Of a DNA stretch of 64,000 nucleotides, positions 1 through 64,000 are shown in pieces (position 1 is the stretch's first letter; the number at the start of each line of letters is the position of its first letter). The stretch covers positions 868,001 to 932,000 of the forward strand of contig NZ_CP049861.1 of assembly GCF_011299615.1 (NCBI RefSeq). The letters run 5' to 3'. Under the pieces are notes generated by a model. That model worked only from the letters and a program-made list of their open reading frames with translations. It made no database searches and was not told the DNA's origin. Source of the stretch: Erysipelothrix sp. HDW6C. GTDB taxonomy: Bacteria > Bacillota_I > Bacilli_A > Erysipelotrichales > Erysipelotrichaceae. Made by a program: the position numbers and the translations under genes.

Positions 1-1059
1 GTTGCACCGGACCACTTAATCAGCCAAGCACAGTTTGGAATTATTGCATCCGGACTTGTGTCAATTCTTGCGGGATTTGTTGTGAATAAATTTGGTCAAG
101 AAAAAATTGAAAAATTCTTACCAGCAACCGTAACCGGTAGTATCGCTATTATTATTGGTCTTTCACTTGCGGGAAGTGCAATGACGGGTGCTATTGGCTA
201 TAATGAAGTCGCAAATACAATGGACATGAACTCGGTGATCGTCGCATTTGTTACGCTGACTGCAACTGTTATCTTTTCTGTTTATGTTAAAAAGGGAATT
301 CTTGGTCAGTTGCCAATTCTCTTGGGAATTGGGGTTGGGTATATTTTAGCCTTATCACTTGGAATGATTGATTTCAGTGGAGTCATGGCGAATGGAGTGT
401 TTTCTTTGCCGCACTTTACTTTACCAGAACCGAATATGGCAGCGATTTGGGCGATTATGCCAATTGCGATTGCAACAATTCCTGAATCAACTGCGCATGT
501 TTTCCAACTCGATATTTATGTGAATAACTTGGCAAAGAAAATGGGTTCAAAAAAGAAATATGACATTGAAAACAAACTTGGATCAAATCTAATTGGTGAT
601 GGGGTTGCCGATATTGTCAGTGCTGCAATTGGTGGTCCTGCTGGGACAAACTATGGCGAGAATATCTCAACCATGGCCATTACCAATAATTTCTCGGTCT
701 ATGTACTAGGTGCCGCAGCTGTGTTAGCAATGATAATCTCATTCTTCAGTCCATTGGCTGCTATCGTAACTTCAGTTCCTGCATCGGTTATTAACGGTGC
801 TGGTATCTACTTGTTTGGTGTTATTGGTGCTCAAGGGATTGCGATTATTATCAACAAGGAAGTCGACCTCTTTGATCCAAAGAATTTAGCAATCATCGCG
901 ATTATCTTGGTAGTTGGATTGGGTGGAAACTTCGCCTTCCCTGGAGGAATGATTCCAATTGGAACAATGCAACTTCCTGCCATTGCTACCGCATCAATCT
1001 TGGGAATTTTATTCAATATCCTCTTAAATTTTAGAGAAATATTCTTAGGTAGAAAATAA
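1..1059 (+). CDS. uraA: Uracil permease, NCS2 family (5' end cut off)
   Basis: The frame is open from base 1, so this is the C-terminal part (352 residues visible) of a uracil:proton symporter of the nucleobase-ascorbate transporter family, an inner-membrane carrier for pyrimidine salvage. Visible family marks are the PESTAH segment with the conserved Glu of TM8, the TNYGENISTMAITNN stretch matching the YGEN motif of TM10 in UraA, and a C-terminal LFGVIGAQGI segment. About eight to nine hydrophobic helices remain. The GTG at 58 is only an internal codon. Assignment to uracil rather than xanthine rests on similarity to E. coli UraA and is fairly secure. Confidence 0.85.
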   Translation, partial: VAPDHLISQAQFGIIASGLVSILAGFVVNKFGQEKIEKFLPATVTGSIAIIIGLSLAGSAMTGAIGYNEVANTMDMNSVIVAFVTLTATVIFSVYVKKGILGQLPILLGIGVGYILALSLGMIDFSGVMANGVFSLPHFTLPEPNMAAIWAIMPIAIATIPESTAHVFQLDIYVNNLAKKMGSKKKYDIENKLGSNLIGDGVADIVSAAIGGPAGTNYGENISTMAITNNFSVYVLGAAAVLAMIISFFSPLAAIVTSVPASVINGAGIYLFGVIGAQGIAIIINKEVDLFDPKNLAIIAIILVVGLGGNFAFPGGMIPIGTMQLPAIATASILGILFNILLNFREIFLGRK

Positions 1060-1063
1060 AAAC

Positions 1064-1086
1064 AAGAGTCGCGATAAGCGACTCTT
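1064..1086. terminator. Rho-independent terminator between convergent genes
   Basis: Perfect 9-bp stem (AAGAGTCGC / GCGACTCTT) with a 5-nt loop. The T-rich tract is better on the minus side, so it mainly ends the ATPase transcript, whose stop codon lies in the stem, but it can serve the permease too. Confidence 0.8.
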
Positions 1087-1882
1087 ATTTGTTATCCTTG
1101 AACAGGTAATGCAGTGTCCGTTGTGGGTCTTCAAGAAACATACGTGTATTTGTAACGATGGGATGTTGATCGTAACGGATGGCTTCAATCGTATGATTGA
1201 AATGATAAATTGTTGCACCAGGAAATGCTAAAAGTATGGGTGAGTGGGTGCAGATAATGAACTGGCATCCACGATTTGATGCCTCATGAATCATTGTCAT
1301 AAGTGCAAGCTGTCCGTGAAATGATAAAGGGGTTTCGGGCTCATCAAGTAAATAGAGCGCATTGTCGCGAAGTCGTGTTTTGAAAAATTCGAGATACCCC
1401 TCTCCATGTGAAGCATTGCCCACATTTTCTGTGATGGCGTCCATATGCTGTGCATTTCCGCGTTGCAATCCGGACTCAAGAAGGTATCCCATCGATTGTT
1501 TGTTTGTATGTTTTCTTTCTACAGCAGCAAGTTCGTCATGATAGAATGCCGATTCACTTTTTGCCCACTCAATATAATTGATAAAGTCTTCACTTTGGAG
1601 GTAAAATCCGCGCTGAGATTTGGTCTGCCATGCTAGCGTAAAATGGTTGGGGAGTTCTCTTCGAATGGACTCACTAAAAGGACGCCCATGGCCAATATCA
1701 ATTGCAGTTGAAAGTTCCTTAAGGATCCGTAAAAGCGTTGATTTCCCGCTCCCGTTGTCTCCAGTTAAGAAGGTTACTGGCTGCGTAAAATGCAATGTCT
1801 CAAAGGCGATGACATTGTATGGATATTCGGTATTGGGTGCTGATATAGTCTGGATTGCTTTAAGAATCATGGGAATCACCAT
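1085..1882 (-). CDS. AAA family ATPase (ABC/RecF-like, predicted)
   Basis: A 265-residue single-domain ATPase. Walker A is GDNGSGKST near residue 41, Walker B is LYLLDEPETPLS near residue 176, and a late switch reads IICTHSPIL. These match the COG3910 group of small predicted ATPases, stand-alone AAA_21-type proteins resembling an ABC nucleotide-binding domain without a transporter. No partner gene lies beside it and the substrate is unknown. It faces the permease convergently. The start is uncertain: ATG at 1882 has no clear ribosome binding site, and an ATG four codons later (1870) is equally possible. Confidence 0.75.
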   Translation of the reverse strand: MVIPMILKAIQTISAPNTEYPYNVIAFETLHFTQPVTFLTGDNGSGKSTLLRILKELSTAIDIGHGRPFSESIRRELPNHFTLAWQTKSQRGFYLQSEDFINYIEWAKSESAFYHDELAAVERKHTNKQSMGYLLESGLQRGNAQHMDAITENVGNASHGEGYLEFFKTRLRDNALYLLDEPETPLSFHGQLALMTMIHEASNRGCQFIICTHSPILLAFPGATIYHFNHTIEAIRYDQHPIVTNTRMFLEDPQRTLHYLFKDNK

Positions 1883-1987
1883 CGAGTCTATGCAGTTGAG
1901 TGCATAAATTCACCCTTTGATTACAATTATATCAAATTTCAGAAATCTTCTATAGTATAGAGACAGGTATAAGGGAGAAACATATAT

Positions 1988-2389
1988 ATGACACAAATTA
2001 CAGTAACACGCAGTGCCAACTTTTTGGGAATGGCACGAGCTTATAAAGTAATCGTTGATGGGCGGGAAATAGGACGTGTTAAAAATAACGCGACAGAAAC
2101 GTTCACGATAGACAATGGAAGTCACGAAATGAAGGTTGGAATCAGTGCGATGAATGGTATGAGTAATGTTGTAAAGTTTGAAGCATCAGAAGGTGATGAT
2201 CTTGCATTTACAACCACCATGAACCCGCTCTTGATTGTAGGATTACTATTTTCTCTTTTTGGAGGGGGACTTGCAGGGTATGGTTTTGCTCAAGAAGTAA
2301 CATCGCAACTCTTTTTAGGGATGGGGATTCTTTTCGCAGGCGTAATCATCGCAAGTATCTATTCGATTAAACTAAAGCAAACAGTTTAG
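1988..2389 (+). CDS. Small membrane protein of unknown function
   Basis: 133 residues. The first ~75 form a soluble, probably beta-rich domain (a PEGA-like pattern with VDGREIGRVKN and a string of short strands). Two hydrophobic helices follow (about 78-98 and 103-125), so the protein would sit at the membrane with its N-terminal domain exposed. The start is backed by GGGAGAAA about 8 nt upstream. It stands alone, with its own terminator. No family with known function is recognised. Confidence 0.65.
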   Translation: MTQITVTRSANFLGMARAYKVIVDGREIGRVKNNATETFTIDNGSHEMKVGISAMNGMSNVVKFEASEGDDLAFTTTMNPLLIVGLLFSLFGGGLAGYGFAQEVTSQLFLGMGILFAGVIIASIYSIKLKQTV

Positions 2390-2397
2390 AGTCGAGA

Positions 2398-2420
2398 AAC
2401 AGCACGTTCATCGTGCTGTT
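2398..2420 (+). terminator. Rho-independent terminator
   Basis: 9-bp stem AACAGCACG / CGTGCTGTT with a 5-nt loop, followed by TTTTATT, nine bases after the stop of the small membrane protein gene. Confidence 0.85.
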
Positions 2421-2463
2421 TTTTATTGCAACAATGTATCTTTCACTTTACTTGGAAATGCTT

Positions 2464-2469
2464 TATAAT
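2464..2469 (+). promoter_or_regulatory. -10 box (TATAAT) of the orphan sensor kinase
   Basis: A perfect TATAAT lies 21 nt before the ATG at 2490, with a weak -35 (TTTCAC, 2441-2446) at 17-bp spacing. The transcript would start just before the ribosome binding site AAAGGGGG. Confidence 0.5.
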
Positions 2470-2489
2470 GGAGTAAAGGGGGTGTGATA

Positions 2490-3824
2490 ATGGAACCATA
2501 CTATAAGTACTTTACGATGATCGCTTTTGTTTTTTATTTTTATATCATGAATCGCACCTATGAGGGAATCTTAGAGCCGAGATTTACATCTAAGAATATT
2601 CACATTCCGGTTGCGATTGCGAATTGTTTTTTATGGTTATTGGCGATGTCATTACCACACTCTGCGATTCGTGTTGTCGGCATGTTGACACTTATTTTTG
2701 CGAACATCATGTTTCTTTATCGGACCTCACCACTCATTGCGTTGCACATTGCAGGAGTTTATAATTTAACGGTCTATTGTGCACGGGGAATTATCTTTTC
2801 GATAATCAGTATCTCAACGGGAGCGCCGTTTCGAGATATCTTAGGAATAAGCCAAGTTTACTACTTTGTGCATATTATCAGTGTTTTCTTAGCACTCGCA
2901 TTCTTGGAAATATATCGTCGCATTTCGAAAGCGCCACAACGCATCAAATACTTTTATGCGAGTCCCAAACAACTGCGCTTCTTCGTGATTTATCTGTTTG
3001 CTTTACAATTATTTATGATGTATATAAACGATGGACGCATTCTTGAAATCTACTCTAATTGGTTCTCGTATCTCTATCTTATTGCTTGTATTTTAACGGA
3101 AGCATTGCTGTTATTTATTTTTCATCACTTGATGCAACTTACTGAGTTTATTGAAAAGGAAATGGTTGAAAAAAGCATAATTCAAGGTCTTGAATCAAAA
3201 CTTGAATTCTATCGTACCTATCAAGTTCAAACCGATTCGCTTCGAAAGTTTAAGCACGATTATCAGAAAGTCATGGGTAATCTTAACTACTATATTGATC
3301 GTAACGATATTGAAGGTATCAAAACCTATCTACATGAGACGATGGGTATTGTTGAAGGTGCATCAATTCACGAGGTACAGTACAGTAACAATGGTCTTTT
3401 GGATGCGATTCTTCAAGATGCTGCCAACCGAGCTGATGATCTTGGAATAAAATTCGATGCATTGGTATCAATTCCCGAAGGAATTCAAATGAGCGATTTT
3501 GATATTGTTCGCTTGTTCAGTAACTTACTTGATAATGCAATGCTCGCGGCAAGTAAGGTTGAGGGTGAAGCAAAAGTCAGGGTCTTTGGAATTCAACGAT
3601 CCAATTGGTTCCAAGTTGAAGTTTCCAATACATTTGACGGCCGCTATACCAAATCAGGTAATAGTTTTACGACGATGAAACAAGATAAAGAGTTGCACGG
3701 ATATGGTATTCAAATTATTCAACAGGTAGTGCAAAGCATGCATGGTGTCTTAACCATGGATCCAAATAGAGAGCAAAAAGTATTTACAGTGAAACTCTCA
3801 ATCCCTGTTCCCCAAAGTGACTAA
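2490..3824 (+). CDS. AgrC-like sensor histidine kinase (GHKL), orphan
   Basis: About 444 residues. The first ~210 hold some six to seven hydrophobic helices forming a membrane sensor. A coiled linker leads to the phosphoacceptor region (LRKFKHDYQKVMGNL, His near 255). The C-terminal GHKL ATPase has an N-box (LFSNLLDNAMLAA) and a late glycine box (HGYGIQIIQQVV). This is the layout of AgrC/NatK/BlpH-type kinases, which usually sense peptides and phosphorylate a LytTR response regulator. No response regulator or peptide gene adjoins it. ATG 2490 fits the ribosome binding site AAAGGGGG better than the upstream GTG at 2484. Confidence 0.85.
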   Translation: MEPYYKYFTMIAFVFYFYIMNRTYEGILEPRFTSKNIHIPVAIANCFLWLLAMSLPHSAIRVVGMLTLIFANIMFLYRTSPLIALHIAGVYNLTVYCARGIIFSIISISTGAPFRDILGISQVYYFVHIISVFLALAFLEIYRRISKAPQRIKYFYASPKQLRFFVIYLFALQLFMMYINDGRILEIYSNWFSYLYLIACILTEALLLFIFHHLMQLTEFIEKEMVEKSIIQGLESKLEFYRTYQVQTDSLRKFKHDYQKVMGNLNYYIDRNDIEGIKTYLHETMGIVEGASIHEVQYSNNGLLDAILQDAANRADDLGIKFDALVSIPEGIQMSDFDIVRLFSNLLDNAMLAASKVEGEAKVRVFGIQRSNWFQVEVSNTFDGRYTKSGNSFTTMKQDKELHGYGIQIIQQVVQSMHGVLTMDPNREQKVFTVKLSIPVPQSD

Positions 3825-3833
3825 GGTCACTTT
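3814..3833 (+). terminator. Rho-independent terminator
   Basis: 8-bp stem AAAGTGAC / GTCACTTT spanning the stop codon of the kinase, then a run of T. Confidence 0.8.
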
Positions 3834-3857
3834 TTTTTGAATATTTGAATAAAAGTG

Positions 3858-3885
3858 TTGACAACCAAGGGTGTTTCAGTAATAA
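3858..3885 (+). promoter_or_regulatory. Promoter of the methionine operon
   Basis: Consensus TTGACA (3858-3863), 16-bp spacer, TAATAA (3880-3885), directly upstream of the T-box leader. Confidence 0.75.
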
Positions 3886-3892
3886 TGGTGAA

Positions 3893-4147
3893 AAGCGATG
3901 AAAAGGAAAGTAATTTCTTGAAAGTTTTACAGAGAGCCTGCGGTGGTGAGAGTGGGTAGACGGAAGAGCAATGAAAATGGCCTTGGAGCAGTAAGACTGA
4001 GATCCCCTTGTGGTTTAGGTTTTACCGGGTGTGCCCGTTAAAGCACTAGAGAATGATAGTTCTTGAAGAGGTTTGTAATCGTGAGATGCAAACGAATTAA
4101 GGTGGTAACATGAGCAGCGCTCATCCTTAGGGATGGGCGCTTTTTAT
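3893..4147 (+). promoter_or_regulatory. T-box leader, methionine specifier
   Basis: A tRNA-sensing transcription attenuator. The AG bulge and E-loop strand (GGAAAGTAA, 3904-3912) and the distal Stem I block AGAGAGCC plus GGTGGTGAGAG (3931-3951) are present. The specifier-loop strand reads GAA-A-ATG-G (3973-3980), placing codon AUG at 3977-3979 in the usual GAA-N-codon position. The T-box AAGGTGGTAACATGAGC (4099-4115) carries UGGU (4103-4106), complementary to the ACCA end of tRNA-Met. Uncharged tRNA-Met should stabilise the antiterminator and switch on the M20 gene and metNIQ when methionine is scarce. The Met assignment agrees with the downstream importer. Confidence 0.93.
4117..4146 (+). 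terminator. T-box attenuator terminator
   Basis: 10-bp stem (GCGCTCATCC / GGATGGGCGC, one G-T pair) with a TTAG loop and a T-run. Its 5' arm overlaps the T-box antiterminator, as expected for a T-box switch. Confidence 0.9.
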
Positions 4148-4171
4148 ATGTCTAAACGTCAAAGGAGAAGA

Positions 4172-5356
4172 ATGATGACACACAAAATTGATAGCTATGT
4201 AGAACAACAACATGAATTGTATAAGAAATTAGCTTTAGAGATTCATGCGAAACCAGAGGTAAGTAATTATGAGTTCTTTGCGTGTGAGACGCTCTCACAA
4301 CAACTAATTGCAGAAGGGTTTGATGTGACAGTAGATGTTGCAGGACACCGCACGGGATTTGATGCCCGTTACAAATCCGCAAAACCAGGACCCGTTGTTG
4401 TCTTTCTTGCAGAGTATGATGCGCTGGTTGGAATTGGCCATGCTTGCGGTCATAACATTTTTGGAACAACATCTTCACTTGCCGGTGCGGCACTGAAAGA
4501 AGTGATTGATGAAGTTGGAGGAGAAATTCGCATCTATGGAACACCTGGAGAAGAGGGTGGCGAGAATGGTTCAGCAAAGGGAAGTTTCGTTCGTGAAGGA
4601 TTCCTTGATGATGTTGACGTTGCATTGTGTGTCCATCCCGGTCACCTGCATGGATTGACGGGAACTTCATTGGCAAATGATCCAGTAGATGTAGAATTCT
4701 TTGGACGTGCGAGCCATGCGTCTGGTGCACCAGAGTATGGCATTAATGCATTGGATGCAGTCATCGCAGTATTTAACAATATTAATGCTTTACGGGAACA
4801 CTTAACAGATGATGTTCGGATACATGGAATCATAACCCATGGCGGTGATGCACCCAATGTTGTTCCTGAGTATGCATCGGCGCGGTTCTATTTGCGAGCT
4901 CAAGCACGTCATACTTTGAATGATGTATACCAAAAGTTCGAGAATATTGTTAAGGCAGCAGCACTGGCAACAGGATGCACTTACAAATTTGGTCTTTTTC
5001 AAAACTCAGTTGACAATACAGTCGTAACACCGCTCTTAGACGCTGTTTACGAGCGCCACTTGAATCGTTATGGTGAAGTTGTAACACCACGTCAGGCAGG
5101 CGGTTCTGGGTCAACAGACGTTGGTAATATCAGTCAGGTAGTTCCAACCATTCAGCCCCATATTAATATATCCAATGAACCAATAGCGGGCCACAGTATT
5201 GAATTCCGTGAGGCTTCAAAAAGCGAACTTGGATTAAGCACCATTGCATTGGGAGCAAAGATTCTTGCTCATACTGCATTGGATTTAATTCTCGATCCAC
5301 AACTCTTGGAAGCTGTAAAGATACAGCATAAAGAGAACACTCAAAATCAAGTATAG
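4172..5356 (+). CDS. M20 family metallo-amidohydrolase (PM20D2/AbgB-like)
   Basis: About 394 residues. This di-zinc hydrolase cleaves amide bonds of small N-acyl amino acids or dipeptides. Metal and catalytic motifs seen are EYDAL, GIGHACGHN, the Glu pair in GEEGGENGSAKG and CVHPGH; the dimerisation domain carries GRASHAS. The sequence resembles the PM20D2 and p-aminobenzoyl-glutamate hydrolase branch. It is the first gene after a methionine T-box and 13 nt before metN, suggesting it frees methionine from an N-acyl or dipeptide form; that substrate is inference. Ribosome binding site AAAGGAG suits ATG 4172 or the adjacent ATG 4175 (better spacing). The frame extends upstream into the T-box terminator, which is not coding. 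Confidence 0.88.
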   Translation: MMTHKIDSYVEQQHELYKKLALEIHAKPEVSNYEFFACETLSQQLIAEGFDVTVDVAGHRTGFDARYKSAKPGPVVVFLAEYDALVGIGHACGHNIFGTTSSLAGAALKEVIDEVGGEIRIYGTPGEEGGENGSAKGSFVREGFLDDVDVALCVHPGHLHGLTGTSLANDPVDVEFFGRASHASGAPEYGINALDAVIAVFNNINALREHLTDDVRIHGIITHGGDAPNVVPEYASARFYLRAQARHTLNDVYQKFENIVKAAALATGCTYKFGLFQNSVDNTVVTPLLDAVYERHLNRYGEVVTPRQAGGSGSTDVGNISQVVPTIQPHINISNEPIAGHSIEFREASKSELGLSTIALGAKILAHTALDLILDPQLLEAVKIQHKENTQNQV

Positions 5357-5369
5357 AAGGAGGCAAGCA

Positions 5370-6407
5370 ATGATAGAATTTCAAAATATATCCAAGACAT
5401 TCTCGGGGTCTCACGACGACATCCATGCGGTACGAGATGTATCATTCACCATCGAAGCACAAGAAATATTTGGGATCATTGGATTTAGCGGAGCTGGGAA
5501 AAGCACGCTGATCCGCTGCATCAACCTTCTTGAACGCCCAACTCGGGGAAATGTTGTAATCAATAACACAGTGCTGAACAACCTCAGTGATAAAGCGTTG
5601 CGATTACAACGTCGTAAAATTGGCATGATCTTTCAAGGTTTTAACCTTATGGCATCACGAACAGTTTTTGAAAATGTCGCCTTTCCCCTTCGTGATCAGA
5701 AGAAGTCACAAAAAGAGATTAAGGACAAGGTTTCCTCCCTTTTACAACTTGTAGGCATTACAGATAAAATCGATGCTTATCCATCTCAACTATCTGGTGG
5801 ACAAAAACAGCGTGTTGCGATTGCCAGAGCATTGGCTAATGATCCAGATATTCTCTTATGCGATGAAGCCACATCGGCGTTGGATCCGCAAACAACCAAG
5901 ACAATCCTGCGTTTACTTCAAGAAGTTAATGAACGCCTGGGGATTACAATCGTGATTGTAACCCATGAAATGGATGTAATTAAGGAAGTATGCCAGCGCG
6001 TTGCGGTCATGGAAGATGGTTATGTTAAAGAGTTAGACAGCGTTATTAATATCTTTGCAAACCCTCAGGAACAAATAACGAAAGACTTTGTAAATAGCAC
6101 AACGAACATGGATGCGATTGGCGAGATTGTTCAAAAGAAGCCAGAACTCCTGAACTTACAAACGGATCAGCGACTTGTAAAAATAACCTTCTTTGGTACA
6201 AACACAAAGGAAGCGATTATTTCTGAGATAAGCAGCCAATTTGGTGTAAAGGCAAGTATCATCTATGCCAACGTTGAAATTATTCAAGACGAGATCATTG
6301 GTGCATTGGTGGTTATTTTGTCAGGTGATCGTCAATCGGATGCACTTGCGTATCTAACAAGCATTGATGTAAAGACGGAGGTACTTCATCATGGAACAAC
6401 TCTTTAA
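5370..6407 (+). CDS. metN: Methionine ABC importer ATPase MetN
   Basis: 345 residues. The ABC ATPase domain has Walker A GFSGAGKS (38-45), signature LSGGQKQRVAIARAL and Walker B ILLCDEATSALD. A C-terminal NIL domain (roughly 265-345) allosterically binds methionine in MetN proteins and shuts transport down when the cell is replete. It drives D/L-methionine uptake with MetI and MetQ at the membrane. Ribosome binding site GGAGG precedes the ATG. The gene overlaps metI by 17 nt, indicating translational coupling. Expression should follow the upstream T-box. Confidence 0.95.
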   Translation: MIEFQNISKTFSGSHDDIHAVRDVSFTIEAQEIFGIIGFSGAGKSTLIRCINLLERPTRGNVVINNTVLNNLSDKALRLQRRKIGMIFQGFNLMASRTVFENVAFPLRDQKKSQKEIKDKVSSLLQLVGITDKIDAYPSQLSGGQKQRVAIARALANDPDILLCDEATSALDPQTTKTILRLLQEVNERLGITIVIVTHEMDVIKEVCQRVAVMEDGYVKELDSVINIFANPQEQITKDFVNSTTNMDAIGEIVQKKPELLNLQTDQRLVKITFFGTNTKEAIISEISSQFGVKASIIYANVEIIQDEIIGALVVILSGDRQSDALAYLTSIDVKTEVLHHGTTL

Positions 6408-7071
6408 TCAATACCTTCCCAATCTCATGACATACAAAGAGGAGTTTATTAAAGCGATACTTCAAACCTTAGAAATGGTTCTGAAGAGTGGGGTATTATC
6501 CTTAATCTGTGGACTGATTCTGGGAATAACTTTGGTTGTGACCCGTAAAGATGGGTTACTTGAAAATCGCTTTGTCTATCATATTCTTGATAAGGTCACC
6601 AACCTCTTTCGTTCCATCCCATTTGTAATTCTAATTACAACAATTTTACCTTTAACACGTTTAATAGTTGGGACAAGTATTGGTGTGAAGGGAGCCATCT
6701 TTCCGCTTGTCATTGGTTGTACACCATTCTTTATGAGACAAGTTGATATGGCGCTTTCAGATACTGATGCTGGGCTGATTGAAGCAGCCCAAGCTATGGG
6801 ATTATCCCCAACCAAAATCATCCTGCGCGTTTACTTACGAGAAAGTATCCCCGCACTTGTACGCTCGATTACAATTACGCTCATTAGCTTGGTTGGGTTG
6901 ACAGCAATGGCGGGAATTGTGGGCGGTGGTGGTCTGGGTGACTTTGTTACTCGATATGGTCATGCCCGTTATTACTATGATATTACCATTGTATCCGTTA
7001 TTGTAATTCTACTCATGGTAACATTCATTCAAGCAATTGGAAATATAATTATTAGAAAGACTACACATTAG
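6391..7071 (+). CDS. metI: Methionine ABC importer permease MetI
   Basis: 226 residues with about five membrane helices. The EAA coupling loop is visible as EAAQAMGLSPTKIILRVYLRES, followed by the characteristic C-terminal GLTAMAGIVGGGGLGDF stretch of MetI. It forms the membrane channel of the MetNIQ complex. Its start lies inside metN (17-nt overlap) and it is followed after 16 nt by metQ. Confidence 0.95.
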   Translation: MEQLFNQYLPNLMTYKEEFIKAILQTLEMVLKSGVLSLICGLILGITLVVTRKDGLLENRFVYHILDKVTNLFRSIPFVILITTILPLTRLIVGTSIGVKGAIFPLVIGCTPFFMRQVDMALSDTDAGLIEAAQAMGLSPTKIILRVYLRESIPALVRSITITLISLVGLTAMAGIVGGGGLGDFVTRYGHARYYYDITIVSVIVILLMVTFIQAIGNIIIRKTTH

Positions 7072-7087
7072 TGTAGAGGAGAAAAAA

Positions 7088-7885
7088 ATGAAAAAGATTA
7101 TCATACTTGCACTGGCATTAATTGCCCTAGTTGGTTGCTCAAAAGCACCAGAGAATACCGATGAAACACATATTAAACTCGGAATGATGGGAAGTGATTC
7201 TGTTGTATGGAAGCGTGTTGCTGAACTTGCTGCTGAAGAAGGCATCATTATCGAAATTGTGGCATTCAGTGACTATACGCAACCCAATGCCGCATTACAA
7301 GCTGGAGAGATTGATATTAATGCATTCCAACACTTTGTATACTTGGAGAATGAAGTCGAAACACTTGGTTATGACATTGTTCCAATTGCTAAAACTTCCA
7401 TCGCTCCACTGGGTCTATACTCAAAAAATATCACAAGTCTTGATCAACTCAAAGATGGAGATAAAATTTCAATTCCCAACGATGTGACAAATGGTGGTCG
7501 AGCGCTTCAATTATTACAAGCAAATGGACTCATTAAACTGAATGATGCGAAATTTCCAACGCCAAAAGATATAGTTGAAAATCCAAAGAACTTTGAAATC
7601 ATCGAGTTGGCCGCTGCAACAATACCGGGAACACTCCAAGACGTAGCGATTGCCGCAATCAACTCGGGAATCGCCGTCGACGCGGGGCTTATTCCAACAG
7701 AAGCAGCAATTGTACTTGAAGATGTCACAATTTCTCAGGACAATCCGTATGTAAATTTGATAGCTGCTCGTAGCGAAGATAAGGACAGTCCTGTACTGAA
7801 ACGGATAATTGAACTGTATCAAACCGATGAGATTAAAGAACTTACAATCAAAGACAGTAAAGGCGCATCAATTCCAGTTTGGTAA
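7088..7885 (+). CDS. metQ: Methionine-binding lipoprotein MetQ
   Basis: 265 residues. A signal peptide ends in the lipobox LVGCS (Cys near 18), so the protein is lipid-anchored outside the membrane. The rest is a NlpA/MetQ-type solute-binding domain (IKLGMMGSDSVVWKRV start, INAFQHFVYLENE, IAIPNDVTNGGRALQLLQ-like hinge). Some NlpA proteins bind methionine dipeptides; with an M20 hydrolase in the same operon, free methionine plus a derivative could both be ligands. Ribosome binding site GAGGAG is 6-7 nt before the ATG. No strong terminator follows. Confidence 0.95.
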   Translation: MKKIIILALALIALVGCSKAPENTDETHIKLGMMGSDSVVWKRVAELAAEEGIIIEIVAFSDYTQPNAALQAGEIDINAFQHFVYLENEVETLGYDIVPIAKTSIAPLGLYSKNITSLDQLKDGDKISIPNDVTNGGRALQLLQANGLIKLNDAKFPTPKDIVENPKNFEIIELAAATIPGTLQDVAIAAINSGIAVDAGLIPTEAAIVLEDVTISQDNPYVNLIAARSEDKDSPVLKRIIELYQTDEIKELTIKDSKGASIPVW

Positions 7886-7978
7886 GCCTCACATCTTTAT
7901 GACATATTTACCTTACAAAAGTGTAATACATTGAGCGTATTGCTATGATATTATGCTCTTGTAAGGAGGGTTTGTTTT

Positions 7979-8362
7979 ATGAAACGTACCAAAATTATGG
8001 TAGGCGTCGCGTTTGTTGCAGTGCTTGCAGTTGTCGCATTCCCAGCCTATCAGTATTATCAAAATCGCTATGTCGGCAGTGAATATTTCGCCCGTGTGCC
8101 GTTGGACTTCAATACCGAACCGGTGGCTATAACCGACGATCGCGGCGCATTCTTCGCAAATGGAGTATCCTATCAACTGGATGGATACAACGAAAAAGGA
8201 GAGCACCGAGTCCTAGAGTTCACGGTATATGGCGACAAAGCCAGTGAAATGTACGAACCAGGCGCATATTTAAGTATCAGTGCAAGTAAACAAATCGTAG
8301 TTGGCCAATCTGAGGTAAAAGACACAGATATCCCACCAACAGTACTTGTTAAGATTCGTTAA
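7979..8362 (+). CDS. YxeA family (DUF1093) secreted protein
   Basis: 127 residues. An N-terminal membrane or signal helix (about 6-24) is followed by the compact beta domain of the YxeA family (NRYVGSEYFARVP, YNEKGEHRVLEFTVYGD, GAYLSIS, and the terminal IPPTVLVKIR). Members are small exported proteins of unknown function, often several per genome. No lipobox Cys is present. A good GGAGG ribosome binding site sits 8 nt ahead. A separated CCTTACAA / TTGTAAGG inverted repeat brackets its upstream region. Confidence 0.85.
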   Translation: MKRTKIMVGVAFVAVLAVVAFPAYQYYQNRYVGSEYFARVPLDFNTEPVAITDDRGAFFANGVSYQLDGYNEKGEHRVLEFTVYGDKASEMYEPGAYLSISASKQIVVGQSEVKDTDIPPTVLVKIR

Positions 8363-8365
8363 TGG

Positions 8366-8396
8366 AATAGTGAAACCTCACAAGGGCTTCACTATT
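8366..8396 (+). terminator. Rho-independent terminator
   Basis: 9-bp stem AATAGTGAA / TTCACTATT around a loop that itself can pair CCT with AGG, followed by TTTTA. Confidence 0.75.
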
Positions 8397-8515
8397 TTTA
8401 CTGTTTTTCTTACGCTATCGTAGAGAGTGCCACTTTGTACGATTTATAGTATAATAGGAATGATTAGTACGCATATCAAACCAATTTGGGATGCTATGTA
8501 TAAAAAGGAGTTTGT

Positions 8516-9034
8516 ATGGAAGTAGGATATCATTTTCGGGATTACATCTATAAAAGAGGGCAATCCTATCTAAAAAAAGACAAAGTAAATATATTGGAAG
8601 ATAGCGATAATCTCATTCGCGCGCGCGTTTTGGGAGAAGAAATGTACATTGTACGAATTGAATTACGTGATGGACATACGGACTCATTGTATTGTTCGTG
8701 CCCCTTTGCCAAACGTGGAAGCAATTGCAAACACATGGCGGCGGTAATTGAACTCTCAATTCAAACTGGGAACAAGCATGATTTTACGGTCGATGCCTTG
8801 GAGACGTATGATGATTATGGCGAAGATTTGAAAAATGGATTTGATGAAAGTTTTGACCATCAAGAGCCCTTATCTCAAGAAATGATGAGCGAGATTGGTC
8901 ACTTACTTTCAATTTTAAGTCATGAAGATCTTGTTGACTATTTGATTTTTCTTTTTGAAAGCAATCCCAAATTAGCAAATACATTTGTAAATTTTGAATT
9001 TGAAATGGATGGAAACACTGAAGACTTATCATAA
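8516..9034 (+). CDS. SWIM zinc-finger protein
   Basis: 172 residues. A SWIM domain spans about 40-85, with the CxC...CxH zinc site visible as YCSCPFAKRGSNCKHMAAVIE. SWIM domains bind DNA or protein and usually head long SNF2-type helicases. Here the domain is followed only by an acidic helical tail, so this is a stand-alone SWIM protein. It lies 9 nt before the VanY-type gene and is probably co-transcribed with it, although no functional link is evident. A TATAAT box occurs about 65 nt upstream. Confidence 0.8.
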   Translation: MEVGYHFRDYIYKRGQSYLKKDKVNILEDSDNLIRARVLGEEMYIVRIELRDGHTDSLYCSCPFAKRGSNCKHMAAVIELSIQTGNKHDFTVDALETYDDYGEDLKNGFDESFDHQEPLSQEMMSEIGHLLSILSHEDLVDYLIFLFESNPKLANTFVNFEFEMDGNTEDLS

Positions 9035-9043
9035 GGAGAGACT

Positions 9044-10294
9044 ATGAAAAAGAAACAAATCAAGGCTACTTTTGCCATTGTAATTGTGAGTATTGCCCTT
9101 GTTGCAACTTTTTTTATTGTTCGTAATCAGACACAAGAATTATCGGTTGTTGAGAAAGTCCTTACTTTTGAAAAATACGAACTCATTCCGCTCGACGTGA
9201 TTGAAAAGAATATCACAACAAACCGCGAAAAGGACTTGAAAGTCTCGGTTCTTGTGGATGAGAAACCCATCGACTTGGATGCATATCAAGTACAACTTGC
9301 TGAAAAACACAAACTTACCACCGATGCAATACCCATGGTTTCCGACTTTGAGGTCCAAGCAACTGTTGGCAAACATGTTGAATCGTTTCGTGTAAAGGTC
9401 ACGGATACTGTCAAACCAAAACTTGAGGTAAAGTTCGAAGATGTAGCACTCATAGATGGTGATGAAATTGTTGCCCATAGTCTGGCTCAAGTCGTCAGTG
9501 AAGTAAAAGCAACTGCCTATGACATAGGGTTTAATGGTGTTAAAATCCCATTGGAAGTTAAGATTGTTGAGAAACCACTCGTCACACGCGATGACAAACC
9601 TCAGATTGCCTTTAGTGCTAAAGATGAAGCGGGCAATGAGACGCTCATCTCAGTGTCTGTTATCGTGCAAGATGATGCTACTTCGGGCGATGATACGGCT
9701 AAAGAGTCACCAATTTCTGGTGATGATAGTGCTACAATATCGGACCCTGGTTCTGAGACGGTTCTTGTTAACCGTCAACGTTATTTGCCATCTGATTACA
9801 TTCCGCCATTGATGGATGTACCTACAGATTATGCAGTTAGCGGGGGTTATGAAGCAACTCCTAATACCGTTAACGCATTTATTCGCATGGTTGATGACAT
9901 GTATTCGGAAACAGGTATGTGGATGTACGTAACGTCATCCTATCGAGACTATGAGTTCCAAGGCGAACTTTACTATAATTATATTGATCAACACGGGCAA
10001 GCCGAAGCAGATCGTATGTCGGCGAAACCTGGTACCTCAGAACATCAAACAGGACTTGTGATGGATGTGGTAACACCAGGTGGCTACATGTTCACGTTTG
10101 GTGAAACTGAGCAATCTGCATGGGTAAATAAAAACGCCCATAAGTATGGGTTCATTGTTCGTTATCCAGAAGGAAAAGAATCTATTACAGGATATATGCC
10201 AGAAGCATGGCACTTGCGCTATCTGGGTGTAGATACGGCAACCTCAGTCTATAATTCAGGACTTACCTATGATGAATGGTATTTCAGTAACTAG
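9044..10294 (+). CDS. Membrane-anchored D-alanyl-D-alanine carboxypeptidase (VanY/M15B)
   Basis: 416 residues. It has an N-terminal signal-anchor helix (about 8-26), an extracellular beta-rich region of ~200 residues with a Ser/Asp/Gly-rich linker (about 220-240), then a VanY (peptidase M15B) catalytic domain. Zinc and catalytic motifs are SSYRDYEFQ, SEHQTGLVMDV (His and Asp ligands) and EAWHLRYLG (catalytic Glu and His ligand). It would trim the terminal D-Ala from peptidoglycan stem peptides outside the membrane. No vancomycin-resistance genes accompany it, so a housekeeping role is likelier. Its last 11 nt overlap the convergent SRPBCC gene. Confidence 0.9.
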   Translation: MKKKQIKATFAIVIVSIALVATFFIVRNQTQELSVVEKVLTFEKYELIPLDVIEKNITTNREKDLKVSVLVDEKPIDLDAYQVQLAEKHKLTTDAIPMVSDFEVQATVGKHVESFRVKVTDTVKPKLEVKFEDVALIDGDEIVAHSLAQVVSEVKATAYDIGFNGVKIPLEVKIVEKPLVTRDDKPQIAFSAKDEAGNETLISVSVIVQDDATSGDDTAKESPISGDDSATISDPGSETVLVNRQRYLPSDYIPPLMDVPTDYAVSGGYEATPNTVNAFIRMVDDMYSETGMWMYVTSSYRDYEFQGELYYNYIDQHGQAEADRMSAKPGTSEHQTGLVMDVVTPGGYMFTFGETEQSAWVNKNAHKYGFIVRYPEGKESITGYMPEAWHLRYLGVDTATSVYNSGLTYDEWYFSN

Positions 10295-10700
10295 ATGATT
10301 CCCCAAGAGCTTTACGTAGATCATCAACATATTCTTGTTGAATTTTGGAGATGTTCATAAAATATTTAGCAAAGAAACGCAGCAATGCGTTTTTTACGTT
10401 TATGGACTCAGTGAATACGACACGACAACCACCATTTTCTGATTCATAAAAAACACCCGACCAATTGCCTGAGATGTTTTGGTTGTTTAAGTCAAAAGCA
10501 TAGATACCCGCTTCGTAATCTTTTTCGGTGATTATAAAATATGTTGGAATAAGATTTTGTGAGTACTCGGTAAAACGTTTACCGTCTGCTTCGATATGGC
10601 TAAGGTCGCGACGCCATTCCCATTTTGTATTATCGGTCATCATATTCCATACATCACGCTTACTGCTAGTAAAGGATGCTTCCAAGACTGATTTTTTCAT
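10284..10700 (-). CDS. SRPBCC (START-like) family protein
   Basis: 138 residues. The pattern fits the SRPBCC/polyketide-cyclase fold: an N-terminal strand, SSKRDVWNMMTDNTKWEWR helix, a run of beta strands (YFIITEKDYEAGIYAFDL, GGCRVVFTESINV) and a long C-terminal helix (QQEYVDDLRKALGE). Such cavities bind hydrophobic ligands, but the ligand is not predictable. It is convergent with the VanY gene, overlapping it by 11 nt with no terminator between them. Confidence 0.75.
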   Translation of the reverse strand: MKKSVLEASFTSSKRDVWNMMTDNTKWEWRRDLSHIEADGKRFTEYSQNLIPTYFIITEKDYEAGIYAFDLNNQNISGNWSGVFYESENGGCRVVFTESINVKNALLRFFAKYFMNISKIQQEYVDDLRKALGESSSY

Positions 10701-10858
10701 AAGGTTCCTACCATTCTATAATTGAATCTTATCGCTTTCAACTGCCAGTGTCAATTTGAATTTACCGAATATAAAGTGATAAAAATAGAATATCGTGCTA
10801 TAGTGAAATTATACAAATGTAAATGAGTGACACTTGAGTAGAAAAAAGGAGCGCGACT

Positions 10859-11617
10859 ATGTTTGAAAGTTTGAGTTTTGAAGATTTAAGCCAAATTGAT
10901 ATTTCGATTGTTACCTATGTTACCAACAATCTCCCAGCAGTTTCCCATATGCGCATTCGTGATCTGGCCGACAGTGTTCATGTTGCCCCATCAACCGTCA
11001 TGCGTTTTATTCGTAAAGTGGGGTATGAGAGCTATTCTGACTTTCGGGTAGCGGTACAGGCCGAAAGCAGAAAAATACTAGGAAGTGACGATGATATTAT
11101 AAAAAATAACATTCCCGTCAACGATATGATTAGCTTGGGAAGCGATTGTGATGCGTTGCTTGATCAGGCTGTAGCGATTATTGAAGATGCCCCGGTTATT
11201 TACACAATCGGCATTGGGTCATCAGCGATTACTGCAGAATATGCGGCTTTACAATTCAATTATCTTGGTCACACATCAATTCACCATCAGAATACATTTC
11301 TTCCAATTCTCTGGAATGAAGGATTTAAGAATAGAAAGACGTTATTTATTCTGTTCTCTACATCGGGTGAAACGCGGGAGATTGTTCAATTGGCCGATAC
11401 ATTGAGTAAAGGGGGATCTCCAATTATCTCTATCACTAATGGTCATTACAATTCACTTGCAAAGCTAAGCGTACTCAATATTCCCTACTTTACCAAATCC
11501 AACCGATTGTCTGCATTTGTGGATTTATCAACCCAGATTCCCGCAATCTATGTTGTTGAATCCCTGACTGCAAAGCTCTATGAAGCACGTATTGGTTCAC
11601 AAGAAAAGCCGTTATAG
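10859..11617 (+). CDS. MurR/RpiR family transcriptional regulator
   Basis: 252 residues: N-terminal HTH_6 domain (about 1-75; IRDLADSVHVAPSTVMRFIRKVGYESYSDFR is the recognition region) and a SIS phosphosugar-binding domain (about 110-235; IGIGSSAITAEYAAL and LFSTSGETREIVQLA). RpiR proteins sense sugar phosphates; MurR senses MurNAc-6-phosphate. The next operon encodes a PTS EIIC and a MupG-like muramidase, so this is most likely their regulator, with MurNAc-6P or a MurNAc-disaccharide phosphate as candidate effector (inference). Confidence 0.88.
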   Translation: MFESLSFEDLSQIDISIVTYVTNNLPAVSHMRIRDLADSVHVAPSTVMRFIRKVGYESYSDFRVAVQAESRKILGSDDDIIKNNIPVNDMISLGSDCDALLDQAVAIIEDAPVIYTIGIGSSAITAEYAALQFNYLGHTSIHHQNTFLPILWNEGFKNRKTLFILFSTSGETREIVQLADTLSKGGSPIISITNGHYNSLAKLSVLNIPYFTKSNRLSAFVDLSTQIPAIYVVESLTAKLYEARIGSQEKPL

Positions 11618-11638
11618 AGACACTCTATAGCGGCTTTT
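11604..11638 (+). terminator. Rho-independent terminator
   Basis: 16-bp stem (one G-T pair) beginning AAAAGCCG with a 3-nt loop, including the stop codon of the RpiR gene, and ending in a T-run. Confidence 0.9.
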
Positions 11639-11656
11639 TACTTTCCAAAAACTTCG

Positions 11657-11667
11657 AACACTGTGTT
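11657..11667. promoter_or_regulatory. Candidate RpiR operator
   Basis: A short perfect palindrome, AACAC-T-GTGTT, about 37 bp upstream of the -35 of the PTS operon. Two CGAACA direct repeats lie close by. Position is the only support for a link to the RpiR protein. Confidence 0.3.
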
Positions 11668-11693
11668 TTCCGAATCGAACAACGACCTAAAAA

Positions 11694-11708
11694 CAGAAAA
11701 CGCTTACA
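11694..11708. promoter_or_regulatory. cre-like site (catabolite control)
   Basis: CAGAAAACGCTTACA agrees with the CcpA cre consensus (WTGNAANCGNWNNCW) at all but the first two positions. It overlaps the -35 box, which would give repression by CcpA when preferred sugars are present. Confidence 0.6.
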
Positions 11709-11732
11709 ATGCGTTTGTGATGAATGTACAAT
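11704..11732 (+). promoter_or_regulatory. Promoter of the PTS/muramidase operon
   Basis: TTACAA (11704-11709), 17-bp spacer, TACAAT (11727-11732); the start codon is 26 nt further on, with ribosome binding site AGGAGG. Confidence 0.6.
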
Positions 11733-11757
11733 ACAGGTAAACACAGGAGGAGTTATT

Positions 11758-13146
11758 ATGAAACTCATAGAAAAGTTTTTAAATAAGATCATTGCGCCCA
11801 TAGCAAACTACATGTCGCAAAGTCTTTTCTTTGGAAGTTTGTCGGAAGCATTTATGCGTACAACACCAATTACTGTTGGTGCATCCGTGTTAATGATTAT
11901 CGGAAACTTTCCCGTCCCAGCGTGGATAGAATTTATTACAAACTTAGGTCTGATGGAGCATTTCAATGCTGTAGTAGGGGCATCGACCAACGCAATCGCC
12001 ATATTTGTTGTTTTTAACTTTGCGTATATCTATGCAACAAAATCAAAACAAAATGGCTTGTCTGCTGGATTAATTTCATTGGCTTCGTTCTTTATTCTTA
12101 TTCCGCAAAAAATTGGGGTCTTGGACACATTGGTGAATAAAGCATACCTACCTGAAGGCATGTATGAAACTATCACAACGTCTCTCGAACCGCTTATGAG
12201 TCAAGGCGTCTTTACCGGTGCGACTGGGTTCACAGAATTCTATATTTCTGGTACAGGTATCTTTGTTGCACTCTTCGTCGCTGCTGTCACAGCAATTCTC
12301 TTTGTAAAGTTAAACGAACGAAACTTTACCATAAAGTTGCCGGCAACAGTGCCATCAAATGTTTCGGAATCTTTAAGTCCATCTCTAATTGCTGGTGTTA
12401 TCTTTATTCTCTTCTTCGCAATTCGTATTGGTTTATCCTATACATCCTATGGTGATATCTTCCACCTTGTATTCGGATTAATCCAACAACCACTGCAAGG
12501 ATTTGCGGCAACACCGTTCTCGGTTATCTTCTTATTTACACTTGCAAACTTATTCTGGTTCTTTGGTATTCACCCGAACATAATCTTTGCAGTTATCACA
12601 CCACTCCTAGCAGGTATTCGCCCAGAGTCAATCGCTGCATTCCAAAATGGTGTCAATCCAATGCCGTATATTTCAATTTCGATTATTAGCTTGGTTCATT
12701 TCTCGTTTGGAGGTGGTGGGGTAACCTATGGTTGGTTAATCTCGTCCTTTACTGCAAAATCAGAACAAAATAAAACCTTGCGTCGTCTTGCATTGGTACC
12801 AGGAATTTTCAATATTAATGAGCCGCTCATTTTTGGGGCTCCTATTATGATGAACCCAATTTATTTTATTCCATTCGTATTCAGTACAGCAATCATTAGT
12901 AGTCTTGCGCTGTTACTTAATACCGTCATTGGACTTGGTGTTGTTAACCCAACAGCTTCAATGCCATGGACAATGCCAGGGTTTGTGGTGACAATCACAA
13001 CGGGTGGTCTTAAGTATCTGTTGATTGCGATTGTTGTCTTGGTTGCTTCAGTTGTACTTTGGTACCCATTCTTCAAGATTGCAGATGCTAAGATGTACGC
13101 TGAAGAACAAGATATTTCTAAAAAGGAGCTCGCTGGCAATGAGTAA
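11758..13146 (+). CDS. PTS EIIC, lactose/cellobiose family
   Basis: 462 residues, about ten membrane helices, the sugar-translocating subunit of a phosphotransferase system of the lactose/cellobiose (CelB/LicC/ChbC) type. The conserved substrate region reads LVPGIFNINEPLIFGAPIMMNP, with the NEP motif carrying the sugar-binding Glu. No EIIA or EIIB gene is next to it, so these must be supplied from elsewhere. The gene ends by overlapping the MupG-like gene by 8 nt, suggesting that the imported sugar is its substrate: a MurNAc-containing disaccharide phosphorylated on entry (inference). Confidence 0.9.
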   Translation: MKLIEKFLNKIIAPIANYMSQSLFFGSLSEAFMRTTPITVGASVLMIIGNFPVPAWIEFITNLGLMEHFNAVVGASTNAIAIFVVFNFAYIYATKSKQNGLSAGLISLASFFILIPQKIGVLDTLVNKAYLPEGMYETITTSLEPLMSQGVFTGATGFTEFYISGTGIFVALFVAAVTAILFVKLNERNFTIKLPATVPSNVSESLSPSLIAGVIFILFFAIRIGLSYTSYGDIFHLVFGLIQQPLQGFAATPFSVIFLFTLANLFWFFGIHPNIIFAVITPLLAGIRPESIAAFQNGVNPMPYISISIISLVHFSFGGGGVTYGWLISSFTAKSEQNKTLRRLALVPGIFNINEPLIFGAPIMMNPIYFIPFVFSTAIISSLALLLNTVIGLGVVNPTASMPWTMPGFVVTITTGGLKYLLIAIVVLVASVVLWYPFFKIADAKMYAEEQDISKKELAGNE

Positions 13147-14320
13147 TTCAATAGAAAACTACACACCTGAAGAACTTGAGCAAATCGTCCTCAAGCATGT
13201 CTTAGGTGATGCAGAGATCGAAAAACCAACAACACGTTTGGGCATTTCTATCTATCCTGAACACTCGACACCGCAGAAAGATCACGCTTATTTAGAACTT
13301 GCTGCAAAGTATGGATTTACCCGTATGTTTACATGTCTTCTGAGCGCAGATGAGTCGGTGGAAACAATCATTGCGGAATTTACCGCTATAAATGGCTATG
13401 CACGTGAACTCGGATTTGAAGTCATTCTCGATGTAAATCCAATTGTGCTCAAAAAATTAGGCGTCACGCCGGATGATTTATCACTGTTTGCAAGAATGAA
13501 TGCCGATTCAATTCGTTTGGATATGGGGTTCGGTGTTGAAAGTGATACAAAGATGACGTACAATCCAGAGAATTTGATTATTGATTTTAATGCAAGTGCA
13601 CACAATGGACAATTAAAAAAGCTTATTGATAATAATGCGAATATGAAGAATGTCAGTGCATGCCATAACTTTTACCCACAGTTGAATACGGGGTTGGGGT
13701 TAGAAAATTTCTATACTTATTCTCGTAATATGAACAATCTTGGTGTTCGTCTTGCTGCATTTATTTCTTCAAACGAACCAAACACATTTGGTCCATGGCC
13801 CGTCAGTGAAGGTTTGGTAAGTGTTGAAGTCAATCGTGGCCAAGAGATCAGTGCTCAGGCCCGCTTTATGGTGGCTACAAAACTTGTGCAAGATATTATG
13901 ATTGGGAATGCTTATGCAAGTGAAACAGAACTTAAAGCAGTGGGTGATGTGAACCTAAACAAAACAGTCTTTAAAATCGTCCCAGAAGCAACATTAACTG
14001 CGATTGAGACAAAGATTCTGTATGATGATATTCACCTTGCCCGTGAAGAAGGCGCGTATGTGAAACGCGATATGATCTCGCGATTCGTCAATAAGAAAGC
14101 AACAATTGAACCCAATTGTTGTCCAGAAACCCTCCATTATGGGGACGTTATCATCTTAAACAACCGACTTGCCCACTATGCTGGTGAATTGCAAATTGTA
14201 ACAGCGAAAACGTTAAACAACGATGGTCGTTACAATCGTGTTGGTACGATAGTCGAAGATGAGCTGATGATGATTGATCTTCTTTCACCCAATGACCTCT
14301 TTGGTTTCACCACGACATAG
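13139..14320 (+). CDS. mupG: MupG-like 6-phospho-N-acetylmuramidase (DUF871)
   Basis: 393 residues. An N-terminal TIM barrel of the DUF871/MupG family (LGISIYPEHSTPQKDHAYLEL start, ADSIRLDMGFG, CHNFYPQLNTGLG, VGRLAAF-like strand with FISSNEP) is followed by a cyclophilin-like C-terminal domain (about 275-393). S. aureus MupG splits MurNAc-6P-GlcNAc after PTS uptake during cell-wall recycling. The same reaction is proposed here because of the adjacent EIIC and MurR-like regulator. The start at 13139 has AAAAGGAG 10 nt ahead; the frame is open much further upstream inside the EIIC gene, which is a shadow. Other phosphoglycosides remain possible. Confidence 0.82.
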   Translation: MSNSIENYTPEELEQIVLKHVLGDAEIEKPTTRLGISIYPEHSTPQKDHAYLELAAKYGFTRMFTCLLSADESVETIIAEFTAINGYARELGFEVILDVNPIVLKKLGVTPDDLSLFARMNADSIRLDMGFGVESDTKMTYNPENLIIDFNASAHNGQLKKLIDNNANMKNVSACHNFYPQLNTGLGLENFYTYSRNMNNLGVRLAAFISSNEPNTFGPWPVSEGLVSVEVNRGQEISAQARFMVATKLVQDIMIGNAYASETELKAVGDVNLNKTVFKIVPEATLTAIETKILYDDIHLAREEGAYVKRDMISRFVNKKATIEPNCCPETLHYGDVIILNNRLAHYAGELQIVTAKTLNNDGRYNRVGTIVEDELMMIDLLSPNDLFGFTTT

Positions 14321-14332
14321 TCGAGTGCATCC

Positions 14333-14361
14333 TTGACTTTGAACCACAATTAATATAAATT
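14333..14361 (+). promoter_or_regulatory. Promoter of the fluoride-responsive antiporter gene
   Basis: TTGACT (14333-14338), 17-bp spacer, TAAATT (14356-14361). The predicted start falls at about 14368-14370, exactly at the first GGG of the fluoride aptamer. Confidence 0.65.
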
Positions 14362-14368
14362 ATATCTA

Positions 14369-14432
14369 TAGGGAATGAAGTGCTCCCACGTTTATTAACG
14401 AAACCGCTTATTATAAGCTGATGACTTCTGCG
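14369..14432 (+). promoter_or_regulatory. Fluoride riboswitch (crcB motif)
   Basis: The RNA begins GGGAATGAAGTGCTCCC, then a small CGTT/AACG hairpin, then AAACCGC and an AAGCTGATGACTTCTGC block. This follows the crcB aptamer of Thermotoga element by element: GGG-AUGA..-CCC, AAAC-GC, stem, GCUGAUG, and the distal arm ACUUC pairing back to GAAGU. The extra CGTT/AACG stem is an insertion in the joining loop. It sits directly upstream of a cation/proton antiporter gene, one of the gene types known under fluoride riboswitch control. Confidence 0.9.
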
Positions 14433-14460
14433 TTTTTAGCGCAGAGTTGTCAGCTTTTTT
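14415..14460 (+). terminator. Fluoride riboswitch expression platform
   Basis: A long hairpin (5' arm AAGCTGATGACTTCTGCG, 3' arm CGCAGAGTTGTCAGCTT) ends in a T-run. Its 5' arm is part of the aptamer, so fluoride binding should block terminator formation and permit read-through. Confidence 0.85.
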
Positions 14461-14484
14461 AGTGGCAGAGCGCATGGAGGAGAA

Positions 14485-15669
14485 ATGATGATTCTTAGTT
14501 TCGCAATTGTAATATTAATGGGGACCTTATTTGGTAGTGTGTGTCAGCGATTAAACCTTCCGCGCTTGATCGGATATTTGTTAACGGGTCTTTTGTTTGG
14601 TCCCTACATTTTTAATGGTTTTGATGCAAAATTCTTATCAATTTCATCAGAAATACGTCAAATAGCGCTGTTGATTATTCTGCTTCAAGCAGGACTTTCA
14701 TTGGATGTAAGTGATCTTCGAAAGATGGGAAAAAAAGCAATATTGATGTCATTTGTACCCGCGTGTTTTGAAATGACGGCTACATTTTTTGTTGCGCAAT
14801 TCATTTTTGGATTGCCACCACTCGATGCTGCAATTCTAGGGGCTATCATCGCTTCGGCCTCACCCGCAGTTATTGTACCGCGCATGCTACGACTTATGAA
14901 AGAAGGCTATGGAACTGAAAAGGCAATACCACAGCTAATTTTGACTGGGGATTCAATCGACGATGTTTTTAATATTGTAGTATTTTCGTCACTTCTCAGT
15001 CTGCATGGTGGTGCAAATATTTCACTGTTTCAAATCATTCTCATTCCAATCTCTGTCATTTTAGGAATCGGATTGGGGATTCTTGTTGGCTATGTTTTAC
15101 GGAGTCTATTAGTCAGACTTGAAGGACATGTAATGTATCAGGTGCTTACGGTCTTTGGCGTGAGCTGTTTGTTAGTATCACTTGAACCCTTTGTGGAGAT
15201 ATTTATTCCGTTTTCTGCCCTCATTAGTATTATGGCATCAGGGGTAACATTACTGAAACTCGAACCAACAATTGCGGACTCCGTTTCACATGTGTTCTCA
15301 AGAATATGGATTGGTGCTGAGATGTTTCTCTTTGCACTCGTGGGTGCAAGTGTTGATATTCGGCTGGTTGGTGTCGCTGGGGTTGGGGCAATCCTAATGT
15401 TAATCATCGTTTTGATGGTACGTGCAATAGGGATTAATGCATGTTTAATTGGCAGTGGCTTCACACGTAAAGAACGTGTGTTCTGTATGATCACTGGAAT
15501 CCCCAAAGCAACAGTACAAGCGGCAATAGGAGGCATTCCTTTGGCAATGGGATTTGCAAATGGAGGTCTCATCCTGGCCATTGCTGTGATTGCCATTATT
15601 ACTACCGCACCGTTTGGAGCATATCTCATTGATAATAGCTATAAACACCTTTTAACCAAGTCTATGTAA
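14485..15669 (+). CDS. Cation:proton antiporter (Na+/H+ exchanger family), fluoride-regulated
   Basis: 394 residues, 11-12 hydrophobic helices, the membrane domain of PF00999 without the C-terminal RCK domains found in many CPA2 proteins. Landmarks are RLPRLIGYLLTGLLFGP-like RLNLPRLIGYLLTGLLFGP, the LLQAGLSLD helix and ILTGDSIDDVFNIVVF, carrying the paired acidic residues expected at the ion site. The upstream fluoride aptamer implies a role in fluoride tolerance, perhaps restoring pH or ion balance after HF entry rather than moving F- itself (inference). Ribosome binding site GGAGGAG supports ATG 14485 or the adjacent ATG. Confidence 0.88.
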   Translation: MMILSFAIVILMGTLFGSVCQRLNLPRLIGYLLTGLLFGPYIFNGFDAKFLSISSEIRQIALLIILLQAGLSLDVSDLRKMGKKAILMSFVPACFEMTATFFVAQFIFGLPPLDAAILGAIIASASPAVIVPRMLRLMKEGYGTEKAIPQLILTGDSIDDVFNIVVFSSLLSLHGGANISLFQIILIPISVILGIGLGILVGYVLRSLLVRLEGHVMYQVLTVFGVSCLLVSLEPFVEIFIPFSALISIMASGVTLLKLEPTIADSVSHVFSRIWIGAEMFLFALVGASVDIRLVGVAGVGAILMLIIVLMVRAIGINACLIGSGFTRKERVFCMITGIPKATVQAAIGGIPLAMGFANGGLILAIAVIAIITTAPFGAYLIDNSYKHLLTKSM

Positions 15670-15737
15670 ACCGGTAAAGTAATCTGTAGATTTTGTGGTA
15701 TGATAATACTAACAGAAAGAATTTGTGGAGGAATAGT

Positions 15738-16523
15738 ATGAAAAAATTACGACTGGCTTTAATTGGCACGGGATTTCTAAACAGTATTGTTGCACAAGCT
15801 TACCTGGATGGGTATTTACCAGAATATGAACTTGTCGGTGTGTTGGGAAGACATTATGAGAAAACACAAGCGTTTGCAACGAAATATGGATGCACGCCGT
15901 GTGCACGCATTGAAGATTTAATGGCCCTCGAACCAAACTACACCGCAGAAGCAGCATCGGGACAATCTGTCGTTGACTATGCAGAAACGGTTTTGCGTTC
16001 GGGATCAAATTTTATCATTTTATCTATTGGCGCGTTTGCTGATGCGCGCTTTTATCAACACATTCAACATGTTGCCCGCTCTGTTGAGCGCAAGGTTTAC
16101 ATTGCGAGTGGTGCAGTTGGTGGTTTTGATATCTTAAGAACTGCAGCACTAATGAGTCCAATCACTGTCCAAATGGGTGGTAAGAAATCACCGCAAGCTG
16201 TAGCAAGGACATCATTGAACCGTGTGGGACTGCTCGATATTACAGAACCCACAGAAGTATTTACAGGCTCAACCAAAGAAGCCATCGCGGCATTACCAAC
16301 ACATGTAAATGTTGCGGTAGCAACTGCTCTAGCAAGTGCTGGACCGGAAGATACACATATACGTATCGAAGCAATCCCGGGTTTTGTAGGGGATGAGCAT
16401 CGTATCTGTTTGAATGGTGAAGAAGTAACTACGGATCTAAAAATATACAGTAAGACAAGTAAAGTTGCAGGGTGGAGTATCGTTGCAGTACTTCAAAATA
16501 TCGTTGCACCAATTGTGTTTTAG
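15738..16523 (+). CDS. Aspartate-dehydrogenase-like NAD(P) oxidoreductase (NadX/DUF108)
   Basis: 261 residues. The Rossmann N-terminus reads LALIGTGFLNSIVAQ, and the middle and C-terminal segments match the aspartate dehydrogenase domain (EAASGQSVVDYAETVL, IASGAVGGFDILR, FTGSTKEAIAALPTHVNVAVATALA, and the typical final strands). NadX proteins oxidise aspartate to iminoaspartate for NAD synthesis or ammonia release, but no nadA or nadC is near, so another amino acid may be the substrate. The start at 15738 has ribosome binding site GGAGG. The next gene begins 8 nt downstream, forming a two-gene unit. Confidence 0.82.
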   Translation: MKKLRLALIGTGFLNSIVAQAYLDGYLPEYELVGVLGRHYEKTQAFATKYGCTPCARIEDLMALEPNYTAEAASGQSVVDYAETVLRSGSNFIILSIGAFADARFYQHIQHVARSVERKVYIASGAVGGFDILRTAALMSPITVQMGGKKSPQAVARTSLNRVGLLDITEPTEVFTGSTKEAIAALPTHVNVAVATALASAGPEDTHIRIEAIPGFVGDEHRICLNGEEVTTDLKIYSKTSKVAGWSIVAVLQNIVAPIVF

Positions 16524-16531
16524 GAGGCCCT

Positions 16532-17419
16532 ATGTTTAAGAAAATTGTAGCGATCGAACCGGTAAGTCTTGTACCCACAGCAATCGAGCAACTTCATCAC
16601 GTTGCCCATGAAGTGGTTATGTACGATGACATGCCTTCATCCGATCAAGAAATAATAAATAGAATAGCGAATGCAGATGCTGTACTCGTCAGCTATACAA
16701 CAACCATTAACAAATTTGTCCTTGAGTCATGCCCCAACATTCGTTATATTGGCATGTGTTGCAGTCTGTATTCACCAGAAAGTGTGAACGTCGATATTCA
16801 TGCCGCCAATGCACTTGGAATAACAGTAAAAGGTGTTCGCGATTACGGTGATGAAGGCGTTGTGGAGTATGTGATAAGTGAGTTGGTACGATATTTACAT
16901 GGTTTTGGTGGTAAGCAGTGGCAAGACTTACCAATCGAAATCAGTGGGTTGAATGTAGGGATTGTTGGATTGGGCACATCGGGTATAATGATTGCGGATG
17001 CTCTAAAGTTTATGGGAGCAAACATTCATTATTTCAGTCGGACACGAAAATATGATCAAGAAGGCAAAGGTTACACATATTTACCATTCCACCAATTGTT
17101 GGAGACCGTAGATGTTGTGTTCTCATGTCTCAATAAGAATGTGATCCTCTTTGATCAAAAAGCATTTGAATCACTGGGAAATGGTAAAATCTTCTTCAAT
17201 ACATCGATTGGTCCAAGTTTCGAAGATGCTGCCCTTGAAAATTGGCTTGATACGGGAGATAATGAATTCTTCTGTGATTCTGAAGGTGCGATTGGATCTC
17301 TTGTAAATCATCCCCATGTTAACTGTATGGGCGTATCGTCGGGACGTACAAGGCAAGCATTTGAGCGTCTTAGTAAAAAAGTAATTGAAAATATCGACGC
17401 ATATCTCTTTGAACATTAA
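16532..17419 (+). CDS. D-2-hydroxyacid dehydrogenase-like protein, catalytic residues altered
   Basis: 295 residues with the two-domain layout of D-isomer 2-hydroxyacid dehydrogenases. The NAD-binding motif GLGTSG (146-151) is intact. The usual catalytic Arg in NTxRG is replaced: the stretch is NTSIG (223-227). The usual TPHxA catalytic His is absent from CMGVSSGRT near 265-273; an acidic residue survives in DSEGA. It is therefore either a divergent enzyme using other residues or a non-catalytic NAD-binding protein. Ribosome binding site AGGAGG precedes ATG 16532. It is paired with the aspartate-dehydrogenase-like gene. Confidence 0.78.
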   Translation: MFKKIVAIEPVSLVPTAIEQLHHVAHEVVMYDDMPSSDQEIINRIANADAVLVSYTTTINKFVLESCPNIRYIGMCCSLYSPESVNVDIHAANALGITVKGVRDYGDEGVVEYVISELVRYLHGFGGKQWQDLPIEISGLNVGIVGLGTSGIMIADALKFMGANIHYFSRTRKYDQEGKGYTYLPFHQLLETVDVVFSCLNKNVILFDQKAFESLGNGKIFFNTSIGPSFEDAALENWLDTGDNEFFCDSEGAIGSLVNHPHVNCMGVSSGRTRQAFERLSKKVIENIDAYLFEH

Positions 17420-17420
17420 A

Positions 17421-17453
17421 AGAATACCGACAGCAGATGTATGTCGGTATTCT
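17421..17453. terminator. Bidirectional terminator
   Basis: 12-bp perfect stem AGAATACCGACA / TGTCGGTATTCT with a 9-nt loop and T-rich flanks on both strands, between convergent genes. Confidence 0.9.
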
Positions 17454-17454
17454 T

Positions 17455-18378
17455 TTATTTTATACGTATATCACCGCTGGATGTTTCAAGGGAGATAATG
17501 TTTGGATTGGAAACACAATTATTATTTTTGAGTTCGATGCTTCCAGAATTTGTCTTTGTCTCAAAACAATAGACTGTTGCTGATTTAATCTCAAGTTCAA
17601 TGGAACCAGATGTCGTATTGAATGATGAGGAATCACTGAAGTTGAGCACGTCAACTTCAATATCGCCAGATGAAGCTTGAGCCTTAATGACGCCATCGAG
17701 ACTTTTAATTTTCGTTGAACCCGATGTCGTTGACGTGCTTCCAGAACCAAGAAGTGATTCAATCTCGATATCTCCAGAAGATGTTGATACGTTATATACA
17801 CCGATAATGCTGTCAATCTCAATACTTCCAGATGTTGAAGATGCCGCGATTGAGTCACCTTCCAATACCTTACCCTCAATGTCACCGGATGTGACATCCA
17901 AGAGAATCTTTTCGGCATTCAATCGATCAAATTTAAGCTGTCCTGATGTCAGTCTTGCTTGAATTGTTGCAAATTTACTGTCGGGTATCGTTACTTCAAT
18001 GTGATTAATTTGATGAGACATGAAATTAAAGTTGAAATTGAAATCTTCCGATGGTCCTTTAAGATCGAGTTTGCCGTTGGCCACGCTGATTGCGTAGGTT
18101 CCTGTGTCCATATTACTGATATGTTTTACAGTAATTATTTCAGAATTACCACCATTAATAAGTTCGAAGTCCATACTACCAGAACTAATCTCAATCGTGT
18201 TGACATCCTTAACAGGAATTGTATCTTCTTTGATAACAGATGCGGTATCACGAATTGGCGAATCACTGCCAAGATTAATTGGTTTGTTGATTCTGCGGAA
18301 TATGAGTGCGCTGATTGCAACAATTAATAGGGTTACAATCACAATCATTCCGAGTGTAAGTTGTTTTTGACGTTTCAT
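17455..18378 (-). CDS. DUF4097 beta-repeat surface protein
   Basis: 307 residues: a membrane helix (about 8-27), a short linker, then a beta-solenoid of the DUF4097 (putative adhesin) family. The repeated element [ST]SG[DS]IE recurs about ten times (TSGDIEG, TSGSIEI, SSGDIEI, SSGDIEV, TSGSIEL, NSGSIEL, SSGDIRI). Its ATG overlaps the stop of the upstream gene (ATGA) and has ribosome binding site GAGGAG. DUF4097 proteins commonly follow PadR plus a DUF1700-type permease-prefix protein, as here. It is probably a membrane-tethered, outward-facing sensor or scaffold for envelope stress. Confidence 0.85.
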   Translation of the reverse strand: MKRQKQLTLGMIVIVTLLIVAISALIFRRINKPINLGSDSPIRDTASVIKEDTIPVKDVNTIEISSGSMDFELINGGNSEIITVKHISNMDTGTYAISVANGKLDLKGPSEDFNFNFNFMSHQINHIEVTIPDSKFATIQARLTSGQLKFDRLNAEKILLDVTSGDIEGKVLEGDSIAASSTSGSIEIDSIIGVYNVSTSSGDIEIESLLGSGSTSTTSGSTKIKSLDGVIKAQASSGDIEVDVLNFSDSSSFNTTSGSIELEIKSATVYCFETKTNSGSIELKNNNCVSNPNIISLETSSGDIRIK

Positions 18379-19214
18379 GATTGCTCCTCTCTCAGTGTAA
18401 GTACCAATGTAACGATTTGAGACAGACCAGCAGCAACTACAAACGACAACCATCCATAACGATAATTACCCATCATAAAGAAACTGAGGACTGCGAGTGA
18501 CCAGATAACTGAGTTCGCAAAATTCTTAATCTGTTGGTTGCTCTCGCGAGTAGTCAATGTAATACCATTTTTCTCAAGTGTATTGAGGTGTTGGTAGTAA
18601 AGCAGTAGATCAGCAAGCTGTGTCACAAGATAGGCAACAATGAATAAGGTCCAACTCATTCGAATTCTATTCATCGATAGCACAAAGAACAGGAGTGTGG
18701 CGCCTATCCATATGATGGCATGGATTGAATCACGAATGCGCTTTGACTTTGGCGTTTCTGCAACACTTTTAGGTGTTGGTTGCTCTTCAGTTGGTTTTGA
18801 AATGGAAACCAATAACATAACTCCGATTGCGATCATCGTGAACATGATGGCGACTCCAAAAACGGCGTATTTTTCAGCAAACTCTCCGAAGAGAATGACA
18901 GGAATTACTGCGGTAATAAAGAGGAAAATTGCAGTACCTTTTTTCATATTATCAGACGTTTGTCCGTGGATATTAATTTCAACGGTTTGTTTGATGGTGT
19001 TCTCAGTTGAAGAAAGATGAATCAATTCGTCAACATCACCAATTCCAGATACAACCTTCTTGTAGGCAACGTCGGGGTCATTTCCTTCCGATAAAAGGTC
19101 ATGATATTTTTCATTCAAATTTATCGAGAGTTCCTCTTTGGTCTCAAGAAGCTGCTCATTCATTTGAATATCATCAAACAAACGATCGACATATGCTGCA
19201 ATTTTTTTATTCAT
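18375..19214 (-). CDS. Permease-prefix-domain (DUF1700-like) membrane protein
   Basis: 279 residues. An N-terminal helical domain (1-70) has the NEQLLETKEELSINLNEKYHDLLSEG pattern and the VVSGIGDVDELI end of the permease prefix domain found with PadR regulators. Six or so hydrophobic helices follow (about 90-275). The middle operon gene overlaps PadR by 8 nt and the DUF4097 gene by 4 nt. It is likely to work with the DUF4097 protein at the membrane; mechanism unknown. Confidence 0.8.
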   Translation of the reverse strand: MNKKIAAYVDRLFDDIQMNEQLLETKEELSINLNEKYHDLLSEGNDPDVAYKKVVSGIGDVDELIHLSSTENTIKQTVEINIHGQTSDNMKKGTAIFLFITAVIPVILFGEFAEKYAVFGVAIMFTMIAIGVMLLVSISKPTEEQPTPKSVAETPKSKRIRDSIHAIIWIGATLLFFVLSMNRIRMSWTLFIVAYLVTQLADLLLYYQHLNTLEKNGITLTTRESNQQIKNFANSVIWSLAVLSFFMMGNYRYGWLSFVVAAGLSQIVTLVLTLREEQS

Positions 19215-19551
19215 GTTCTTTACCTCCTATAGTAATCAGTGCGTTAATCATAACTTGGGCTGTATGCCAGTCTTCGATGTTGCGTTCGTACGTTCGTTTC
19301 CCATCAATCGTGATGGTGTAATAACGCCGACGTGCTCCTGAATCTTGGTCTCCCCAGTAGGAACTAATCATTCCTTGATCTTCCAAACGTCTAAAGGCAC
19401 TGTAAAGTGTTGCCTCCTTAAGTTCGTAGTCGCCATTCGTCGTTTCACGAACTGCTTTATTAATCTCATAGCCATAACTGTCTTTAATCATAAGTTGTGC
19501 TAGGATGATTGTTTCGGTATGTCCACGTATTAAATCCGATGTAATAGACAT
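19207..19551 (-). CDS. PadR family transcriptional regulator
   Basis: 114 residues, the compact PadR type. The winged helix is recognisable in ETIILAQLMIKDSYGYEINKAV and LKEATLYSAFRRLEDQGMISSYWGD, with the wing GARRRYYTITIDGKR. ATG 19551 is chosen because GGAGG lies 9 nt ahead; the longer frame would run through the promoter. It probably represses its own operon through the imperfect palindrome over its -35. Confidence 0.9.
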   Translation of the reverse strand: MSITSDLIRGHTETIILAQLMIKDSYGYEINKAVRETTNGDYELKEATLYSAFRRLEDQGMISSYWGDQDSGARRRYYTITIDGKRTYERNIEDWHTAQVMINALITIGGKEHE

Positions 19552-19579
19552 GCAATATACCTCCTGTGTTGATAATACT

Positions 19580-19608
19580 AATTTAACAGAAGATACTTCG
19601 CCTGTCAA
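19580..19608 (-). promoter_or_regulatory. Promoter of the PadR operon
   Basis: On the minus strand: TTGACA (19608-19603), 17-bp spacer, TAAATT (19585-19580), 29 nt before the PadR ATG. Confidence 0.75.
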
Positions 19609-19615
19609 GGTATCT
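19591..19615. promoter_or_regulatory. Candidate PadR operator
   Basis: Imperfect inverted repeat AGATACTT (19591-19598) / AAGGTATCT (19607-19615) centred on the -35 box of the PadR promoter, well placed for autorepression. Confidence 0.5.
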
Positions 19616-19737
19616 CGAAGAACATATGATTTGCACACAAATGATAAGATTGATGACATCAAAGCGTTATTTAAGAGCGAGTGACAATAACGGTCATGGG
19701 AACATGGTACGATGAAAAGAAAACAAAGGAGTATTTT

Positions 19738-21417
19738 ATGGACATTACATTTTGGTATGTCGTTGCTAGTATTATTCTCATTATAATTGTCTTACGTATT
19801 TTTGCTTACATTCAAAAGCAGCAGATTTTAAGGTTAATTCGTACAGAATATGGTGTTAATCGTACACAGATATATGATGGTCGAAGAATTGATCAAGTCG
19901 CACGTTACTATTATCAGTTGCGAAGTGATAGTGTGGATACACTTGATGATCAAACCTGGTTGGATTTACAAATGAATGAAATTTTTAGAACACTTGATTA
20001 CACCCAATCAAGTATCGGTTCGGAGTATCTTTACGCACAGTTACGCCAACAGAATAAAATAAATGCTAATCGTTTTGAAGAGCAAGTCACGTATTTTTCA
20101 AATCATCCAAATGAGCGGGAGGCACTACAATATGAATTTCGCATGATGAAAACAAAAGATGATAATAAATTTGTGGAACATATAGCTTCAGAGTCAGCAT
20201 TTGCTTCATTCCAAACAGGTGTTGTCAGTTTTATGGGAATCATGGGATTCTTTACGACGCTGTACTGCATCCTTTATCCAAGTAGCGCTCTCGAAGACGG
20301 GTTGGGAATAATTGCTATCGGTATCATTCTTATTGGACAGTTTATGATGAGTTCTGCGATTTATGAGCGAACAAAAGATACCTGGGATACCATGATCATG
20401 TTCTGTAAAGTTTTTAAGAAACTTAAAGTATTGGAGAAACTTGATCCTAATGTGTTTGAAGACGAACTTAAAGAAGTCGCACGTATAAAAAAAGCAATGA
20501 CATCGCATGCTTCATTTGTCGTTACGTATGTTGAGTTGACAATGGGGAGTTCCAGTGCGAATGCAATCTTCTATGTAATCGCAGCATTTTATGGACTTTA
20601 TGGGATTGCATTGCAACAAGCGAAGAAATTATTCATCAAAAATCGTGGCGATATCTTATCATTGTACGACCTTATTGGTCATCTTGAGACGTGTATTGCG
20701 GTTGCTTCTTATCGACAGTTCAAGGGCGAATATTGTACGCCAACGTTCCATGACTCAGCTTCAATTAATGCTGTATCCGTATACCATCCTTTGATAAAAA
20801 AACCTGTCAAGAATACGAAACATGTTGACCGATTGTCAATGGTGACGGGTGCAAATGCGAGTGGAAAAACGACATTTGCCCGCACACTCGCGGTCAACGT
20901 AGTTTTGTCACAGACAATCAATACCGCAATGGCAACCGCGTTCCAATTTAAGTTAGGCAATGTCTATTCGTCAATCACGATATCGGATGATTTATTGGGA
21001 GGGGACAGTTTCTATATGGCAGAGATTAAGCGCCTTAAAGAAATGGTGAGTTTATCTCAAGGGGGAACCTATACCATGTTCTTTATGGACGAAATGCTTA
21101 AGGGGACCAATGCAGTTGAACGGATTGCAGCTGCATCAACAATATTGGATACATTTGCTCAAGGTGATTGTTTCTTATTGCTAACCACACATGATATTGA
21201 GCTGACACAACTGCTTGGAAGTAAATACTCAAACTATCACTTCAAGGAAGTGACAACAGATCAAGAAATTACATATGATTACCGTATTTATGATGGCATC
21301 ACCACAGGAAGTAACGCAATCGCTCTACTTCGTGTGTGCAATTATGATGAAGATATCGTTGTGGAAGCACAAAAACGTGCGGACCACTACGGTGCTACAA
21401 ATACATGGATTGCTTGA
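19738..21417 (+). CDS. Membrane-anchored MutS-like ATPase
   Basis: 559 residues. One helix at the very N-terminus (about 5-22) and two near 160-205 anchor it in the membrane. A helical core like MutS domains III/IV follows. The C-terminal ATPase has Walker A GANASGKT (371-378), Walker B MFFMDEML (about 450-457) and a LLLTTHDIEL switch. It lacks the mismatch-recognition domain of MutS, so it is not classical MutS; such proteins form a Firmicute group of unknown function. It heads a tight operon with NTF2-like, AlkD-like, RNA repair and MBL genes. ATG 19738 has AAAGGA ahead; the upstream in-frame ATG has none. Confidence 0.82.
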   Translation: MDITFWYVVASIILIIIVLRIFAYIQKQQILRLIRTEYGVNRTQIYDGRRIDQVARYYYQLRSDSVDTLDDQTWLDLQMNEIFRTLDYTQSSIGSEYLYAQLRQQNKINANRFEEQVTYFSNHPNEREALQYEFRMMKTKDDNKFVEHIASESAFASFQTGVVSFMGIMGFFTTLYCILYPSSALEDGLGIIAIGIILIGQFMMSSAIYERTKDTWDTMIMFCKVFKKLKVLEKLDPNVFEDELKEVARIKKAMTSHASFVVTYVELTMGSSSANAIFYVIAAFYGLYGIALQQAKKLFIKNRGDILSLYDLIGHLETCIAVASYRQFKGEYCTPTFHDSASINAVSVYHPLIKKPVKNTKHVDRLSMVTGANASGKTTFARTLAVNVVLSQTINTAMATAFQFKLGNVYSSITISDDLLGGDSFYMAEIKRLKEMVSLSQGGTYTMFFMDEMLKGTNAVERIAAASTILDTFAQGDCFLLLTTHDIELTQLLGSKYSNYHFKEVTTDQEITYDYRIYDGITTGSNAIALLRVCNYDEDIVVEAQKRADHYGATNTWIA

Positions 21418-21444
21418 AATTTGAGATAGTAGGAGGAAATAGAA

Positions 21445-21822
21445 ATGAATGATTTTGATATTAATGGTTTTTGGAAGCACGTCGCACTGCAAGATCCGCA
21501 ACAGCTTAGTGCCTATTTCAATCCGGATGCTACGATTCTTTGGGAAGCTACCAATGAATCCTTTACAGTTGCATCGTATCTGCGCGCTAATTGTGAGTAT
21601 CCAGGGCGCTGGCAGGGGACGGTGATTGAGGTGAAGGCGTGCCCAGATACACTTATGTCGATAACTAAAATTGATGAATTAGAGATGAAATTGTCGTTCT
21701 ATGCAGTCTCATTCTTTACGATAAAAGACGGACTAATAACCCACTTACGTGAGTACTGGTGTGATATCACTGAGGCTCCGCAATGGCGCCAAAACTTGAG
21801 AATAGGGAAGGCAATTCGATGA
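21445..21822 (+). CDS. NTF2-like (SnoaL-type) protein
   Basis: 125 residues with the NTF2/SnoaL cone-fold pattern: a helix start, LSAYFNPDATILWE, a central beta sheet, and KDGLITHLREYWCDITEAP as the final strand. Such proteins bind small ligands or act as small enzymes; the function here is unknown. It lies 27 nt after the MutS-like gene with a good GGAGG ribosome binding site, and its TGA overlaps the ATG of the AlkD-like gene. Confidence 0.75.
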   Translation: MNDFDINGFWKHVALQDPQQLSAYFNPDATILWEATNESFTVASYLRANCEYPGRWQGTVIEVKACPDTLMSITKIDELEMKLSFYAVSFFTIKDGLITHLREYWCDITEAPQWRQNLRIGKAIR

Positions 21823-22535
21823 TTGATACAATTATTTCTGATTTGAAACGTGAAGCGAGTGAAAAACATCGTATGAACGTTATCAAGCTTGGTATTCCGG
21901 AGACAAACAGTTTGGGTGTCCCCACACCATTTATTCGTAAATATGCGAAAACACTAAAGAAAGATGATCGCTTGGCCAGATTGTTGTGGGATTCTGGGTA
22001 TCATGAAGCCCGGATCCTGAGTGTTTTAGTTTATGATGCGCTCACTGTAACGCACGATGATTTGGATAGAATGGTTGCTGACATCTACTCATGGGATTTA
22101 TGTGACCATTTTTGCAAAGAACTCGTGATTAAAACACCGTTTTATACATCATGTTTAAGTGCATGGATACAGGAGTCGAAAACGTATTCTGTGCGTGCAG
22201 CTTTTGTGATTATGTGTGCTGATATTGTCCACAATAACGACATCGAATATGAAACAATCGCAGATTATCTGGAACTCTGTCGTTCATACAGTGACAATGA
22301 CTCGCTATATGTAAAAAAATCGATTTCCTGGGTAATGCGAGAAATTGGAAAAATAGATCAAGAGTGGCAGGAGCGAGTCATACTCCAATGCCATGATTTA
22401 TTATCAAGTAATAACAGAGCCCAACTTTGGTTAGCCAAAGATGTATTGAAAGAAGTGGCGGATTTGGTCAAGGTGACGGGACGAAGACGATTGATATCAA
22501 AGCATTCAAAGATGGGGCAGCAAAGCAATCAATAA
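21819..22535 (+). CDS. DNA alkylation repair protein, AlkD-like
   Basis: 238 residues, all-helical HEAT-like repeat protein of the DNA alkylation repair family. LARLLWDSGYHEARILSVLV and WDLCDHFCKEL carry the Trp and Asp pattern conserved in AlkD, a glycosylase that removes bulky or cationic alkylated purines without base flipping. Start at 21819 is an ATGA overlap with the NTF2-like gene; the frame is open earlier within that gene. Next gene follows after 18 nt. Confidence 0.85.
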   Translation: MIDTIISDLKREASEKHRMNVIKLGIPETNSLGVPTPFIRKYAKTLKKDDRLARLLWDSGYHEARILSVLVYDALTVTHDDLDRMVADIYSWDLCDHFCKELVIKTPFYTSCLSAWIQESKTYSVRAAFVIMCADIVHNNDIEYETIADYLELCRSYSDNDSLYVKKSISWVMREIGKIDQEWQERVILQCHDLLSSNNRAQLWLAKDVLKEVADLVKVTGRRRLISKHSKMGQQSNQ

Positions 22536-22553
22536 AAAGAAACGAGGAATATT

Positions 22554-24896
22554 ATGAAAACACTGTTTGCAACGGTTGGTGTACCTGGAAGTGGAAAATC
22601 AACATATTTACATGATTTAGGGCTTTATGAACGCGGTTTTGTTTTAAGTACCGACGCAATCCGCAAACTTATCTCAGCGGAGACATACGAATGGAATGAC
22701 GAAAACGGTCTGCAACTCTATACCAATGAATCACGTCATAAGACAAGTGAGTTAACCTTCAAAATGGTAAATCAACTTATTGAAAGTCGTTCTGAGCGGG
22801 GGATGACCACGATCCTCGATAGCACGTTGTGCAATCGAAAGACAATTAATGGTTTGATTCAAATGACCAAAAAGTTACGGATTCGACTCGTACTCATCGA
22901 TTTTGATGTAGATTATGATACATGTGTTGCACAGAATATGCTGCGCGAGCACCCGGAGCGCGTACCACTCAATGTCATCGATCGCATGACAAATGCAAAG
23001 CAAGATGTACTCAAAATTGCACAAGACAAGAAGATTGAAATCATCAACTATCGCGATTTAGAGAATCGGTTTGCATCCAAGCCAACACTTGTGATTCCGG
23101 ATGAATCACGTTTGATTGCCATTGGTGATATTCATAATGACTACTTATCATTACAAGAAATCGTCGCCACATTCCGTGAATCGGATGCGGTGTTTTTCCT
23201 TGGAGATTATATTGACCGAGGACCGCAACCATTCGAGACGTTAGAACTTTTGGGAAGCTTACTTAATCGACCGAATACATGGTTCATACGGGGGAACCAT
23301 GATGAATCAATACGTCATATTGGTGAATACTTAAAAGATGGAAACTATCGTTTTAGTGACTTGGGTGATGCTACAAAAACTGGAGTACGCAAAACAGCCC
23401 AAGATACACTTGGAAAACTGATTGAACATTTCTATACACACCATATCCAAGCTGATGCAATTAAACAATTCGCAAGTACGATTCGTAGCTTTGAAAATCG
23501 CCTGCGCTCGTTTGCACATATTAAGTATCAAGATAAAGAATTCATACTCACACATTCAGGAATTGATAATGAAGTTGTATCCTGTGACAATTTGAATTTA
23601 GTGAATCTGGACAGTGTTACATTTGGATTGGGGTCCTATAAGTATGATATTGACCAAAAATATCGCGAAACACTTCCCCAAGCAATTCAAATCCATGGAC
23701 ATCAAAATAGTTATGATGGCAGTAATTATTGCCATTTCTCATCGTCGATAAACTTAAATCCTCTCAATGGAGAATCGGGCATTCGATGGTGTATTTTTGA
23801 TGGTGATACTTACATTGCAGATACCGTGTATGTTCATTTTGACATGCCGAAAACTGTCGATGTAGGTCTCTTTATTGCACGCTCAAAAGGGAATTCTGAT
23901 ATAAACATTAAGTGGGATATTGGAATGGATGATATCGCCTCATTTAATTTTTCACGTGATGTATTTTACAACTCGAACTGGTATCGGGATGTCATGCTTG
24001 CGCGTGGTCTTTTTATCAATGTTGTAACTGAAACGGTAGTAGCTCGCGGTTTTGACAAGTTTTTTAACTTTAATGAAAATAGTTTTTCGAGTGAGAGAAC
24101 CTTGGTTGATTCGCTATCGTATCCGCTGGTTGTCTCAAAAAAAGAAAATGGATACTTGGGTGTCCTTGGGTACGATGTGGCCAGTGATGCCCTTGTATTT
24201 GCATCAAAAACAACACTTAAATCAATGCATGCTGAACTTTTTGAAGCAATGCTTCGGTCTGTAATGATCGATGAACGCGGATTAAAAGACTTCCTTCACA
24301 ACAATACGATGTCATTGATGTTTGAAGTTGTAAACCCCGAAAAAGATCCCCATCCAATCTACCCGCGTGATTTGAAGAATCGCTTGATAATTCTTGGTGG
24401 GATTGAAAGGGCCTTACATGAAGATTTAGATTTCTCGCAACAACCAAATCTTGACGCGTACTTCGATTGGAACCAACAAGACGTTGCAATATCGTATGTT
24501 GAGTATGAAACAATTGAACGTGATGAACACCTTACAATTGGTGAACAAAATCGTGCGTTCTTAAGAACTTACAGTAGTAAAAATGATTCAATTGATTTTG
24601 AAGGTTTTGTAATCAGAGATGTGAATGGATTGATGTTTAAGTACAAGAGTGTATTTTATCAGTTATCGAAAATGACAGTCCGTAATTTTGAAGCAAACCA
24701 TTCCCTTGATTTCTTACGCAAAGGGCTTAAAAAGCGTGGTTTCTTCGAGGATGCGTTCTTGGAAGCGTATCTGGTCGATGTCGCATCTTATATCGAATGG
24801 GAGGGTCAAAAATGTTCGATTGATCGTCATGGATTACAGGAAACTGTGTACAAACATTACCGGAATGCAAAACCCTCACATGAATTTAGATATTAA
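22554..24896 (+). CDS. Three-domain RNA repair enzyme: 5' kinase, phosphatase and T4 Rnl1-like ligase
   Basis: 780 residues with three visible domains. First is a polynucleotide-kinase P-loop domain (1-165; GVPGSGKS at 9-16). Second is a calcineurin-type metallophosphoesterase (about 185-425; GDIHND 191-196, GDYIDRG 217-223, GNHD 247-250, THSG around 334, GHQ around 382). Third is an RNA ligase resembling T4 Rnl1 (about 475-780; ARGFDKFFNFNE, motif I KENG with Lys 530, motif III MFEVVNP, motif IV EGFVIRD, motif V FKYKS). This kinase-phosphatase-ligase order matches bacterial Pnkp, but the ligase looks Rnl1-like. Predicted role is resealing cleaved RNA, such as tRNA cut by anticodon nucleases. 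No Hen1 gene is nearby. Confidence 0.85.
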   Translation: MKTLFATVGVPGSGKSTYLHDLGLYERGFVLSTDAIRKLISAETYEWNDENGLQLYTNESRHKTSELTFKMVNQLIESRSERGMTTILDSTLCNRKTINGLIQMTKKLRIRLVLIDFDVDYDTCVAQNMLREHPERVPLNVIDRMTNAKQDVLKIAQDKKIEIINYRDLENRFASKPTLVIPDESRLIAIGDIHNDYLSLQEIVATFRESDAVFFLGDYIDRGPQPFETLELLGSLLNRPNTWFIRGNHDESIRHIGEYLKDGNYRFSDLGDATKTGVRKTAQDTLGKLIEHFYTHHIQADAIKQFASTIRSFENRLRSFAHIKYQDKEFILTHSGIDNEVVSCDNLNLVNLDSVTFGLGSYKYDIDQKYRETLPQAIQIHGHQNSYDGSNYCHFSSSINLNPLNGESGIRWCIFDGDTYIADTVYVHFDMPKTVDVGLFIARSKGNSDINIKWDIGMDDIASFNFSRDVFYNSNWYRDVMLARGLFINVVTETVVARGFDKFFNFNENSFSSERTLVDSLSYPLVVSKKENGYLGVLGYDVASDALVFASKTTLKSMHAELFEAMLRSVMIDERGLKDFLHNNTMSLMFEVVNPEKDPHPIYPRDLKNRLIILGGIERALHEDLDFSQQPNLDAYFDWNQQDVAISYVEYETIERDEHLTIGEQNRAFLRTYSSKNDSIDFEGFVIRDVNGLMFKYKSVFYQLSKMTVRNFEANHSLDFLRKGLKKRGFFEDAFLEAYLVDVASYIEWEGQKCSIDRHGLQETVYKHYRNAKPSHEFRY

Positions 24897-24908
24897 GGGA
24901 GAATCGTT

Positions 24909-25685
24909 ATGTATGATTGGTTTACAGTAACAACAATTAACGCAACGACCTTTGCAATCAGTGAGCTCCATCATTGGGAAAAAGTGCACTCGTTTCTTTT
25001 GATCGGAGAATCGAGAGCAGTCCTTATTGATTCAGGAATTGGTATTTACTCGATAAAAGAGGTAGTAGATGCACTGACATCACTTCCTGTGAGTGTAATT
25101 ACCACACATGTCCACAGTGATCATATTGGAAATCACCATGAGTTTGAAACAATTGCAGTGCATGAACTCGAGGTAGATTGGCTGGTCCATGGTATTCCTG
25201 GCATTACACTTGAATCCATTCGAGAGAATGTAATTCGTGATGTGCACTATCCCTTACCACGTGGATTCGACATTACGACATTCGATCTTTTTAAGGGTCA
25301 ACCCCAGTATGTGCTCAAAGACAATGAAATTATTGACCTTGGCAATCGTAAAATTAAGATTCTACATACACCCGGTCATTCTCCCGGTCATATTGCAATT
25401 CATGATTTACGAGATGGGTTGTTATTTACAGGTGATCTCTTGTATCTTGATACTCCAATTTATGCCTTTTATCCAAGTACAAATCCGCAAGATTTGGTCA
25501 CATCCTTAGCGCGAATTGCGAGTATTCCAGACATCACCATGATTTATGGTTCACATAATACTTTGGGGATTACGAGTGACGTCTTGAGTGAAGTTGAAAA
25601 GGCTGTGGTCTTTCTACGTGATAATGATTTGATTCACTTTGGTACGGGTCTGCATACATTCAAGACAATTTGTATTCAGTTTTAA
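24909..25685 (+). CDS. MBL-fold metallo-hydrolase
   Basis: 258 residues of the metallo-beta-lactamase fold. The metal motif HVHSDHIG is near residue 62, a later His sits in LHTPGHSPGHIAIHD, and FTGDLLY supplies the bridging Asp. It is a hydrolase of the glyoxalase II or RNase Z superfamily; substrate unknown. It closes the five-gene operon, 12 nt after the RNA repair gene, so action on an RNA or nucleotide product is conceivable but not shown. Confidence 0.85.
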   Translation: MYDWFTVTTINATTFAISELHHWEKVHSFLLIGESRAVLIDSGIGIYSIKEVVDALTSLPVSVITTHVHSDHIGNHHEFETIAVHELEVDWLVHGIPGITLESIRENVIRDVHYPLPRGFDITTFDLFKGQPQYVLKDNEIIDLGNRKIKILHTPGHSPGHIAIHDLRDGLLFTGDLLYLDTPIYAFYPSTNPQDLVTSLARIASIPDITMIYGSHNTLGITSDVLSEVEKAVVFLRDNDLIHFGTGLHTFKTICIQF

Positions 25686-25810
25686 GTGACACTACTACCA
25701 GAGTATATATGTTTAGAAAATTACTGATTGACTCTAAACACCGCTTCAGTGTTATGATGCATTGAGAAATGGTTCAAAATATTCTTGAATGTAAGACAAG
25801 GCAGGTTGGT

Positions 25811-26140
25811 ATGATCATAAATGAGATAGCATTGGGTGTTAGATTTCTCTTGGAAGTCTATGGCACACTCGCGATAGTATTTAATATCTTGAAGATGAAG
25901 CAAATGGGCTCACACCGTTATATCGTTGCAGTGCTCGCGTTATTCATCGTAATCGCACTTTGGATGCTGTTTGTATCACCAAAGGCATCGATCCAAGTGT
26001 CTTCACATGTTCGGTTCGCCATTGAGATTGTTATTATAGGTTTCTCAATACTCATGCAGTATATTGGTGGGCAAGAAATTGGTGCGCTCTTGTATATATT
26101 GCTTTATGCAATCAGTAAAGCAATAATTGCTTTTAATTGA
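25811..26140 (+). CDS. YrdB family (DUF2568) membrane protein
   Basis: 109 residues with four hydrophobic helices and the family layout (GVRFLLEVYGT, LWMLFVSPKA, VRFAIEIVIIGFS). Function unknown; often found near acetyltransferases and small regulators. The start is uncertain: ATG 25811 begins at the conserved region, while the frame opens at 25769 with a non-homologous extension. A TTGACT / TATGAT pair with 19-bp spacing precedes it (25728-25758). Confidence 0.7.
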   Translation: MIINEIALGVRFLLEVYGTLAIVFNILKMKQMGSHRYIVAVLALFIVIALWMLFVSPKASIQVSSHVRFAIEIVIIGFSILMQYIGGQEIGALLYILLYAISKAIIAFN

Positions 26141-26165
26141 CAATTATTTCAAGGTATACTATGAT
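26137..26165 (+). promoter_or_regulatory. Promoter of the ABC-F gene
   Basis: Consensus TTGACA (26137-26142), 17-bp spacer, TATGAT (26160-26165). The -35 overlaps the stop codon of the YrdB gene. The transcript would carry a leader of about 75 nt. Confidence 0.75.
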
Positions 26166-26190
26166 GAAGATAACGAAAGGCGGTGCGAAC

Positions 26191-26214
26191 ATGCGTACAA
26201 CTCCTACACATTAA
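26191..26214 (+). CDS. Leader peptide of the ABC-F gene (MRTTPTH)
   Basis: A seven-codon ORF with AAAGG about 10 nt ahead, in the leader of the ABC-F gene. Its codons contain AACTCCT (26199-26205), complementary to AGGAGTT (26235-26241) over the ABC-F ribosome binding site. A ribosome stalled in the leader would free that site. The arrangement copies the attenuators of erm and related antibiotic-resistance genes. Confidence 0.65.
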   Translation: MRTTPTH

Positions 26215-26241
26215 ATCATTCATAATAAAATAGGAGGAGTT
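26199..26241 (+). promoter_or_regulatory. Attenuator hairpin hiding the ABC-F ribosome binding site
   Basis: 7-bp stem AACTCCT / AGGAGTT enclosing an AT-rich loop, sequestering the GGAGGAG site used for ATG 26247. Confidence 0.6.
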
Positions 26242-26246
26242 TTGCC

Positions 26247-27737
26247 ATGCTTAATATAACCGTCGGTGTTAAGTCACCACAGGGGCGCGAACTTGTCGCG
26301 CCTTTTTCTTTGTCTATAAATACAAAGGATAAGATTGCTGTAATTGGGGAAGAGGGGAACGGAAAAAGCCTGTTCTTTAAATCGCTAATACATGATTCAA
26401 GTTTAAATGATCTCGTTGTAGATCTCACATTGAGTCACACGAAAACAGTTTTTGGATATCTCTCACAAGATATTTCTAAGGAGTCACTCAATATCAGTGC
26501 GCTCGATTTCATGATCGAAGAGGATTGGGATCGCTATCAGTACCTCAATGAGAACCTTGAACGCATACTGCCACACTTAACGGATGCTGATTTAGACAGA
26601 CCAGTTTCGTCGTTTAGTGGTGGAGAACGGGTTAAACTACAGATAATTCGCTTGATGATGCAACGTGTTGATTGTTACGTGCTTGATGAACCAACAAACG
26701 ACTTGGACTTGCCAACAATTATATGGTTTGAAGACTGGTTACTTGCGCTTGATAAACCTGTGTTATTTATCTCGCATGACGTTCGTTTGATTTCGAATGT
26801 TGCCAATCGCATTGTCCATTTTGAACAAACACATCGCAAAACACGATCGCGTATTACAGTCTTTGAAGGCGACTATGCAACCTACGTAGCAACTCGCAAT
26901 TCGCATATTAATCAGCACAACCAAAATGTTGACAATCTTGCGAATCAGAAGGCAAAACAGATGGATCGATGGCGCCAACTCTACAGCAAAGTAGAGCACA
27001 AATTGTCCACAAATACCCGTCAGAATCCAGCGAAAGGTCGTCTTCTTAAGAAGAAAATGAAAGCTGTAAAGTCAATGGAAAAGCGATTTGATCGCGAGGT
27101 TATTGATGATAAAATTGATGTTGAGGACGCGATTTCATTACGTTTTGAACCCAATAAAGGGGTACATCGCAAACGTGTAAAAACGATCGATGTAGACAGC
27201 TTGGATATTGCAGGAAAGCATTTGGGAGATAATTATTTCCTTGATATCTACAGTACGGATAAAGTCGCAATTATTGGTAGAAATGGTATTGGAAAGAGTA
27301 CCCTCATCAATCGCGTATTTGCTGAACATGGTGCCATTATGTACCAGGATTACAGACGCAATCTAGATTATGATGCGAACCCAATTGATAATTGTGTACG
27401 CACTGGAGATCGCGAGGAACGAGGCCTGATAACCAATCACTTGGGAAGTCTTAAGTTTACAGAGACAGAAATGAATACGCCCATGCGTTACCTTTCAGGA
27501 GGGCAGAAAGCGAAAATATCACTTTTAAAACTTGTGTTACTCAAACCCGATGTTATCGTTTTGGATGAGCCATCACGAAATCTGAGCCCGTTGTCAGTAA
27601 GTGAAATTTACACCATGCTTCAGAATTATCAAGGTGCGATTGTTTGTATTACCCATGACCGTTCGCTTATTGATGCAGTTTTTAATCAAGTTCTAGAGTT
27701 TACAGAAGAAGGATTTAAAAAAATGCCAGTCGATTGA
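26247..27737 (+). CDS. ABC-F family ATPase (ribosome protection type)
   Basis: 496 residues with two ABC domains and no membrane helices. Domain 1 has GEEGNGKS, signature FSGGERVKLQI and VLDEPTNDLD. A basic, coiled linker (about 205-295, rich in Lys, Arg and Gln) follows. Domain 2 has GRNGIGKS, LSGGQKAKISLL and VLDEPSRNLSPLS, an altered Walker B/D-loop. ABC-F proteins bind the ribosomal E site and either dislodge antibiotics or aid translation. The leader-peptide attenuator argues for an inducible antibiotic-response role here (inference). Confidence 0.88.
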   Translation: MLNITVGVKSPQGRELVAPFSLSINTKDKIAVIGEEGNGKSLFFKSLIHDSSLNDLVVDLTLSHTKTVFGYLSQDISKESLNISALDFMIEEDWDRYQYLNENLERILPHLTDADLDRPVSSFSGGERVKLQIIRLMMQRVDCYVLDEPTNDLDLPTIIWFEDWLLALDKPVLFISHDVRLISNVANRIVHFEQTHRKTRSRITVFEGDYATYVATRNSHINQHNQNVDNLANQKAKQMDRWRQLYSKVEHKLSTNTRQNPAKGRLLKKKMKAVKSMEKRFDREVIDDKIDVEDAISLRFEPNKGVHRKRVKTIDVDSLDIAGKHLGDNYFLDIYSTDKVAIIGRNGIGKSTLINRVFAEHGAIMYQDYRRNLDYDANPIDNCVRTGDREERGLITNHLGSLKFTETEMNTPMRYLSGGQKAKISLLKLVLLKPDVIVLDEPSRNLSPLSVSEIYTMLQNYQGAIVCITHDRSLIDAVFNQVLEFTEEGFKKMPVD

Positions 27738-27745
27738 CTGGCATT
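27722..27745 (-). terminator. Terminator (mainly minus strand)
   Basis: 10-bp perfect stem AATGCCAGTC / GACTGGCATT with a 4-nt loop, containing the stop codons of both convergent genes. A run of T follows on the minus strand. Confidence 0.85.
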
Positions 27746-28493
27746 ACTTTGTGGCTTCAAGTGTAATAATGTTGCCATTAGCATGGTGTTTAAACTGATA
27801 ATTGGTTGAAATGATAACATCCTGAAAGCCAATGGTTTGAAGCAGTAAGGTCATTTCTTGAATTCCATACCAAACAATTGGGAAATTCTGTAACTCGGTG
27901 TCAATGAGTTCACCATCTTTCCACTTTTCGTATTTGATAAGTGAATGTGTAGTTTGCGTATGCCAATCCATGGACAGTGACTTCATCTCCCAAACGATCC
28001 CGCAATTTTCGGTGATGTTTACAAATGATGTGTGTGATGAACCGACAATAAAATCATCGGGAAGCAGGATATCGAAGATAAAGCGACCACCAGTATTCAG
28101 ATGCGTGTAAATGTTTTTAACCATCGCAACCATGCTCTCATATTGAGTGATGAGACAGAAGGTCCCCGATGGCATAATGATGGCATCGTAGGAATGTTCG
28201 AGTGCCATTGTCATGGCATTATCATGGAAAATTACGGTATCAAGATTGAACTGATCGAGATTGCGTTTGTTTGATTGAATCATATTCCACGATGTATCAA
28301 CACCATGGACTTTATATCCTTGTTGAAGTAAGGGTATCATGACGCGTCCTGTTCCGCTTCCAATTTCAAGAATACTTCCCGTAACATTTTTGAGTCGCTT
28401 TGCATAAAATTCAATGTCACCATCAATCGAATAACCGATTGGTTTTGTAATTTCATAAACCGCAGTACTTAAGGGACCATAATCTTTAAACAT
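27744..28493 (-). CDS. Class I SAM-dependent methyltransferase
   Basis: About 249 residues. The SAM-binding motif is LEIGSGTGRVMIPLLQQG, followed by the acidic strand end VHGVDTSWNMI and the GGRFIFDILLPDDF segment typical of small-molecule methyltransferases. The substrate is unknown. Convergent with the ABC-F gene; a role in the same response is only a guess. ATG 28493 is chosen; a GTG at 28502 is too close to the AAAGG site to be preferred. Confidence 0.82.
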   Translation of the reverse strand: MFKDYGPLSTAVYEITKPIGYSIDGDIEFYAKRLKNVTGSILEIGSGTGRVMIPLLQQGYKVHGVDTSWNMIQSNKRNLDQFNLDTVIFHDNAMTMALEHSYDAIIMPSGTFCLITQYESMVAMVKNIYTHLNTGGRFIFDILLPDDFIVGSSHTSFVNITENCGIVWEMKSLSMDWHTQTTHSLIKYEKWKDGELIDTELQNFPIVWYGIQEMTLLLQTIGFQDVIISTNYQFKHHANGNIITLEATK

Positions 28494-28535
28494 AAGAATC
28501 ACCAGCCTTTCTTACATCATACGAACTCTCGATAC

Positions 28536-29477
28536 TTAAGTCAATGAACTCGAGGTTAAACCTTGAAGATGATTGGATTGTTGTTGTACTAATGCAATCA
28601 TTGTATTTAAAAGATCGTCTGGCTGAATGGCAATGATGGATGTATGAAATTTTAAAAAATATTCCGACATAAATTCGAGTTCATCGGGGTGGTAGTATCC
28701 GTTAATGTGCGCAGTATTGCCACATTCAGTGAGTGTCATATTTGGAAAAGCGTCTCGTTTATAGCGGTCAATAGCATCTGATTTAATGGAGACAGAAAAC
28801 GGGATGGTTCGCTGAAATTGTTGATGCAGTGGTATGGAATTGGATGCAAAATCGTAGGTAAAATCATGGGCAAATTCGACAGGATTTATAATTTTATCGA
28901 CGCGAAATGTTTTGATGTAATTCATGTCAATGTCAAAGGCTTGCAGGTACCAAAAGCCTTTTGTTGAACTCATGGTCAATGGATGAACATTACGCAGTGA
29001 ATCTTTATATGTAAAGGAACAGTTTGAATTGTGTAAAATATGGTTGATGAGGAAATCGAGATGAGGTGTGTCTGCTTGCATTGTATCCATCGAAAAGGAG
29101 AACCGCGCTTCTAATTTCGAAATCGTATGCAATTCGCTTGCGGATAATCGTTGTCGATATTTGTTGGTGATGCTTTGGTACTCTGTGTTAAAAGGGAGCG
29201 GTTTAAATCCTTTTAGTGATTGAATTGCAAAGAAAATCGCAATAATTTCTGAGGATGAAAAGTAAACAGGTGGTGTGATATTGCTGTTTACAACTGTGTA
29301 GCCGCCGTGCTTTCCAGGATGAGAAACAAGTGCCGCTCCAAGTTCTTCAAGTTTTGTAATATCCCGTAAAGCGGTGCTCTTGGATATATTAAATGTCACC
29401 ATTAAATCATTGAGTTGGAAATGTTTTTTATCTTTGAGGTAATACAGCATATCGTGAATTCGGTTTGTTTTACTCAT
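28536..29477 (-). CDS. HTH plus WYL-domain transcriptional regulator
   Basis: 313 residues. An N-terminal winged helix (1-60; FQLNDLMVTFNISKSTALRDITKLEELG) is followed by a WYL domain (about 130-230; GFWYLQAFDIDMNYIKTFRVDKI, carrying the Tyr/Leu and Arg positions) and a C-terminal extension. This is the YafY-type layout; WYL regulators respond to nucleic acids or small ligands. It is divergent from the peptidase-E-like gene across a 25-bp palindrome, so control of both genes is likely. Ribosome binding site AAAGGAG. Confidence 0.85.
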   Translation of the reverse strand: MSKTNRIHDMLYYLKDKKHFQLNDLMVTFNISKSTALRDITKLEELGAALVSHPGKHGGYTVVNSNITPPVYFSSSEIIAIFFAIQSLKGFKPLPFNTEYQSITNKYRQRLSASELHTISKLEARFSFSMDTMQADTPHLDFLINHILHNSNCSFTYKDSLRNVHPLTMSSTKGFWYLQAFDIDMNYIKTFRVDKIINPVEFAHDFTYDFASNSIPLHQQFQRTIPFSVSIKSDAIDRYKRDAFPNMTLTECGNTAHINGYYHPDELEFMSEYFLKFHTSIIAIQPDDLLNTMIALVQQQSNHLQGLTSSSLT

Positions 29478-29496
29478 AAATATCTCCTTTTACTCT

Positions 29497-29521
29497 AATG
29501 GTATCATACTATGACACCATT
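29497..29521. promoter_or_regulatory. Palindromic operator between the WYL regulator and peptidase gene
   Basis: A 25-bp palindrome with a single mismatched pair: left arm AATGGTATCATA, centre C, right arm TATGACACCATT. A further half-site TGATACC follows at 29525-29531, inside the 77-bp divergent region. Confidence 0.65.
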
Positions 29522-29554
29522 AAGTGATACCCTATTTATGAAGGGAGGTTTATT

Positions 29555-30175
29555 ATGAAAGAATTATTCTTATGTTCATCATTTAAAGACGTTGACGCGT
29601 TATTTATACAGCACGTTCACAATCGGCACCGGGGTCAACGCGTTGCTTTTATTGCGACAGCAGCGGAGGTTGAGTCGTATCGGGGGTATGTATCGGCAGC
29701 ACGAAGTGTGTTTGAGGTACTTGGAATTGAGATTGTGATGATTGATGTTCACAAACAAACCTATGAGGACATCGATTCTCATTTTTCCGTTTGTGATTAC
29801 ATTTACGTCTCGGGAGGAAATACTTTTTATCTTCTTCAAGAATTACGAAAGCATAACATTGATACATTAATTCGGACGTATGTGAATGCAGGTAAGGTAT
29901 ATCTTGGAGAATCTGCCGGTTCAATTATCATGGGGAGTGATATTTCCTATGTTAGGGGAATGGATGATCCTGAGAAAGCTGCAGAACTCAAAAGCACAAA
30001 AGGGATTGGGATGGTTGGATTTCATATTCTTCCTCACGATGGGTGTTCTCCTTTTGTGAAAGCGACGGCTGCGATTAGATGTAATTTTAAGGGCGATGGT
30101 TTGTTGCCGATTTCAAATTCTGAAGCGGTTTTTGTATGCGATGAATTCGTGAGCGTGTTAGCCATCAAATCATAA
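29555..30175 (+). CDS. Peptidase E-like (S51) / type 1 glutamine amidotransferase-like protein
   Basis: 206 residues with the peptidase E fold. The nucleophile elbow is LGESAGSIIMG (Ser near 121), and YIYVSGGNTFYLLQEL matches the conserved glycine-rich strand. Dipeptidase E cleaves Asp-X dipeptides, but this subgroup (Lmo0363/YgaJ-like) is not well characterised. GGGAGG ribosome binding site 8 nt ahead. Probably controlled by the divergent WYL regulator. Confidence 0.82.
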   Translation: MKELFLCSSFKDVDALFIQHVHNRHRGQRVAFIATAAEVESYRGYVSAARSVFEVLGIEIVMIDVHKQTYEDIDSHFSVCDYIYVSGGNTFYLLQELRKHNIDTLIRTYVNAGKVYLGESAGSIIMGSDISYVRGMDDPEKAAELKSTKGIGMVGFHILPHDGCSPFVKATAAIRCNFKGDGLLPISNSEAVFVCDEFVSVLAIKS

Positions 30176-30208
30176 GCTATGTTATAATAATAGCAGTGAG
30201 GTGGGCTT

Positions 30209-30874
30209 ATGTGGGAACTCTTGAAGATTGAACCAACTACAGATTTAGAAACAATACGTTTGGCATACTTTTCGTGTGTTCAAGAGGAAGGGGAATCAGA
30301 AGCATTAAATGGCGCATACAATGATGCATTGAATGCAGCAATTACTGCACAAGAATCAGTCCCTGTACCTAGCGAAACATTAAAAACCCTGGATGTGAGT
30401 GAAAGTGATGCGTGGCAAGCGTGGTTTGCGTCAATCGAAGACTATCCACTTAAAAGTGATGCGTTGATGGTTGCAATTCATCGAGAGTTGGCGCGTGTAC
30501 CGGTAGAGAGAATTTCGGTGGATACGATGACTGGAGTTGTGATACCTGGCATTATAAAACTTCAAAAATTTTCTCCAGAAACACAAACGTTGTTTACCGA
30601 TACAGTTCATCGCTATGAATCCATAGCCTCGTTTCGTGCGCGCAATCGATCTGCTTGGGACAGTTTACGCGGTGACAAACGTTCTGTGAAAATGGAGCGA
30701 CGACGCAAGTTCCGTGTATTTCTAACATATTTCAATAAATTTGTGTACATCATGGGTTGGATTTTTATTGTGATTTTACTGTTTATGTTGCTTAATCGGG
30801 GTCGAGGAGAGGCGCGCCCACATCGCCCAAGCAACTCTAATTGGCTTTTCCAAGAATCGCGAAGTTTACTATAA
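30209..30874 (+). CDS. Hypothetical protein with J-like N-terminus and a membrane helix
   Basis: 221 residues. The first ~45 (MWELLKIEPTTDLETIRLAY and a following helix) recall a J-domain, but the diagnostic HPD tripeptide is missing. A helical middle region and one hydrophobic helix (about 178-198) followed by a short basic tail put the C-terminus across the membrane. No function can be assigned. TATAAT and a GAGGTGG ribosome binding site precede it. Confidence 0.6.
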   Translation: MWELLKIEPTTDLETIRLAYFSCVQEEGESEALNGAYNDALNAAITAQESVPVPSETLKTLDVSESDAWQAWFASIEDYPLKSDALMVAIHRELARVPVERISVDTMTGVVIPGIIKLQKFSPETQTLFTDTVHRYESIASFRARNRSAWDSLRGDKRSVKMERRRKFRVFLTYFNKFVYIMGWIFIVILLFMLLNRGRGEARPHRPSNSNWLFQESRSLL

Positions 30875-30883
30875 GCACGTTCA

Positions 30884-30911
30884 TTGACTTTTACGTTGTT
30901 TGTCATATAAT
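30884..30911 (+). promoter_or_regulatory. Promoter of the thiamine transport operon
   Basis: TTGACT (30884-30889), 16-bp spacer, perfect TATAAT (30906-30911), 25 nt before the TPP aptamer. Confidence 0.75.
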
Positions 30912-30935
30912 AGTCACGTACAATTAAATATGTAT

Positions 30936-31043
30936 ACAAGGGGTGCTCGCGTTTGTGGGCTGAGACGAAACCGATGGTTTTAAACCCTTAAACAGCATTT
31001 TGCTGTTTAGCACTTGATCCAGATAATACTGGCGTAGGGATGT
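30936..31043 (+). promoter_or_regulatory. TPP riboswitch (thi-box)
   Basis: All core blocks are present in order: GGGGTGC, GGCTGAGA (30958-30965), ACCCTT (30984-30989), an AAACAGC / GCTGTTT variable hairpin, and CACTTGATCCAGATAATAC plus TGGCGTAGGGA. Thiamine pyrophosphate should switch off the four downstream transport genes. Confidence 0.97.
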
Positions 31044-31074
31044 ATTAATTCGCAATTTTTGTGAGTCTTTTAAC

Positions 31075-31104
31075 ACCTCTTTTCGCTTGGAAAGAGGTTT
31101 TTTA
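31075..31104 (+). terminator. TPP riboswitch terminator
   Basis: 8-bp stem ACCTCTTT / AAAGAGGT, 8-nt loop and a T-run, 20-odd bases before the ribosome binding site of the first gene. Confidence 0.85.
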
Positions 31105-31123
31105 TATTTAGAGGAGGAAATTT

Positions 31124-31420
31124 ATGAACGCAAGTATAGCATTACAAATATTACCGCATGCCGATACGAATGCAGAAACAGTTCGTATTGTTGATGAAGT
31201 GATTGATTATATTAAAAGTACCGGGTTGCATTACGCCGTGGGCGCTTTTGAAACCTCGGTTGAAGGGGACTTTGATACGCTGATGGAGATTATTAAAAAA
31301 GCACAGTTGATTGCGATCAATGCCGGGAGCACAAAGGTCTCATCCTACGTAAAAATTGCGTATGCCCCCGAAGGAAATCTTCTAACAATCGATGAAAAAA
31401 TTAAAAAACACCAACAATAG
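31124..31420 (+). CDS. Thiamine-binding-type protein (MTH1187/YkoF-like)
   Basis: 98 residues, a small ferredoxin-like fold of the MTH1187/UPF0045 family related to the thiamine/HMP-binding YkoF protein (ASIALQILPH start, YAVGAFETSVEGDFDTLMEII). It lies right after a TPP riboswitch and heads the thiamine-precursor importer operon, so it probably binds thiamine or its pyrimidine moiety in the cytoplasm. Ribosome binding site GAGGAGG. Its end overlaps the permease gene by 29 nt. Confidence 0.85.
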   Translation: MNASIALQILPHADTNAETVRIVDEVIDYIKSTGLHYAVGAFETSVEGDFDTLMEIIKKAQLIAINAGSTKVSSYVKIAYAPEGNLLTIDEKIKKHQQ

Positions 31421-32153
31421 GTACGTATTCCTTTTGTCAATTGGTAGTGTATTGGTTGTGTGGCAATTGTTGGTTTCGTTTGCAGTTGTCCCACGCTTTA
31501 TGTTACCGTCACCATTTGATGTTGTTGCGGCATTAATTGGTGAATTCCCTATCTTAGTATTGCATGCACGAACAACATTGTTCGAAGCATTTGTTGGTCT
31601 TTTGTTTGGCGTTATAATCGGATATGGTCTCGCGATTGTCATGGATCTTTGGGATCCAGTGTATCGTTTTCTATACCCTTTGATTGTTGTCACTCAGACA
31701 ATTCCGACAGTTGCCACAGCACCCTTATTGGTACTGTGGTTGGGTTATGGTGTCTTACCTAAAATTACACTAATTGTACTAACGTCTTTTTTTCCAATTG
31801 CAATCGGATGTTTGGGAGGTCTTCGCAGTGTTGATAAAGACCAATTGAATTTACTGAAAGCAATGGGTGCTTCACGTTGGCAACAGTTTCGCTTTGCGAA
31901 ATTTCCGCAATCACTGACATCCTTCTTTGCAAGTTTGAAAATCTCAGTATCGTATGCCATTGTTGGAGCTGTTATTGCCGAATGGTTGGGAGGAAATGAT
32001 GGTCTTGGGGTTTATATGACGCGTGTTCGAAAGGTATTTGCCTTTGATAAGATGTTCGCGGTCATTGTGGTTATTTCTGTGTTAAGTCTGTTAATGATGG
32101 CGCTTGTCAATTTCATTGAGAAACGTGCACAACCATGGAAAGAAAAAGAGTAG
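31392..32153 (+). CDS. thiX: ABC permease, thiamine precursor uptake (ThiX-like)
   Basis: 253 residues, about six membrane helices, of the nitrate/taurine/HMP permease type (BPD_transp_1). EAA-loop region: NLLKAMGASRWQQFRFAKFPQSLTS. With ThiY and ThiZ it would import a pyrimidine (HMP) precursor of thiamine, as proposed for riboswitch-controlled ThiXYZ systems. Its ribosome binding site is weak, consistent with translational coupling to the overlapping upstream gene. Confidence 0.82.
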   Translation: MKKLKNTNNRYVFLLSIGSVLVVWQLLVSFAVVPRFMLPSPFDVVAALIGEFPILVLHARTTLFEAFVGLLFGVIIGYGLAIVMDLWDPVYRFLYPLIVVTQTIPTVATAPLLVLWLGYGVLPKITLIVLTSFFPIAIGCLGGLRSVDKDQLNLLKAMGASRWQQFRFAKFPQSLTSFFASLKISVSYAIVGAVIAEWLGGNDGLGVYMTRVRKVFAFDKMFAVIVVISVLSLLMMALVNFIEKRAQPWKEKE

Positions 32154-32165
32154 AGGGAGATTTGA

Positions 32166-33140
32166 ATGAAGAAGATGAGTTTTATAATACTGACAATGCT
32201 ATTACTGGTAGGTTGCAGTACGTCTAAAGGGGCTGATTCTGTGAGACTCGTGTTGGATTGGGCACCCAATACCAACCACACCGGATTGTATGTGGCCTTA
32301 GACCAAGGTTATTTTGACGATATTGGAATTGACTTTGAAATTGTACAACCACCAGAAGATGGTGCCCCAGGATTGGTTGCATCGGGTGGTGCACAATTTG
32401 GTATTGGATTCCAAGATTCGCTTGCGCCCTTATTTGCCAAAGAATCCCCACTGCCGATTACCGCAGTTGCTGGAATCGTGCAACACAATACATCGGGATT
32501 GGTTTCCTTAAAAGAAAAAGGTATTGATCGTCCAAGCAAACTTGCCAATCATCGCTATGCTACATGGGATTCTCCTGTTGAAAAAGCAATGATCGAATAC
32601 ATTGTTTCTAAAGATGGTGGTGACTTTAATGCAGTCACATTAATTCCAAGTACCGTGGCCGATGCCGTCAGTGCATTGCAAACCAATATCGACGCAATTT
32701 GGATTTTCCGAGCGTGGGATGGTATCGCATTGGATGAGGCAGGTTTGGAGACGAATTATCTCAATTTTGCCGACTACGCACCTGAATTTGACTATTACAG
32801 TCCTGTGATTATTGCTAATAATGACTATCTTGAAGCGAATCCGGAACAAGCAAAAAAAGTTATGTCCGCAATCAAAAAAGGGTATGAGTTTGCGAGTGAA
32901 AACCCAATTGAAGCAGGTGATATATTGATTAAACATGTTCCTGAACTTCGTGGAAAAGAATCGTTTATCCATGCTAGCCAACAATGGCTCGCACCACAAT
33001 ATCAAGCAGATGCACAACAATGGGGATTGATTGATGAAGCGCGTTGGAATCGATTCTACACATGGCTTGCACAACAAAACCTGATTGATCGACCCATCGC
33101 TGAAGGCTTTGGATTTACCAATCAGTTTATCACTGAATAA
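32166..33140 (+). CDS. thiY: ABC substrate-binding lipoprotein, NMT1/THI5-like (ThiY)
   Basis: 324 residues. Lipobox LLVGCS (Cys near 17), then an NMT1/THI5-like domain (VRLVLDWAPNTNHTGLYVALDQGYF, GAQFGIGFQDSLAP). LDWxPNTNHTGLY is the typical opening of ThiY, which binds formylaminopyrimidine or HMP. Ribosome binding site AGAGGGAG. Stop overlaps the ATG of the ATPase gene (TAATG). Confidence 0.88.
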   Translation: MKKMSFIILTMLLLVGCSTSKGADSVRLVLDWAPNTNHTGLYVALDQGYFDDIGIDFEIVQPPEDGAPGLVASGGAQFGIGFQDSLAPLFAKESPLPITAVAGIVQHNTSGLVSLKEKGIDRPSKLANHRYATWDSPVEKAMIEYIVSKDGGDFNAVTLIPSTVADAVSALQTNIDAIWIFRAWDGIALDEAGLETNYLNFADYAPEFDYYSPVIIANNDYLEANPEQAKKVMSAIKKGYEFASENPIEAGDILIKHVPELRGKESFIHASQQWLAPQYQADAQQWGLIDEARWNRFYTWLAQQNLIDRPIAEGFGFTNQFITE

Positions 33141-33880
33141 TGAGTGTTCTTAAAGTAAGGAATGTTTCCGTAAGTTTCGGTGATAACCCCGTTCTTAACG
33201 ATGTTTCGATTGCGATAGAACACGGAGAAATTGTAAGTATTCTGGGCAGCAGTGGAGTTGGGAAGACAACACTGTTCAACGTTATTTCAGGTCTGTTGCT
33301 CCCCACAAATGGCAGTGTATATTTGGATGGGACTGATATTACCAATCAACCTGGAAATATCAGTTACATGCTCCAAAAAGACTTGTTGTTTGCATACCGT
33401 ACCGTTTTGGATAATGCGACGCTTCCATTGTTAATTAGAGGTTGGGATGAGAAAAAAGCACGTCAGCACGTTCTTGGTTATCTTCCCCAATTTGGACTTG
33501 AGGATACTGCTCAAAAATATCCCCACCAACTCTCGGGTGGGATGCGTCAACGTGTTGCGTTTTTGCGAACCTTTCTCATGGGGAAAGATGTTGCCCTTTT
33601 GGATGAACCATTCAGTGCATTGGATACACTCACAAAAAGTGACATGCACGCATGGTACTTGAAAATGATGGCATCACTCGACCTCACAACATTGTTTATT
33701 ACCCATGATATTGATGAGGCCATATTTTTATCGGATCGTATTCTTATTATGACTGGAAAACCCGGTGAGATAAGCCATGAAATCGTGGTCAATGTGCCAA
33801 GACCACGTATACAATCCTTCTTAATCAGTGAGGATTTCATGCGAATTAAGAAAGAAATCTTCGCAATCTTAAAAAAATAA
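33140..33880 (+). CDS. thiZ: ABC ATPase, thiamine precursor uptake (ThiZ-like)
   Basis: 246 residues, single ABC ATPase domain: Walker A GSSGVGKT (about 35-42), signature LSGGMRQRVAFLRTFL, Walker B VALLDEPFSALD. The GGMRQR signature is typical of nitrate/sulfonate/HMP importers. It completes the ThiXYZ set and is coupled to ThiY by a TAATG junction. Confidence 0.88.
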   Translation: MSVLKVRNVSVSFGDNPVLNDVSIAIEHGEIVSILGSSGVGKTTLFNVISGLLLPTNGSVYLDGTDITNQPGNISYMLQKDLLFAYRTVLDNATLPLLIRGWDEKKARQHVLGYLPQFGLEDTAQKYPHQLSGGMRQRVAFLRTFLMGKDVALLDEPFSALDTLTKSDMHAWYLKMMASLDLTTLFITHDIDEAIFLSDRILIMTGKPGEISHEIVVNVPRPRIQSFLISEDFMRIKKEIFAILKK

Positions 33881-33904
33881 CTCCCGATCACTCGGGAGTT
33901 TTGT
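33879..33904. terminator. Terminator between convergent genes
   Basis: 9-bp stem AACTCCCGA / TCGGGAGTT with a 4-nt loop; T-rich on the plus side, A-rich before it so it can also work on the minus strand. Confidence 0.85.
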
Positions 33905-33907
33905 TGT

Positions 33908-34357
33908 TTACTCGGAACCGTATTGCACGGAATTATTAACCATGATAAATAAGATTTCTGCATCAACACTTGAACCATTCCATAAGAAGATAAGTTTGCT
34001 AATGTTAGGACGTCCACGTCCAACACCTTCTTTAATAATAACTGCGACCTTGTTGGGTCCTTCCTGTTTGACAATCCAATTACCTGTATTGGATGCATCG
34101 AAACCGTATGCTGCGAAAGTTTGAATAATGTAATCGTCTTGTGAGAGACTTACTTCTTCGACAGGTGTTTCCACAGGTTGTTCAACCGGTTGTTCTACTG
34201 GTTTTTCTACAACGACAGGTTTCTCTTCCGTGACAGGTGTTTGTGCAACATCTGCTGTCTCGTTTTGTTTGTTTTCGTCAGTTTTGGGTTCATCTTTTGC
34301 ACCACAAGCGGTTAATGCAAGCATCAACACAACTGACAGTACTATGCGTTTCTTCAT
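33908..34357 (-). CDS. Lipoprotein with Pro-Val-Glu repeats
   Basis: 149 residues. Signal peptide with lipobox LTACG (Cys near 18), an acidic stretch, then a low-complexity linker of tandem VEKPVEQPVEQPVETPVEE units (about 48-70). A globular C-terminal domain of about 75 residues is not recognised. The Pro/Val/Glu linker probably spans part of the cell wall. ATG 34357 has an ideal GGAGG; the frame opens earlier without one. Confidence 0.75.
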   Translation of the reverse strand: MKKRIVLSVVLMLALTACGAKDEPKTDENKQNETADVAQTPVTEEKPVVVEKPVEQPVEQPVETPVEEVSLSQDDYIIQTFAAYGFDASNTGNWIVKQEGPNKVAVIIKEGVGRGRPNISKLIFLWNGSSVDAEILFIMVNNSVQYGSE

Positions 34358-34524
34358 AGTAGCCCTCCTTCCAAAATGTGTAGCCCTGGACATAGGTAAA
34401 CTATGATTCGACCGGATATACCATATCACATTAAAATAAAAAGAGTTCAAAATGGCTTAAGATGTTCTAAAAATGTCATGACTTTATCAATTATGATATG
34501 ATGAGACAAAAGGGAGTTTTAAAA

Positions 34525-35082
34525 ATGACAAAAAGATGTACTTGGGCTGAGCATAGCGAGAATGAAATTGCATATCACGACTCTGAATGGGGCGTCCCCA
34601 ATCATGATGATCGTTACCTGTTTGAAATGTTGATGTTGGAAGGACAACAGTCCGGTTTGAGTTGGTCGACAATCCTCAACAAACGCGAAACAATGCGCGC
34701 CGCATATGCGAATTTTGATCCGTATTTGCTCGCGGAATACGACGCTGAAAAGGTCGAAACATTACTTTTGAATCCTGGGATCATTCGTCACCGTTTGAAG
34801 ATTGAGGCCATTATCAATAATGCCAAAGCGTATGTGAATATGATTCAAGATCATGAAAGCTTGGATGTGTTTCTCTGGCGTTATGTTGATGATGCGCCGA
34901 TTGTGAATCATTATGCTTCGATGTCCGATGTTCCCGCGTCTTCAGAATTATCGACGCAAATCAGCAAAGATCTTAAGAAACTTGGTTTTAAGTTTGTTGG
35001 TCCCACAACGGTCTACGCATTTATGCAAGCCGTAGGCATGGTTGATGACCATATGGATGATTGTTTTAAGAAGACGAAATAG
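34525..35082 (+). CDS. tag: DNA-3-methyladenine glycosylase I
   Basis: 185 residues. Tag hallmarks: RCTWAEHSENEIAYHDSEWGVP (N-terminal Cys and the YHDxEWG motif), LEGQQSGLSWSTILNKRE, and the C-terminal FKFVGPTTVYAFMQAVGMVDDH including zinc-binding residues. It excises 3-methyladenine from alkylated DNA. Monocistronic, with AAAGGGAG ahead of ATG 34525 and a terminator behind. A second alkylation-repair gene (AlkD-like) lies at 21.8 kb. Confidence 0.95.
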   Translation: MTKRCTWAEHSENEIAYHDSEWGVPNHDDRYLFEMLMLEGQQSGLSWSTILNKRETMRAAYANFDPYLLAEYDAEKVETLLLNPGIIRHRLKIEAIINNAKAYVNMIQDHESLDVFLWRYVDDAPIVNHYASMSDVPASSELSTQISKDLKKLGFKFVGPTTVYAFMQAVGMVDDHMDDCFKKTK

Positions 35083-35109
35083 CACGCTCAGTAGAGTGTG
35101 TTATTTTTT
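35081..35109 (+). terminator. Rho-independent terminator
   Basis: 9-bp stem with G-T pairs (AGCACGCTC / GAGTGTGTT), 4-nt loop and a run of T. Confidence 0.8.
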
Positions 35110-35231
35110 TAAAACCATAAATTGATTTTCTTGGTAATTTCATACGATTCCACACCGCTTTGATGTTGTTTGCAAAGGGATTTTGATACAATGATAGTAC
35201 AAGGGGCTAACGCCTCAAAATAGGAGGTAGT

Positions 35232-36563
35232 ATGGATTTAAGAAAAAAAGTAGAAGACGTATTTGCAGATTATCAAAAAGATCTCGGTCGTCTGGTTTCT
35301 ATTGGAAGTGTGCTTACCGATGATGGTGTAAAACCATTTGGTAAAAACGTCCAACTTGCTTTAGAAGAAGTGCTTAAGATTTCTAAAGAACTAGGTTTCA
35401 CAACCTACATCGATCCCGATGGATACTATGGCTATGCAGAAATTGGTACCGGTGGGGAAATGTTTGGTGTGTTGGGTCACATGGACGTTGTGCCTCCTGG
35501 AAGCTTGGATTCATGGGAAACCAATCCCTTTGAATTGGTAGAGAAAGATGGCTTCTTAATTGGTCGTGGTTCATCGGATGATAAAGGACCAACACTCGCA
35601 GCAATGTATGCATTGAAAATTCTGCTTGATGAAGGTAAAAAGCTCAATCAAAGAGTGCGTTTCATTTTTGGTACGGATGAAGAGTCGTTGTGGCGTTGCA
35701 TGAAAGCGTATGTTGCGAAAGAAGAACTCCCAACAAAAGGTTTCACTCCTGACTCAGGATTCCCACTAATTTATGCCGAAAAAGGTCTTATTGAATATAC
35801 TTTAACATCGCATGAAATGAGTGATGTACGCCTTGAAGGTGGTGGTGCGTTGAACGCTGTACCGGCTCAAGCAACGACAGATTTTGATGAAGCAGTTGCG
35901 AAAGCATTGGATGAACTTGGTTATGAGTATACAGTGAATGGCAAGGACCTAACGGTCATTGGCTTGGCAATTCATGCTAAGGATTCCGATCGCGGTAAAA
36001 ATGCGATTGTCTATCTCGCTGAAGCATTGCACAAAGCAGGGAAAACAAATGACATGATTCGATTCATTGTAGAAAAGATGAGCAACCCCAATGGGACGCT
36101 AATTTACGGTGAAGTTTCTGATGAGGTATCGGGAAAACTCATGTTTAATGTTGGGAAAGCTGAATTCCGTGAAAATATGCAAGAAATTGGAATTGATATT
36201 CGCTTCCCCGTAACATTCCCAGTTGAAACAGTGGAAGAGAAACTAAAAGCTGAAGCTCACAAATATGAAGTTGTTGTGGAGCGTTTTGATTACTTAAAAT
36301 CAATTTATATGGAAAAGGATTCTCCGTATATTAAACAATTAATGAAAGCATATCAAGATGTAACAGGCGACCTTGAATCACAACCAATTACCAGTGGGGG
36401 TGCAACCTATGCACGCGCAATGGATAATGTTGTTGCCTTTGGAGCGTTGTTACCTACAGGACTTAAGACAGAACACCAACCCAACGAACGTATTAGCATT
36501 GCGGATATGAAGGTTGCAATGACTGTCTATGCTGAGGCCTTCTTGAATATTGTGGTAGGATAA
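35232..36563 (+). CDS. M20 family dipeptidase (PepV/Sapep-like)
   Basis: 443 residues with the PepV/Sapep layout. Zinc motifs: GVLGHMDVVPPG, GRGSSDDKGPTLAAMYAL, FGTDEESLW, and TPDSGFPLIYAEKG; a lid/dimer insert sits in the middle and the final metal His is in LKTEHQPNERI. It is a cytoplasmic dipeptidase of broad specificity. The next gene is a YfcC-type transporter 5 nt away, so uptake of dipeptides or related compounds followed by hydrolysis is plausible. AGGAGG ribosome binding site. Confidence 0.9.
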   Translation: MDLRKKVEDVFADYQKDLGRLVSIGSVLTDDGVKPFGKNVQLALEEVLKISKELGFTTYIDPDGYYGYAEIGTGGEMFGVLGHMDVVPPGSLDSWETNPFELVEKDGFLIGRGSSDDKGPTLAAMYALKILLDEGKKLNQRVRFIFGTDEESLWRCMKAYVAKEELPTKGFTPDSGFPLIYAEKGLIEYTLTSHEMSDVRLEGGGALNAVPAQATTDFDEAVAKALDELGYEYTVNGKDLTVIGLAIHAKDSDRGKNAIVYLAEALHKAGKTNDMIRFIVEKMSNPNGTLIYGEVSDEVSGKLMFNVGKAEFRENMQEIGIDIRFPVTFPVETVEEKLKAEAHKYEVVVERFDYLKSIYMEKDSPYIKQLMKAYQDVTGDLESQPITSGGATYARAMDNVVAFGALLPTGLKTEHQPNERISIADMKVAMTVYAEAFLNIVVG

Positions 36564-36568
36564 AACCT

Positions 36569-38110
36569 ATGACGAAGCGAAAATTTAAGATGCCAAGTTC
36601 GTACACAATTGTCTTTATGGCTCTTGTGATTACGGCGGCTTTGAGTTACTTTATTCCGCAATCAGTCTTTGATAAAGGCACCGGAGAAATTGTATTTGAT
36701 GCAGTTTTTGGAAGTAATGGTGAGGTCCTTCGTGGACAGGGGATGCAACCGTTTGGTTTATGGGATGTGTTGATGGCTCCAATTCAAGGTTTTCAGTCTT
36801 CGAGTGATGTAGCAATTGGTATCCTATCAGCGGGAGGGTTCTTAGCGATTTTAAATCATATTGGAGCCCTTGAAGCTGGAATTGGAAGTCTGCTAAATAA
36901 ATTCAAAGGGAATGTTCTTATTGCGGTCATGATGTTTGTATTTGCAGTTCTTGGAACATCTTTTGGGTTCTGGGAAGAAATCACTGCATTTGCTGTCGTT
37001 ATAATTCCCATGTTTGTCATGGCTGGTTATGATGTCATGACAGGATTGGGCGTTATCTTTGTTGGTGCTACAATTGGTAATATGTCGAGTTTGGTGAATC
37101 CGTTCTCAACCGGTGCTGCAGTAGCGGCTATTGGGAACCCGGATTTATCGATTGGATCGGGAATTGTTCTTCGTTCCATTATCTTCTTGGCACTTTACGT
37201 TGTCGGAACATTCTTGGTCGTTCAATATGCTTCAAAAGTTAAGAAAGATCCAAGCAAATCGGTCATAGCAGGTGATAAAGAGATTAAAACCTTAACAGAT
37301 GCTGGTGAAACATTACCAGAATTTACCACGAAACGAAAATGGTCGGCGCTTGTACTGATTGGTGTAGTCATTGTTATTATTCTTGGATATCTACCGTGGG
37401 CAGATTTGCTGGGCCAAGGTGTCGCAGATATTGTGAACTCACCGTTTACAATGCTTGCTAAAGTTCCTGTATTGGGGAATCTTCTTGGTGCAGCGCATGT
37501 TACACCATTAGGAGAATGGGGATTCAATGAGTTTGCATTCCTCTTCGTCATTGGTGCATTTATTCTGAAAATTATCAATCGCATTCCAGAAATGGAATTC
37601 ATCAATACCTTTATTGCAGGTATGAAAGATCTCTTTGGCGTCGTCGTTGTCTTGGCGATTGCACGTGGGATAGCAATTATTATGGGGAGCTCGACAGAGG
37701 GAATGTCAATAACATTTATTTATTGGATTTCCAATGCGCTTTCGAGTGTACCGTTGTGGGTATTTGGAATCTTCGCAATTGCCGCTTATGTATTGATTGG
37801 TATTTTTCTCCAATCAACCAGTGGTGTTGCAGGAATCTCAATGCCAATCTTGGGAGCTGTAGCAGCTGCACTCTTTACTGCAAGTTCGATAGGAACTGAA
37901 GGCGGACAAATTCTGTTGATATCGGCCTTTGCTGCAGGTGTTAATTTTATGTCGGGAATTTATCCAAGTGCGACCCTGATGGGAACTCTGGAATTAGTGA
38001 ACGTTCCTTATGATAAATACTTGAAATTTGCTTTGAAAATACTATTGGCTTTACTATTTGTTTCAGCAATAATTATAGCAATAGCACCATATATTGGAAT
38101 TGTAAGATAG
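36569..38110 (+). CDS. YfcC/DcuC-family (C4-dicarboxylate carrier superfamily) membrane transporter
   Basis: 513 residues, about 12 hydrophobic helices, of the YfcC branch of the DcuC/AbgT-like superfamily (MPSSYTIVFMALVITAALSYFIPQ at the N-terminus; IFLQSTSGVAGISMPIL and the GINFMSGIYPSATLM-like GVNFMSGIYPSATLM in the late loops). Members exchange amino acids or dipeptides, for example arginine/ornithine relatives; the substrate is unproven. Co-transcribed with an M20 dipeptidase and a GNAT enzyme. Confidence 0.85.
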   Translation: MTKRKFKMPSSYTIVFMALVITAALSYFIPQSVFDKGTGEIVFDAVFGSNGEVLRGQGMQPFGLWDVLMAPIQGFQSSSDVAIGILSAGGFLAILNHIGALEAGIGSLLNKFKGNVLIAVMMFVFAVLGTSFGFWEEITAFAVVIIPMFVMAGYDVMTGLGVIFVGATIGNMSSLVNPFSTGAAVAAIGNPDLSIGSGIVLRSIIFLALYVVGTFLVVQYASKVKKDPSKSVIAGDKEIKTLTDAGETLPEFTTKRKWSALVLIGVVIVIILGYLPWADLLGQGVADIVNSPFTMLAKVPVLGNLLGAAHVTPLGEWGFNEFAFLFVIGAFILKIINRIPEMEFINTFIAGMKDLFGVVVVLAIARGIAIIMGSSTEGMSITFIYWISNALSSVPLWVFGIFAIAAYVLIGIFLQSTSGVAGISMPILGAVAAALFTASSIGTEGGQILLISAFAAGVNFMSGIYPSATLMGTLELVNVPYDKYLKFALKILLALLFVSAIIIAIAPYIGIVR

Positions 38111-38117
38111 GAGAATT

Positions 38118-38621
38118 ATGACGTTAACATTTAAGAAGTTTACACAAGAAGACATTCCGTTTTACTATGGGTGGCGCAATGATCCTGAAGTGGCACAATA
38201 CGACCAAGCAGGGTTCTTACGTCCGATGTCATTCGAAGAAGTTGATGTTTGGAGTCAGCGTATGGTAGAAGGGTTAACCTTTACCATTTGCGCAGATGGT
38301 AACCCAATCGGAACATGCGCATTCATGAATTTGGATGAGCGCAACCGTCATGCTGAATTGGCAATCGTAATTGGCGATAAGAACTACTGGGGACAGGGAC
38401 TCGGAACAGAAGTCATGAAGCAACTTTTAGACTGGGGATTTGAAGGGTTGAATCTCAACCGTCTTTACTTACACGTATTCTCGTTTAACACGCGTGCCAA
38501 AGCACTCTATGAAAAAATGGGCTTTACATTGGAAGGTGTGAAGCGCGAAATGTTGTATCGTGATGGAAAATATCAAGATGTTGATTACTACGGATTACTT
38601 CGTAGTGAATGGAAAAAATAG
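38118..38621 (+). CDS. GNAT N-acetyltransferase, RimJ/RimL type
   Basis: 167 residues. Acetyl-CoA-binding motif A reads IVIGDKNYWGQGLGTEVMKQLLDWGF, followed by LNRLYLHVFSFNTRAKALYEKMGFTLEG. It could acetylate protein N-termini, spermidine or an amino acid. Third gene of the dipeptidase-transporter operon, 7 nt after the transporter, with ribosome binding site AGGAG. Confidence 0.85.
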   Translation: MTLTFKKFTQEDIPFYYGWRNDPEVAQYDQAGFLRPMSFEEVDVWSQRMVEGLTFTICADGNPIGTCAFMNLDERNRHAELAIVIGDKNYWGQGLGTEVMKQLLDWGFEGLNLNRLYLHVFSFNTRAKALYEKMGFTLEGVKREMLYRDGKYQDVDYYGLLRSEWKK

Positions 38622-38640
38622 GTCGCTTCGGCGACCTATT
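38617..38640. terminator. Bidirectional terminator
   Basis: 10-bp perfect stem AATAGGTCGC / GCGACCTATT with a TTCG loop, overlapping the stop codons of both convergent genes. T-run is best on the minus strand. Confidence 0.85.
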
Positions 38641-39448
38641 CTAATATTTGTACTGATATTTCAACAATAAATTCATCGACTGTTTTAACGGTTATTTCAT
38701 TAATGAGTAAGTTTTCATAAAAGTAATCACCAAGTTTCAATTGGTGATTTTTTGCATAATCAACCATGGCTTCGTATCCTTTATATATAGAATCGAAATC
38801 TCCATGGTGCAAGTAGGTCAAATATTTCCCTTTGGGACGCGTAATTGTGTTTGTTGCATCCATCTCTCCCAATACTGTTGCATAGTGGAAGGAATGATTT
38901 CGTGGGTTACCTGCAAAAACATCGTCGCGGTGAATCATTGTACCGATATAATTTACGAAGGTGATGCCATTATCAACACTGAACGCTGTTAATTCGGAAA
39001 GATAGTCTTTGGGGTTGCGTGTGGGTGATTCTTGGCTAATGATCAGAAGCTCTTGATGCGTCTCTTTGATTTGGCAGATGTCGAGTGGTGATTGTTGTGC
39101 AATCTTAATATTATCGAGTGTATGTGTGATAAAATTTTGACTTAACATTAATTTTTGAATGTTCTCTTCAATCATATCCAATCGTTGTGTTAAAATGGAC
39201 GTAAGATGGTCGGGGGAACGATTATCGAGGTAATCTTTGATTTCAGCGAGGGGCATGCCCATGTCGCGTAGGAAAGTAATAACAATAAATGCATAGTATT
39301 GATGGTAAGCATAATAGCGATACCCGTTGTCTTCGACAAACTCGGGTTTGAAGAGATCAATCTCATCATAGTAAAAAAGCACATGTTTGGGGACATTGGC
39401 TAGTTTTGCGAATTGACCTGTTGTGATTTTATCATTTTTTATGTTCAT
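38636..39448 (-). CDS. MerR family regulator with effector domain
   Basis: 270 residues: MerR winged helix (about 8-75; [27 protein letters not shown]), a dimerising coiled coil (80-120) and a C-terminal ligand domain of the GyrI/BmrR type (about 130-270). It is divergent from an ABC exporter pair whose promoter has the 19-bp spacer typical of MerR-activated genes, so it is very likely a multidrug-type activator of that exporter. Confidence 0.88.
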
Positions 39449-39462
39449 TTTGCGTATACTCC

Positions 39463-39493
39463 TTGACTATAAGGTTACTTTATACTTTATTAT
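39463..39493 (+). promoter_or_regulatory. MerR-type promoter of the ABC exporter
   Basis: TTGACT (39463-39468), an unusually long 19-bp spacer, TATTAT (39488-39493). The spacer holds a partial dyad (AAG..TA....TA..CTT). Overlong spacers of this kind are what MerR proteins untwist to activate transcription. Confidence 0.7.
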
Positions 39494-39528
39494 AAATCAG
39501 TTGTGAAAATAAGTATAGGAGGTAGATT

Positions 39529-41274
39529 ATGAAACTAATACTTAAATACATGAAAAAGTATAAGTTACTCTTTATTCTTAATCTCGTCGCGATTTTAGGG
39601 TTTGCAGTTACAGAACTGGGAATTCCAACAATCATGGGACGAATGATTGATGAAGGTATCGGAACAGGGAACTTGGATTTTATTAAATCTCAAGGGTTTA
39701 TTCTGTTAGCTGTTGCATTTGTCGGTGGATTGGGTAACATCTTACTAAACTATACATCCAGCAGGATTGCAACACGCATTACTCGTGATATTCGTGCCGA
39801 CTTATTTAGAAAGTCACAAGAACTATCACATTCGGAATATAATGAATTTGGTGTTTCATCATTGATTACACGTGTATCCAATGATGTTTATCAATTACAA
39901 TTATTTGTACAAATGTTACTACGAATGGGATTAAACAGCCCGATTATGATTTTTGCATCCGCATGGATGATCTTTAATACCAACCAATCGCTTGCGATGG
40001 TTGTTGCCGGAAGTATTCCTTTTATACTTGCTGTTGTTATTTTTGTTGGTATTGTCTCAGGACCAATCAGCCGCAAACAACAACGTCTTATGGATACTTT
40101 GAACCGAATTACCCGGGAAAATATTACCGGAGTTCGGGTTATTCGTGCTTTCCGTAAGGACAAACATGAAACTGCCCGATTTGAAAAAGAGAACCACGAT
40201 TACGCGGATACATCGAAACGTTTATTCGTCATGATGACACGTGTAGAACCAATCTTCTTCTTTATTTTAAATGTTGCGGTTCTATTTATTATGTTCTTTG
40301 CTGCACGCATGATTGATTTGGGTACACTTGAAGTAGGGAACCTCGTAGCATTCTTGGAATACCAATTCCATGCATTGTTCTCATTGCTCATGTTCTCTGT
40401 CGTATTTGTCATGTATCCACGTGCTGCGGTTAGTGCACGTCGTATCCGTGAAGTTCTTGAGAAAGAGCCACTGATTCAAAACCCAGCGAATGGTGTTCAT
40501 GAAGGCAACACACAAACTGAAATCACATTTGAAAATGTTGACTTTGCATATCCAGATGGTGAGGCGAATGTGTTATCGGATATCTCATTTACAGCCCGTC
40601 AAGGTGAAACCGTTGCCTTTATTGGTTCAACGGGAAGTGGAAAATCAACACTGATTAATTTAATTGTTCGTTTCTATGATGTAACCAAGGGTCGAGTTCT
40701 TGTTGATGGGGTCGATGTTCGCGATTATGATTTATACGCATTGCGTGACAAAGTTGGATTCATCCCGCAAAAAGCATTGTTATTTAGTGGAAGTATTTCT
40801 GAAAACATCCGCTATGGTAAACAATTTGCGGATGACCAAGAAATCATTGAAAGTGCAGAACTTGCCGCAGCGCGTGATTTTATTGAAAAGAAACCGGATC
40901 AATACCAAGAGTGGTTAAGTGAAGGTGGATCGAATGTTTCAGGTGGTCAAAAACAACGCCTAAGTATTGCTCGTGCATTGGTACGAAAACCAGACATCTA
41001 TATTTTTGATGATAGTTTCTCAGCACTTGACTATAAGACAGATGCAATGATTCGCAAGAACCTAAAATCTGAAGTCAAGAATTCCATTATGTTAGTCGTA
41101 GCACAACGCATCAGTTCAATTGTTGATGCGGATCAAATTGTGGTTATGAATGAAGGACATATTGTGGGTAAGGGAACACACTTAGAACTTATGAAAACAT
41201 GTCCGATTTATGTCCAAATTGCAGAGTCGCAATTAAGTGAAAAGGAGATGGCAAAATATGAGCAGCTTGCGTAA
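39529..41274 (+). CDS. ABC exporter half-transporter A (degenerate ATP site)
   Basis: 581 residues: six-helix exporter domain (about 10-310), then an ABC ATPase with Walker A GSTGSGKS, signature VSGGQKQRLSIARALV and Walker B IYIFDDSFSALD. The catalytic Glu after Walker B is Asp (FDDS), marking the degenerate site of a heterodimeric exporter like BmrC or TM287. It pairs with the next gene, which it overlaps by 17 nt. Likely multidrug or toxic-compound efflux under MerR control. Confidence 0.92.
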   Translation: MKLILKYMKKYKLLFILNLVAILGFAVTELGIPTIMGRMIDEGIGTGNLDFIKSQGFILLAVAFVGGLGNILLNYTSSRIATRITRDIRADLFRKSQELSHSEYNEFGVSSLITRVSNDVYQLQLFVQMLLRMGLNSPIMIFASAWMIFNTNQSLAMVVAGSIPFILAVVIFVGIVSGPISRKQQRLMDTLNRITRENITGVRVIRAFRKDKHETARFEKENHDYADTSKRLFVMMTRVEPIFFFILNVAVLFIMFFAARMIDLGTLEVGNLVAFLEYQFHALFSLLMFSVVFVMYPRAAVSARRIREVLEKEPLIQNPANGVHEGNTQTEITFENVDFAYPDGEANVLSDISFTARQGETVAFIGSTGSGKSTLINLIVRFYDVTKGRVLVDGVDVRDYDLYALRDKVGFIPQKALLFSGSISENIRYGKQFADDQEIIESAELAAARDFIEKKPDQYQEWLSEGGSNVSGGQKQRLSIARALVRKPDIYIFDDSFSALDYKTDAMIRKNLKSEVKNSIMLVVAQRISSIVDADQIVVMNEGHIVGKGTHLELMKTCPIYVQIAESQLSEKEMAKYEQLA

Positions 41275-43018
41275 AATGTGGCAATTTTTAAAGCCATACC
41301 GATTCAAACTAGGAATTGCAATCTTCTGTATATTTATTGCTGCAGTTTTAACTGCTGCTGCACCAGCAATTGAAGGGATGGGGACATCACAGCTAGCGAG
41401 TGACGTTGAAGCAATTCGCAATGGCGTGGAAGGTGCTCACATTCAATATGATATTATTTGGAATATTATTGTAGTTCTCTTTATTATTTATGTTGTCAAT
41501 GGGTTATCCCGTATGGCAATGCAGTATCTAATCTCAGATGCAATTCAAGCAGCAGTATATGACTTGCGAATGGCTGTCAAAGAAAAAATGACACGTCTTC
41601 CAATTCGCTACTTTGATGAGCACTCGGCAGGAGATTTGATGAGCCGTATGTCGACGGATATTGAAGCACTTTCCGGTGCATTGCAACAATCATTCTCACA
41701 AATTGTAATGTCAATTCTGGGAATTATCTTTGCTGTTATTATGATGTTTGTTATTGATTGGCAGATGGCGTTGGTTGGGGTTACGATTATCCCATTATCC
41801 TACGTACTATCGAAATACATCATCAATCACTCGCAAAAACTCTTTACGATTCAACAACAGTCTCTGGGAGATCTCAATTCAGTTGTTCAAGAAAAATTTA
41901 CAGGTTTCAATGAAATTAAATTGTATAACTATCAGGAAAATGCAATTGCAGATTTCCAAGAAGCAAACAACAAACTTTGCGAAAATGGATTTAAAGCAAA
42001 CTTTATTTCTGGATTAATGAGTCCAAGTGTTTCCTTGTTAACATATATCGTGATCGCGATTGCTGTCTTTATGGGAGCCGTAAAGGTTGCTGAAGGTGCA
42101 ATCGTGGTTGGTGCCTTACAAGCGTTTGTACGCTATATCTGGCAAGTTAATCAGCCACTCGCACAAATCACCCAACTTGCGCCAACAATTCAATCTTCAA
42201 TTGCGGCGATGGATCGTGTCTTTGAATATCTTGATGAAAAAGATGATATCTATGACATTGAGAATCCAGTCGTCATTGAAAATTATGAAGGTGCAGTAAG
42301 TTTTGATCATGTACACTTTGGATACGGAGAAAGGCCCGTTATTCAAGATGTGAGTGTTGAAATTAAACCTGGTGAAATGGTTGCGATTGTCGGTCCAACA
42401 GGCGCAGGTAAGACGACAATCATAAACTTGCTCATGCGTTTCTATGATGTAAACTCAGGGGCCATCCGCATTGACGGCGTCGATATTCGTGACATGCGTC
42501 GTGATGATCTTCGTTCGTTGTTTGGTATGGTATTGCAGGATACATGGCTCTTTAGTGGCAAGATTAAAGACAATATTGCTTATGGTAAACCCAATGCCAG
42601 TGATGAAGAAATCATTGATGCTGCAAAGCGTACCAATGTCCATCACTTTATTACAACTTTACCCAATGGTTATGACATGGAACTGAATGAAGAATCATCC
42701 AACATTTCCAATGGAGAAAAGCAATTGATTACCATTGCACGTGCACTGTTAAGTGATCCACGTATTCTCATTCTTGATGAAGCAACAAGTTCTGTTGATA
42801 CACGACTTGATGCAATGATTCAAGAGGCAATGGCTGAGTTGATGAAAGGTCGAACAAGTTTTGTCATTGCGCACCGATTGTCAACAATTCGAAATGCAGA
42901 TAAGATACTTGTTATGCGTGATGGAAATATCATCGAAACAGGAAATCATGATGAACTGATGGAACAAGGCGGCTTCTATGCTGACTTGTATAACAGCCAG
43001 TTTGCTGACAATGCTTAG
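41258..43018 (+). CDS. ABC exporter half-transporter B (catalytic ATP site)
   Basis: 586 residues: exporter membrane domain (about 15-325) and an ABC ATPase with Walker A GPTGAGKT, Walker B ILILDEATSSVD with the catalytic Glu, and a non-standard signature ISNGEKQLITIARALL in place of LSGGQ. The complementary asymmetry with the partner (degenerate Walker B there, altered signature here) is the expected picture for a BmrCD/TM287-288 heterodimer. ATG 41258 has AAAGGAG ahead. Confidence 0.92.
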   Translation: MSSLRKMWQFLKPYRFKLGIAIFCIFIAAVLTAAAPAIEGMGTSQLASDVEAIRNGVEGAHIQYDIIWNIIVVLFIIYVVNGLSRMAMQYLISDAIQAAVYDLRMAVKEKMTRLPIRYFDEHSAGDLMSRMSTDIEALSGALQQSFSQIVMSILGIIFAVIMMFVIDWQMALVGVTIIPLSYVLSKYIINHSQKLFTIQQQSLGDLNSVVQEKFTGFNEIKLYNYQENAIADFQEANNKLCENGFKANFISGLMSPSVSLLTYIVIAIAVFMGAVKVAEGAIVVGALQAFVRYIWQVNQPLAQITQLAPTIQSSIAAMDRVFEYLDEKDDIYDIENPVVIENYEGAVSFDHVHFGYGERPVIQDVSVEIKPGEMVAIVGPTGAGKTTIINLLMRFYDVNSGAIRIDGVDIRDMRRDDLRSLFGMVLQDTWLFSGKIKDNIAYGKPNASDEEIIDAAKRTNVHHFITTLPNGYDMELNEESSNISNGEKQLITIARALLSDPRILILDEATSSVDTRLDAMIQEAMAELMKGRTSFVIAHRLSTIRNADKILVMRDGNIIETGNHDELMEQGGFYADLYNSQFADNA

Positions 43019-43025
43019 ATAAGTG

Positions 43026-43054
43026 AGACGGAACATTGGTTCCGTCTTTTTTTT
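43026..43054 (+). terminator. Rho-independent terminator
   Basis: 9-bp perfect stem AGACGGAAC / GTTCCGTCT, 4-nt loop, long T-run, 8 nt after the exporter stop codon. Confidence 0.92.
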
Positions 43055-43132
43055 TTGTTCACGCACATTATGAATTGAGTTCAGATACATGTCACACAAA
43101 TCTTATATTCTAGAGTCGTGGAGGATATAACA

Positions 43133-43837
43133 ATGAGTAAATACACGGCAACATTCAATCGAAATGAAAAGAAATATGTACTGACACCATCGCAACGGTT
43201 TGCCTTTGAGGATGCGATTCGTAATCATGTTCACGCAGATACCTATGGTGAACATACAATTTGTAATATTTATTTTGACAACAATGATTATGAGTCAATT
43301 GAAAAGTCACTCGATAAACCCTTGTACAAAGAAAAACTTCGATTGCGTAGCTACAACACGCCCAAAGCTGATAGTCCAGTCTATTTGGAAATTAAAAAGA
43401 AGTTCAGTGGTGTTGTCTACAAACGACGTATTCAATTGAGTTTGGATGAAGCCAATGCCTATTTATTTCATCAAACGCCCCCGACATATCCCTGTCAAAC
43501 ATTTCAAGAAATTGATTGGTTGCGATCATGGATGGATTTAAAACCCATGACCTATATTGCTTATGATCGCATTGCCTATGCAGAGTGTGGTAATGAATCC
43601 GTTCGTCTAACGCTTGATACAAACATTCGCTGGCGGCAAACATCAATCAATTTAGAGGAAGGTGAATGGGGGAATGCGGTGGATGAGGGTATCACTGTAT
43701 TGGAGGTCAAGGTGGGTGACGCAATTCCTTTGTGGTTATCACGCATCCTTGACCAACTCCACATTTATCCAAATTCATATTCAAAATATGGGCGCTGTTA
43801 TACGGAAATAAGAAAAAGTGAGGAGTACAACGTATGA
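43133..43837 (+). CDS. VTC-domain (polyphosphate polymerase-like) protein
   Basis: 234 residues of the VTC/CYTH tunnel fold. Basic and acidic tunnel motifs are visible: RNEKKYVLTPSQ at the N-terminus, NIYFDNNDY, YKEKLRLRSYNTP, YLEIKKKFSGVVYKRR and, near the end, ITVLEVKVGD and NSYSKYGRCYTEI. Eukaryotic Vtc4 makes polyphosphate; bacterial relatives are found with DUF4956 and CotH or beta-helix proteins as here. Lys and Arg residues needed to grip phosphate appear retained, so a nucleotide/phosphate-handling role is plausible. Its stop overlaps the next ATG (ATGA). Confidence 0.85.
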   Translation: MSKYTATFNRNEKKYVLTPSQRFAFEDAIRNHVHADTYGEHTICNIYFDNNDYESIEKSLDKPLYKEKLRLRSYNTPKADSPVYLEIKKKFSGVVYKRRIQLSLDEANAYLFHQTPPTYPCQTFQEIDWLRSWMDLKPMTYIAYDRIAYAECGNESVRLTLDTNIRWRQTSINLEEGEWGNAVDEGITVLEVKVGDAIPLWLSRILDQLHIYPNSYSKYGRCYTEIRKSEEYNV

Positions 43838-44502
43838 TTTTTGAAAGTATTACACAAACAACAATGACGCTTGAAGTTGTGGTCATCTGCTCTGTGGTAT
43901 CACTGCTAATGGGGATGTTAATTGCATATGTCTACATGTATAAAAATGAGTATTCAAAGAGTTTCGTCGTCACGCTTGCGCTTTTGCCGGTGATGATTCA
44001 AATCGTAATTATGATGGTTAATGGTAACTTGGGAACAAGTGTCGCAGTACTTGGAACCTTTAGTTTGATTCGTTTTCGATCTGTCGCAGGAAGCGCACGG
44101 GATATTGGAAGTATCTTCTTTGCCATGGCAATCGGACTTGCGAATGGGATGGGTTTTGTATCATTCTCAGTCATGATTACTTTGCTGATTGGTGGCATGA
44201 GTGCCTTGCTTTATACCTTGCCATTTGGCGAACGTGGATTCGCTGAGAAAGATCTCAAGATTGTAATTCCAGAGTCGCTTGACTATGATGGCATTTTTGA
44301 TGATATTTTCTCCCAATATACAAGTAATTCAGAACTTATGAAAGTAAAAACAACCAACATGGGAAGTCTTTTTGAATTACAATACCGTGTGCATCTCAAA
44401 AATGATGCAAATACGAAAGACTTCATTGACGCATTGCGTGTTCGCAATGGCAATCTTAGCATTGTCTGTGGACGTCCTGCAGTAGGAAGGGAGGAATTGT
44501 AA
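43834..44502 (+). CDS. DUF4956 membrane protein
   Basis: 222 residues: three to four helices in the first ~130 (VVICSVVSLLMGMLIAYVYM, TLALLPVMIQIVIMM, FAMAIGLANGMGFVSF), with GTFSLIRFRSVAGSARDIGSIFFAMAIG as the family-defining stretch, then a soluble C-terminal domain of about 80 residues. Widely linked to VTC-domain proteins; function unknown. Overlaps the VTC gene by 4 nt and directly abuts the beta-helix gene. Confidence 0.85.
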   Translation: MIFESITQTTMTLEVVVICSVVSLLMGMLIAYVYMYKNEYSKSFVVTLALLPVMIQIVIMMVNGNLGTSVAVLGTFSLIRFRSVAGSARDIGSIFFAMAIGLANGMGFVSFSVMITLLIGGMSALLYTLPFGERGFAEKDLKIVIPESLDYDGIFDDIFSQYTSNSELMKVKTTNMGSLFELQYRVHLKNDANTKDFIDALRVRNGNLSIVCGRPAVGREEL

Positions 44503-46302
44503 ATGAAGAAAAATAAACTTATGATGCTCGTCATGGTTACCCTTGTCTTGTTAATTGCAGTGGTTTATGGTCTGATTAAAAATCGCGATGCAGAACTTGA
44601 TATTTCCAATCCTGTCGTAGAATCAACACCAGAAGAGATTGAAACAACTTTAGTCGAAGGGTTACTGATTGAAACGACATTCTCAGCCGATGAGTTGAAC
44701 AGCAGTTGGGATAATGAGACCGCAACATCCATTGCACTTGCAGATAGTACGGCACGTGTTGACGGGGCTGGGGCTACATTTGAAAATGGTGTCGTTACTG
44801 TTCGACAAGCGGGAACGTATGTACTCAGTGGGCAATCAAAGGATATTCAAGTTGTGGTTGATGCAAATAAAGACACCGATACAGTAAAACTTGTTTTAAA
44901 TGGTGTCACAATGACCCATACTTCGAGTGCGCCAATTTATATCAAGACGGCAGATAAAACGATTGTGACTCTTGCCGAAGGAACAACAAACGTCTTGTCT
45001 GATACAGAGAATTATGTATTTGCAACAGGTGAAGATGAACCCAGTGCGCCTTTGTTTAGCAAAGATGATCTTGTGATTAATGGGACGGGTTCTTTAAGAA
45101 TCGAAGCAAATTATAAAAATGGTATCCAATCAAAAGATGATCTCAAAATTGTCAGTGGAAACATAACAATTAATGCGCTAAATGATGGAATTAAAGGAAA
45201 AGACTCCGTTGCAATACGAGATGGATCGTTCAATCTTACAACAGGAGGTGATGGTATCCAATCAAGCAATGATACAGATACATCCAAAGGATGGGTATCG
45301 TTATTGTCAGGAACCTATGTTATTAATGCTGAAGGGGATGGCATACAAGCTGAGACAATTCTACAAACCGTTGCCGGAACTTACACGATCAATACCCATG
45401 AAAATACAACCGAGAACAGCAATAAAGGGTTAAAGGCTACTGCAACGCTTGCGGTGTATGGTGGAACGTATACCTTAGATACGATTGATGATGCCCTTCA
45501 CTCAAATGGGGATGTCATCATCAATGATGGAAACTTTACGATACGTACCGGAGATGATGGAATGCATGCAGATGCAAACCTAACAATTCAATCGGGAACT
45601 ATTTTGATACTTGAAAGCTATGAAGGGCTTGAAGGTGCCAGTGTGACCATTAATGGCGGTGACATTACGCTTACAGCAAGTGATGATGGTATTAATGCAG
45701 CAGGTGGTAATGACACCCAAGAAACCGGGGGTCCACGTGTTGATCAATTTACTGCTGGTGGGGACTTTACGATTACGATTAACGGAGGTCGTCTCGAAGT
45801 AGATGCTGGTGGTGATGGTATTGATTCCAATGGTGATTTGATTATCAATGGTGGCGAAGTGCTTGTAAATGGTCCGGTTTCTGATGGTGATGGAGCACTT
45901 GATTTTGATGGTCAAAGTACAATTTCTGGTGGAACATTACTTACCTTCGGAAGTTCAGGCATGTTGCAAATGCCAGGCGAGACATCCACACAAAATGTTC
46001 TCGCAATTGGATTCAACAATACGCAAAGCGCAGGGACAGAGTTTGTAATCAAAGACAGCAGTGGCAATGTTATTACAAATCACGTTGCCACAAAGCAATT
46101 CTCAGCTGTTGTATTTAGTTCCAAAGATCTACTTGCTGGAGAAACATATCAAATCTATGCGAACGGCACAAACATCACAGACGTGACACTTGAGAGCGTT
46201 GTTACAGCCCAGAGCGAGACGGGAGAAGCATTGTCAACAATGGGTGGTCCTGGCGGAATGGGTGCACCTGGCGGCGCAGGTGGCCCAGGAGGGCGCCGCT
46301 AA
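44503..46302 (+). CDS. Surface carbohydrate-binding beta-helix protein (DUF4353/Cthe_2159-like)
   Basis: 599 residues. N-terminal membrane anchor (about 5-24), a short linker, then a right-handed parallel beta-helix with repeated turns (NGIQSKDDLKI, DGIKGKDSVAI, DGIQ, DDALHSNGDVII, DGMHADANLTI, DGINAAGG, DGIDSNGDLII). The Asp-Gly-Ile ladders suggest calcium-binding turns, as in the cellulose-binding protein Cthe_2159. The C-terminus is a GGPGGMGAPGGAGG tail. It is exported and probably binds glycans or shapes the matrix, together with the VTC and DUF4956 proteins. Confidence 0.85.
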   Translation: MKKNKLMMLVMVTLVLLIAVVYGLIKNRDAELDISNPVVESTPEEIETTLVEGLLIETTFSADELNSSWDNETATSIALADSTARVDGAGATFENGVVTVRQAGTYVLSGQSKDIQVVVDANKDTDTVKLVLNGVTMTHTSSAPIYIKTADKTIVTLAEGTTNVLSDTENYVFATGEDEPSAPLFSKDDLVINGTGSLRIEANYKNGIQSKDDLKIVSGNITINALNDGIKGKDSVAIRDGSFNLTTGGDGIQSSNDTDTSKGWVSLLSGTYVINAEGDGIQAETILQTVAGTYTINTHENTTENSNKGLKATATLAVYGGTYTLDTIDDALHSNGDVIINDGNFTIRTGDDGMHADANLTIQSGTILILESYEGLEGASVTINGGDITLTASDDGINAAGGNDTQETGGPRVDQFTAGGDFTITINGGRLEVDAGGDGIDSNGDLIINGGEVLVNGPVSDGDGALDFDGQSTISGGTLLTFGSSGMLQMPGETSTQNVLAIGFNNTQSAGTEFVIKDSSGNVITNHVATKQFSAVVFSSKDLLAGETYQIYANGTNITDVTLESVVTAQSETGEALSTMGGPGGMGAPGGAGGPGGRR

Positions 46303-46332
46303 AAACATGAGACTGAGTGTCTCGTGTTTTTT
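46303..46332 (+). terminator. Rho-independent terminator
   Basis: 11-bp stem AAACATGAGAC / GTCTCGTGTTT (one G-T pair), 5-nt loop, T-run. Confidence 0.85.
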
Positions 46333-46338
46333 GTATGG

Positions 46339-46344
46339 TATAAT
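46339..46344 (+). promoter_or_regulatory. -10 box directly before the AraC-type start codon
   Basis: Perfect TATAAT ending only 6 nt before ATG 46351, so the mRNA would start at or next to the start codon (leaderless). No ribosome binding site is present there. No good -35 is seen. Confidence 0.5.
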
Positions 46345-46350
46345 TTAAGC

Positions 46351-46680
46351 ATGAACTACACACAACTGATTCATAAAGCAGAAGATTATATTGAGATGCA
46401 TCTTGATGAACCCATTCGACTCGCACCCCTTGCGAAACATATTGGAGTGTCATCCTATCATTTTCATCGTATTTTTAAAATGCATTCACAGGAGACGTTA
46501 CAGCAATACATAAGCCGCGTTAAGATGGAACGTGCTGGTATTTATCTGTATGTTCACCAATCCGTGACAATTACAGAAATGGCACAAAATTATGGTTATG
46601 CAGATGCAAGTGCCTTCAACAAGGCGTTTCGCCGTCATTTTGGCATGTCACCCACCCAATTTCGAAAGCGCAAGATATGA
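46351..46680 (+). CDS. AraC-type DNA-binding protein (HTH only)
   Basis: 109 residues consisting solely of the AraC double helix-turn-helix (first HTH LAPLAKHIGVSSYHFHRIFK, second ITEMAQNYGYADASAFNKAFRRHFGMSPTQFRK). The usual C-terminal GyrI-like effector domain of Rob-type regulators is encoded separately by the next gene. It has no Shine-Dalgarno sequence, and a TATAAT lies so close that translation may be leaderless. The frame opens earlier at 46324 inside the terminator, which is not credible. Confidence 0.85.
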   Translation: MNYTQLIHKAEDYIEMHLDEPIRLAPLAKHIGVSSYHFHRIFKMHSQETLQQYISRVKMERAGIYLYVHQSVTITEMAQNYGYADASAFNKAFRRHFGMSPTQFRKRKI

Positions 46681-46729
46681 CAATCTTCGCTCCAAGAGTG
46701 TTGATATACTGGAATTAGGAGGTGGCACA

Positions 46730-47215
46730 ATGAAAGAGTCCACAATTGAAGTTACTGATGTTTTGATGAATGTTATTTATATTCGCTATAAAGGAAGCTA
46801 TGTAGGGTTTAGAAAAGCAAGTCGCTCTATGTTTAACGAACTGTTTCGGTATGCAAGCGAAAATGGTTTGATTGAAGAAGGGGTGACAAAGGTTTTAACC
46901 CTTTATCACGATAATCCTTACATAACCAATGATGATCATCTTAGAACCAGTGTTGCAATGACGGTGCCGATGGATACAATTGTTCATGAGCATCCAACCA
47001 TTGGAATGCTACAAATAGAAGGACGCTATGGTATTGGTCATTATGAGCTTACACAAAATGACTATGGCGAAGCGTGGCGCACTATCTATAATGATTGGTT
47101 GTTTAAAAGCGAGTATAAATCTCGAGATACATTTCCATTTGAACTTTATGTAGATGAACCCCCACGTAATCGTAAAGAAACAAGTAAGGTTGATATTTAC
47201 ATTCCGATTGAGTAA
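46730..47215 (+). CDS. GyrI-like small-molecule-binding protein
   Basis: 161 residues of the GyrI/AraC-effector-binding fold (VIYIRYKGSYVGFRKASRSMFNEL, LTLYHDNPYITNDDHLRTSVAMTV, RYGIGHYELTQNDYGEAWRTIYNDWL, and the final KVDIYIPI strand). Such domains bind hydrophobic drugs or bile-like ligands. It has its own AGGAGG and follows the AraC HTH gene by 49 nt in another frame, so the pair looks like a naturally split Rob-type regulator. The long upstream open frame across the AraC gene is a shadow. Confidence 0.85.
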   Translation: MKESTIEVTDVLMNVIYIRYKGSYVGFRKASRSMFNELFRYASENGLIEEGVTKVLTLYHDNPYITNDDHLRTSVAMTVPMDTIVHEHPTIGMLQIEGRYGIGHYELTQNDYGEAWRTIYNDWLFKSEYKSRDTFPFELYVDEPPRNRKETSKVDIYIPIE

Positions 47216-47240
47216 GTTAAAACAATTGGAGGCATGTTTC

Positions 47241-47270
47241 ATGAGTGGACATCTCTTTACGAATAAGTGA
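47241..47270 (+). other. Possible micro-ORF (9 codons)
   Basis: ATG 47241 with a perfectly spaced GGAGG (47228-47232) opens MSGHLFTNK then stops. It may be a gene remnant or a short peptide; no further support. The 188-base gap (47216-47403) otherwise holds only a weak GAAC/GTTC hairpin with a T-run at 47361-47390. Confidence 0.25.
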
Positions 47271-47403
47271 AAACAACTTTAGTGGTTGAAATTTCACAAT
47301 ACACTTGATAAAATATCCTTTGTATTCAACTAAAGAAATGTGTCAACAAGGGATGAAGAGCGGGAACTCTGCGGGGTTCTTTTTGCTCACGTAAGGAGAA
47401 AAA

Positions 47404-47877
47404 ATGATTAGAAAAGCAAGGAAAACAGATGCGGATGCAATCAAATTAATCGCAACATTAGCTTGGCAACAGGCTTACAGTGACTTGATACCTGCTGAAG
47501 TAAGCAATGAGTTTTTGGAAACAAACTATAATACGGAAACAATTTTGGAAAAGATAAAAAATGACGGCGTTGTTGTTGCAACTATCGATAAGTTAATCGT
47601 AGGATTTGCACACTTTCGCAATCACGAAGACCACACACATCTACAAACAATTTACGTCTTACCAACACATCAAAAACAAGGACTTGGAACCGATCTATTA
47701 AAACGTGTTGAGAAAGAATCGAAAAAAACGGGAGCATTGCTGGTTCTCGAACTTGAAAATGGTAATAAAATTGGCGACACATTCTACAAACGACGTGGCT
47801 TTGAAGAGTTTGAGTATCGTGCTGATCAATTGCATGGACACCCAGTGAAAACAAAGGTTATGAAGAAAACAGTCTAA
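47404..47877 (+). CDS. GNAT N-acetyltransferase
   Basis: 157 residues. N-terminal IRKARKTDADAIKLIATLAWQQAYSDLIP and the acetyl-CoA-binding motif TIYVLPTHQKQGLGTDLLKRVEKESK, then YKRRGFEEFEYRADQLHGHPVKTKVMKK, are typical GNAT features. Its acceptor is unknown; the LHGHPVKTKVM end is shared with small-molecule acetyltransferases. AAGGAG ribosome binding site. Probably co-transcribed with the YczE gene 18 nt on. Confidence 0.85.
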   Translation: MIRKARKTDADAIKLIATLAWQQAYSDLIPAEVSNEFLETNYNTETILEKIKNDGVVVATIDKLIVGFAHFRNHEDHTHLQTIYVLPTHQKQGLGTDLLKRVEKESKKTGALLVLELENGNKIGDTFYKRRGFEEFEYRADQLHGHPVKTKVMKKTV

Positions 47878-47895
47878 CACGACATAAGGGGATGT

Positions 47896-48489
47896 ATGGA
47901 GCGCGTTTATCGTTTTGGAAAGCTGTGTCTCGGAGCGTTTATCTCGGGACTTGGTATTGCAATTGCAATGAACACAGGATTGGGCGCTGATCCAATTACT
48001 GTGTTCTTTGAAGGGTTATCGAAGGTTTTTGGGATTACCATTGGCATGGCAAGTATTATCACAATGCTTGGTATGACTGTTGTTGCTTTTATAATTGAGC
48101 GCAAGCAAGTGGGATTGGGAACGTTGGTTACACCGTTCTTTGTCCAAATGGGAATTGATCTCTTAATGCCGCGCTTTCCTCAAATCACGAGTTTTCCATG
48201 GAACTATGCAGTGATGTTCAGTGGCTTGGTTGTTTGTGCATTTGGAATCGCCATGGCTATATCTGCGAATATTGGACAACAGGGTACCGATGCCTTAATT
48301 TTATCGTTGAGCAATAGATTTAAATTACCTTATCATGTTGTTCGCTGGGGAACTGATGGTGCACTTCTGGTAGTTGGAATCTTACTGGGTGGAAACTTTA
48401 ATGTGGCGACGGTGCTTGCAACATTGACCTTGGGAAAAACAATCTCATTTATCTACAGTCACGTGTTTAATCGCACAGAGACAATCTAA
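47896..48489 (+). CDS. YczE/YyaS/YitT family membrane protein
   Basis: 197 residues, five hydrophobic helices, with the YczE signature blocks GAFISGLGIAIAMNTGLGADPITVFFEGLS, LVTPFFVQMGIDLL and SANIGQQGTDALILSLS. B. subtilis YczE affects surfactin and other secondary metabolite output by an unknown route; other members are uncharacterised. Ends with a strong terminator. Confidence 0.85.
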   Translation: MERVYRFGKLCLGAFISGLGIAIAMNTGLGADPITVFFEGLSKVFGITIGMASIITMLGMTVVAFIIERKQVGLGTLVTPFFVQMGIDLLMPRFPQITSFPWNYAVMFSGLVVCAFGIAMAISANIGQQGTDALILSLSNRFKLPYHVVRWGTDGALLVVGILLGGNFNVATVLATLTLGKTISFIYSHVFNRTETI

Positions 48490-48512
48490 CCACAAATTAG
48501 TTGTGGTTTTTT
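48488..48512 (+). terminator. Rho-independent terminator
   Basis: 8-bp perfect stem AACCACAA / TTGTGGTT overlapping the stop codon of the YczE gene, then a T-run. Confidence 0.88.
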
Positions 48513-48522
48513 ATTGTATTCT

Positions 48523-48551
48523 TTGACTATGGGGGTAGCATTTGTTAAAAT
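48523..48551 (+). promoter_or_regulatory. Promoter of the Mn2+-responsive ATPase gene
   Basis: TTGACT (48523-48528), 17-bp spacer, TAAAAT (48546-48551), a few bases before the riboswitch. Confidence 0.65.
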
Positions 48552-48556
48552 TAGAA

Positions 48557-48660
48557 CGTAAAGGGAGTAGAAGCCTGAAGGAATTCAGGTCACGTTTTCG
48601 TCAGTACGACTGTAAAGTCCGGAACCGTGTTTAATTCGAGACTTTATCCAGTTCAGGGCG
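48557..48660 (+). promoter_or_regulatory. yybP-ykoY (Mn2+) riboswitch
   Basis: The two diagnostic loops of the manganese aptamer are present: AAAGGGAGTAG (48560-48570) and CGTCAGTACGA (48599-48609), joined by a CCTGAAGGAATTCAGG hairpin. The aptamer is closed by the GTCCGG and downstream arms. Mn2+ binding is expected to turn on the downstream exporter gene, as in the L. lactis yoaB case. Confidence 0.9.
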
Positions 48661-48677
48661 AGGATAGAGTTTTTTTT
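48641..48677 (+). terminator. Mn2+ riboswitch terminator
   Basis: 9-bp stem ACTTTATCC / GGATAGAGT (one G-T pair), 12-nt loop, and a T-run of seven. The 5' arm lies at the 3' edge of the aptamer, so ligand binding can prevent the hairpin. Confidence 0.8.
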
Positions 48678-48713
48678 ATTACTATCCTACTTAAGAAGAA
48701 AGAGAGGTTGCCC

Positions 48714-51296
48714 ATGAAAGATAAAAAGTTCTATACGGTGTCATTGGAGGATATTCAATCTGAACATGATATTGTAAACGGATTAAGTGAACAACAGGTT
48801 GTTGCTTCACGAGAGAAATATGGTGAGAATAAACTAATCGAAGCCAAAAGACGTTCATTGTTAATGCGTTTTATTGACCAATTTAAAGATGTAATGATTA
48901 TCATCTTATTGGTTGCTGCTGTAATTAGTGGGGTTGCCGGCGAAGTTGCCGATGCAGTCATTATTATCGCAATTGTTGTTCTTAATGCAATTATTGGGGT
49001 AGTGCAAGAAGACAAGGCTGAAAAGTCACTTAAAGCACTTCAAGATATGTCGACACCGAATGCGAAAGTTATTCGCGATGGTGTAGAGAAAACAATCAAC
49101 TCACACGATTTGGTTGTCGGTGATATTCTTGTCCTTGACGCAGGTGACTTAGTTGCTGCCGATGTTCGTATTGTTGAATCCAATTCACTCCAAGTTCAGG
49201 AAGCTTCATTAACTGGGGAAAGTGTTCCTGTCGAAAAACAAGCTGATATCGTCTTGGGCGATGATGCAGTTCTGGGTGATCGTCGTAATATGGCGTACTC
49301 ATCCGGTACAGTAACATATGGTCGTGGACGCGGTATGGTTACTGCTGTTGGTATGGATACTGAGGTTGGTAAGATTGCAACCTTGTTGAATGATACTAAA
49401 AACGATCCAACACCACTTCAAAACCAATTGAACCAACTCGGTAAGATTCTCGGTGTTGGGGCGATTATTGCCTGTGCGGTTATCTTAATTGTTGGGGTTA
49501 TGAATAAACATGATCTGCTTGAAATGTTCTTAACAGCTGTTTCATTAGCCGTAGCGGTTGTTCCTGAGAGCTTACCTGCTGTTGCTACTGTTGTCTTAGC
49601 ATTGGGTGTCAATCGCTTGGTACAACGCCATGCAATCGTGCGTAATCTGCCTTCAGTTGAAACACTTGGTTCTGCTACAGTTATCTGTAGTGATAAAACT
49701 GGAACACTAACACAAAATGTCATGACGGTTGTTGAAAACTGGACCGAAGGCGATGTTAATGAGCTTTCAATGGGATTACTACTCTGTAATGACTCACGTA
49801 AGATTGATGGCAATTGGGTTGGTGATCCAACAGAAACTGCCCTCTCAGCATGGGCTGAATCAATCGGACTTGATGCTACAAGACTTCTTGCTTCACACAA
49901 ACGTTTAAATGAAGTACCATTTGATTCAGGACGTAAACGTATGAGTACCATCAACGACATCAATGGTCAAATGACTGCTTTTGTAAAGGGTGGCGTTGAT
50001 GAAGTATTAAGTGTTGTAACACATATGGAAGAGAATGGCGAAATTAAGCCAATCTCCGATGCATATATTGCACGTATTCAAGAAAATAATAAAGAAATGG
50101 GAAGCAAAGCCCTTCGTGTTCTCGCACTTGCTAAAAAAGTTGTTACAACAAGTGACCTTGAACCAACAGAAATTGAATCGGGTCTTGTATTCGTTGGATT
50201 AATTGGAATGATTGATCCACCGCGTCCTGAAGTTACTGAAGCAATCCGCATTAGTAAGAAAGCAGGAATCCGTGTTGTTATGATTACCGGTGACCACGCA
50301 ACAACTGCTGAGGCAATTGGTCGTGAAATTGGACTTCTTGAAGAAGGACAACTTGTTATTACAGGTAAAGAACTCGACGTCATGTCGGATGATGATCTCT
50401 TTAACAAAGTACAACACATCGGTGTCTATGCTCGTGTTTCACCAGAACACAAGATGCGTATTATCTCAGCATGGAAACGTCATGGTGATATCGTTGCGAT
50501 GACAGGCGATGGTGTTAATGATGCTCCTGCTCTCAAACGTGCTGACATTGGTGCAGCGATGGGTATTGTTGGTACTGAAGTTGCCAAGAGTGCTGCAGAT
50601 ATGGTCCTAACAGACGACAACTTCGCAACTGTTGTTGTTGCCATCGAAGAAGGCCGTCGTATTAAAGATAATATTATGAAATCAATCTCTTACTTACTTT
50701 CATGTAATGTTGGAGAGTTACTCTTACTCTTAATTGCAATTCTCTTAAATTGGGATGCGCCGCTACTTCCAATTCACTTGTTGTGGATTAACCTTGTCAC
50801 TGACAGTTTGCCAGCCTTAGCGCTTGGTGTTGATGCTGCTGAAGATGACATTATGGATCGTCACCCAATGCGTGGTAATTCATTAATCTCAAAAGCAATG
50901 CTTTGGAGAATAGCTTACCAAGGAATTCTTGTGGGTGGTGCTGCACTCTTTGCATACATGCATGGTGCTGGACTCCTTTGGGAATCAGGAAATGCCGAAA
51001 TGGGTCGTACGATGGCATTCATCGTGCTTGGATTTACACAATTGATTCACTCATTTAGCATCCATTCCGCAACAAAATCAGTCTTTACATCATTCTGGAA
51101 GAACAAATACCTCATTGGTGCTGTTGTAATCAATGCTGCCATGTTATTGGGTGTTCTCTTCATTCCAGCCTTGAACGATGTATTCAAACTTGGCACCTTA
51201 GATGCCCATCACTGGCAAGTGGTTGTCATCATCATGTTTGTACCATTGGTGATTGTTGAAATCATGAAACTCTTGAAACTTAACGGAAAACACTAA
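48714..51296 (+). CDS. P-type ATPase (P2 family), predicted Mn2+/Ca2+ exporter
   Basis: 860 residues. Phosphorylation site DKTGTLT with Asp 327; TGES motif in the actuator domain; KGGVDEVL and TGDHATTAEAIGREIG in the nucleotide domain; the GDGVNDAPALKRADIG hinge. Membrane ion-site segments are PESLPAVATVV in M4 and NLVTDSLPALALG in M6, and the length with ten helices fits P2A pumps. The Mn2+ riboswitch directly upstream points to manganese export (YoaB-like) rather than only Ca2+. ATG 48714 follows GAGAGG; the frame opens earlier inside the riboswitch, which is not coding. Confidence 0.9.
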   Translation: MKDKKFYTVSLEDIQSEHDIVNGLSEQQVVASREKYGENKLIEAKRRSLLMRFIDQFKDVMIIILLVAAVISGVAGEVADAVIIIAIVVLNAIIGVVQEDKAEKSLKALQDMSTPNAKVIRDGVEKTINSHDLVVGDILVLDAGDLVAADVRIVESNSLQVQEASLTGESVPVEKQADIVLGDDAVLGDRRNMAYSSGTVTYGRGRGMVTAVGMDTEVGKIATLLNDTKNDPTPLQNQLNQLGKILGVGAIIACAVILIVGVMNKHDLLEMFLTAVSLAVAVVPESLPAVATVVLALGVNRLVQRHAIVRNLPSVETLGSATVICSDKTGTLTQNVMTVVENWTEGDVNELSMGLLLCNDSRKIDGNWVGDPTETALSAWAESIGLDATRLLASHKRLNEVPFDSGRKRMSTINDINGQMTAFVKGGVDEVLSVVTHMEENGEIKPISDAYIARIQENNKEMGSKALRVLALAKKVVTTSDLEPTEIESGLVFVGLIGMIDPPRPEVTEAIRISKKAGIRVVMITGDHATTAEAIGREIGLLEEGQLVITGKELDVMSDDDLFNKVQHIGVYARVSPEHKMRIISAWKRHGDIVAMTGDGVNDAPALKRADIGAAMGIVGTEVAKSAADMVLTDDNFATVVVAIEEGRRIKDNIMKSISYLLSCNVGELLLLLIAILLNWDAPLLPIHLLWINLVTDSLPALALGVDAAEDDIMDRHPMRGNSLISKAMLWRIAYQGILVGGAALFAYMHGAGLLWESGNAEMGRTMAFIVLGFTQLIHSFSIHSATKSVFTSFWKNKYLIGAVVINAAMLLGVLFIPALNDVFKLGTLDAHHWQVVVIIMFVPLVIVEIMKLLKLNGKH

Positions 51297-51306
51297 TCCA
51301 AAATAA

Positions 51307-51337
51307 AATGGGTAGCCTCTTGGCTACCCATTCTTTT
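51307..51337. terminator. Bidirectional terminator
   Basis: 11-bp perfect stem AATGGGTAGCC / GGCTACCCATT with a TCTT loop and T-tracts on both sides, between the P-type ATPase gene and the convergent ABC operon. Confidence 0.92.
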
Positions 51338-52083
51338 TATTTCCAGTAGATTATTTTTGATTCAGCAAACTCTGCGATGTAGTACAGAATGAGTCCCAAG
51401 AAGGACAAGATAATAACAGAACTTAAGATGATTTTAATATCATACATTTCACTACCGTAGGTTAGCAGATAACCAAGACCTGCTTGAGCACCCATCATTT
51501 CACCAATGACTGCTCCGGTCATCCCTTGTGTAACAGATACCTTAATACCACTTAAGATTGCTGTTAAGGAGTAAGGAAGTTCAATGTGGATAAATCGCTG
51601 CCATTTGTTGCCATTTAAGACAGTCATGAAGTCGACATAGTTTTGATCAATATTCTTGATGGTGGTGCTTTGTGCAACCATGACAGGAAAGGAAACAACC
51701 AAGATTACAAGTGCAATCTTCGATGTAAGTCCCAACCCAAACCAGAGAATAAAGAGCGGCGCCAACGAAATCTTCGGTGCAATTTGAATGATGAGAATGA
51801 TTGGCATCAAGAGCCGCTCAACAACAGTTGATTTGGCAATGAGGTATCCGAGAACAATTCCAAGAAGGATACCATAGAAGGTACCAATGAGAATTTCACG
51901 TAGCGTTGTAAAAATATGATGCCAGAGATTCCCAGTTTGAAAACTTGTTATCATATGCTGCCCAAGCTCAAGGGGGCTTGGAAGAATGTAGCTTGGAATC
52001 GCCAACACTGACGAAGCTCCTTGCCATAATGCAAGAATCACAACAAGCAAGATTAAAGGTCGTAGTACTCGTTTTTTATTCAT
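51337..52083 (-). CDS. ABC permease 2 of NMT1-type importer
   Basis: 248 residues, about six helices, same family as the permease at 53.1-53.9 kb (nitrate/sulfonate/HMP type; IDQNYVDFMTVLNGNKWQRFIHIELPYSLT is the EAA loop). Last gene of the four-gene importer. ATG 52083 has GGAGG; the longer frame overlaps the binding-protein gene. The overlap with that gene's end is 8 nt. Confidence 0.88.
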   Translation of the reverse strand: MNKKRVLRPLILLVVILALWQGASSVLAIPSYILPSPLELGQHMITSFQTGNLWHHIFTTLREILIGTFYGILLGIVLGYLIAKSTVVERLLMPIILIIQIAPKISLAPLFILWFGLGLTSKIALVILVVSFPVMVAQSTTIKNIDQNYVDFMTVLNGNKWQRFIHIELPYSLTAILSGIKVSVTQGMTGAVIGEMMGAQAGLGYLLTYGSEMYDIKIILSSVIILSFLGLILYYIAEFAESKIIYWK

Positions 52084-53086
52084 GTGGGCCTCCGTTTGGT
52101 GTAATGAGATCGTAAACATCATAAGGCTCTTTAATTAGTTTGAACTGGTAAAGGTTATTGATAAACTCTGTGTAGCGTTCAGGATTGTTGTAGCCAAATC
52201 CATATTGAGCCGTATCATCACTTTGCCAAAGACCGTTAACATAAGCATCTTCAATGATTGTTACAAACTTTTCGCGACCACTTTTGGCGTTGGGCGCATA
52301 GTTATCAATTGCAATATCAACGGCTTCTTCTAAGTTCCCATTAATAATATAAGCAAGAGATTGGTTCAAAGCAGCGGTGAACCCGTCGACAATTTCAGGA
52401 TTTTCATTGAGGAAATCATCGGAGACAATCACAACATTCCCATATGTCGTGGTAAATTCATTCGATCGAAACTCACTGACAGATTCTCCGTTTGCACGCA
52501 GTTCGTATGTTCGTAACATTGAGAAACTAATTGCATCAACTTGTTCGGTTACAAGCGCATTAACAATTGCTCCGGTTCCGACAATCTTAATATTCACATC
52601 ATCGATGGTTAAACCGTTTTGTTCCAATAAGATTTTTAATTGGATATAGTTTGGACTTCCATAAGATGTAATTGCGATGGTTTTACCTTTTAAGTCACGG
52701 GGATCCTTAATTCCTGAATTGTCTTTAAATATCACCGAACCCAGTCCATTTTGCAGGGTCGTATGAACAATCTTTACAGGAACACCATTGGCACGTCCCA
52801 AAATCACAGGATCAGCGTTTGGAAATCCAAACTCAACATTTCCAGACCCTACATTCTTCACAATTTCAGCAGCAGAGGCATAGTAGAAATTAACGTTGAG
52901 TCCTTGCTCTGCAAAAAAACCTTTTTCTTGGGCAAGATAAAGTGGTGCATAATAAGGAACTGCGGCGCCATCAATTTGAATGTTTACATCGATGAGCCCA
53001 TTGGCATTCTTTGTGTAAGTCTGTTTTTGTGCACTGCATCCCACCAGTAAGAGGGTGATGAGTGCGCTGATAATATACTTTTTCAT
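52076..53086 (-). CDS. ABC substrate-binding lipoprotein, NMT1/THI5-like
   Basis: 336 residues. Lipobox LLVGCSA (Cys near 17) and an NMT1/SsuA-type domain (VNIQIDGAAVPYYAPLYLAQEKGFFAEQGLNV, VEFGFPNADPVILGRANGVPV, GKTIAITSYGSPNYIQL). Ligand could be a pyrimidine, riboflavin-like or sulfonate compound. The LDWxPNTN opening of the thiamine-precursor paralogue at 32.2 kb is absent, so the substrate should differ. ATG 53086 preferred over the GTG at 53092 because of spacing. Confidence 0.88.
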   Translation of the reverse strand: MKKYIISALITLLLVGCSAQKQTYTKNANGLIDVNIQIDGAAVPYYAPLYLAQEKGFFAEQGLNVNFYYASAAEIVKNVGSGNVEFGFPNADPVILGRANGVPVKIVHTTLQNGLGSVIFKDNSGIKDPRDLKGKTIAITSYGSPNYIQLKILLEQNGLTIDDVNIKIVGTGAIVNALVTEQVDAISFSMLRTYELRANGESVSEFRSNEFTTTYGNVVIVSDDFLNENPEIVDGFTAALNQSLAYIINGNLEEAVDIAIDNYAPNAKSGREKFVTIIEDAYVNGLWQSDDTAQYGFGYNNPERYTEFINNLYQFKLIKEPYDVYDLITPNGGPHE

Positions 53087-53092
53087 AAGCAC

Positions 53093-53860
53093 CTACTTCC
53101 AGAAAATGAGTTTCTTCTCGAAGAACTCAATAATTTGATAAAGAACAACACCCAAGACAATTGTAATTACAATCCCACTGATAAGTAGCGGAGTATTGAA
53201 TGTCGATGAGGCAAACGATTGAATGTATCCCAATCCAAGTTGTCCCGACATCCATTCTGCCACCGTTGCGCCAATAATTGCTTGTACAATCGCAATTTTA
53301 AGTGAAGCAAAGACATCAGGAAGAATGTAAGGAATCTCTAAATCGATGATGGTTCGCTTGTGTTCAGCTTTCACGACCGTCAATAAATCATAATACGATC
53401 GGGGAATGCTTCTTAACGCCGATTCCACACCAATTATGATTGGGAAGACAACCATTGAGAACACAACGATGATTTTGGATGTCATTCCCAAGCCGAACCA
53501 AACAATAAAGAGTGGTACTAGAGCAATTTTCGGTGCGACTTGTAAGAAAACTAAAAATGGCTTAAAAAGGTCACTGAGGAACTCTGATTTATAAAGTGCA
53601 TAGGCAATTGCACATCCCGCCAAGACACCGATTATGAATCCAAGTAAGACTTCATAAAGTGTAATGCCGATATGAATCCAGATATCTCCTGATGTAAATT
53701 GATAGATGGTTTCTTGAAGTACGCTTCCTGGCGCGGGAAGCATGAAGTGAGGAACATTAAAGAATTGCACATAAAGCTGCCAAATAAGTGCAAACACGCT
53801 GAGGGAAATGATGGTATTAACCACGGGATGTTTGAGATAAGGTTGTTTAACTGTTTTCAT
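53093..53860 (-). CDS. ABC permease 1 of NMT1-type importer
   Basis: 255 residues, about six helices, BPD_transp_1 family (SALRSIPRSYYDLLTVVKAEHKRTIIDLEIPYILP is the coupling loop; PKIALVPLFIVWFGLGMTSKI is a family hallmark). Two different permeases in one operon suggest a heterodimeric channel, unlike the single-permease ThiXYZ importer elsewhere in the window. It overlaps the ATPase gene by 14 nt. Confidence 0.88.
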   Translation of the reverse strand: MKTVKQPYLKHPVVNTIISLSVFALIWQLYVQFFNVPHFMLPAPGSVLQETIYQFTSGDIWIHIGITLYEVLLGFIIGVLAGCAIAYALYKSEFLSDLFKPFLVFLQVAPKIALVPLFIVWFGLGMTSKIIVVFSMVVFPIIIGVESALRSIPRSYYDLLTVVKAEHKRTIIDLEIPYILPDVFASLKIAIVQAIIGATVAEWMSGQLGLGYIQSFASSTFNTPLLISGIVITIVLGVVLYQIIEFFEKKLIFWK

Positions 53861-54608
53861 TGAGGAGACCTCTTAATTGCTTAGTATATTCGATAAAGCG
53901 CGGATCTGTTTTTAATTCAAGCGTACGCTCGCTCGGTAAATCAATTGCTACGACTTCCTTAATTTGACCTGGGCGTGCGGACATGACGATGACTTTCGAT
54001 GAGAGAAAAACAGCCTCTTCGATATCATGGGTTACAAACATAACGGTCATTTTCTCCTCGCGTGTTATTTTTGCGAGTTCAAGATTTAAGGTATCCCGTG
54101 TAATAGCGTCTAATGCACCAAAAGGTTCGTCCATCAATAGCAACTTAGGATTGTAAGAAAGGGAGCGCACAATTGAGACTCGTTGACGCATTCCGCCTGA
54201 CAGTTCTTTAGGCAATGCATTCTTGAATTTACTCAATCCAGTTTTCTCAAGAAGTGCATCGACGTAGCGAAGGTGTTTTTCGTTCTCTAATTTTTTGACT
54301 TTTAAAGGAAATGTTGCATTTTGGTATACGGTCTTCCATGGAAATAAGACCGAATCTTGAAACACAAAACCTATATTCTCATCAATAGGGCCCTCTGTGT
54401 TGTAAGTAATTGTCCCATTATCATACGTTTCAAGCTTTGAGACAATGCGTAGGAGCGTTGACTTACCACACCCTGAAGGTCCAATGATGGATACAAACTC
54501 ATTCTCATATACGGATAAATTAATATCCTCTAATGCGGTAACCTTTTCATTAGCTTGGCTAACAAAAGTTTTATTCAATTTCTCTACAGAAACAACTGGT
54601 TTATTCAT
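53847..54608 (-). CDS. ABC ATPase of NMT1-type importer
   Basis: 253 residues. Walker A GPSGCGKS, signature LSGGMRQRVSIVRSL, Walker B LLLMDEPFGALD, all typical of the nitrate/taurine/HMP ATPase group. First gene of the importer operon, 17 nt downstream of the PucR regulator gene, so probably co-transcribed with it. Ribosome binding site AAGGAGAAG. Confidence 0.9.
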   Translation of the reverse strand: MNKPVVSVEKLNKTFVSQANEKVTALEDINLSVYENEFVSIIGPSGCGKSTLLRIVSKLETYDNGTITYNTEGPIDENIGFVFQDSVLFPWKTVYQNATFPLKVKKLENEKHLRYVDALLEKTGLSKFKNALPKELSGGMRQRVSIVRSLSYNPKLLLMDEPFGALDAITRDTLNLELAKITREEKMTVMFVTHDIEEAVFLSSKVIVMSARPGQIKEVVAIDLPSERTLELKTDPRFIEYTKQLRGLLNENS

Positions 54609-54625
54609 CTTCTTCTCCTTATTAA

Positions 54626-55807
54626 TTAACGATTATATTCTGCAAGTGTTGCAAGATATAACTTTATTTTATTCTGTGTGACATTGAGGCTGAGCCCGGT
54701 AATGTTCTCAACCCGTTTGAGGCGATAATTCAAGGTGTTAATATGAATGAACAACTTCTTACTCGTCTCAACAAGATGTTCGTTGCACTTAAAGTAGGTG
54801 TGCAATGTTTCGAATAACATCGTCCCAAATCGAATGGACTGCAATGTATCCGAGATGAAAGAATCCAAGTCTTCACCCATACCCCGATAAATTAGGTAGA
54901 AGAACTCAATATTCTCATACAATTCGATATTGCCGTTGTTTTGATTTGTGCTTGAGAAACTCAAAGCAAACGATGCTTGTTTTTGCAAGCGTGTAATCTT
55001 CGCAATGTTATCAACCTTACTAATTCCAACCGAGACATCATTTGCAAGGCGCGGATGTTGCGAAAATGTTTCCTTAAGCAATGTTGAAACATCCAATGCT
55101 TCAAGTTGCTGGCGATCCCCTATAATGACGGTTGTAAAACTATTGAGTTGTCGTACAAACAAGAACTCTGTCAGAGCCCCTGATTGAATCAAATTGTTGT
55201 ATAACAATTGAATGACTTTGAAGAGTTCATTGAAGTTGGCATTGATTCGATTGTCATTGGGTGCATTGACGAAATGAATGTCAATGACACGGCAATCAAG
55301 TTCTAAGATATCAATGTCGTAGGACTTAAATGAATCAATGATAATATCATCAAATACCCCTTGTTTTAGGATGATATTGTAAGCTGCGCGTTCTCGGAAG
55401 TCATTGTATTCCTTTATGTTGTAGAGCATAGCATTGATATAGTTCATGATATCGAGGTATGTTACTTCAACAGGAATAATGAAAACGGGAAACTTCAGTT
55501 CATAGAGAACCTCAATCAGTTCTGGACTCAGAAAGAAATCAGCGGTTGTTGGTTTAATTGCCAAACATGGGATGTTTAACGTACGCATCAATTTTACAAG
55601 CGTAATCTGCGCATCAAGTTGTGCTGGAAATGTTGTTGCACTCGTTAGTAGAAATTCACCACCGGTTGCCCAAACATCGATATTTACAGACTCCATGACA
55701 GTTACCGATGTAATTGAAATACGATCTAAGTTATCCAATCCTTCGTTGATAAGCCGAATGTCAAAGCGCTTATGAATTGAGCGGTATATCTCTTTAAGAC
55801 TGATCAA
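54626..55807 (-). CDS. PucR family transcriptional regulator
   Basis: About 393 residues: N-terminal PucR ligand domain (1-125; VTVMESVNIDVWATGGEFLLTSATTF is characteristic), a GGDEF-like middle, and a C-terminal helix-turn-helix (about 330-385; LVETSKKLFIHINTLNYRLKRVENITGL). PucR proteins control purine or other nitrogen-compound catabolism. The flanking importer, MFS carrier and uridine phosphorylase fit a nucleobase/nucleoside regulon. The AGGAGG site is 6 nt before TTG 55807 but only 1 nt before GTG 55813, so a TTG start is proposed. Confidence 0.88.
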   Translation of the reverse strand: MISLKEIYRSIHKRFDIRLINEGLDNLDRISITSVTVMESVNIDVWATGGEFLLTSATTFPAQLDAQITLVKLMRTLNIPCLAIKPTTADFFLSPELIEVLYELKFPVFIIPVEVTYLDIMNYINAMLYNIKEYNDFRERAAYNIILKQGVFDDIIIDSFKSYDIDILELDCRVIDIHFVNAPNDNRINANFNELFKVIQLLYNNLIQSGALTEFLFVRQLNSFTTVIIGDRQQLEALDVSTLLKETFSQHPRLANDVSVGISKVDNIAKITRLQKQASFALSFSSTNQNNGNIELYENIEFFYLIYRGMGEDLDSFISDTLQSIRFGTMLFETLHTYFKCNEHLVETSKKLFIHINTLNYRLKRVENITGLSLNVTQNKIKLYLATLAEYNR

Positions 55808-55824
55808 ATCCACACCTCCTCTTG

Positions 55825-55838
55825 TGTGAGCGCTTACC
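55825..55838. promoter_or_regulatory. cre-like palindrome 1 (divergent region)
   Basis: TGTGAGCGCTTACC, containing the palindrome GTGAGCGCTTAC and matching the cre consensus with two deviations. It lies between the PucR gene and the MFS gene. Confidence 0.5.
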
Positions 55839-55859
55839 TATACAAAATCATTATAGAGA

Positions 55860-55873
55860 GTGAAACGCTTACA
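55860..55873. promoter_or_regulatory. cre-like half palindrome 2 (divergent region)
   Basis: GTGAAACGCTTACA, sharing the CGCTTAC core with the first site 35 bp away; the left arm is weaker. Both could bind CcpA or another LacI-family protein. A perfect TATAAT (55904-55909) lies downstream. Confidence 0.4.
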
Positions 55874-55991
55874 GACAATTGTGTATTCCAACAAACATTT
55901 TAATATAATATGTGTGTTCGTACAATAGATTCACATCATTTCGTTTGATATATTGTCTCTAACGACAGAAGTTGTCGAAAGGAGAAGTTTT

Positions 55992-57203
55992 ATGAATACA
56001 GATGTTACAGTAAACGAAAACACACGTTACCGTAAAAAAGCACTGTTTAGTTCAATGGCTGGACTTGGATTCCAAAGCATGAGCACGATGATGCTCTCGT
56101 TTGCTTTGAGTTCCATGATCATTGACTTTGGAATTAATGGTGCTGCGGGAGGATTTATCTCAACGATTACAAATATTGGGATGCTCGTTGGGGGGATCAT
56201 CTTCGGTACACTTGCAGATAAATACGGTCGTATTAAGATATTCGTCATTACCATTGCGATTTTCTCGATTGCAACGGGAATGATGGCATTCGCAACAAAT
56301 ATTACGATGGTCTACTTCTTACGATTCTTAGTTGGAGTTGGTGGTGGTGGGGAATACGGTGTCGTAATGTCACTTGTTGCTGATGCTTTCCCAGCTGAGA
56401 AACGCGGTCGCATGAATTCCTTTGTCACCATTGCAGGACAAGTGGGAAGTATCGTAGCCGCAGTTGCTGCAGCAATTATCCTTCCTAACTTTGGATGGCA
56501 AGGACTCTTTATTTTTGGAGCAACACCTATTTTACTTGCGATCTACGTTCACTTCACAATGGATGAATCAGAATCATGGAAGCGAGAGCGTGCTCAAGCT
56601 TCTGAAACGAAAGAAAAGATTGGTATTGCTGAACTATTCAAAGAAGGACGTGCAGCAACAACAATAAAACTTACAATCATGGCAATTGCACAGGTGGCTG
56701 GATACTTTGGTCTTATGAACTGGCTGCCTTCAATCTTACAAAAGAAAGCAGATTTAAGTATTTCTGGATCTTCTCTGTGGATGATTGTTACCATTGTAGG
56801 GATGTCACTGGGGATGTTTGTCTTTGGACATGTCATGGATAAATTTGGCGCTAAAAAGGCATATGCTTCTTTCTTGATCGCATCCGCCTTGGCTGTTTAC
56901 CTCTACTCATTCGCTGCGTCTTCAATAACCATTCTTTTGGGTGGTGCAGCGGTAGGGTTCTTCGCAAATGGTATGAATGCTGGATACGGTGCTATCGTAG
57001 GAAATCTATACCCAACACGTATTCGTGCTACAGCCAATAACATTATTTTCAATATCGGTCGGGCAGTTGGGGGTTTCTCATCTGTAGCGATTGGATTCTT
57101 GCTGGATAACTATTCAATTACCTATGCGATGTTATTCCTTTCAAGCTTATATTGTATTTCATTAATTACTGTACTATCATTAAAAGTAGGAAAAGAGGCA
57201 TAA
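55992..57203 (+). CDS. MFS transporter
   Basis: 403 residues, twelve helices. The loop 2-3 motif is GTLADKYGRIKIF, matching the MFS signature GxLaDrxGRrk, and the second-half copy is GHVMDKFGAKKAY. GVGGGGEYGVVMSLVADAFPAEKRGR resembles the sugar/aromatic-acid:proton symporter subgroup. Followed 3 nt later by a nucleoside phosphorylase gene, so a nucleoside is the likeliest cargo. ATG 55992 has AAAGGAG ahead. Confidence 0.88.
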   Translation: MNTDVTVNENTRYRKKALFSSMAGLGFQSMSTMMLSFALSSMIIDFGINGAAGGFISTITNIGMLVGGIIFGTLADKYGRIKIFVITIAIFSIATGMMAFATNITMVYFLRFLVGVGGGGEYGVVMSLVADAFPAEKRGRMNSFVTIAGQVGSIVAAVAAAIILPNFGWQGLFIFGATPILLAIYVHFTMDESESWKRERAQASETKEKIGIAELFKEGRAATTIKLTIMAIAQVAGYFGLMNWLPSILQKKADLSISGSSLWMIVTIVGMSLGMFVFGHVMDKFGAKKAYASFLIASALAVYLYSFAASSITILLGGAAVGFFANGMNAGYGAIVGNLYPTRIRATANNIIFNIGRAVGGFSSVAIGFLLDNYSITYAMLFLSSLYCISLITVLSLKVGKEA

Positions 57204-57206
57204 ATT

Positions 57207-57947
57207 ATGAGCATTCATTTAAAGGGTTTAAAATCAGGAGATTTGGGTGAAGTGACACTCATCGTTGGAGATCCTGGGCGCGTTGATCTCATTGCTTCAT
57301 TATGGGATAACGTTGAGTCAGTCGTTGATACAAGCCGTGAGTTTGTACTTAAAATTGGTGAGTTCAAAGGCCGTCGCGTTTCTGTATGTTCAACAGGTAT
57401 TGGTGTTGGATCGACAGAGATTGCAATTACTGAACTCCTTGAAAATGATGCAAAGATGATAATACGTTGCGGTGGATGTGGTGCTTGGCGCGATGGTATT
57501 GCTCCGGGTGATATCATTTTAAACAGTGGTATGGCCCGCTCAGAAGGCATGTTAAGTGCTTATGTCCCAATGGCGTATCCTGCTGTTGCCGATCCATTGC
57601 TACTTGCAAAAATACACAACTCCCTATTAAATACTACAAATAAGGTTCATGTCGGTATTGGTCTTACATCAGAGACCTATTACCATGGACAAGGACGTAC
57701 ACCATCAATTCAAACACGTTTCGCAACACCGAAATTGATTGAATATTGGGAACCACGTGGCATTTTAAACTGTGAAATGGAAACGGCAGTTCTTTACATA
57801 CTCGGCTCGCTCTATAATATCCCAGTTGCAAACTGCCTTGTCGTACACGTAAGTCGCTCTAATGAAAAATGGACAAGTGATGAAGATTATCAACGACTCC
57901 ATAAAGCAGCAGCTGAACGTGTCTTGGTCGCAGCACTCAATCTTTAA
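57207..57947 (+). CDS. Nucleoside phosphorylase (uridine phosphorylase-like)
   Basis: 246 residues of the PNP/UDP family. Phosphate-binding GDPGR near 22-26, STGIGVGSTEIAI, and the ribose-binding ILNCEMETAVLY motif. It cleaves a nucleoside with phosphate to base plus ribose-1-phosphate; uridine is favoured by overall resemblance to Udp but purine nucleosides are not excluded. Directly downstream of the MFS gene, ending at a terminator. Confidence 0.88.
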   Translation: MSIHLKGLKSGDLGEVTLIVGDPGRVDLIASLWDNVESVVDTSREFVLKIGEFKGRRVSVCSTGIGVGSTEIAITELLENDAKMIIRCGGCGAWRDGIAPGDIILNSGMARSEGMLSAYVPMAYPAVADPLLLAKIHNSLLNTTNKVHVGIGLTSETYYHGQGRTPSIQTRFATPKLIEYWEPRGILNCEMETAVLYILGSLYNIPVANCLVVHVSRSNEKWTSDEDYQRLHKAAAERVLVAALNL

Positions 57948-57950
57948 AGT

Positions 57951-57975
57951 GAAGAAGGCTAACAGCCTTCTTTTC
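57951..57975 (+). terminator. Rho-independent terminator
   Basis: 8-bp perfect stem AGAAGGCT / AGCCTTCT with a 3-nt loop, then TTTTC. Confidence 0.85.
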
Positions 57976-58038
57976 TATACAGTGCCTGCGAAAATATGGT
58001 ATTATTAGAATTAGAAAAATTGAGTGGAGTGACAGAAG

Positions 58039-59046
58039 ATGACAAAAACAATCGTTCCAAAAGGGTATGTTTCAACCTTGGGAAACTATGAAACACAAAC
58101 GGCAATCGGATTTATCAAACGATGCTTCGAAGAAGCATTAACAGGTAGTTTGAAACTTAAACGTGTTTCAGCGCCGCTGTTTGTAGCAAGAAACTCGGGA
58201 TTGAATGATGATCTCAGCGGTGTTGAGCGTCCTGTACGTTTTGATATTCCCGCACTTGACGGGGATGAGGGTGAAGTCGTACATTCACTTGCGAAATGGA
58301 AACGTATGGCCTTGCATGATTATGACTTCCGTGTTGGTAATGGTCTTTATACTGATATGAACGCCATTCGCCGCGATGAAGAATTGGATAATTTACATTC
58401 GATTTATGTAGACCAATGGGACTGGGAGCGCGTGATTACCGCTGAACAGCGCACGGATACGTATCTTAAGGAAACAGTCAAAGGACTCGTCAATGCAATT
58501 GCTGAGACATCCAGCCGTTTGCATACAAAATATCCCGATGTAAACGTCACAATTGATCCAAGAGTCTCGTTTGTGACCAGTCAGGAACTGGAAGACCTGT
58601 ATCCGACATTGACCGCCAAAGAGCGTGAAAATGCCTATGTCAAAGAACACCCGACAACATTCATCACCCAAATCGGAGATGTATTAAACAGTGGCGAACG
58701 ACACGACGGTCGAGCACCGGATTATGATGATTGGTCCCTCAATGGCGACTTGCTCTTTTGGCATGAACCCTTGCAATGTGCGATGGAATTATCAAGTATG
58801 GGAATTCGTGTTGATCGCGATGCCATGCTACGGCAATTAGAACTTGCCAATGCAACCGACCGCCTGGAATATACCTTCCATAAAATGATCGTTGACGAGA
58901 AGCTTCCACTCACTATTGGTGGTGGTATCGGTCAATCCAGAATGTGTATGCTTCTGCTCGGGAAGGCTCACATTGGTGAGGTTCAAGTTTCTCTTTGGGA
59001 TGAAGAGACTCGGAATGCCTGTGCCGGAAGTATCGAACTCTTGTAA
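58039..59046 (+). CDS. asnA: Aspartate--ammonia ligase AsnA
   Basis: 335 residues, the size of ammonia-dependent asparagine synthetase. Recognised by KGYVSTLGNYETQTAIGFIKRCFEEAL-like opening, GLNDDLSGVERPVRFDIP, VVHSLAKWKR, the aspartate-site GLYTDMNAIRRDEELDNLHSIYVDQWDWE, and IGGGIGQSRMCMLLLGK. It makes asparagine from aspartate, ammonia and ATP in the cytoplasm. Single gene with its own hairpin terminator. Confidence 0.97.
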   Translation: MTKTIVPKGYVSTLGNYETQTAIGFIKRCFEEALTGSLKLKRVSAPLFVARNSGLNDDLSGVERPVRFDIPALDGDEGEVVHSLAKWKRMALHDYDFRVGNGLYTDMNAIRRDEELDNLHSIYVDQWDWERVITAEQRTDTYLKETVKGLVNAIAETSSRLHTKYPDVNVTIDPRVSFVTSQELEDLYPTLTAKERENAYVKEHPTTFITQIGDVLNSGERHDGRAPDYDDWSLNGDLLFWHEPLQCAMELSSMGIRVDRDAMLRQLELANATDRLEYTFHKMIVDEKLPLTIGGGIGQSRMCMLLLGKAHIGEVQVSLWDEETRNACAGSIELL

Positions 59047-59050
59047 AAAC

Positions 59051-59087
59051 AAAGCAATTCTTATCTTTTTATGGTGAGAATTGCTTT
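59051..59087 (+). terminator. Hairpin after asnA
   Basis: 11-bp perfect stem AAAGCAATTCT / AGAATTGCTTT (extended by a weaker TA/TG pair) with a T-rich loop; only a short T-tract follows. Confidence 0.65.
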
Positions 59088-59113
59088 ATACAATGTAGAA
59101 AAGAGGTTACGTT

Positions 59114-59560
59114 ATGGTTGAACTAAAAAAGATTGATGAAACCAATTACGTAGAATGTCTTAATCTTAAAGCGTCGGTCGCTGATGAAAACTTTGTTGAT
59201 CCAGTCGCCTGGTCATTGGCAGAAGCTTGGGTTTTAGGAAAAGATTCATGTCCGTTTGCAATCTATGCGGATGGCATAATGGTTGGTTATGTATTTATGT
59301 TCGCACTGAAGGAGAATCCACAAATAATTAATTTCTTGATTGATGATCGGTTCCAAAACATGGGTTATGGTGCACAAGCTGCGCGACTTTGTGTTGATTT
59401 TCTTGTCAAAACGTGCGATGCTCAGCGAATTTCTTTACCGGTCGACCCTGACAATATTGTTGCACAAAAATTATGGAGCAAGGTTGGATTTAGCCTGACA
59501 AAAGATCAGGAGAGTGGATATCATTACATGCGAATGAATACAATGGAAGCCATAGCATAA
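59114..59560 (+). CDS. GNAT N-acetyltransferase
   Basis: 148 residues, GNAT fold. INFLIDDRFQNMGYGAQAARLCVDFL is the acetyl-CoA motif (Q/RxxGxG/A form), followed by RISLPVDPDNIVAQKLWSKVGFSLTK. Resembles spermidine/small-amine acetyltransferases of the short type; substrate unproven. Last gene before tRNA-Val and the AT-rich island. Confidence 0.85.
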   Translation: MVELKKIDETNYVECLNLKASVADENFVDPVAWSLAEAWVLGKDSCPFAIYADGIMVGYVFMFALKENPQIINFLIDDRFQNMGYGAQAARLCVDFLVKTCDAQRISLPVDPDNIVAQKLWSKVGFSLTKDQESGYHYMRMNTMEAIA

Positions 59561-59643
59561 AGGCACATGTCATCATGAAGTTGTTTTGAAATTACACTTA
59601 ACACGATTCGCTTGACATTAACTGCTAATTTCTAATTTTCATA

Positions 59644-59672
59644 TTGAGTTCGTCTATCAAGTATGATATTAT
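59644..59672 (+). promoter_or_regulatory. tRNA promoter
   Basis: TTGAGT (59644-59649), 17-bp spacer, TATTAT (59667-59672), 14 nt before the tRNA 5' end. Confidence 0.65.
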
Positions 59673-59686
59673 AGGTAAGCATAAAT

Positions 59687-59762
59687 GGACCATTAGCTCA
59701 GTTGGGAGAGCGCATCCTTGACGTGGATGAGGTCAGCGGTTCGAGCCCGTTATGGTCCACCA
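59687..59762 (+). tRNA. tRNA-Val (anticodon GAC), CCA encoded
   Basis: Full cloverleaf: acceptor GGACCAT / ATGGTCC, D-arm GCTC..GAGC, anticodon stem CATCC / GGATG with loop TTGACGT (anticodon GAC), T-arm AGCGG-TTCGAGC-CCGTT region, discriminator A and genomic CCA. Reads valine codon GUC (and GUU by wobble). Sits at the boundary to visibly AT-richer sequence, so it is a possible integration target. Confidence 0.93.
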
Positions 59763-59782
59763 TTGATATTGAGTATAAGAAA

Positions 59783-59812
59783 TCACAGTAGCGACTTGGA
59801 AAAGTCGTTTTT
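59783..59812 (+). terminator. tRNA terminator
   Basis: Stem CGACTT / AAGTCG (loop GGAA) followed by TTTTTAT; an outer ATCACA / TGTGAT pairing encloses it. Confidence 0.7.
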
Positions 59813-59930
59813 ATTTGTGATAATTTCTGACTGTTATAATTAAAATTAGATAATGTATGCTAAACTTAATGTATGAATTTATGTTTAAAGAAGTGATTAG
59901 TATTTGATACAACTACAATAGGAGGAAATT

Positions 59931-62300
59931 ATGAATAATATTGTCAAAAGAATGGTAAAACTTGATTTACATATTCATAGTGCTGCAAGTATTGGGAAAG
60001 ATGGTGATAAAGTTAAAGATAATACTATAGATAACTTGCCAGTACTCTATCAACGACTTGAAAACGAAGAAGTTGAACTTATTTCAATTACTGATCATAA
60101 CAATTTTGATTTAGCAATGTTTGATCGAATACGGAGTGATATTGAACTAGAGAAAACTGGAACACTGAAAAAAATTCTGCCTGGAATTGAATTTGATGTA
60201 GAAATTGAGAACAGCAAAATACATGTTATCAGTATTTTCAATGACTTAAATTATGAAAACATAAAATGTATTCCGGAGAAACTTAAAAAATATACTTTTG
60301 ACAATGAATCAAAAAAAGCATTTAAAGAAAGCACCTTCAAAAACATTCTCTCTGATTTGAATTTGGATGTAGTACTAATTGCGCATCAAAAAAGCGATGT
60401 GAGAGCAAAAATCCACAATGATAATTTATCGAATGTTGGCGAAAAACTTTTTGATAACTTTATTGCCCTCGACTATTTTGATGCTGTTGAATTCAGAAGT
60501 GGAAAAGTAGAAGGCATGTTAAGAAACTATAAAGTTGAGCATGAATTGGAGAATTTAAGATTCATAACTGGAACTGATTGTCATGTCTGGAGTGTCTATC
60601 CAGATCAAGATATGACAAGACAAAGTGAGATTAAGTTCACATATATGAAAAGTCTATGCAGCTTCAAGGGTCTTGTCATGGCACTAACTGAACCCAAAAG
60701 ACTGTCTACAGCAAACCTAAGCATACATCCTCCCCACATTAAAGAGTTATCTATTGACTTGTCTGGAGAAAAAGTAATGATTAATCTTGCATCAGGTATT
60801 AACGTGATAATTGGAGATAATTCGATTGGCAAGAGTTTGATTGTTGAGAAATTATTTAATAAAGATTATCTGAGTTCTTCTAAAACACTGAAGGATGGTC
60901 ATGATAAATATCTGAAATCAAAAGAAATGAGTCTTAATATTGTTGCTGGTTTGGACGAAATTCAGTATTTGTATAAGCGACAAGGCGGAATACGAGGTGA
61001 TTTTCAATCAGACAAAAATCTAAAAGATATTGATTTCTTTAGTAATAAATTTATTGATTTAGATAATGCGGCAGTTTCAGGAGAAATTGATAGATACGCA
61101 GATAAAGTGATTGAAAGAATGAAGCAAAATCACAGCATTATGACAAAGAATAATTCGTTGAATTTCACAATTAACATACCATCTGATGTTGAAGAGAACT
61201 ATTATTATCTTTCGATTTTAAATGATCTTAAGCAAGATGAGGCAAGTTATGAAAGTATACTAGTTAAGATTGAGACAATACTAAATAATCTATCAGATTT
61301 AAGAGAAGAAAAATTGTTCGAGAGTAATAAAGAGTTAGATCAAATAGTTGGTGAAATGAAGAAGTTGCAGCACATTTATAAAAGTAAAAAGAGAGATACT
61401 GAAACTAAAAATAGAGTTATTAATATTATCAACCTCAAATCTAGACACTTTAATAGTCATTATACGCTTCAAAAACAAGGGCAAGAAGCACAACTCACTA
61501 AATATAATGATGAAAAGATACTAGTTATCAACAAAGTTGTTGAGGCTGTAAAAATAAATAGTGAAAAGTTAATTGACCCCTTGCAAGATTTTGAAGAAAT
61601 TGTATTAAGTCCGCTGATGAATGAGATAGGTGAGTATACTTTTGTCACCAAAAGAATATATGATCAAATAGATAAAGAAACTATGATCAAAATTCTTATG
61701 AGTCCTATAAAATACTGTAGTTATGAAAACTTGCTATTATCAATTAATACCGATACTTTTGAAAGTAAGTTTAAAGAAACCGAGACAAGAAAGCATAATG
61801 GAACCAATGTAGATAAATTTGAACTGTACAAAGCTATTACGAAGGACTATTATCTTAGAGAAATTTTGGCAGGAGATTTGTTGATTAATAAAAACAATCT
61901 TGAGTTGCTAACTGGAAATTCCCCAGGGAAAAATGCACTGATTTATCTAGACATACTATCGCAAGATGACCTTCATCAATTAATAGTAATTGATCAGCCA
62001 GGTGATGATGTAGCACAGAATAGGGTTGCAAGCGAACTTGTAGCGATTTTCAGATCTATGGTGGACAATAATAAACAAGTTATAATAGTAACTCATAAAC
62101 CTGAGCTTGTGGTGAATTTGGATGTTGATAATGTAATAATTTTGAAGCAAACCAATAATGGAAATATAGAGATTCACAATGGAGCACTTGAGTTTGAAAA
62201 TGAACAAATTAATGTATTGGCAGAGGTTGCAAATACATTAGATGGAGGGGTTGAAACGATCAGAAAGAGATGGAAAAGATATGATAAAAAAAGTGATTGA
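59931..62300 (+). CDS. PHP-domain/SMC-like ATPase fusion (TrlF-like)
   Basis: 789 residues. N-terminal PHP phosphoesterase domain (1-265): metal ligands in DLHIHS (12-17), TDHNNF (54-59), IAHQKSD (150-156) and GTDCH (214-218). Then an ABC/SMC-type ATPase: Walker A GDNSIGKS (295-302), a long charged helical/coiled-coil insert (about 390-560), a signature-like NSPGK (663-667), Walker B LIVIDQPGDD (684-693, Gln where most ABC ATPases have the catalytic Glu) and VTHKPE (720-725). This resembles TrlF-type ATPases, associated with defence. The PHP domain suggests a nuclease or phosphatase gated by the ATPase. AT-rich with AGA/ATA codons unlike upstream genes. AGGAGG ribosome binding site. Confidence 0.82.
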   Translation: MNNIVKRMVKLDLHIHSAASIGKDGDKVKDNTIDNLPVLYQRLENEEVELISITDHNNFDLAMFDRIRSDIELEKTGTLKKILPGIEFDVEIENSKIHVISIFNDLNYENIKCIPEKLKKYTFDNESKKAFKESTFKNILSDLNLDVVLIAHQKSDVRAKIHNDNLSNVGEKLFDNFIALDYFDAVEFRSGKVEGMLRNYKVEHELENLRFITGTDCHVWSVYPDQDMTRQSEIKFTYMKSLCSFKGLVMALTEPKRLSTANLSIHPPHIKELSIDLSGEKVMINLASGINVIIGDNSIGKSLIVEKLFNKDYLSSSKTLKDGHDKYLKSKEMSLNIVAGLDEIQYLYKRQGGIRGDFQSDKNLKDIDFFSNKFIDLDNAAVSGEIDRYADKVIERMKQNHSIMTKNNSLNFTINIPSDVEENYYYLSILNDLKQDEASYESILVKIETILNNLSDLREEKLFESNKELDQIVGEMKKLQHIYKSKKRDTETKNRVINIINLKSRHFNSHYTLQKQGQEAQLTKYNDEKILVINKVVEAVKINSEKLIDPLQDFEEIVLSPLMNEIGEYTFVTKRIYDQIDKETMIKILMSPIKYCSYENLLLSINTDTFESKFKETETRKHNGTNVDKFELYKAITKDYYLREILAGDLLINKNNLELLTGNSPGKNALIYLDILSQDDLHQLIVIDQPGDDVAQNRVASELVAIFRSMVDNNKQVIIVTHKPELVVNLDVDNVIILKQTNNGNIEIHNGALEFENEQINVLAEVANTLDGGVETIRKRWKRYDKKSD

Positions 62301-62586
62301 GATAAGAATCGAAGATAATAGTAGAATAGTGGTTACTAACCATTTAGGTGTTAATATAGAGATCGGCCTAGAAAAAAAGCAGATCTCTGCAAAAGACATA
62401 TATGCATTACTGGATTTTGAAGAGAAAAGTGTGACTGAGCTAAGTCCTGCTGAGAGGCTCTCAGATGATAAAACATCCGGTCCAAGTAATGAGATTTATC
62501 GTTTGTTTAATTATGTCTACGATTTATTAGCAAGTGTCATTGATGAGGTTGAAAAATTCCGAATAGAACTTGGAGAACATAATTAA
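62281..62586 (+). CDS. Small partner protein of the PHP-ATPase (unknown)
   Basis: 101 residues, unrecognised. An N-terminal beta region (VIEIRIEDNSRIVVTNHLGVNIEIGL) is followed by a short linker and a C-terminal amphipathic helix (YRLFNYVYDLLASVIDEVEKFRIEL). Its ATG lies 20 nt inside the ATPase gene, indicating translational coupling and probably a partner or inhibitor of the ATPase. No HTH or nuclease motif seen. Confidence 0.55.
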   Translation: MIKKVIEIRIEDNSRIVVTNHLGVNIEIGLEKKQISAKDIYALLDFEEKSVTELSPAERLSDDKTSGPSNEIYRLFNYVYDLLASVIDEVEKFRIELGEHN

Positions 62587-62613
62587 TTAAGTAAATTTGA
62601 AAATGGAGGAATT

Positions 62614-62652
62614 ATGAACAAGCATGATTGCAGGGTTAGATATGTTTTCTAA
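62614..62652 (+). other. Possible micro-ORF (12 codons)
   Basis: ATG 62614 with a well placed GGAGGA encodes MNKHDCRVRYVF then stops. It may be a decayed gene start or leader. The 200 bases between the partner gene and the helical protein gene contain nothing else recognisable. Confidence 0.25.
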
Positions 62653-62784
62653 ATTGAAGTTTGTTTTCCTAAACTTGCAATTATTAAGTAAGATTTCCCA
62701 AGTGTTTAATGGTTAAGGTATGTAATGAGGGCGGAGATTATGCAGTATATAGCCTCATTATTAAAGTGCAAAGGGGACGATAAA

Positions 62785-63675
62785 ATGAGGTACGATGAAT
62801 ATCTAGACTACTTAGACGAGTGTATTGATTATTGTGATCAGAGAGCGAGCGAGATTATTGAACACAAAGAAATAAATATTAATGTCTTTGACAACGTAAC
62901 TAATGATGTTAAAGAGAAGCTAAATGGGGAATTTGCTGACACAATCGGCTTCTTAAAAGTGTTTCACATTTTGACAGTAGACTATATGGCCGAAATACTG
63001 AAACAATACAGAATTGATTGTTTTTCTAATCAAATAGTTCCGAATGAAGATATGTTTTATCTACACACCAGAGCTCTAAGAACCTATTTAGAAGTAGTTA
63101 TATTGATAAGTAATGGACTTTCTGATGGGGCATATGCAAGAAACAGGACTAATTATGAGATAATATCGATTATGAGAGTATTCAATAAGTACAAAGACGA
63201 TGCGAGCAAAGCATTTAGAAATACTAAGATTAACAGCAACAAGTGGATTTTAGACATAGAAAAAATCAGTAAGGATTTCTCAAGTAGGATGACACAATGG
63301 AGTAGAAAGAACTCTTTGAGTAATAAAGATATTGCATTGATTTGTAGTGGCGATGGTTTTGATTACATGAAGAAGTGGGAAGAAGTCTATAGAACTTCAA
63401 ACAACATCTTACATGTTAATTACGAAGGTACATATAGTTCGATTTCTTCAAAGGGTGAAATTGCTCTCAACCCAGGACACTCAAATGGCGGCATTGCTCT
63501 AGTTTCAGATCATGCAGTACAGTTAATTGCAATTGCAAATTCGATCTTCATTGATTACATGTTTTGTTTGGGGAACAAATCGCAAAGTCTCATTTCACTT
63601 ATTCATGAATTTAAATATACTAATCATTTTCTTGTAAATAACTTCAGAATGAAAAATGATCAACTAGTTGTATAA
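62785..63675 (+). CDS. Unrecognised helical protein (DUF5677-like pattern)
   Basis: 296 residues, almost wholly helical: two N-terminal helical hairpins, TRALRTYLEVVILISNGLSDGAYARNRTNYE in the middle, NNILHVNYEGTY, and a hydrophobic C-terminal helix (VQLIAIANSIFIDYMFCLG). The arrangement (R..E helices, YARNRTNYE, HVNYE) recalls DUF5677, a HEPN-like group found in islands and defence loci, but the match is by eye. ATG 62785 has AAAGGGGA at 8 nt; an earlier ATG at 62725 is possible. AT-rich like its neighbours. Confidence 0.6.
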   Translation: MRYDEYLDYLDECIDYCDQRASEIIEHKEININVFDNVTNDVKEKLNGEFADTIGFLKVFHILTVDYMAEILKQYRIDCFSNQIVPNEDMFYLHTRALRTYLEVVILISNGLSDGAYARNRTNYEIISIMRVFNKYKDDASKAFRNTKINSNKWILDIEKISKDFSSRMTQWSRKNSLSNKDIALICSGDGFDYMKKWEEVYRTSNNILHVNYEGTYSSISSKGEIALNPGHSNGGIALVSDHAVQLIAIANSIFIDYMFCLGNKSQSLISLIHEFKYTNHFLVNNFRMKNDQLVV

Positions 63676-63861
63676 GTATCAGTAACGTAAATAAGTTACT
63701 ACAAGAATCCAAGCGGTAGTGGTGATAAGTACATTGTGGTTACTCGAAAAGTGCATATGTGTTATTTGAAATACCATGAAGTACAAAATCTAGATTCTAA
63801 GTTAATAATTGTTATGGCAGAAACAAAGTAAATGAACTTAACCTGAGAGTGAGGTGGCGAT

Positions 63862-64000
63862 TTGGAACGGTTTAGATTAATGAGAAATATTGTCACCTGT
63901 AACAAGTGTGGTGACACAATTGAAAGCAAATATATAAGTGACTGTGTAAGATGTAAATGTGGAGCAATTGGTACGAATGGCGGAACAGAGTATCAAAGAC
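63862..64000 (+). CDS. Zinc-ribbon protein, 3' end beyond window
   Basis: Partial, 46 codons visible. Paired cysteines TCNKCGDTIESK and VRCKCGAIG form a four-Cys zinc ribbon of the small DUF7695-type group. TTG 63862 has GAGGTGG close ahead; ATG 63880 is an alternative start in the same frame. The 186 bases before it (63676-63861) hold no clear gene. Confidence 0.6.
   Translation, partial: MERFRLMRNIVTCNKCGDTIESKYISDCVRCKCGAIGTNGGTEYQR

Follow-up and report, generated by a model that had tools for sequence, protein, structure and literature searches.

A Predicted Single-Chain RNA Repair Enzyme of Erysipelothrix sp. HDW6C with Pnkp-Type Healing Domains and a Trl1-Like Ligase

Introduction

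The healing domains of Pnkp are well established to repair RNA ends. In bacterial Pnkp, an insertion domain obstructs the ligase, which stays inactive until Hen1 binds (PMC4411300). The two ligases nearest to the one described here, Trl1 and T4 Rnl1, both seal tRNA (PMC6592678, PMC3400036), and tRNA-Lys cut by PrrC is repaired by T4 Pnk together with Rnl1 (PMC3400036, PMC2610378). In Chaetomium Trl1, the residues N150, H227, R334, and R337 bind a sulphate that presumably stands in for a phosphate of the substrate. Of these residues, H227 and R337 are essential. The same work describes the C-terminal subdomain as differing from others in the superfamily (PMC6592678).

The window analysed here is a stretch of 64,000 nt from Erysipelothrix sp. 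HDW6C (NZ_CP049861.1, positions 868,001-932,000), and all coordinates given below are relative to it. It encodes a kinase-phosphoesterase-RNA ligase protein of 780 aa (the HDW6C protein; 22554..24896, + strand) which, judging from its sequence and model, is a Pnkp-type healing module fused to a Trl1-type sealing module.

Results and Discussion

Three Catalytic Domains in One Chain

The ORF starts with ATG preceded by AAACGAGGAATATT, a good ribosome-binding sequence, and its 780 codons run intact to a TAA stop; the gene occurs as a single copy in the HDW6C genome. Three Pfam families match the product above their curated cut-offs: AAA_33 (aa 4-147, 2.2e-18), Metallophos (aa 186-338, 9.4e-14), and RNA_lig_T4_1 (PF09511; aa 483-698, 4.6e-26).

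The AAA_33 region corresponds to a P-loop polynucleotide 5'-kinase domain (22563..22994, + strand, aa 4-147) with the P-loop GVPGSGKS (aa 9-16, 22578-22601), catalytic D34 and R37, and the lid residue R131. It is followed by a calcineurin-type metallophosphoesterase domain (23109..23813, + strand, aa 186 to ~420) carrying GDIH (aa 191-194, 23124-23135), GDYIDRG (aa 217-223, 23202-23222), and GNHD (aa 247-250, 23292-23303), together with the histidines H334 and H383. The adenylyltransferase subdomain of an ATP-dependent RNA ligase comes next (23856..24647, + strand, aa 435-698; PF09511), with ARGFDKFFNFNE at aa 497-508 and motif I KENG at aa 530-533 (24141-24152). Each of these motifs occurs once in the protein. 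Ligase motifs III (FEVV, aa 590-593, 24321-24332), IV (EGFVIRD, aa 683-689, 24600-24620), and V (KYKS, aa 696-699, 24639-24650), all on the + strand, were overlooked in the initial annotation, as were H334 and H383. The chain ends in a predicted helical C-terminal subdomain (24648..24893, + strand, aa 699-780), which resembles the Trl1 LIG-C region in the family but is strongly diverged in the HDW6C protein.

The motifs, the three Pfam domains, and the presence of 25/25 conserved catalytic positions bear out the earlier claim that three catalytic sites lie within one 780-residue chain, and the Pfam coordinates place kinase, phosphoesterase, and ligase in the order of bacterial Pnkp, as had also been stated. 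By its sequence, the HDW6C protein is real, intact, and catalytically complete.

Healing Domains of the Pnkp Type

Searches of PDB sequences with family profiles matched the kinase better to the CthPnkp kinase (4gp7, 7e-17) than to T4 Pnk (1e-11). The top match of the phosphoesterase was the CthPnkp phosphatase domain (4j6o, 1.9e-21), followed by PP1/PP2B-type phosphatases. In the AlphaFold model of the HDW6C protein (pLDDT 77.6), the kinase domain superimposes on the CthPnkp kinase 4jt2 with Z 19.2 and rmsd 2.2 over 157 aligned residues, and the phosphoesterase domain on the CthPnkp phosphatase with Z 16.8 and rmsd 3.6 over 209. These comparisons indicate that the kinase and phosphoesterase are Pnkp-type and closest to the Clostridium Pnkp domains.

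A Ligase of the Trl1 Clade

The ligase profile of the family matched Candida glabrata Trl1 (9qw7, 1.9e-33) and Chaetomium Trl1 (2.7e-25) ahead of T4 Rnl1 (2c5u, 2.9e-16). The Trl1 matches extend to the profile end, into the Trl1 C-terminal subdomain, whereas the T4 Rnl1 match ends before that subdomain. A tree built from 36 ligase domains places the family and two Trl1s opposite seven T4-type Rnl1s, with a branch support of 100/98. Family and Trl1 also share features that the T4-type enzymes do not have: ARGLF, KxNG in place of KxDG, the DPHII/EEHIL histidine, and a K..R helix after motif V. The ligase part of the full-length model gives Z 26.4 over 306 residues with Trl1 (6n0t) against Z 23.1 over 241 with T4 Rnl1. 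Modelled alone, the HDW6C ligase yields 21.7 for Trl1 and 20.1 for T4 Rnl1, and Foldseek puts both level; since the lone-domain structure is nearly level, it is the family profile and the tree that carry the Trl1 placement of this divergent ligase. The paper of Banerjee and colleagues on Trl1 reportedly defines an 'Rnl6' clade.

The initial annotation had called the ligase T4 Rnl1-like. The shared Pfam family PF09511 upholds part of that description, but the profile values and the supported branch bring the ligase nearer to Trl1. On sequence grounds, we place the HDW6C ligase nearer to Trl1, the tRNA ligase of fungi, than to T4 Rnl1, and regard 'Trl1-clade' as the better label; because PF09511 covers both groups, this refines the earlier description and does not overturn it.

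A Pnkp-type adenylyltransferase as the third domain was considered and rejected, as the ligase profile matches just Trl1 and T4 Rnl1 chains at E values up to 0.01. The HMM comparison that had been suggested as a check came out the same way, with PF09511 matched at 4.6e-26 and the PNKP-ligase Pfam family unmatched at E up to 1. The whole-protein model of bacterial Pnkp (TIGR04075, bacter_Pnkp) scored 60.8 bits against a cut-off of 750, its best stretch covering aa 4-150 only, and the T4 Rnl1 model (TIGR02308) scored 28 bits, below its cut-off of 242.25. The CthPnkp ligase was absent among the structural matches listed, which does not prove a different fold.

The family residues N532, H600, K706, and R709 align with the sulphate-holding residues N150, H227, R334, and R337 of Trl1. 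The HDW6C protein itself has no equivalent of the essential R337: it carries V709, with R at the next position, where 98% of its relatives have R.

A Mobile Family and Its Chromosomal Members

Residues 1-708 of the HDW6C protein align to positions 1-676 of 737 in the profile of PHROG 8238, annotated 'RNA ligase' (385.7 bits, E 7.6e-115). A tblastn search found 470 phage records, 99 of them covering at least 80% of the query, with top identities near 28%; the best identities were to Twort, SPbeta-like, and Staphylococcus epidermidis phages, and further matches fell in plasmid or mislabelled chromosomal records. IMG/VR added 79 loci, mostly full length. All three Pfam families are present in 45/45 aligned full-length relatives, so the three-domain combination is not a chance one. 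The architecture is therefore not new: it is that of an existing, widespread phage protein family found also on plasmids and scattered chromosomes, and the fusion may have been described in print before. Annotations within the family vary between RNA ligase, polynucleotide kinase, and phosphatase. The Kayvirus virion contains a protein annotated as RNA ligase (PMC7077315), which may belong to the same family. No enzymatic assay of the PHROG 8238 family was found in the open literature searched.

Two plasmid records deserve mention in their own right. On the Bifidobacterium longum plasmid NZ_CP084013.1 (L257:987-3493), the enzyme is split into a separate metallophosphoesterase gene and a following kinase-ligase ORF. 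The Fusobacterium record NZ_CP084075.1, drawn from the plasmid collection and titled plasmid, has a chromosome-like size of 2.1 Mb.

Chromosomal copies are sparse. The gene is missing from 12/12 other genomes of the same genus that were searched; two other members of the bacterial family carry it (272 genomes searched, HDW6C included), and in a sample of the class the full chain appears in three others of 296. Several copies sit alone among housekeeping genes, as in Veillonella parvula (between polA and an adenine deaminase gene), a Bacilli MAG (near recG), and a member of the bacterial family (adjoining purH), and one (L264) lies close to a gene with tail-protein matches. We infer repeated chromosomal capture from a mobile pool; the HDW6C lineage probably acquired its gene from this mobile, mainly phage-borne family.

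Divergence of the HDW6C Copy

The HDW6C copy is at most about 30% identical to other family members, and single-protein scans of genome contigs and viral contigs returned no near relative. Its terminal branch measures 2.36 changes per column, and its placement inside the family is unsure. By sequence, it appears to be a new, very divergent chromosomal member of a recognised, apparently uncharacterised family.

Such divergence could mark a phage-derived relic that is drifting to loss, with ligation or RNA binding already gone. The long branch agrees with this explanation, as do two substitutions specific to the HDW6C protein, R384Q (R384 is invariant in 44 relatives) and R709V, and the C-terminal subdomain (aa 699-780), which is only 11% identical to relatives; the absence of the gene from the rest of the genus sampled points in the same direction. 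We nevertheless consider a relic unlikely. The reading frame is stop-free over 780 codons, and its G+C is similar to that of the surroundings, so the gene is not a very recent arrival. Moreover, the losses are not evenly spread: the HDW6C protein keeps 66 of the 87 positions conserved in at least 90% of the 44 relatives, and whereas none of the 25 catalytic positions in this set has changed, 21 of the other 62 have. The hypergeometric probability of such a split is 0.00024, and catalysis therefore appears to be under selection.

R384Q and R709V fall at possible substrate contacts. The family profile aligns through the C-terminal end of Trl1, in a region where the HDW6C model has low confidence (mostly pLDDT 34-65). 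Together with the poorly modelled C-terminal subdomain, these two substitutions could lower or alter the activity.

Proposed Mechanism and Role

We consider it quite likely, from the sequence, that the HDW6C protein is a self-contained RNA heal-and-seal enzyme. All of its enzymatic activities, tRNA as the substrate, and its biological role are inferred as follows. The phosphoesterase would open a 2',3'-cyclic phosphate and then remove the remaining phosphate, while the kinase would phosphorylate the 5'-OH; healing of the Pnkp type should leave a 5'-PO4 end and a 3'-OH end that also bears a 2'-OH. Once adenylylated on K530, the ligase would pass AMP on to the newly made 5' phosphate and join the latter to the 3'-OH. 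The substrate would most likely be tRNA or some other RNA that a metal-independent ribonuclease, such as a toxin or a phage-defence nuclease, has cleaved. The initial annotation had noted that Hen1 is absent, and the Hen1 model TIGR04074 is indeed unmatched in the HDW6C genome. Hen1 independence is reasonable for this ligase, as it is the Pnkp ligase that needs Hen1 (PMC4411300) and the HDW6C ligase belongs to another clade.

An alternative pathway would follow fungal tRNA splicing: the phosphoesterase would leave a 2'-phosphate, the ligase would require it, and the junction would retain it. The CthPnkp mutant H189D, which converts cyclic phosphates to the 2'-phosphate only, counts in favour of this course. 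So does the presence in the family of residues aligned to the sulphate-holding N150, H227, R334, and R337 of Trl1, which T4-type Rnl1 enzymes do not have (PMC6592678). The conserved residues make the idea attractive, but it is poorly supported and, in our judgement, very unlikely. The healing domains are Pnkp-type and not Trl1-type, and the HDW6C protein has V709. KptA/Tpt1, the 2'-phosphotransferase needed for completion, was not found in the HDW6C genome and was present in 3/53 carrier genomes or records; as many of these are fragments, its absence from them carries little weight.

Phage homologues of the PHROG 8238 family plausibly repair tRNA similarly to T4 Pnk and Rnl1. Our best guess is that the chromosomal copy counters tRNA-cutting toxins or defence nucleases. 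PF13166 (PrrC/RloC), the only anticodon nuclease family covered by the search, had no match in the HDW6C genome, and no nuclease gene adjoins the repair gene. As an anecdote only, one genome of the same genus without the repair gene encodes a full-length RloC/PrrC-type AAA_13 protein (L245, G010:C1:498786-500957; E 8.3e-51).

Genomic Setting

The repair gene lies in a run of co-directional, tightly spaced genes (19681-25685). Upstream, across an 18-base gap, is a gene for an AlkD-like DNA alkylation repair protein (21783..22535, + strand; PF08713, 7.2e-26), which, given this spacing, is probably co-transcribed with it; downstream, across 12 bases, a metallo-beta-lactamase-fold hydrolase is encoded (24909..25685, + strand; PF00753, 1.3e-15). 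The first gene of the run (19681-21417) specifies a MutS domain V ATPase of 578 aa that matches MutS and KamC models under their cut-offs and has a paralogue at another locus of the genome (32% identity). Beyond the run lie an ABC-F protein (26247-27737), nearest to ribosomal-protection-like ABC-F proteins at a score below the curated cut-off and possibly an antibiotic or translation factor, and, on the - strand (17455-19662), a tight divergent operon of a PadR regulator, a permease-prefix membrane protein, and a LiaG-like toastrack protein.

A prophage setting was rejected, as the flanks consist of metabolic, transport, and regulatory genes and the sole phage-like signal is the repair gene itself. 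PADLOC assigned no defence gene to the HDW6C protein or its three neighbours, apart from weak ATPase matches, and promoter and terminator scans came close to the shuffled expectation. When synteny was compared with the genus genomes, an orthologue was seen for the downstream lactamase alone, beside different neighbours. The tight spacing and the AlkD-like and MutS domain V neighbours might suggest a nucleic acid repair operon acting on DNA or RNA-DNA breaks and not on tRNA, but this is highly improbable, given that other chromosomal carriers share no neighbourhood with the HDW6C locus, that the AlkD-like and lactamase neighbours are patchy across the genus, and that the ligase clade seals RNA.

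Significance and Comparison with Known Systems

An RNA repair enzyme that consists of one chain and needs no Hen1 would offer a simple way to find out which phages and bacteria undo tRNA-cutting defences, and would also serve laboratory RNA end repair. Its Trl1-like ligase would connect prokaryotic repair with fungal tRNA splicing, making the origin of that ligase and its end-phosphate requirement testable outside eukaryotes. One may speculate, at rather long odds, that the phage and bacterial combination of a Trl1-clade tRNA ligase with Pnkp healing employs a terminal phosphate at the 3' end as fungi do, or did so in the past, that the fungal ligase domain descends from the phage-borne pool, and that the HDW6C copy is a diverged descendant whose RNA specificity has changed.

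Among known systems, the PHROG 8238 phage proteins (Staphylococcus phage Twort ORF008, YP_238673.1; Bacillus phage SPbetaL8, WIT28247.1) are the most alike, agreeing in the three domains and their order over nearly the full length and in all catalytic residues; the HDW6C copy differs in being chromosomal and in its R384Q, R709V, and divergent C-terminal end. Bacterial Pnkp (Clostridium thermocellum; TIGR04075), which has Hen1 as its partner, shares the domain order and provides the closest solved kinase and phosphoesterase structures, whereas the HDW6C ligase is of another clade, with no Pnkp ligase match, in a genome with no detected Hen1. The LIG domain of fungal Trl1 is closest by family profile, tree, and structure, with ARGLF, KxNG, H600, and probably a helical C-terminal subdomain in common, but Trl1 has the order ligase-kinase-CPD with a 2H phosphodiesterase, against kinase-metallophosphoesterase-ligase here. 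T4 Rnl1 with T4 Pnk performs the same overall chemistry on two proteins and shares the ligase family PF09511; it differs in its separate chains, HAD-type phosphatase, KxDG motif I, and unrelated C-terminal domain, and T4-type ligases lie across the 100/98 branch from those of the HDW6C family. Finally, Capnocytophaga gingivalis Pnkp1-Rnl-Hen1 is likewise a bacterial heal-and-seal repair system, but one built of three proteins, with a HAD-type phosphatase and dependence on Hen1 (PMC4411300).
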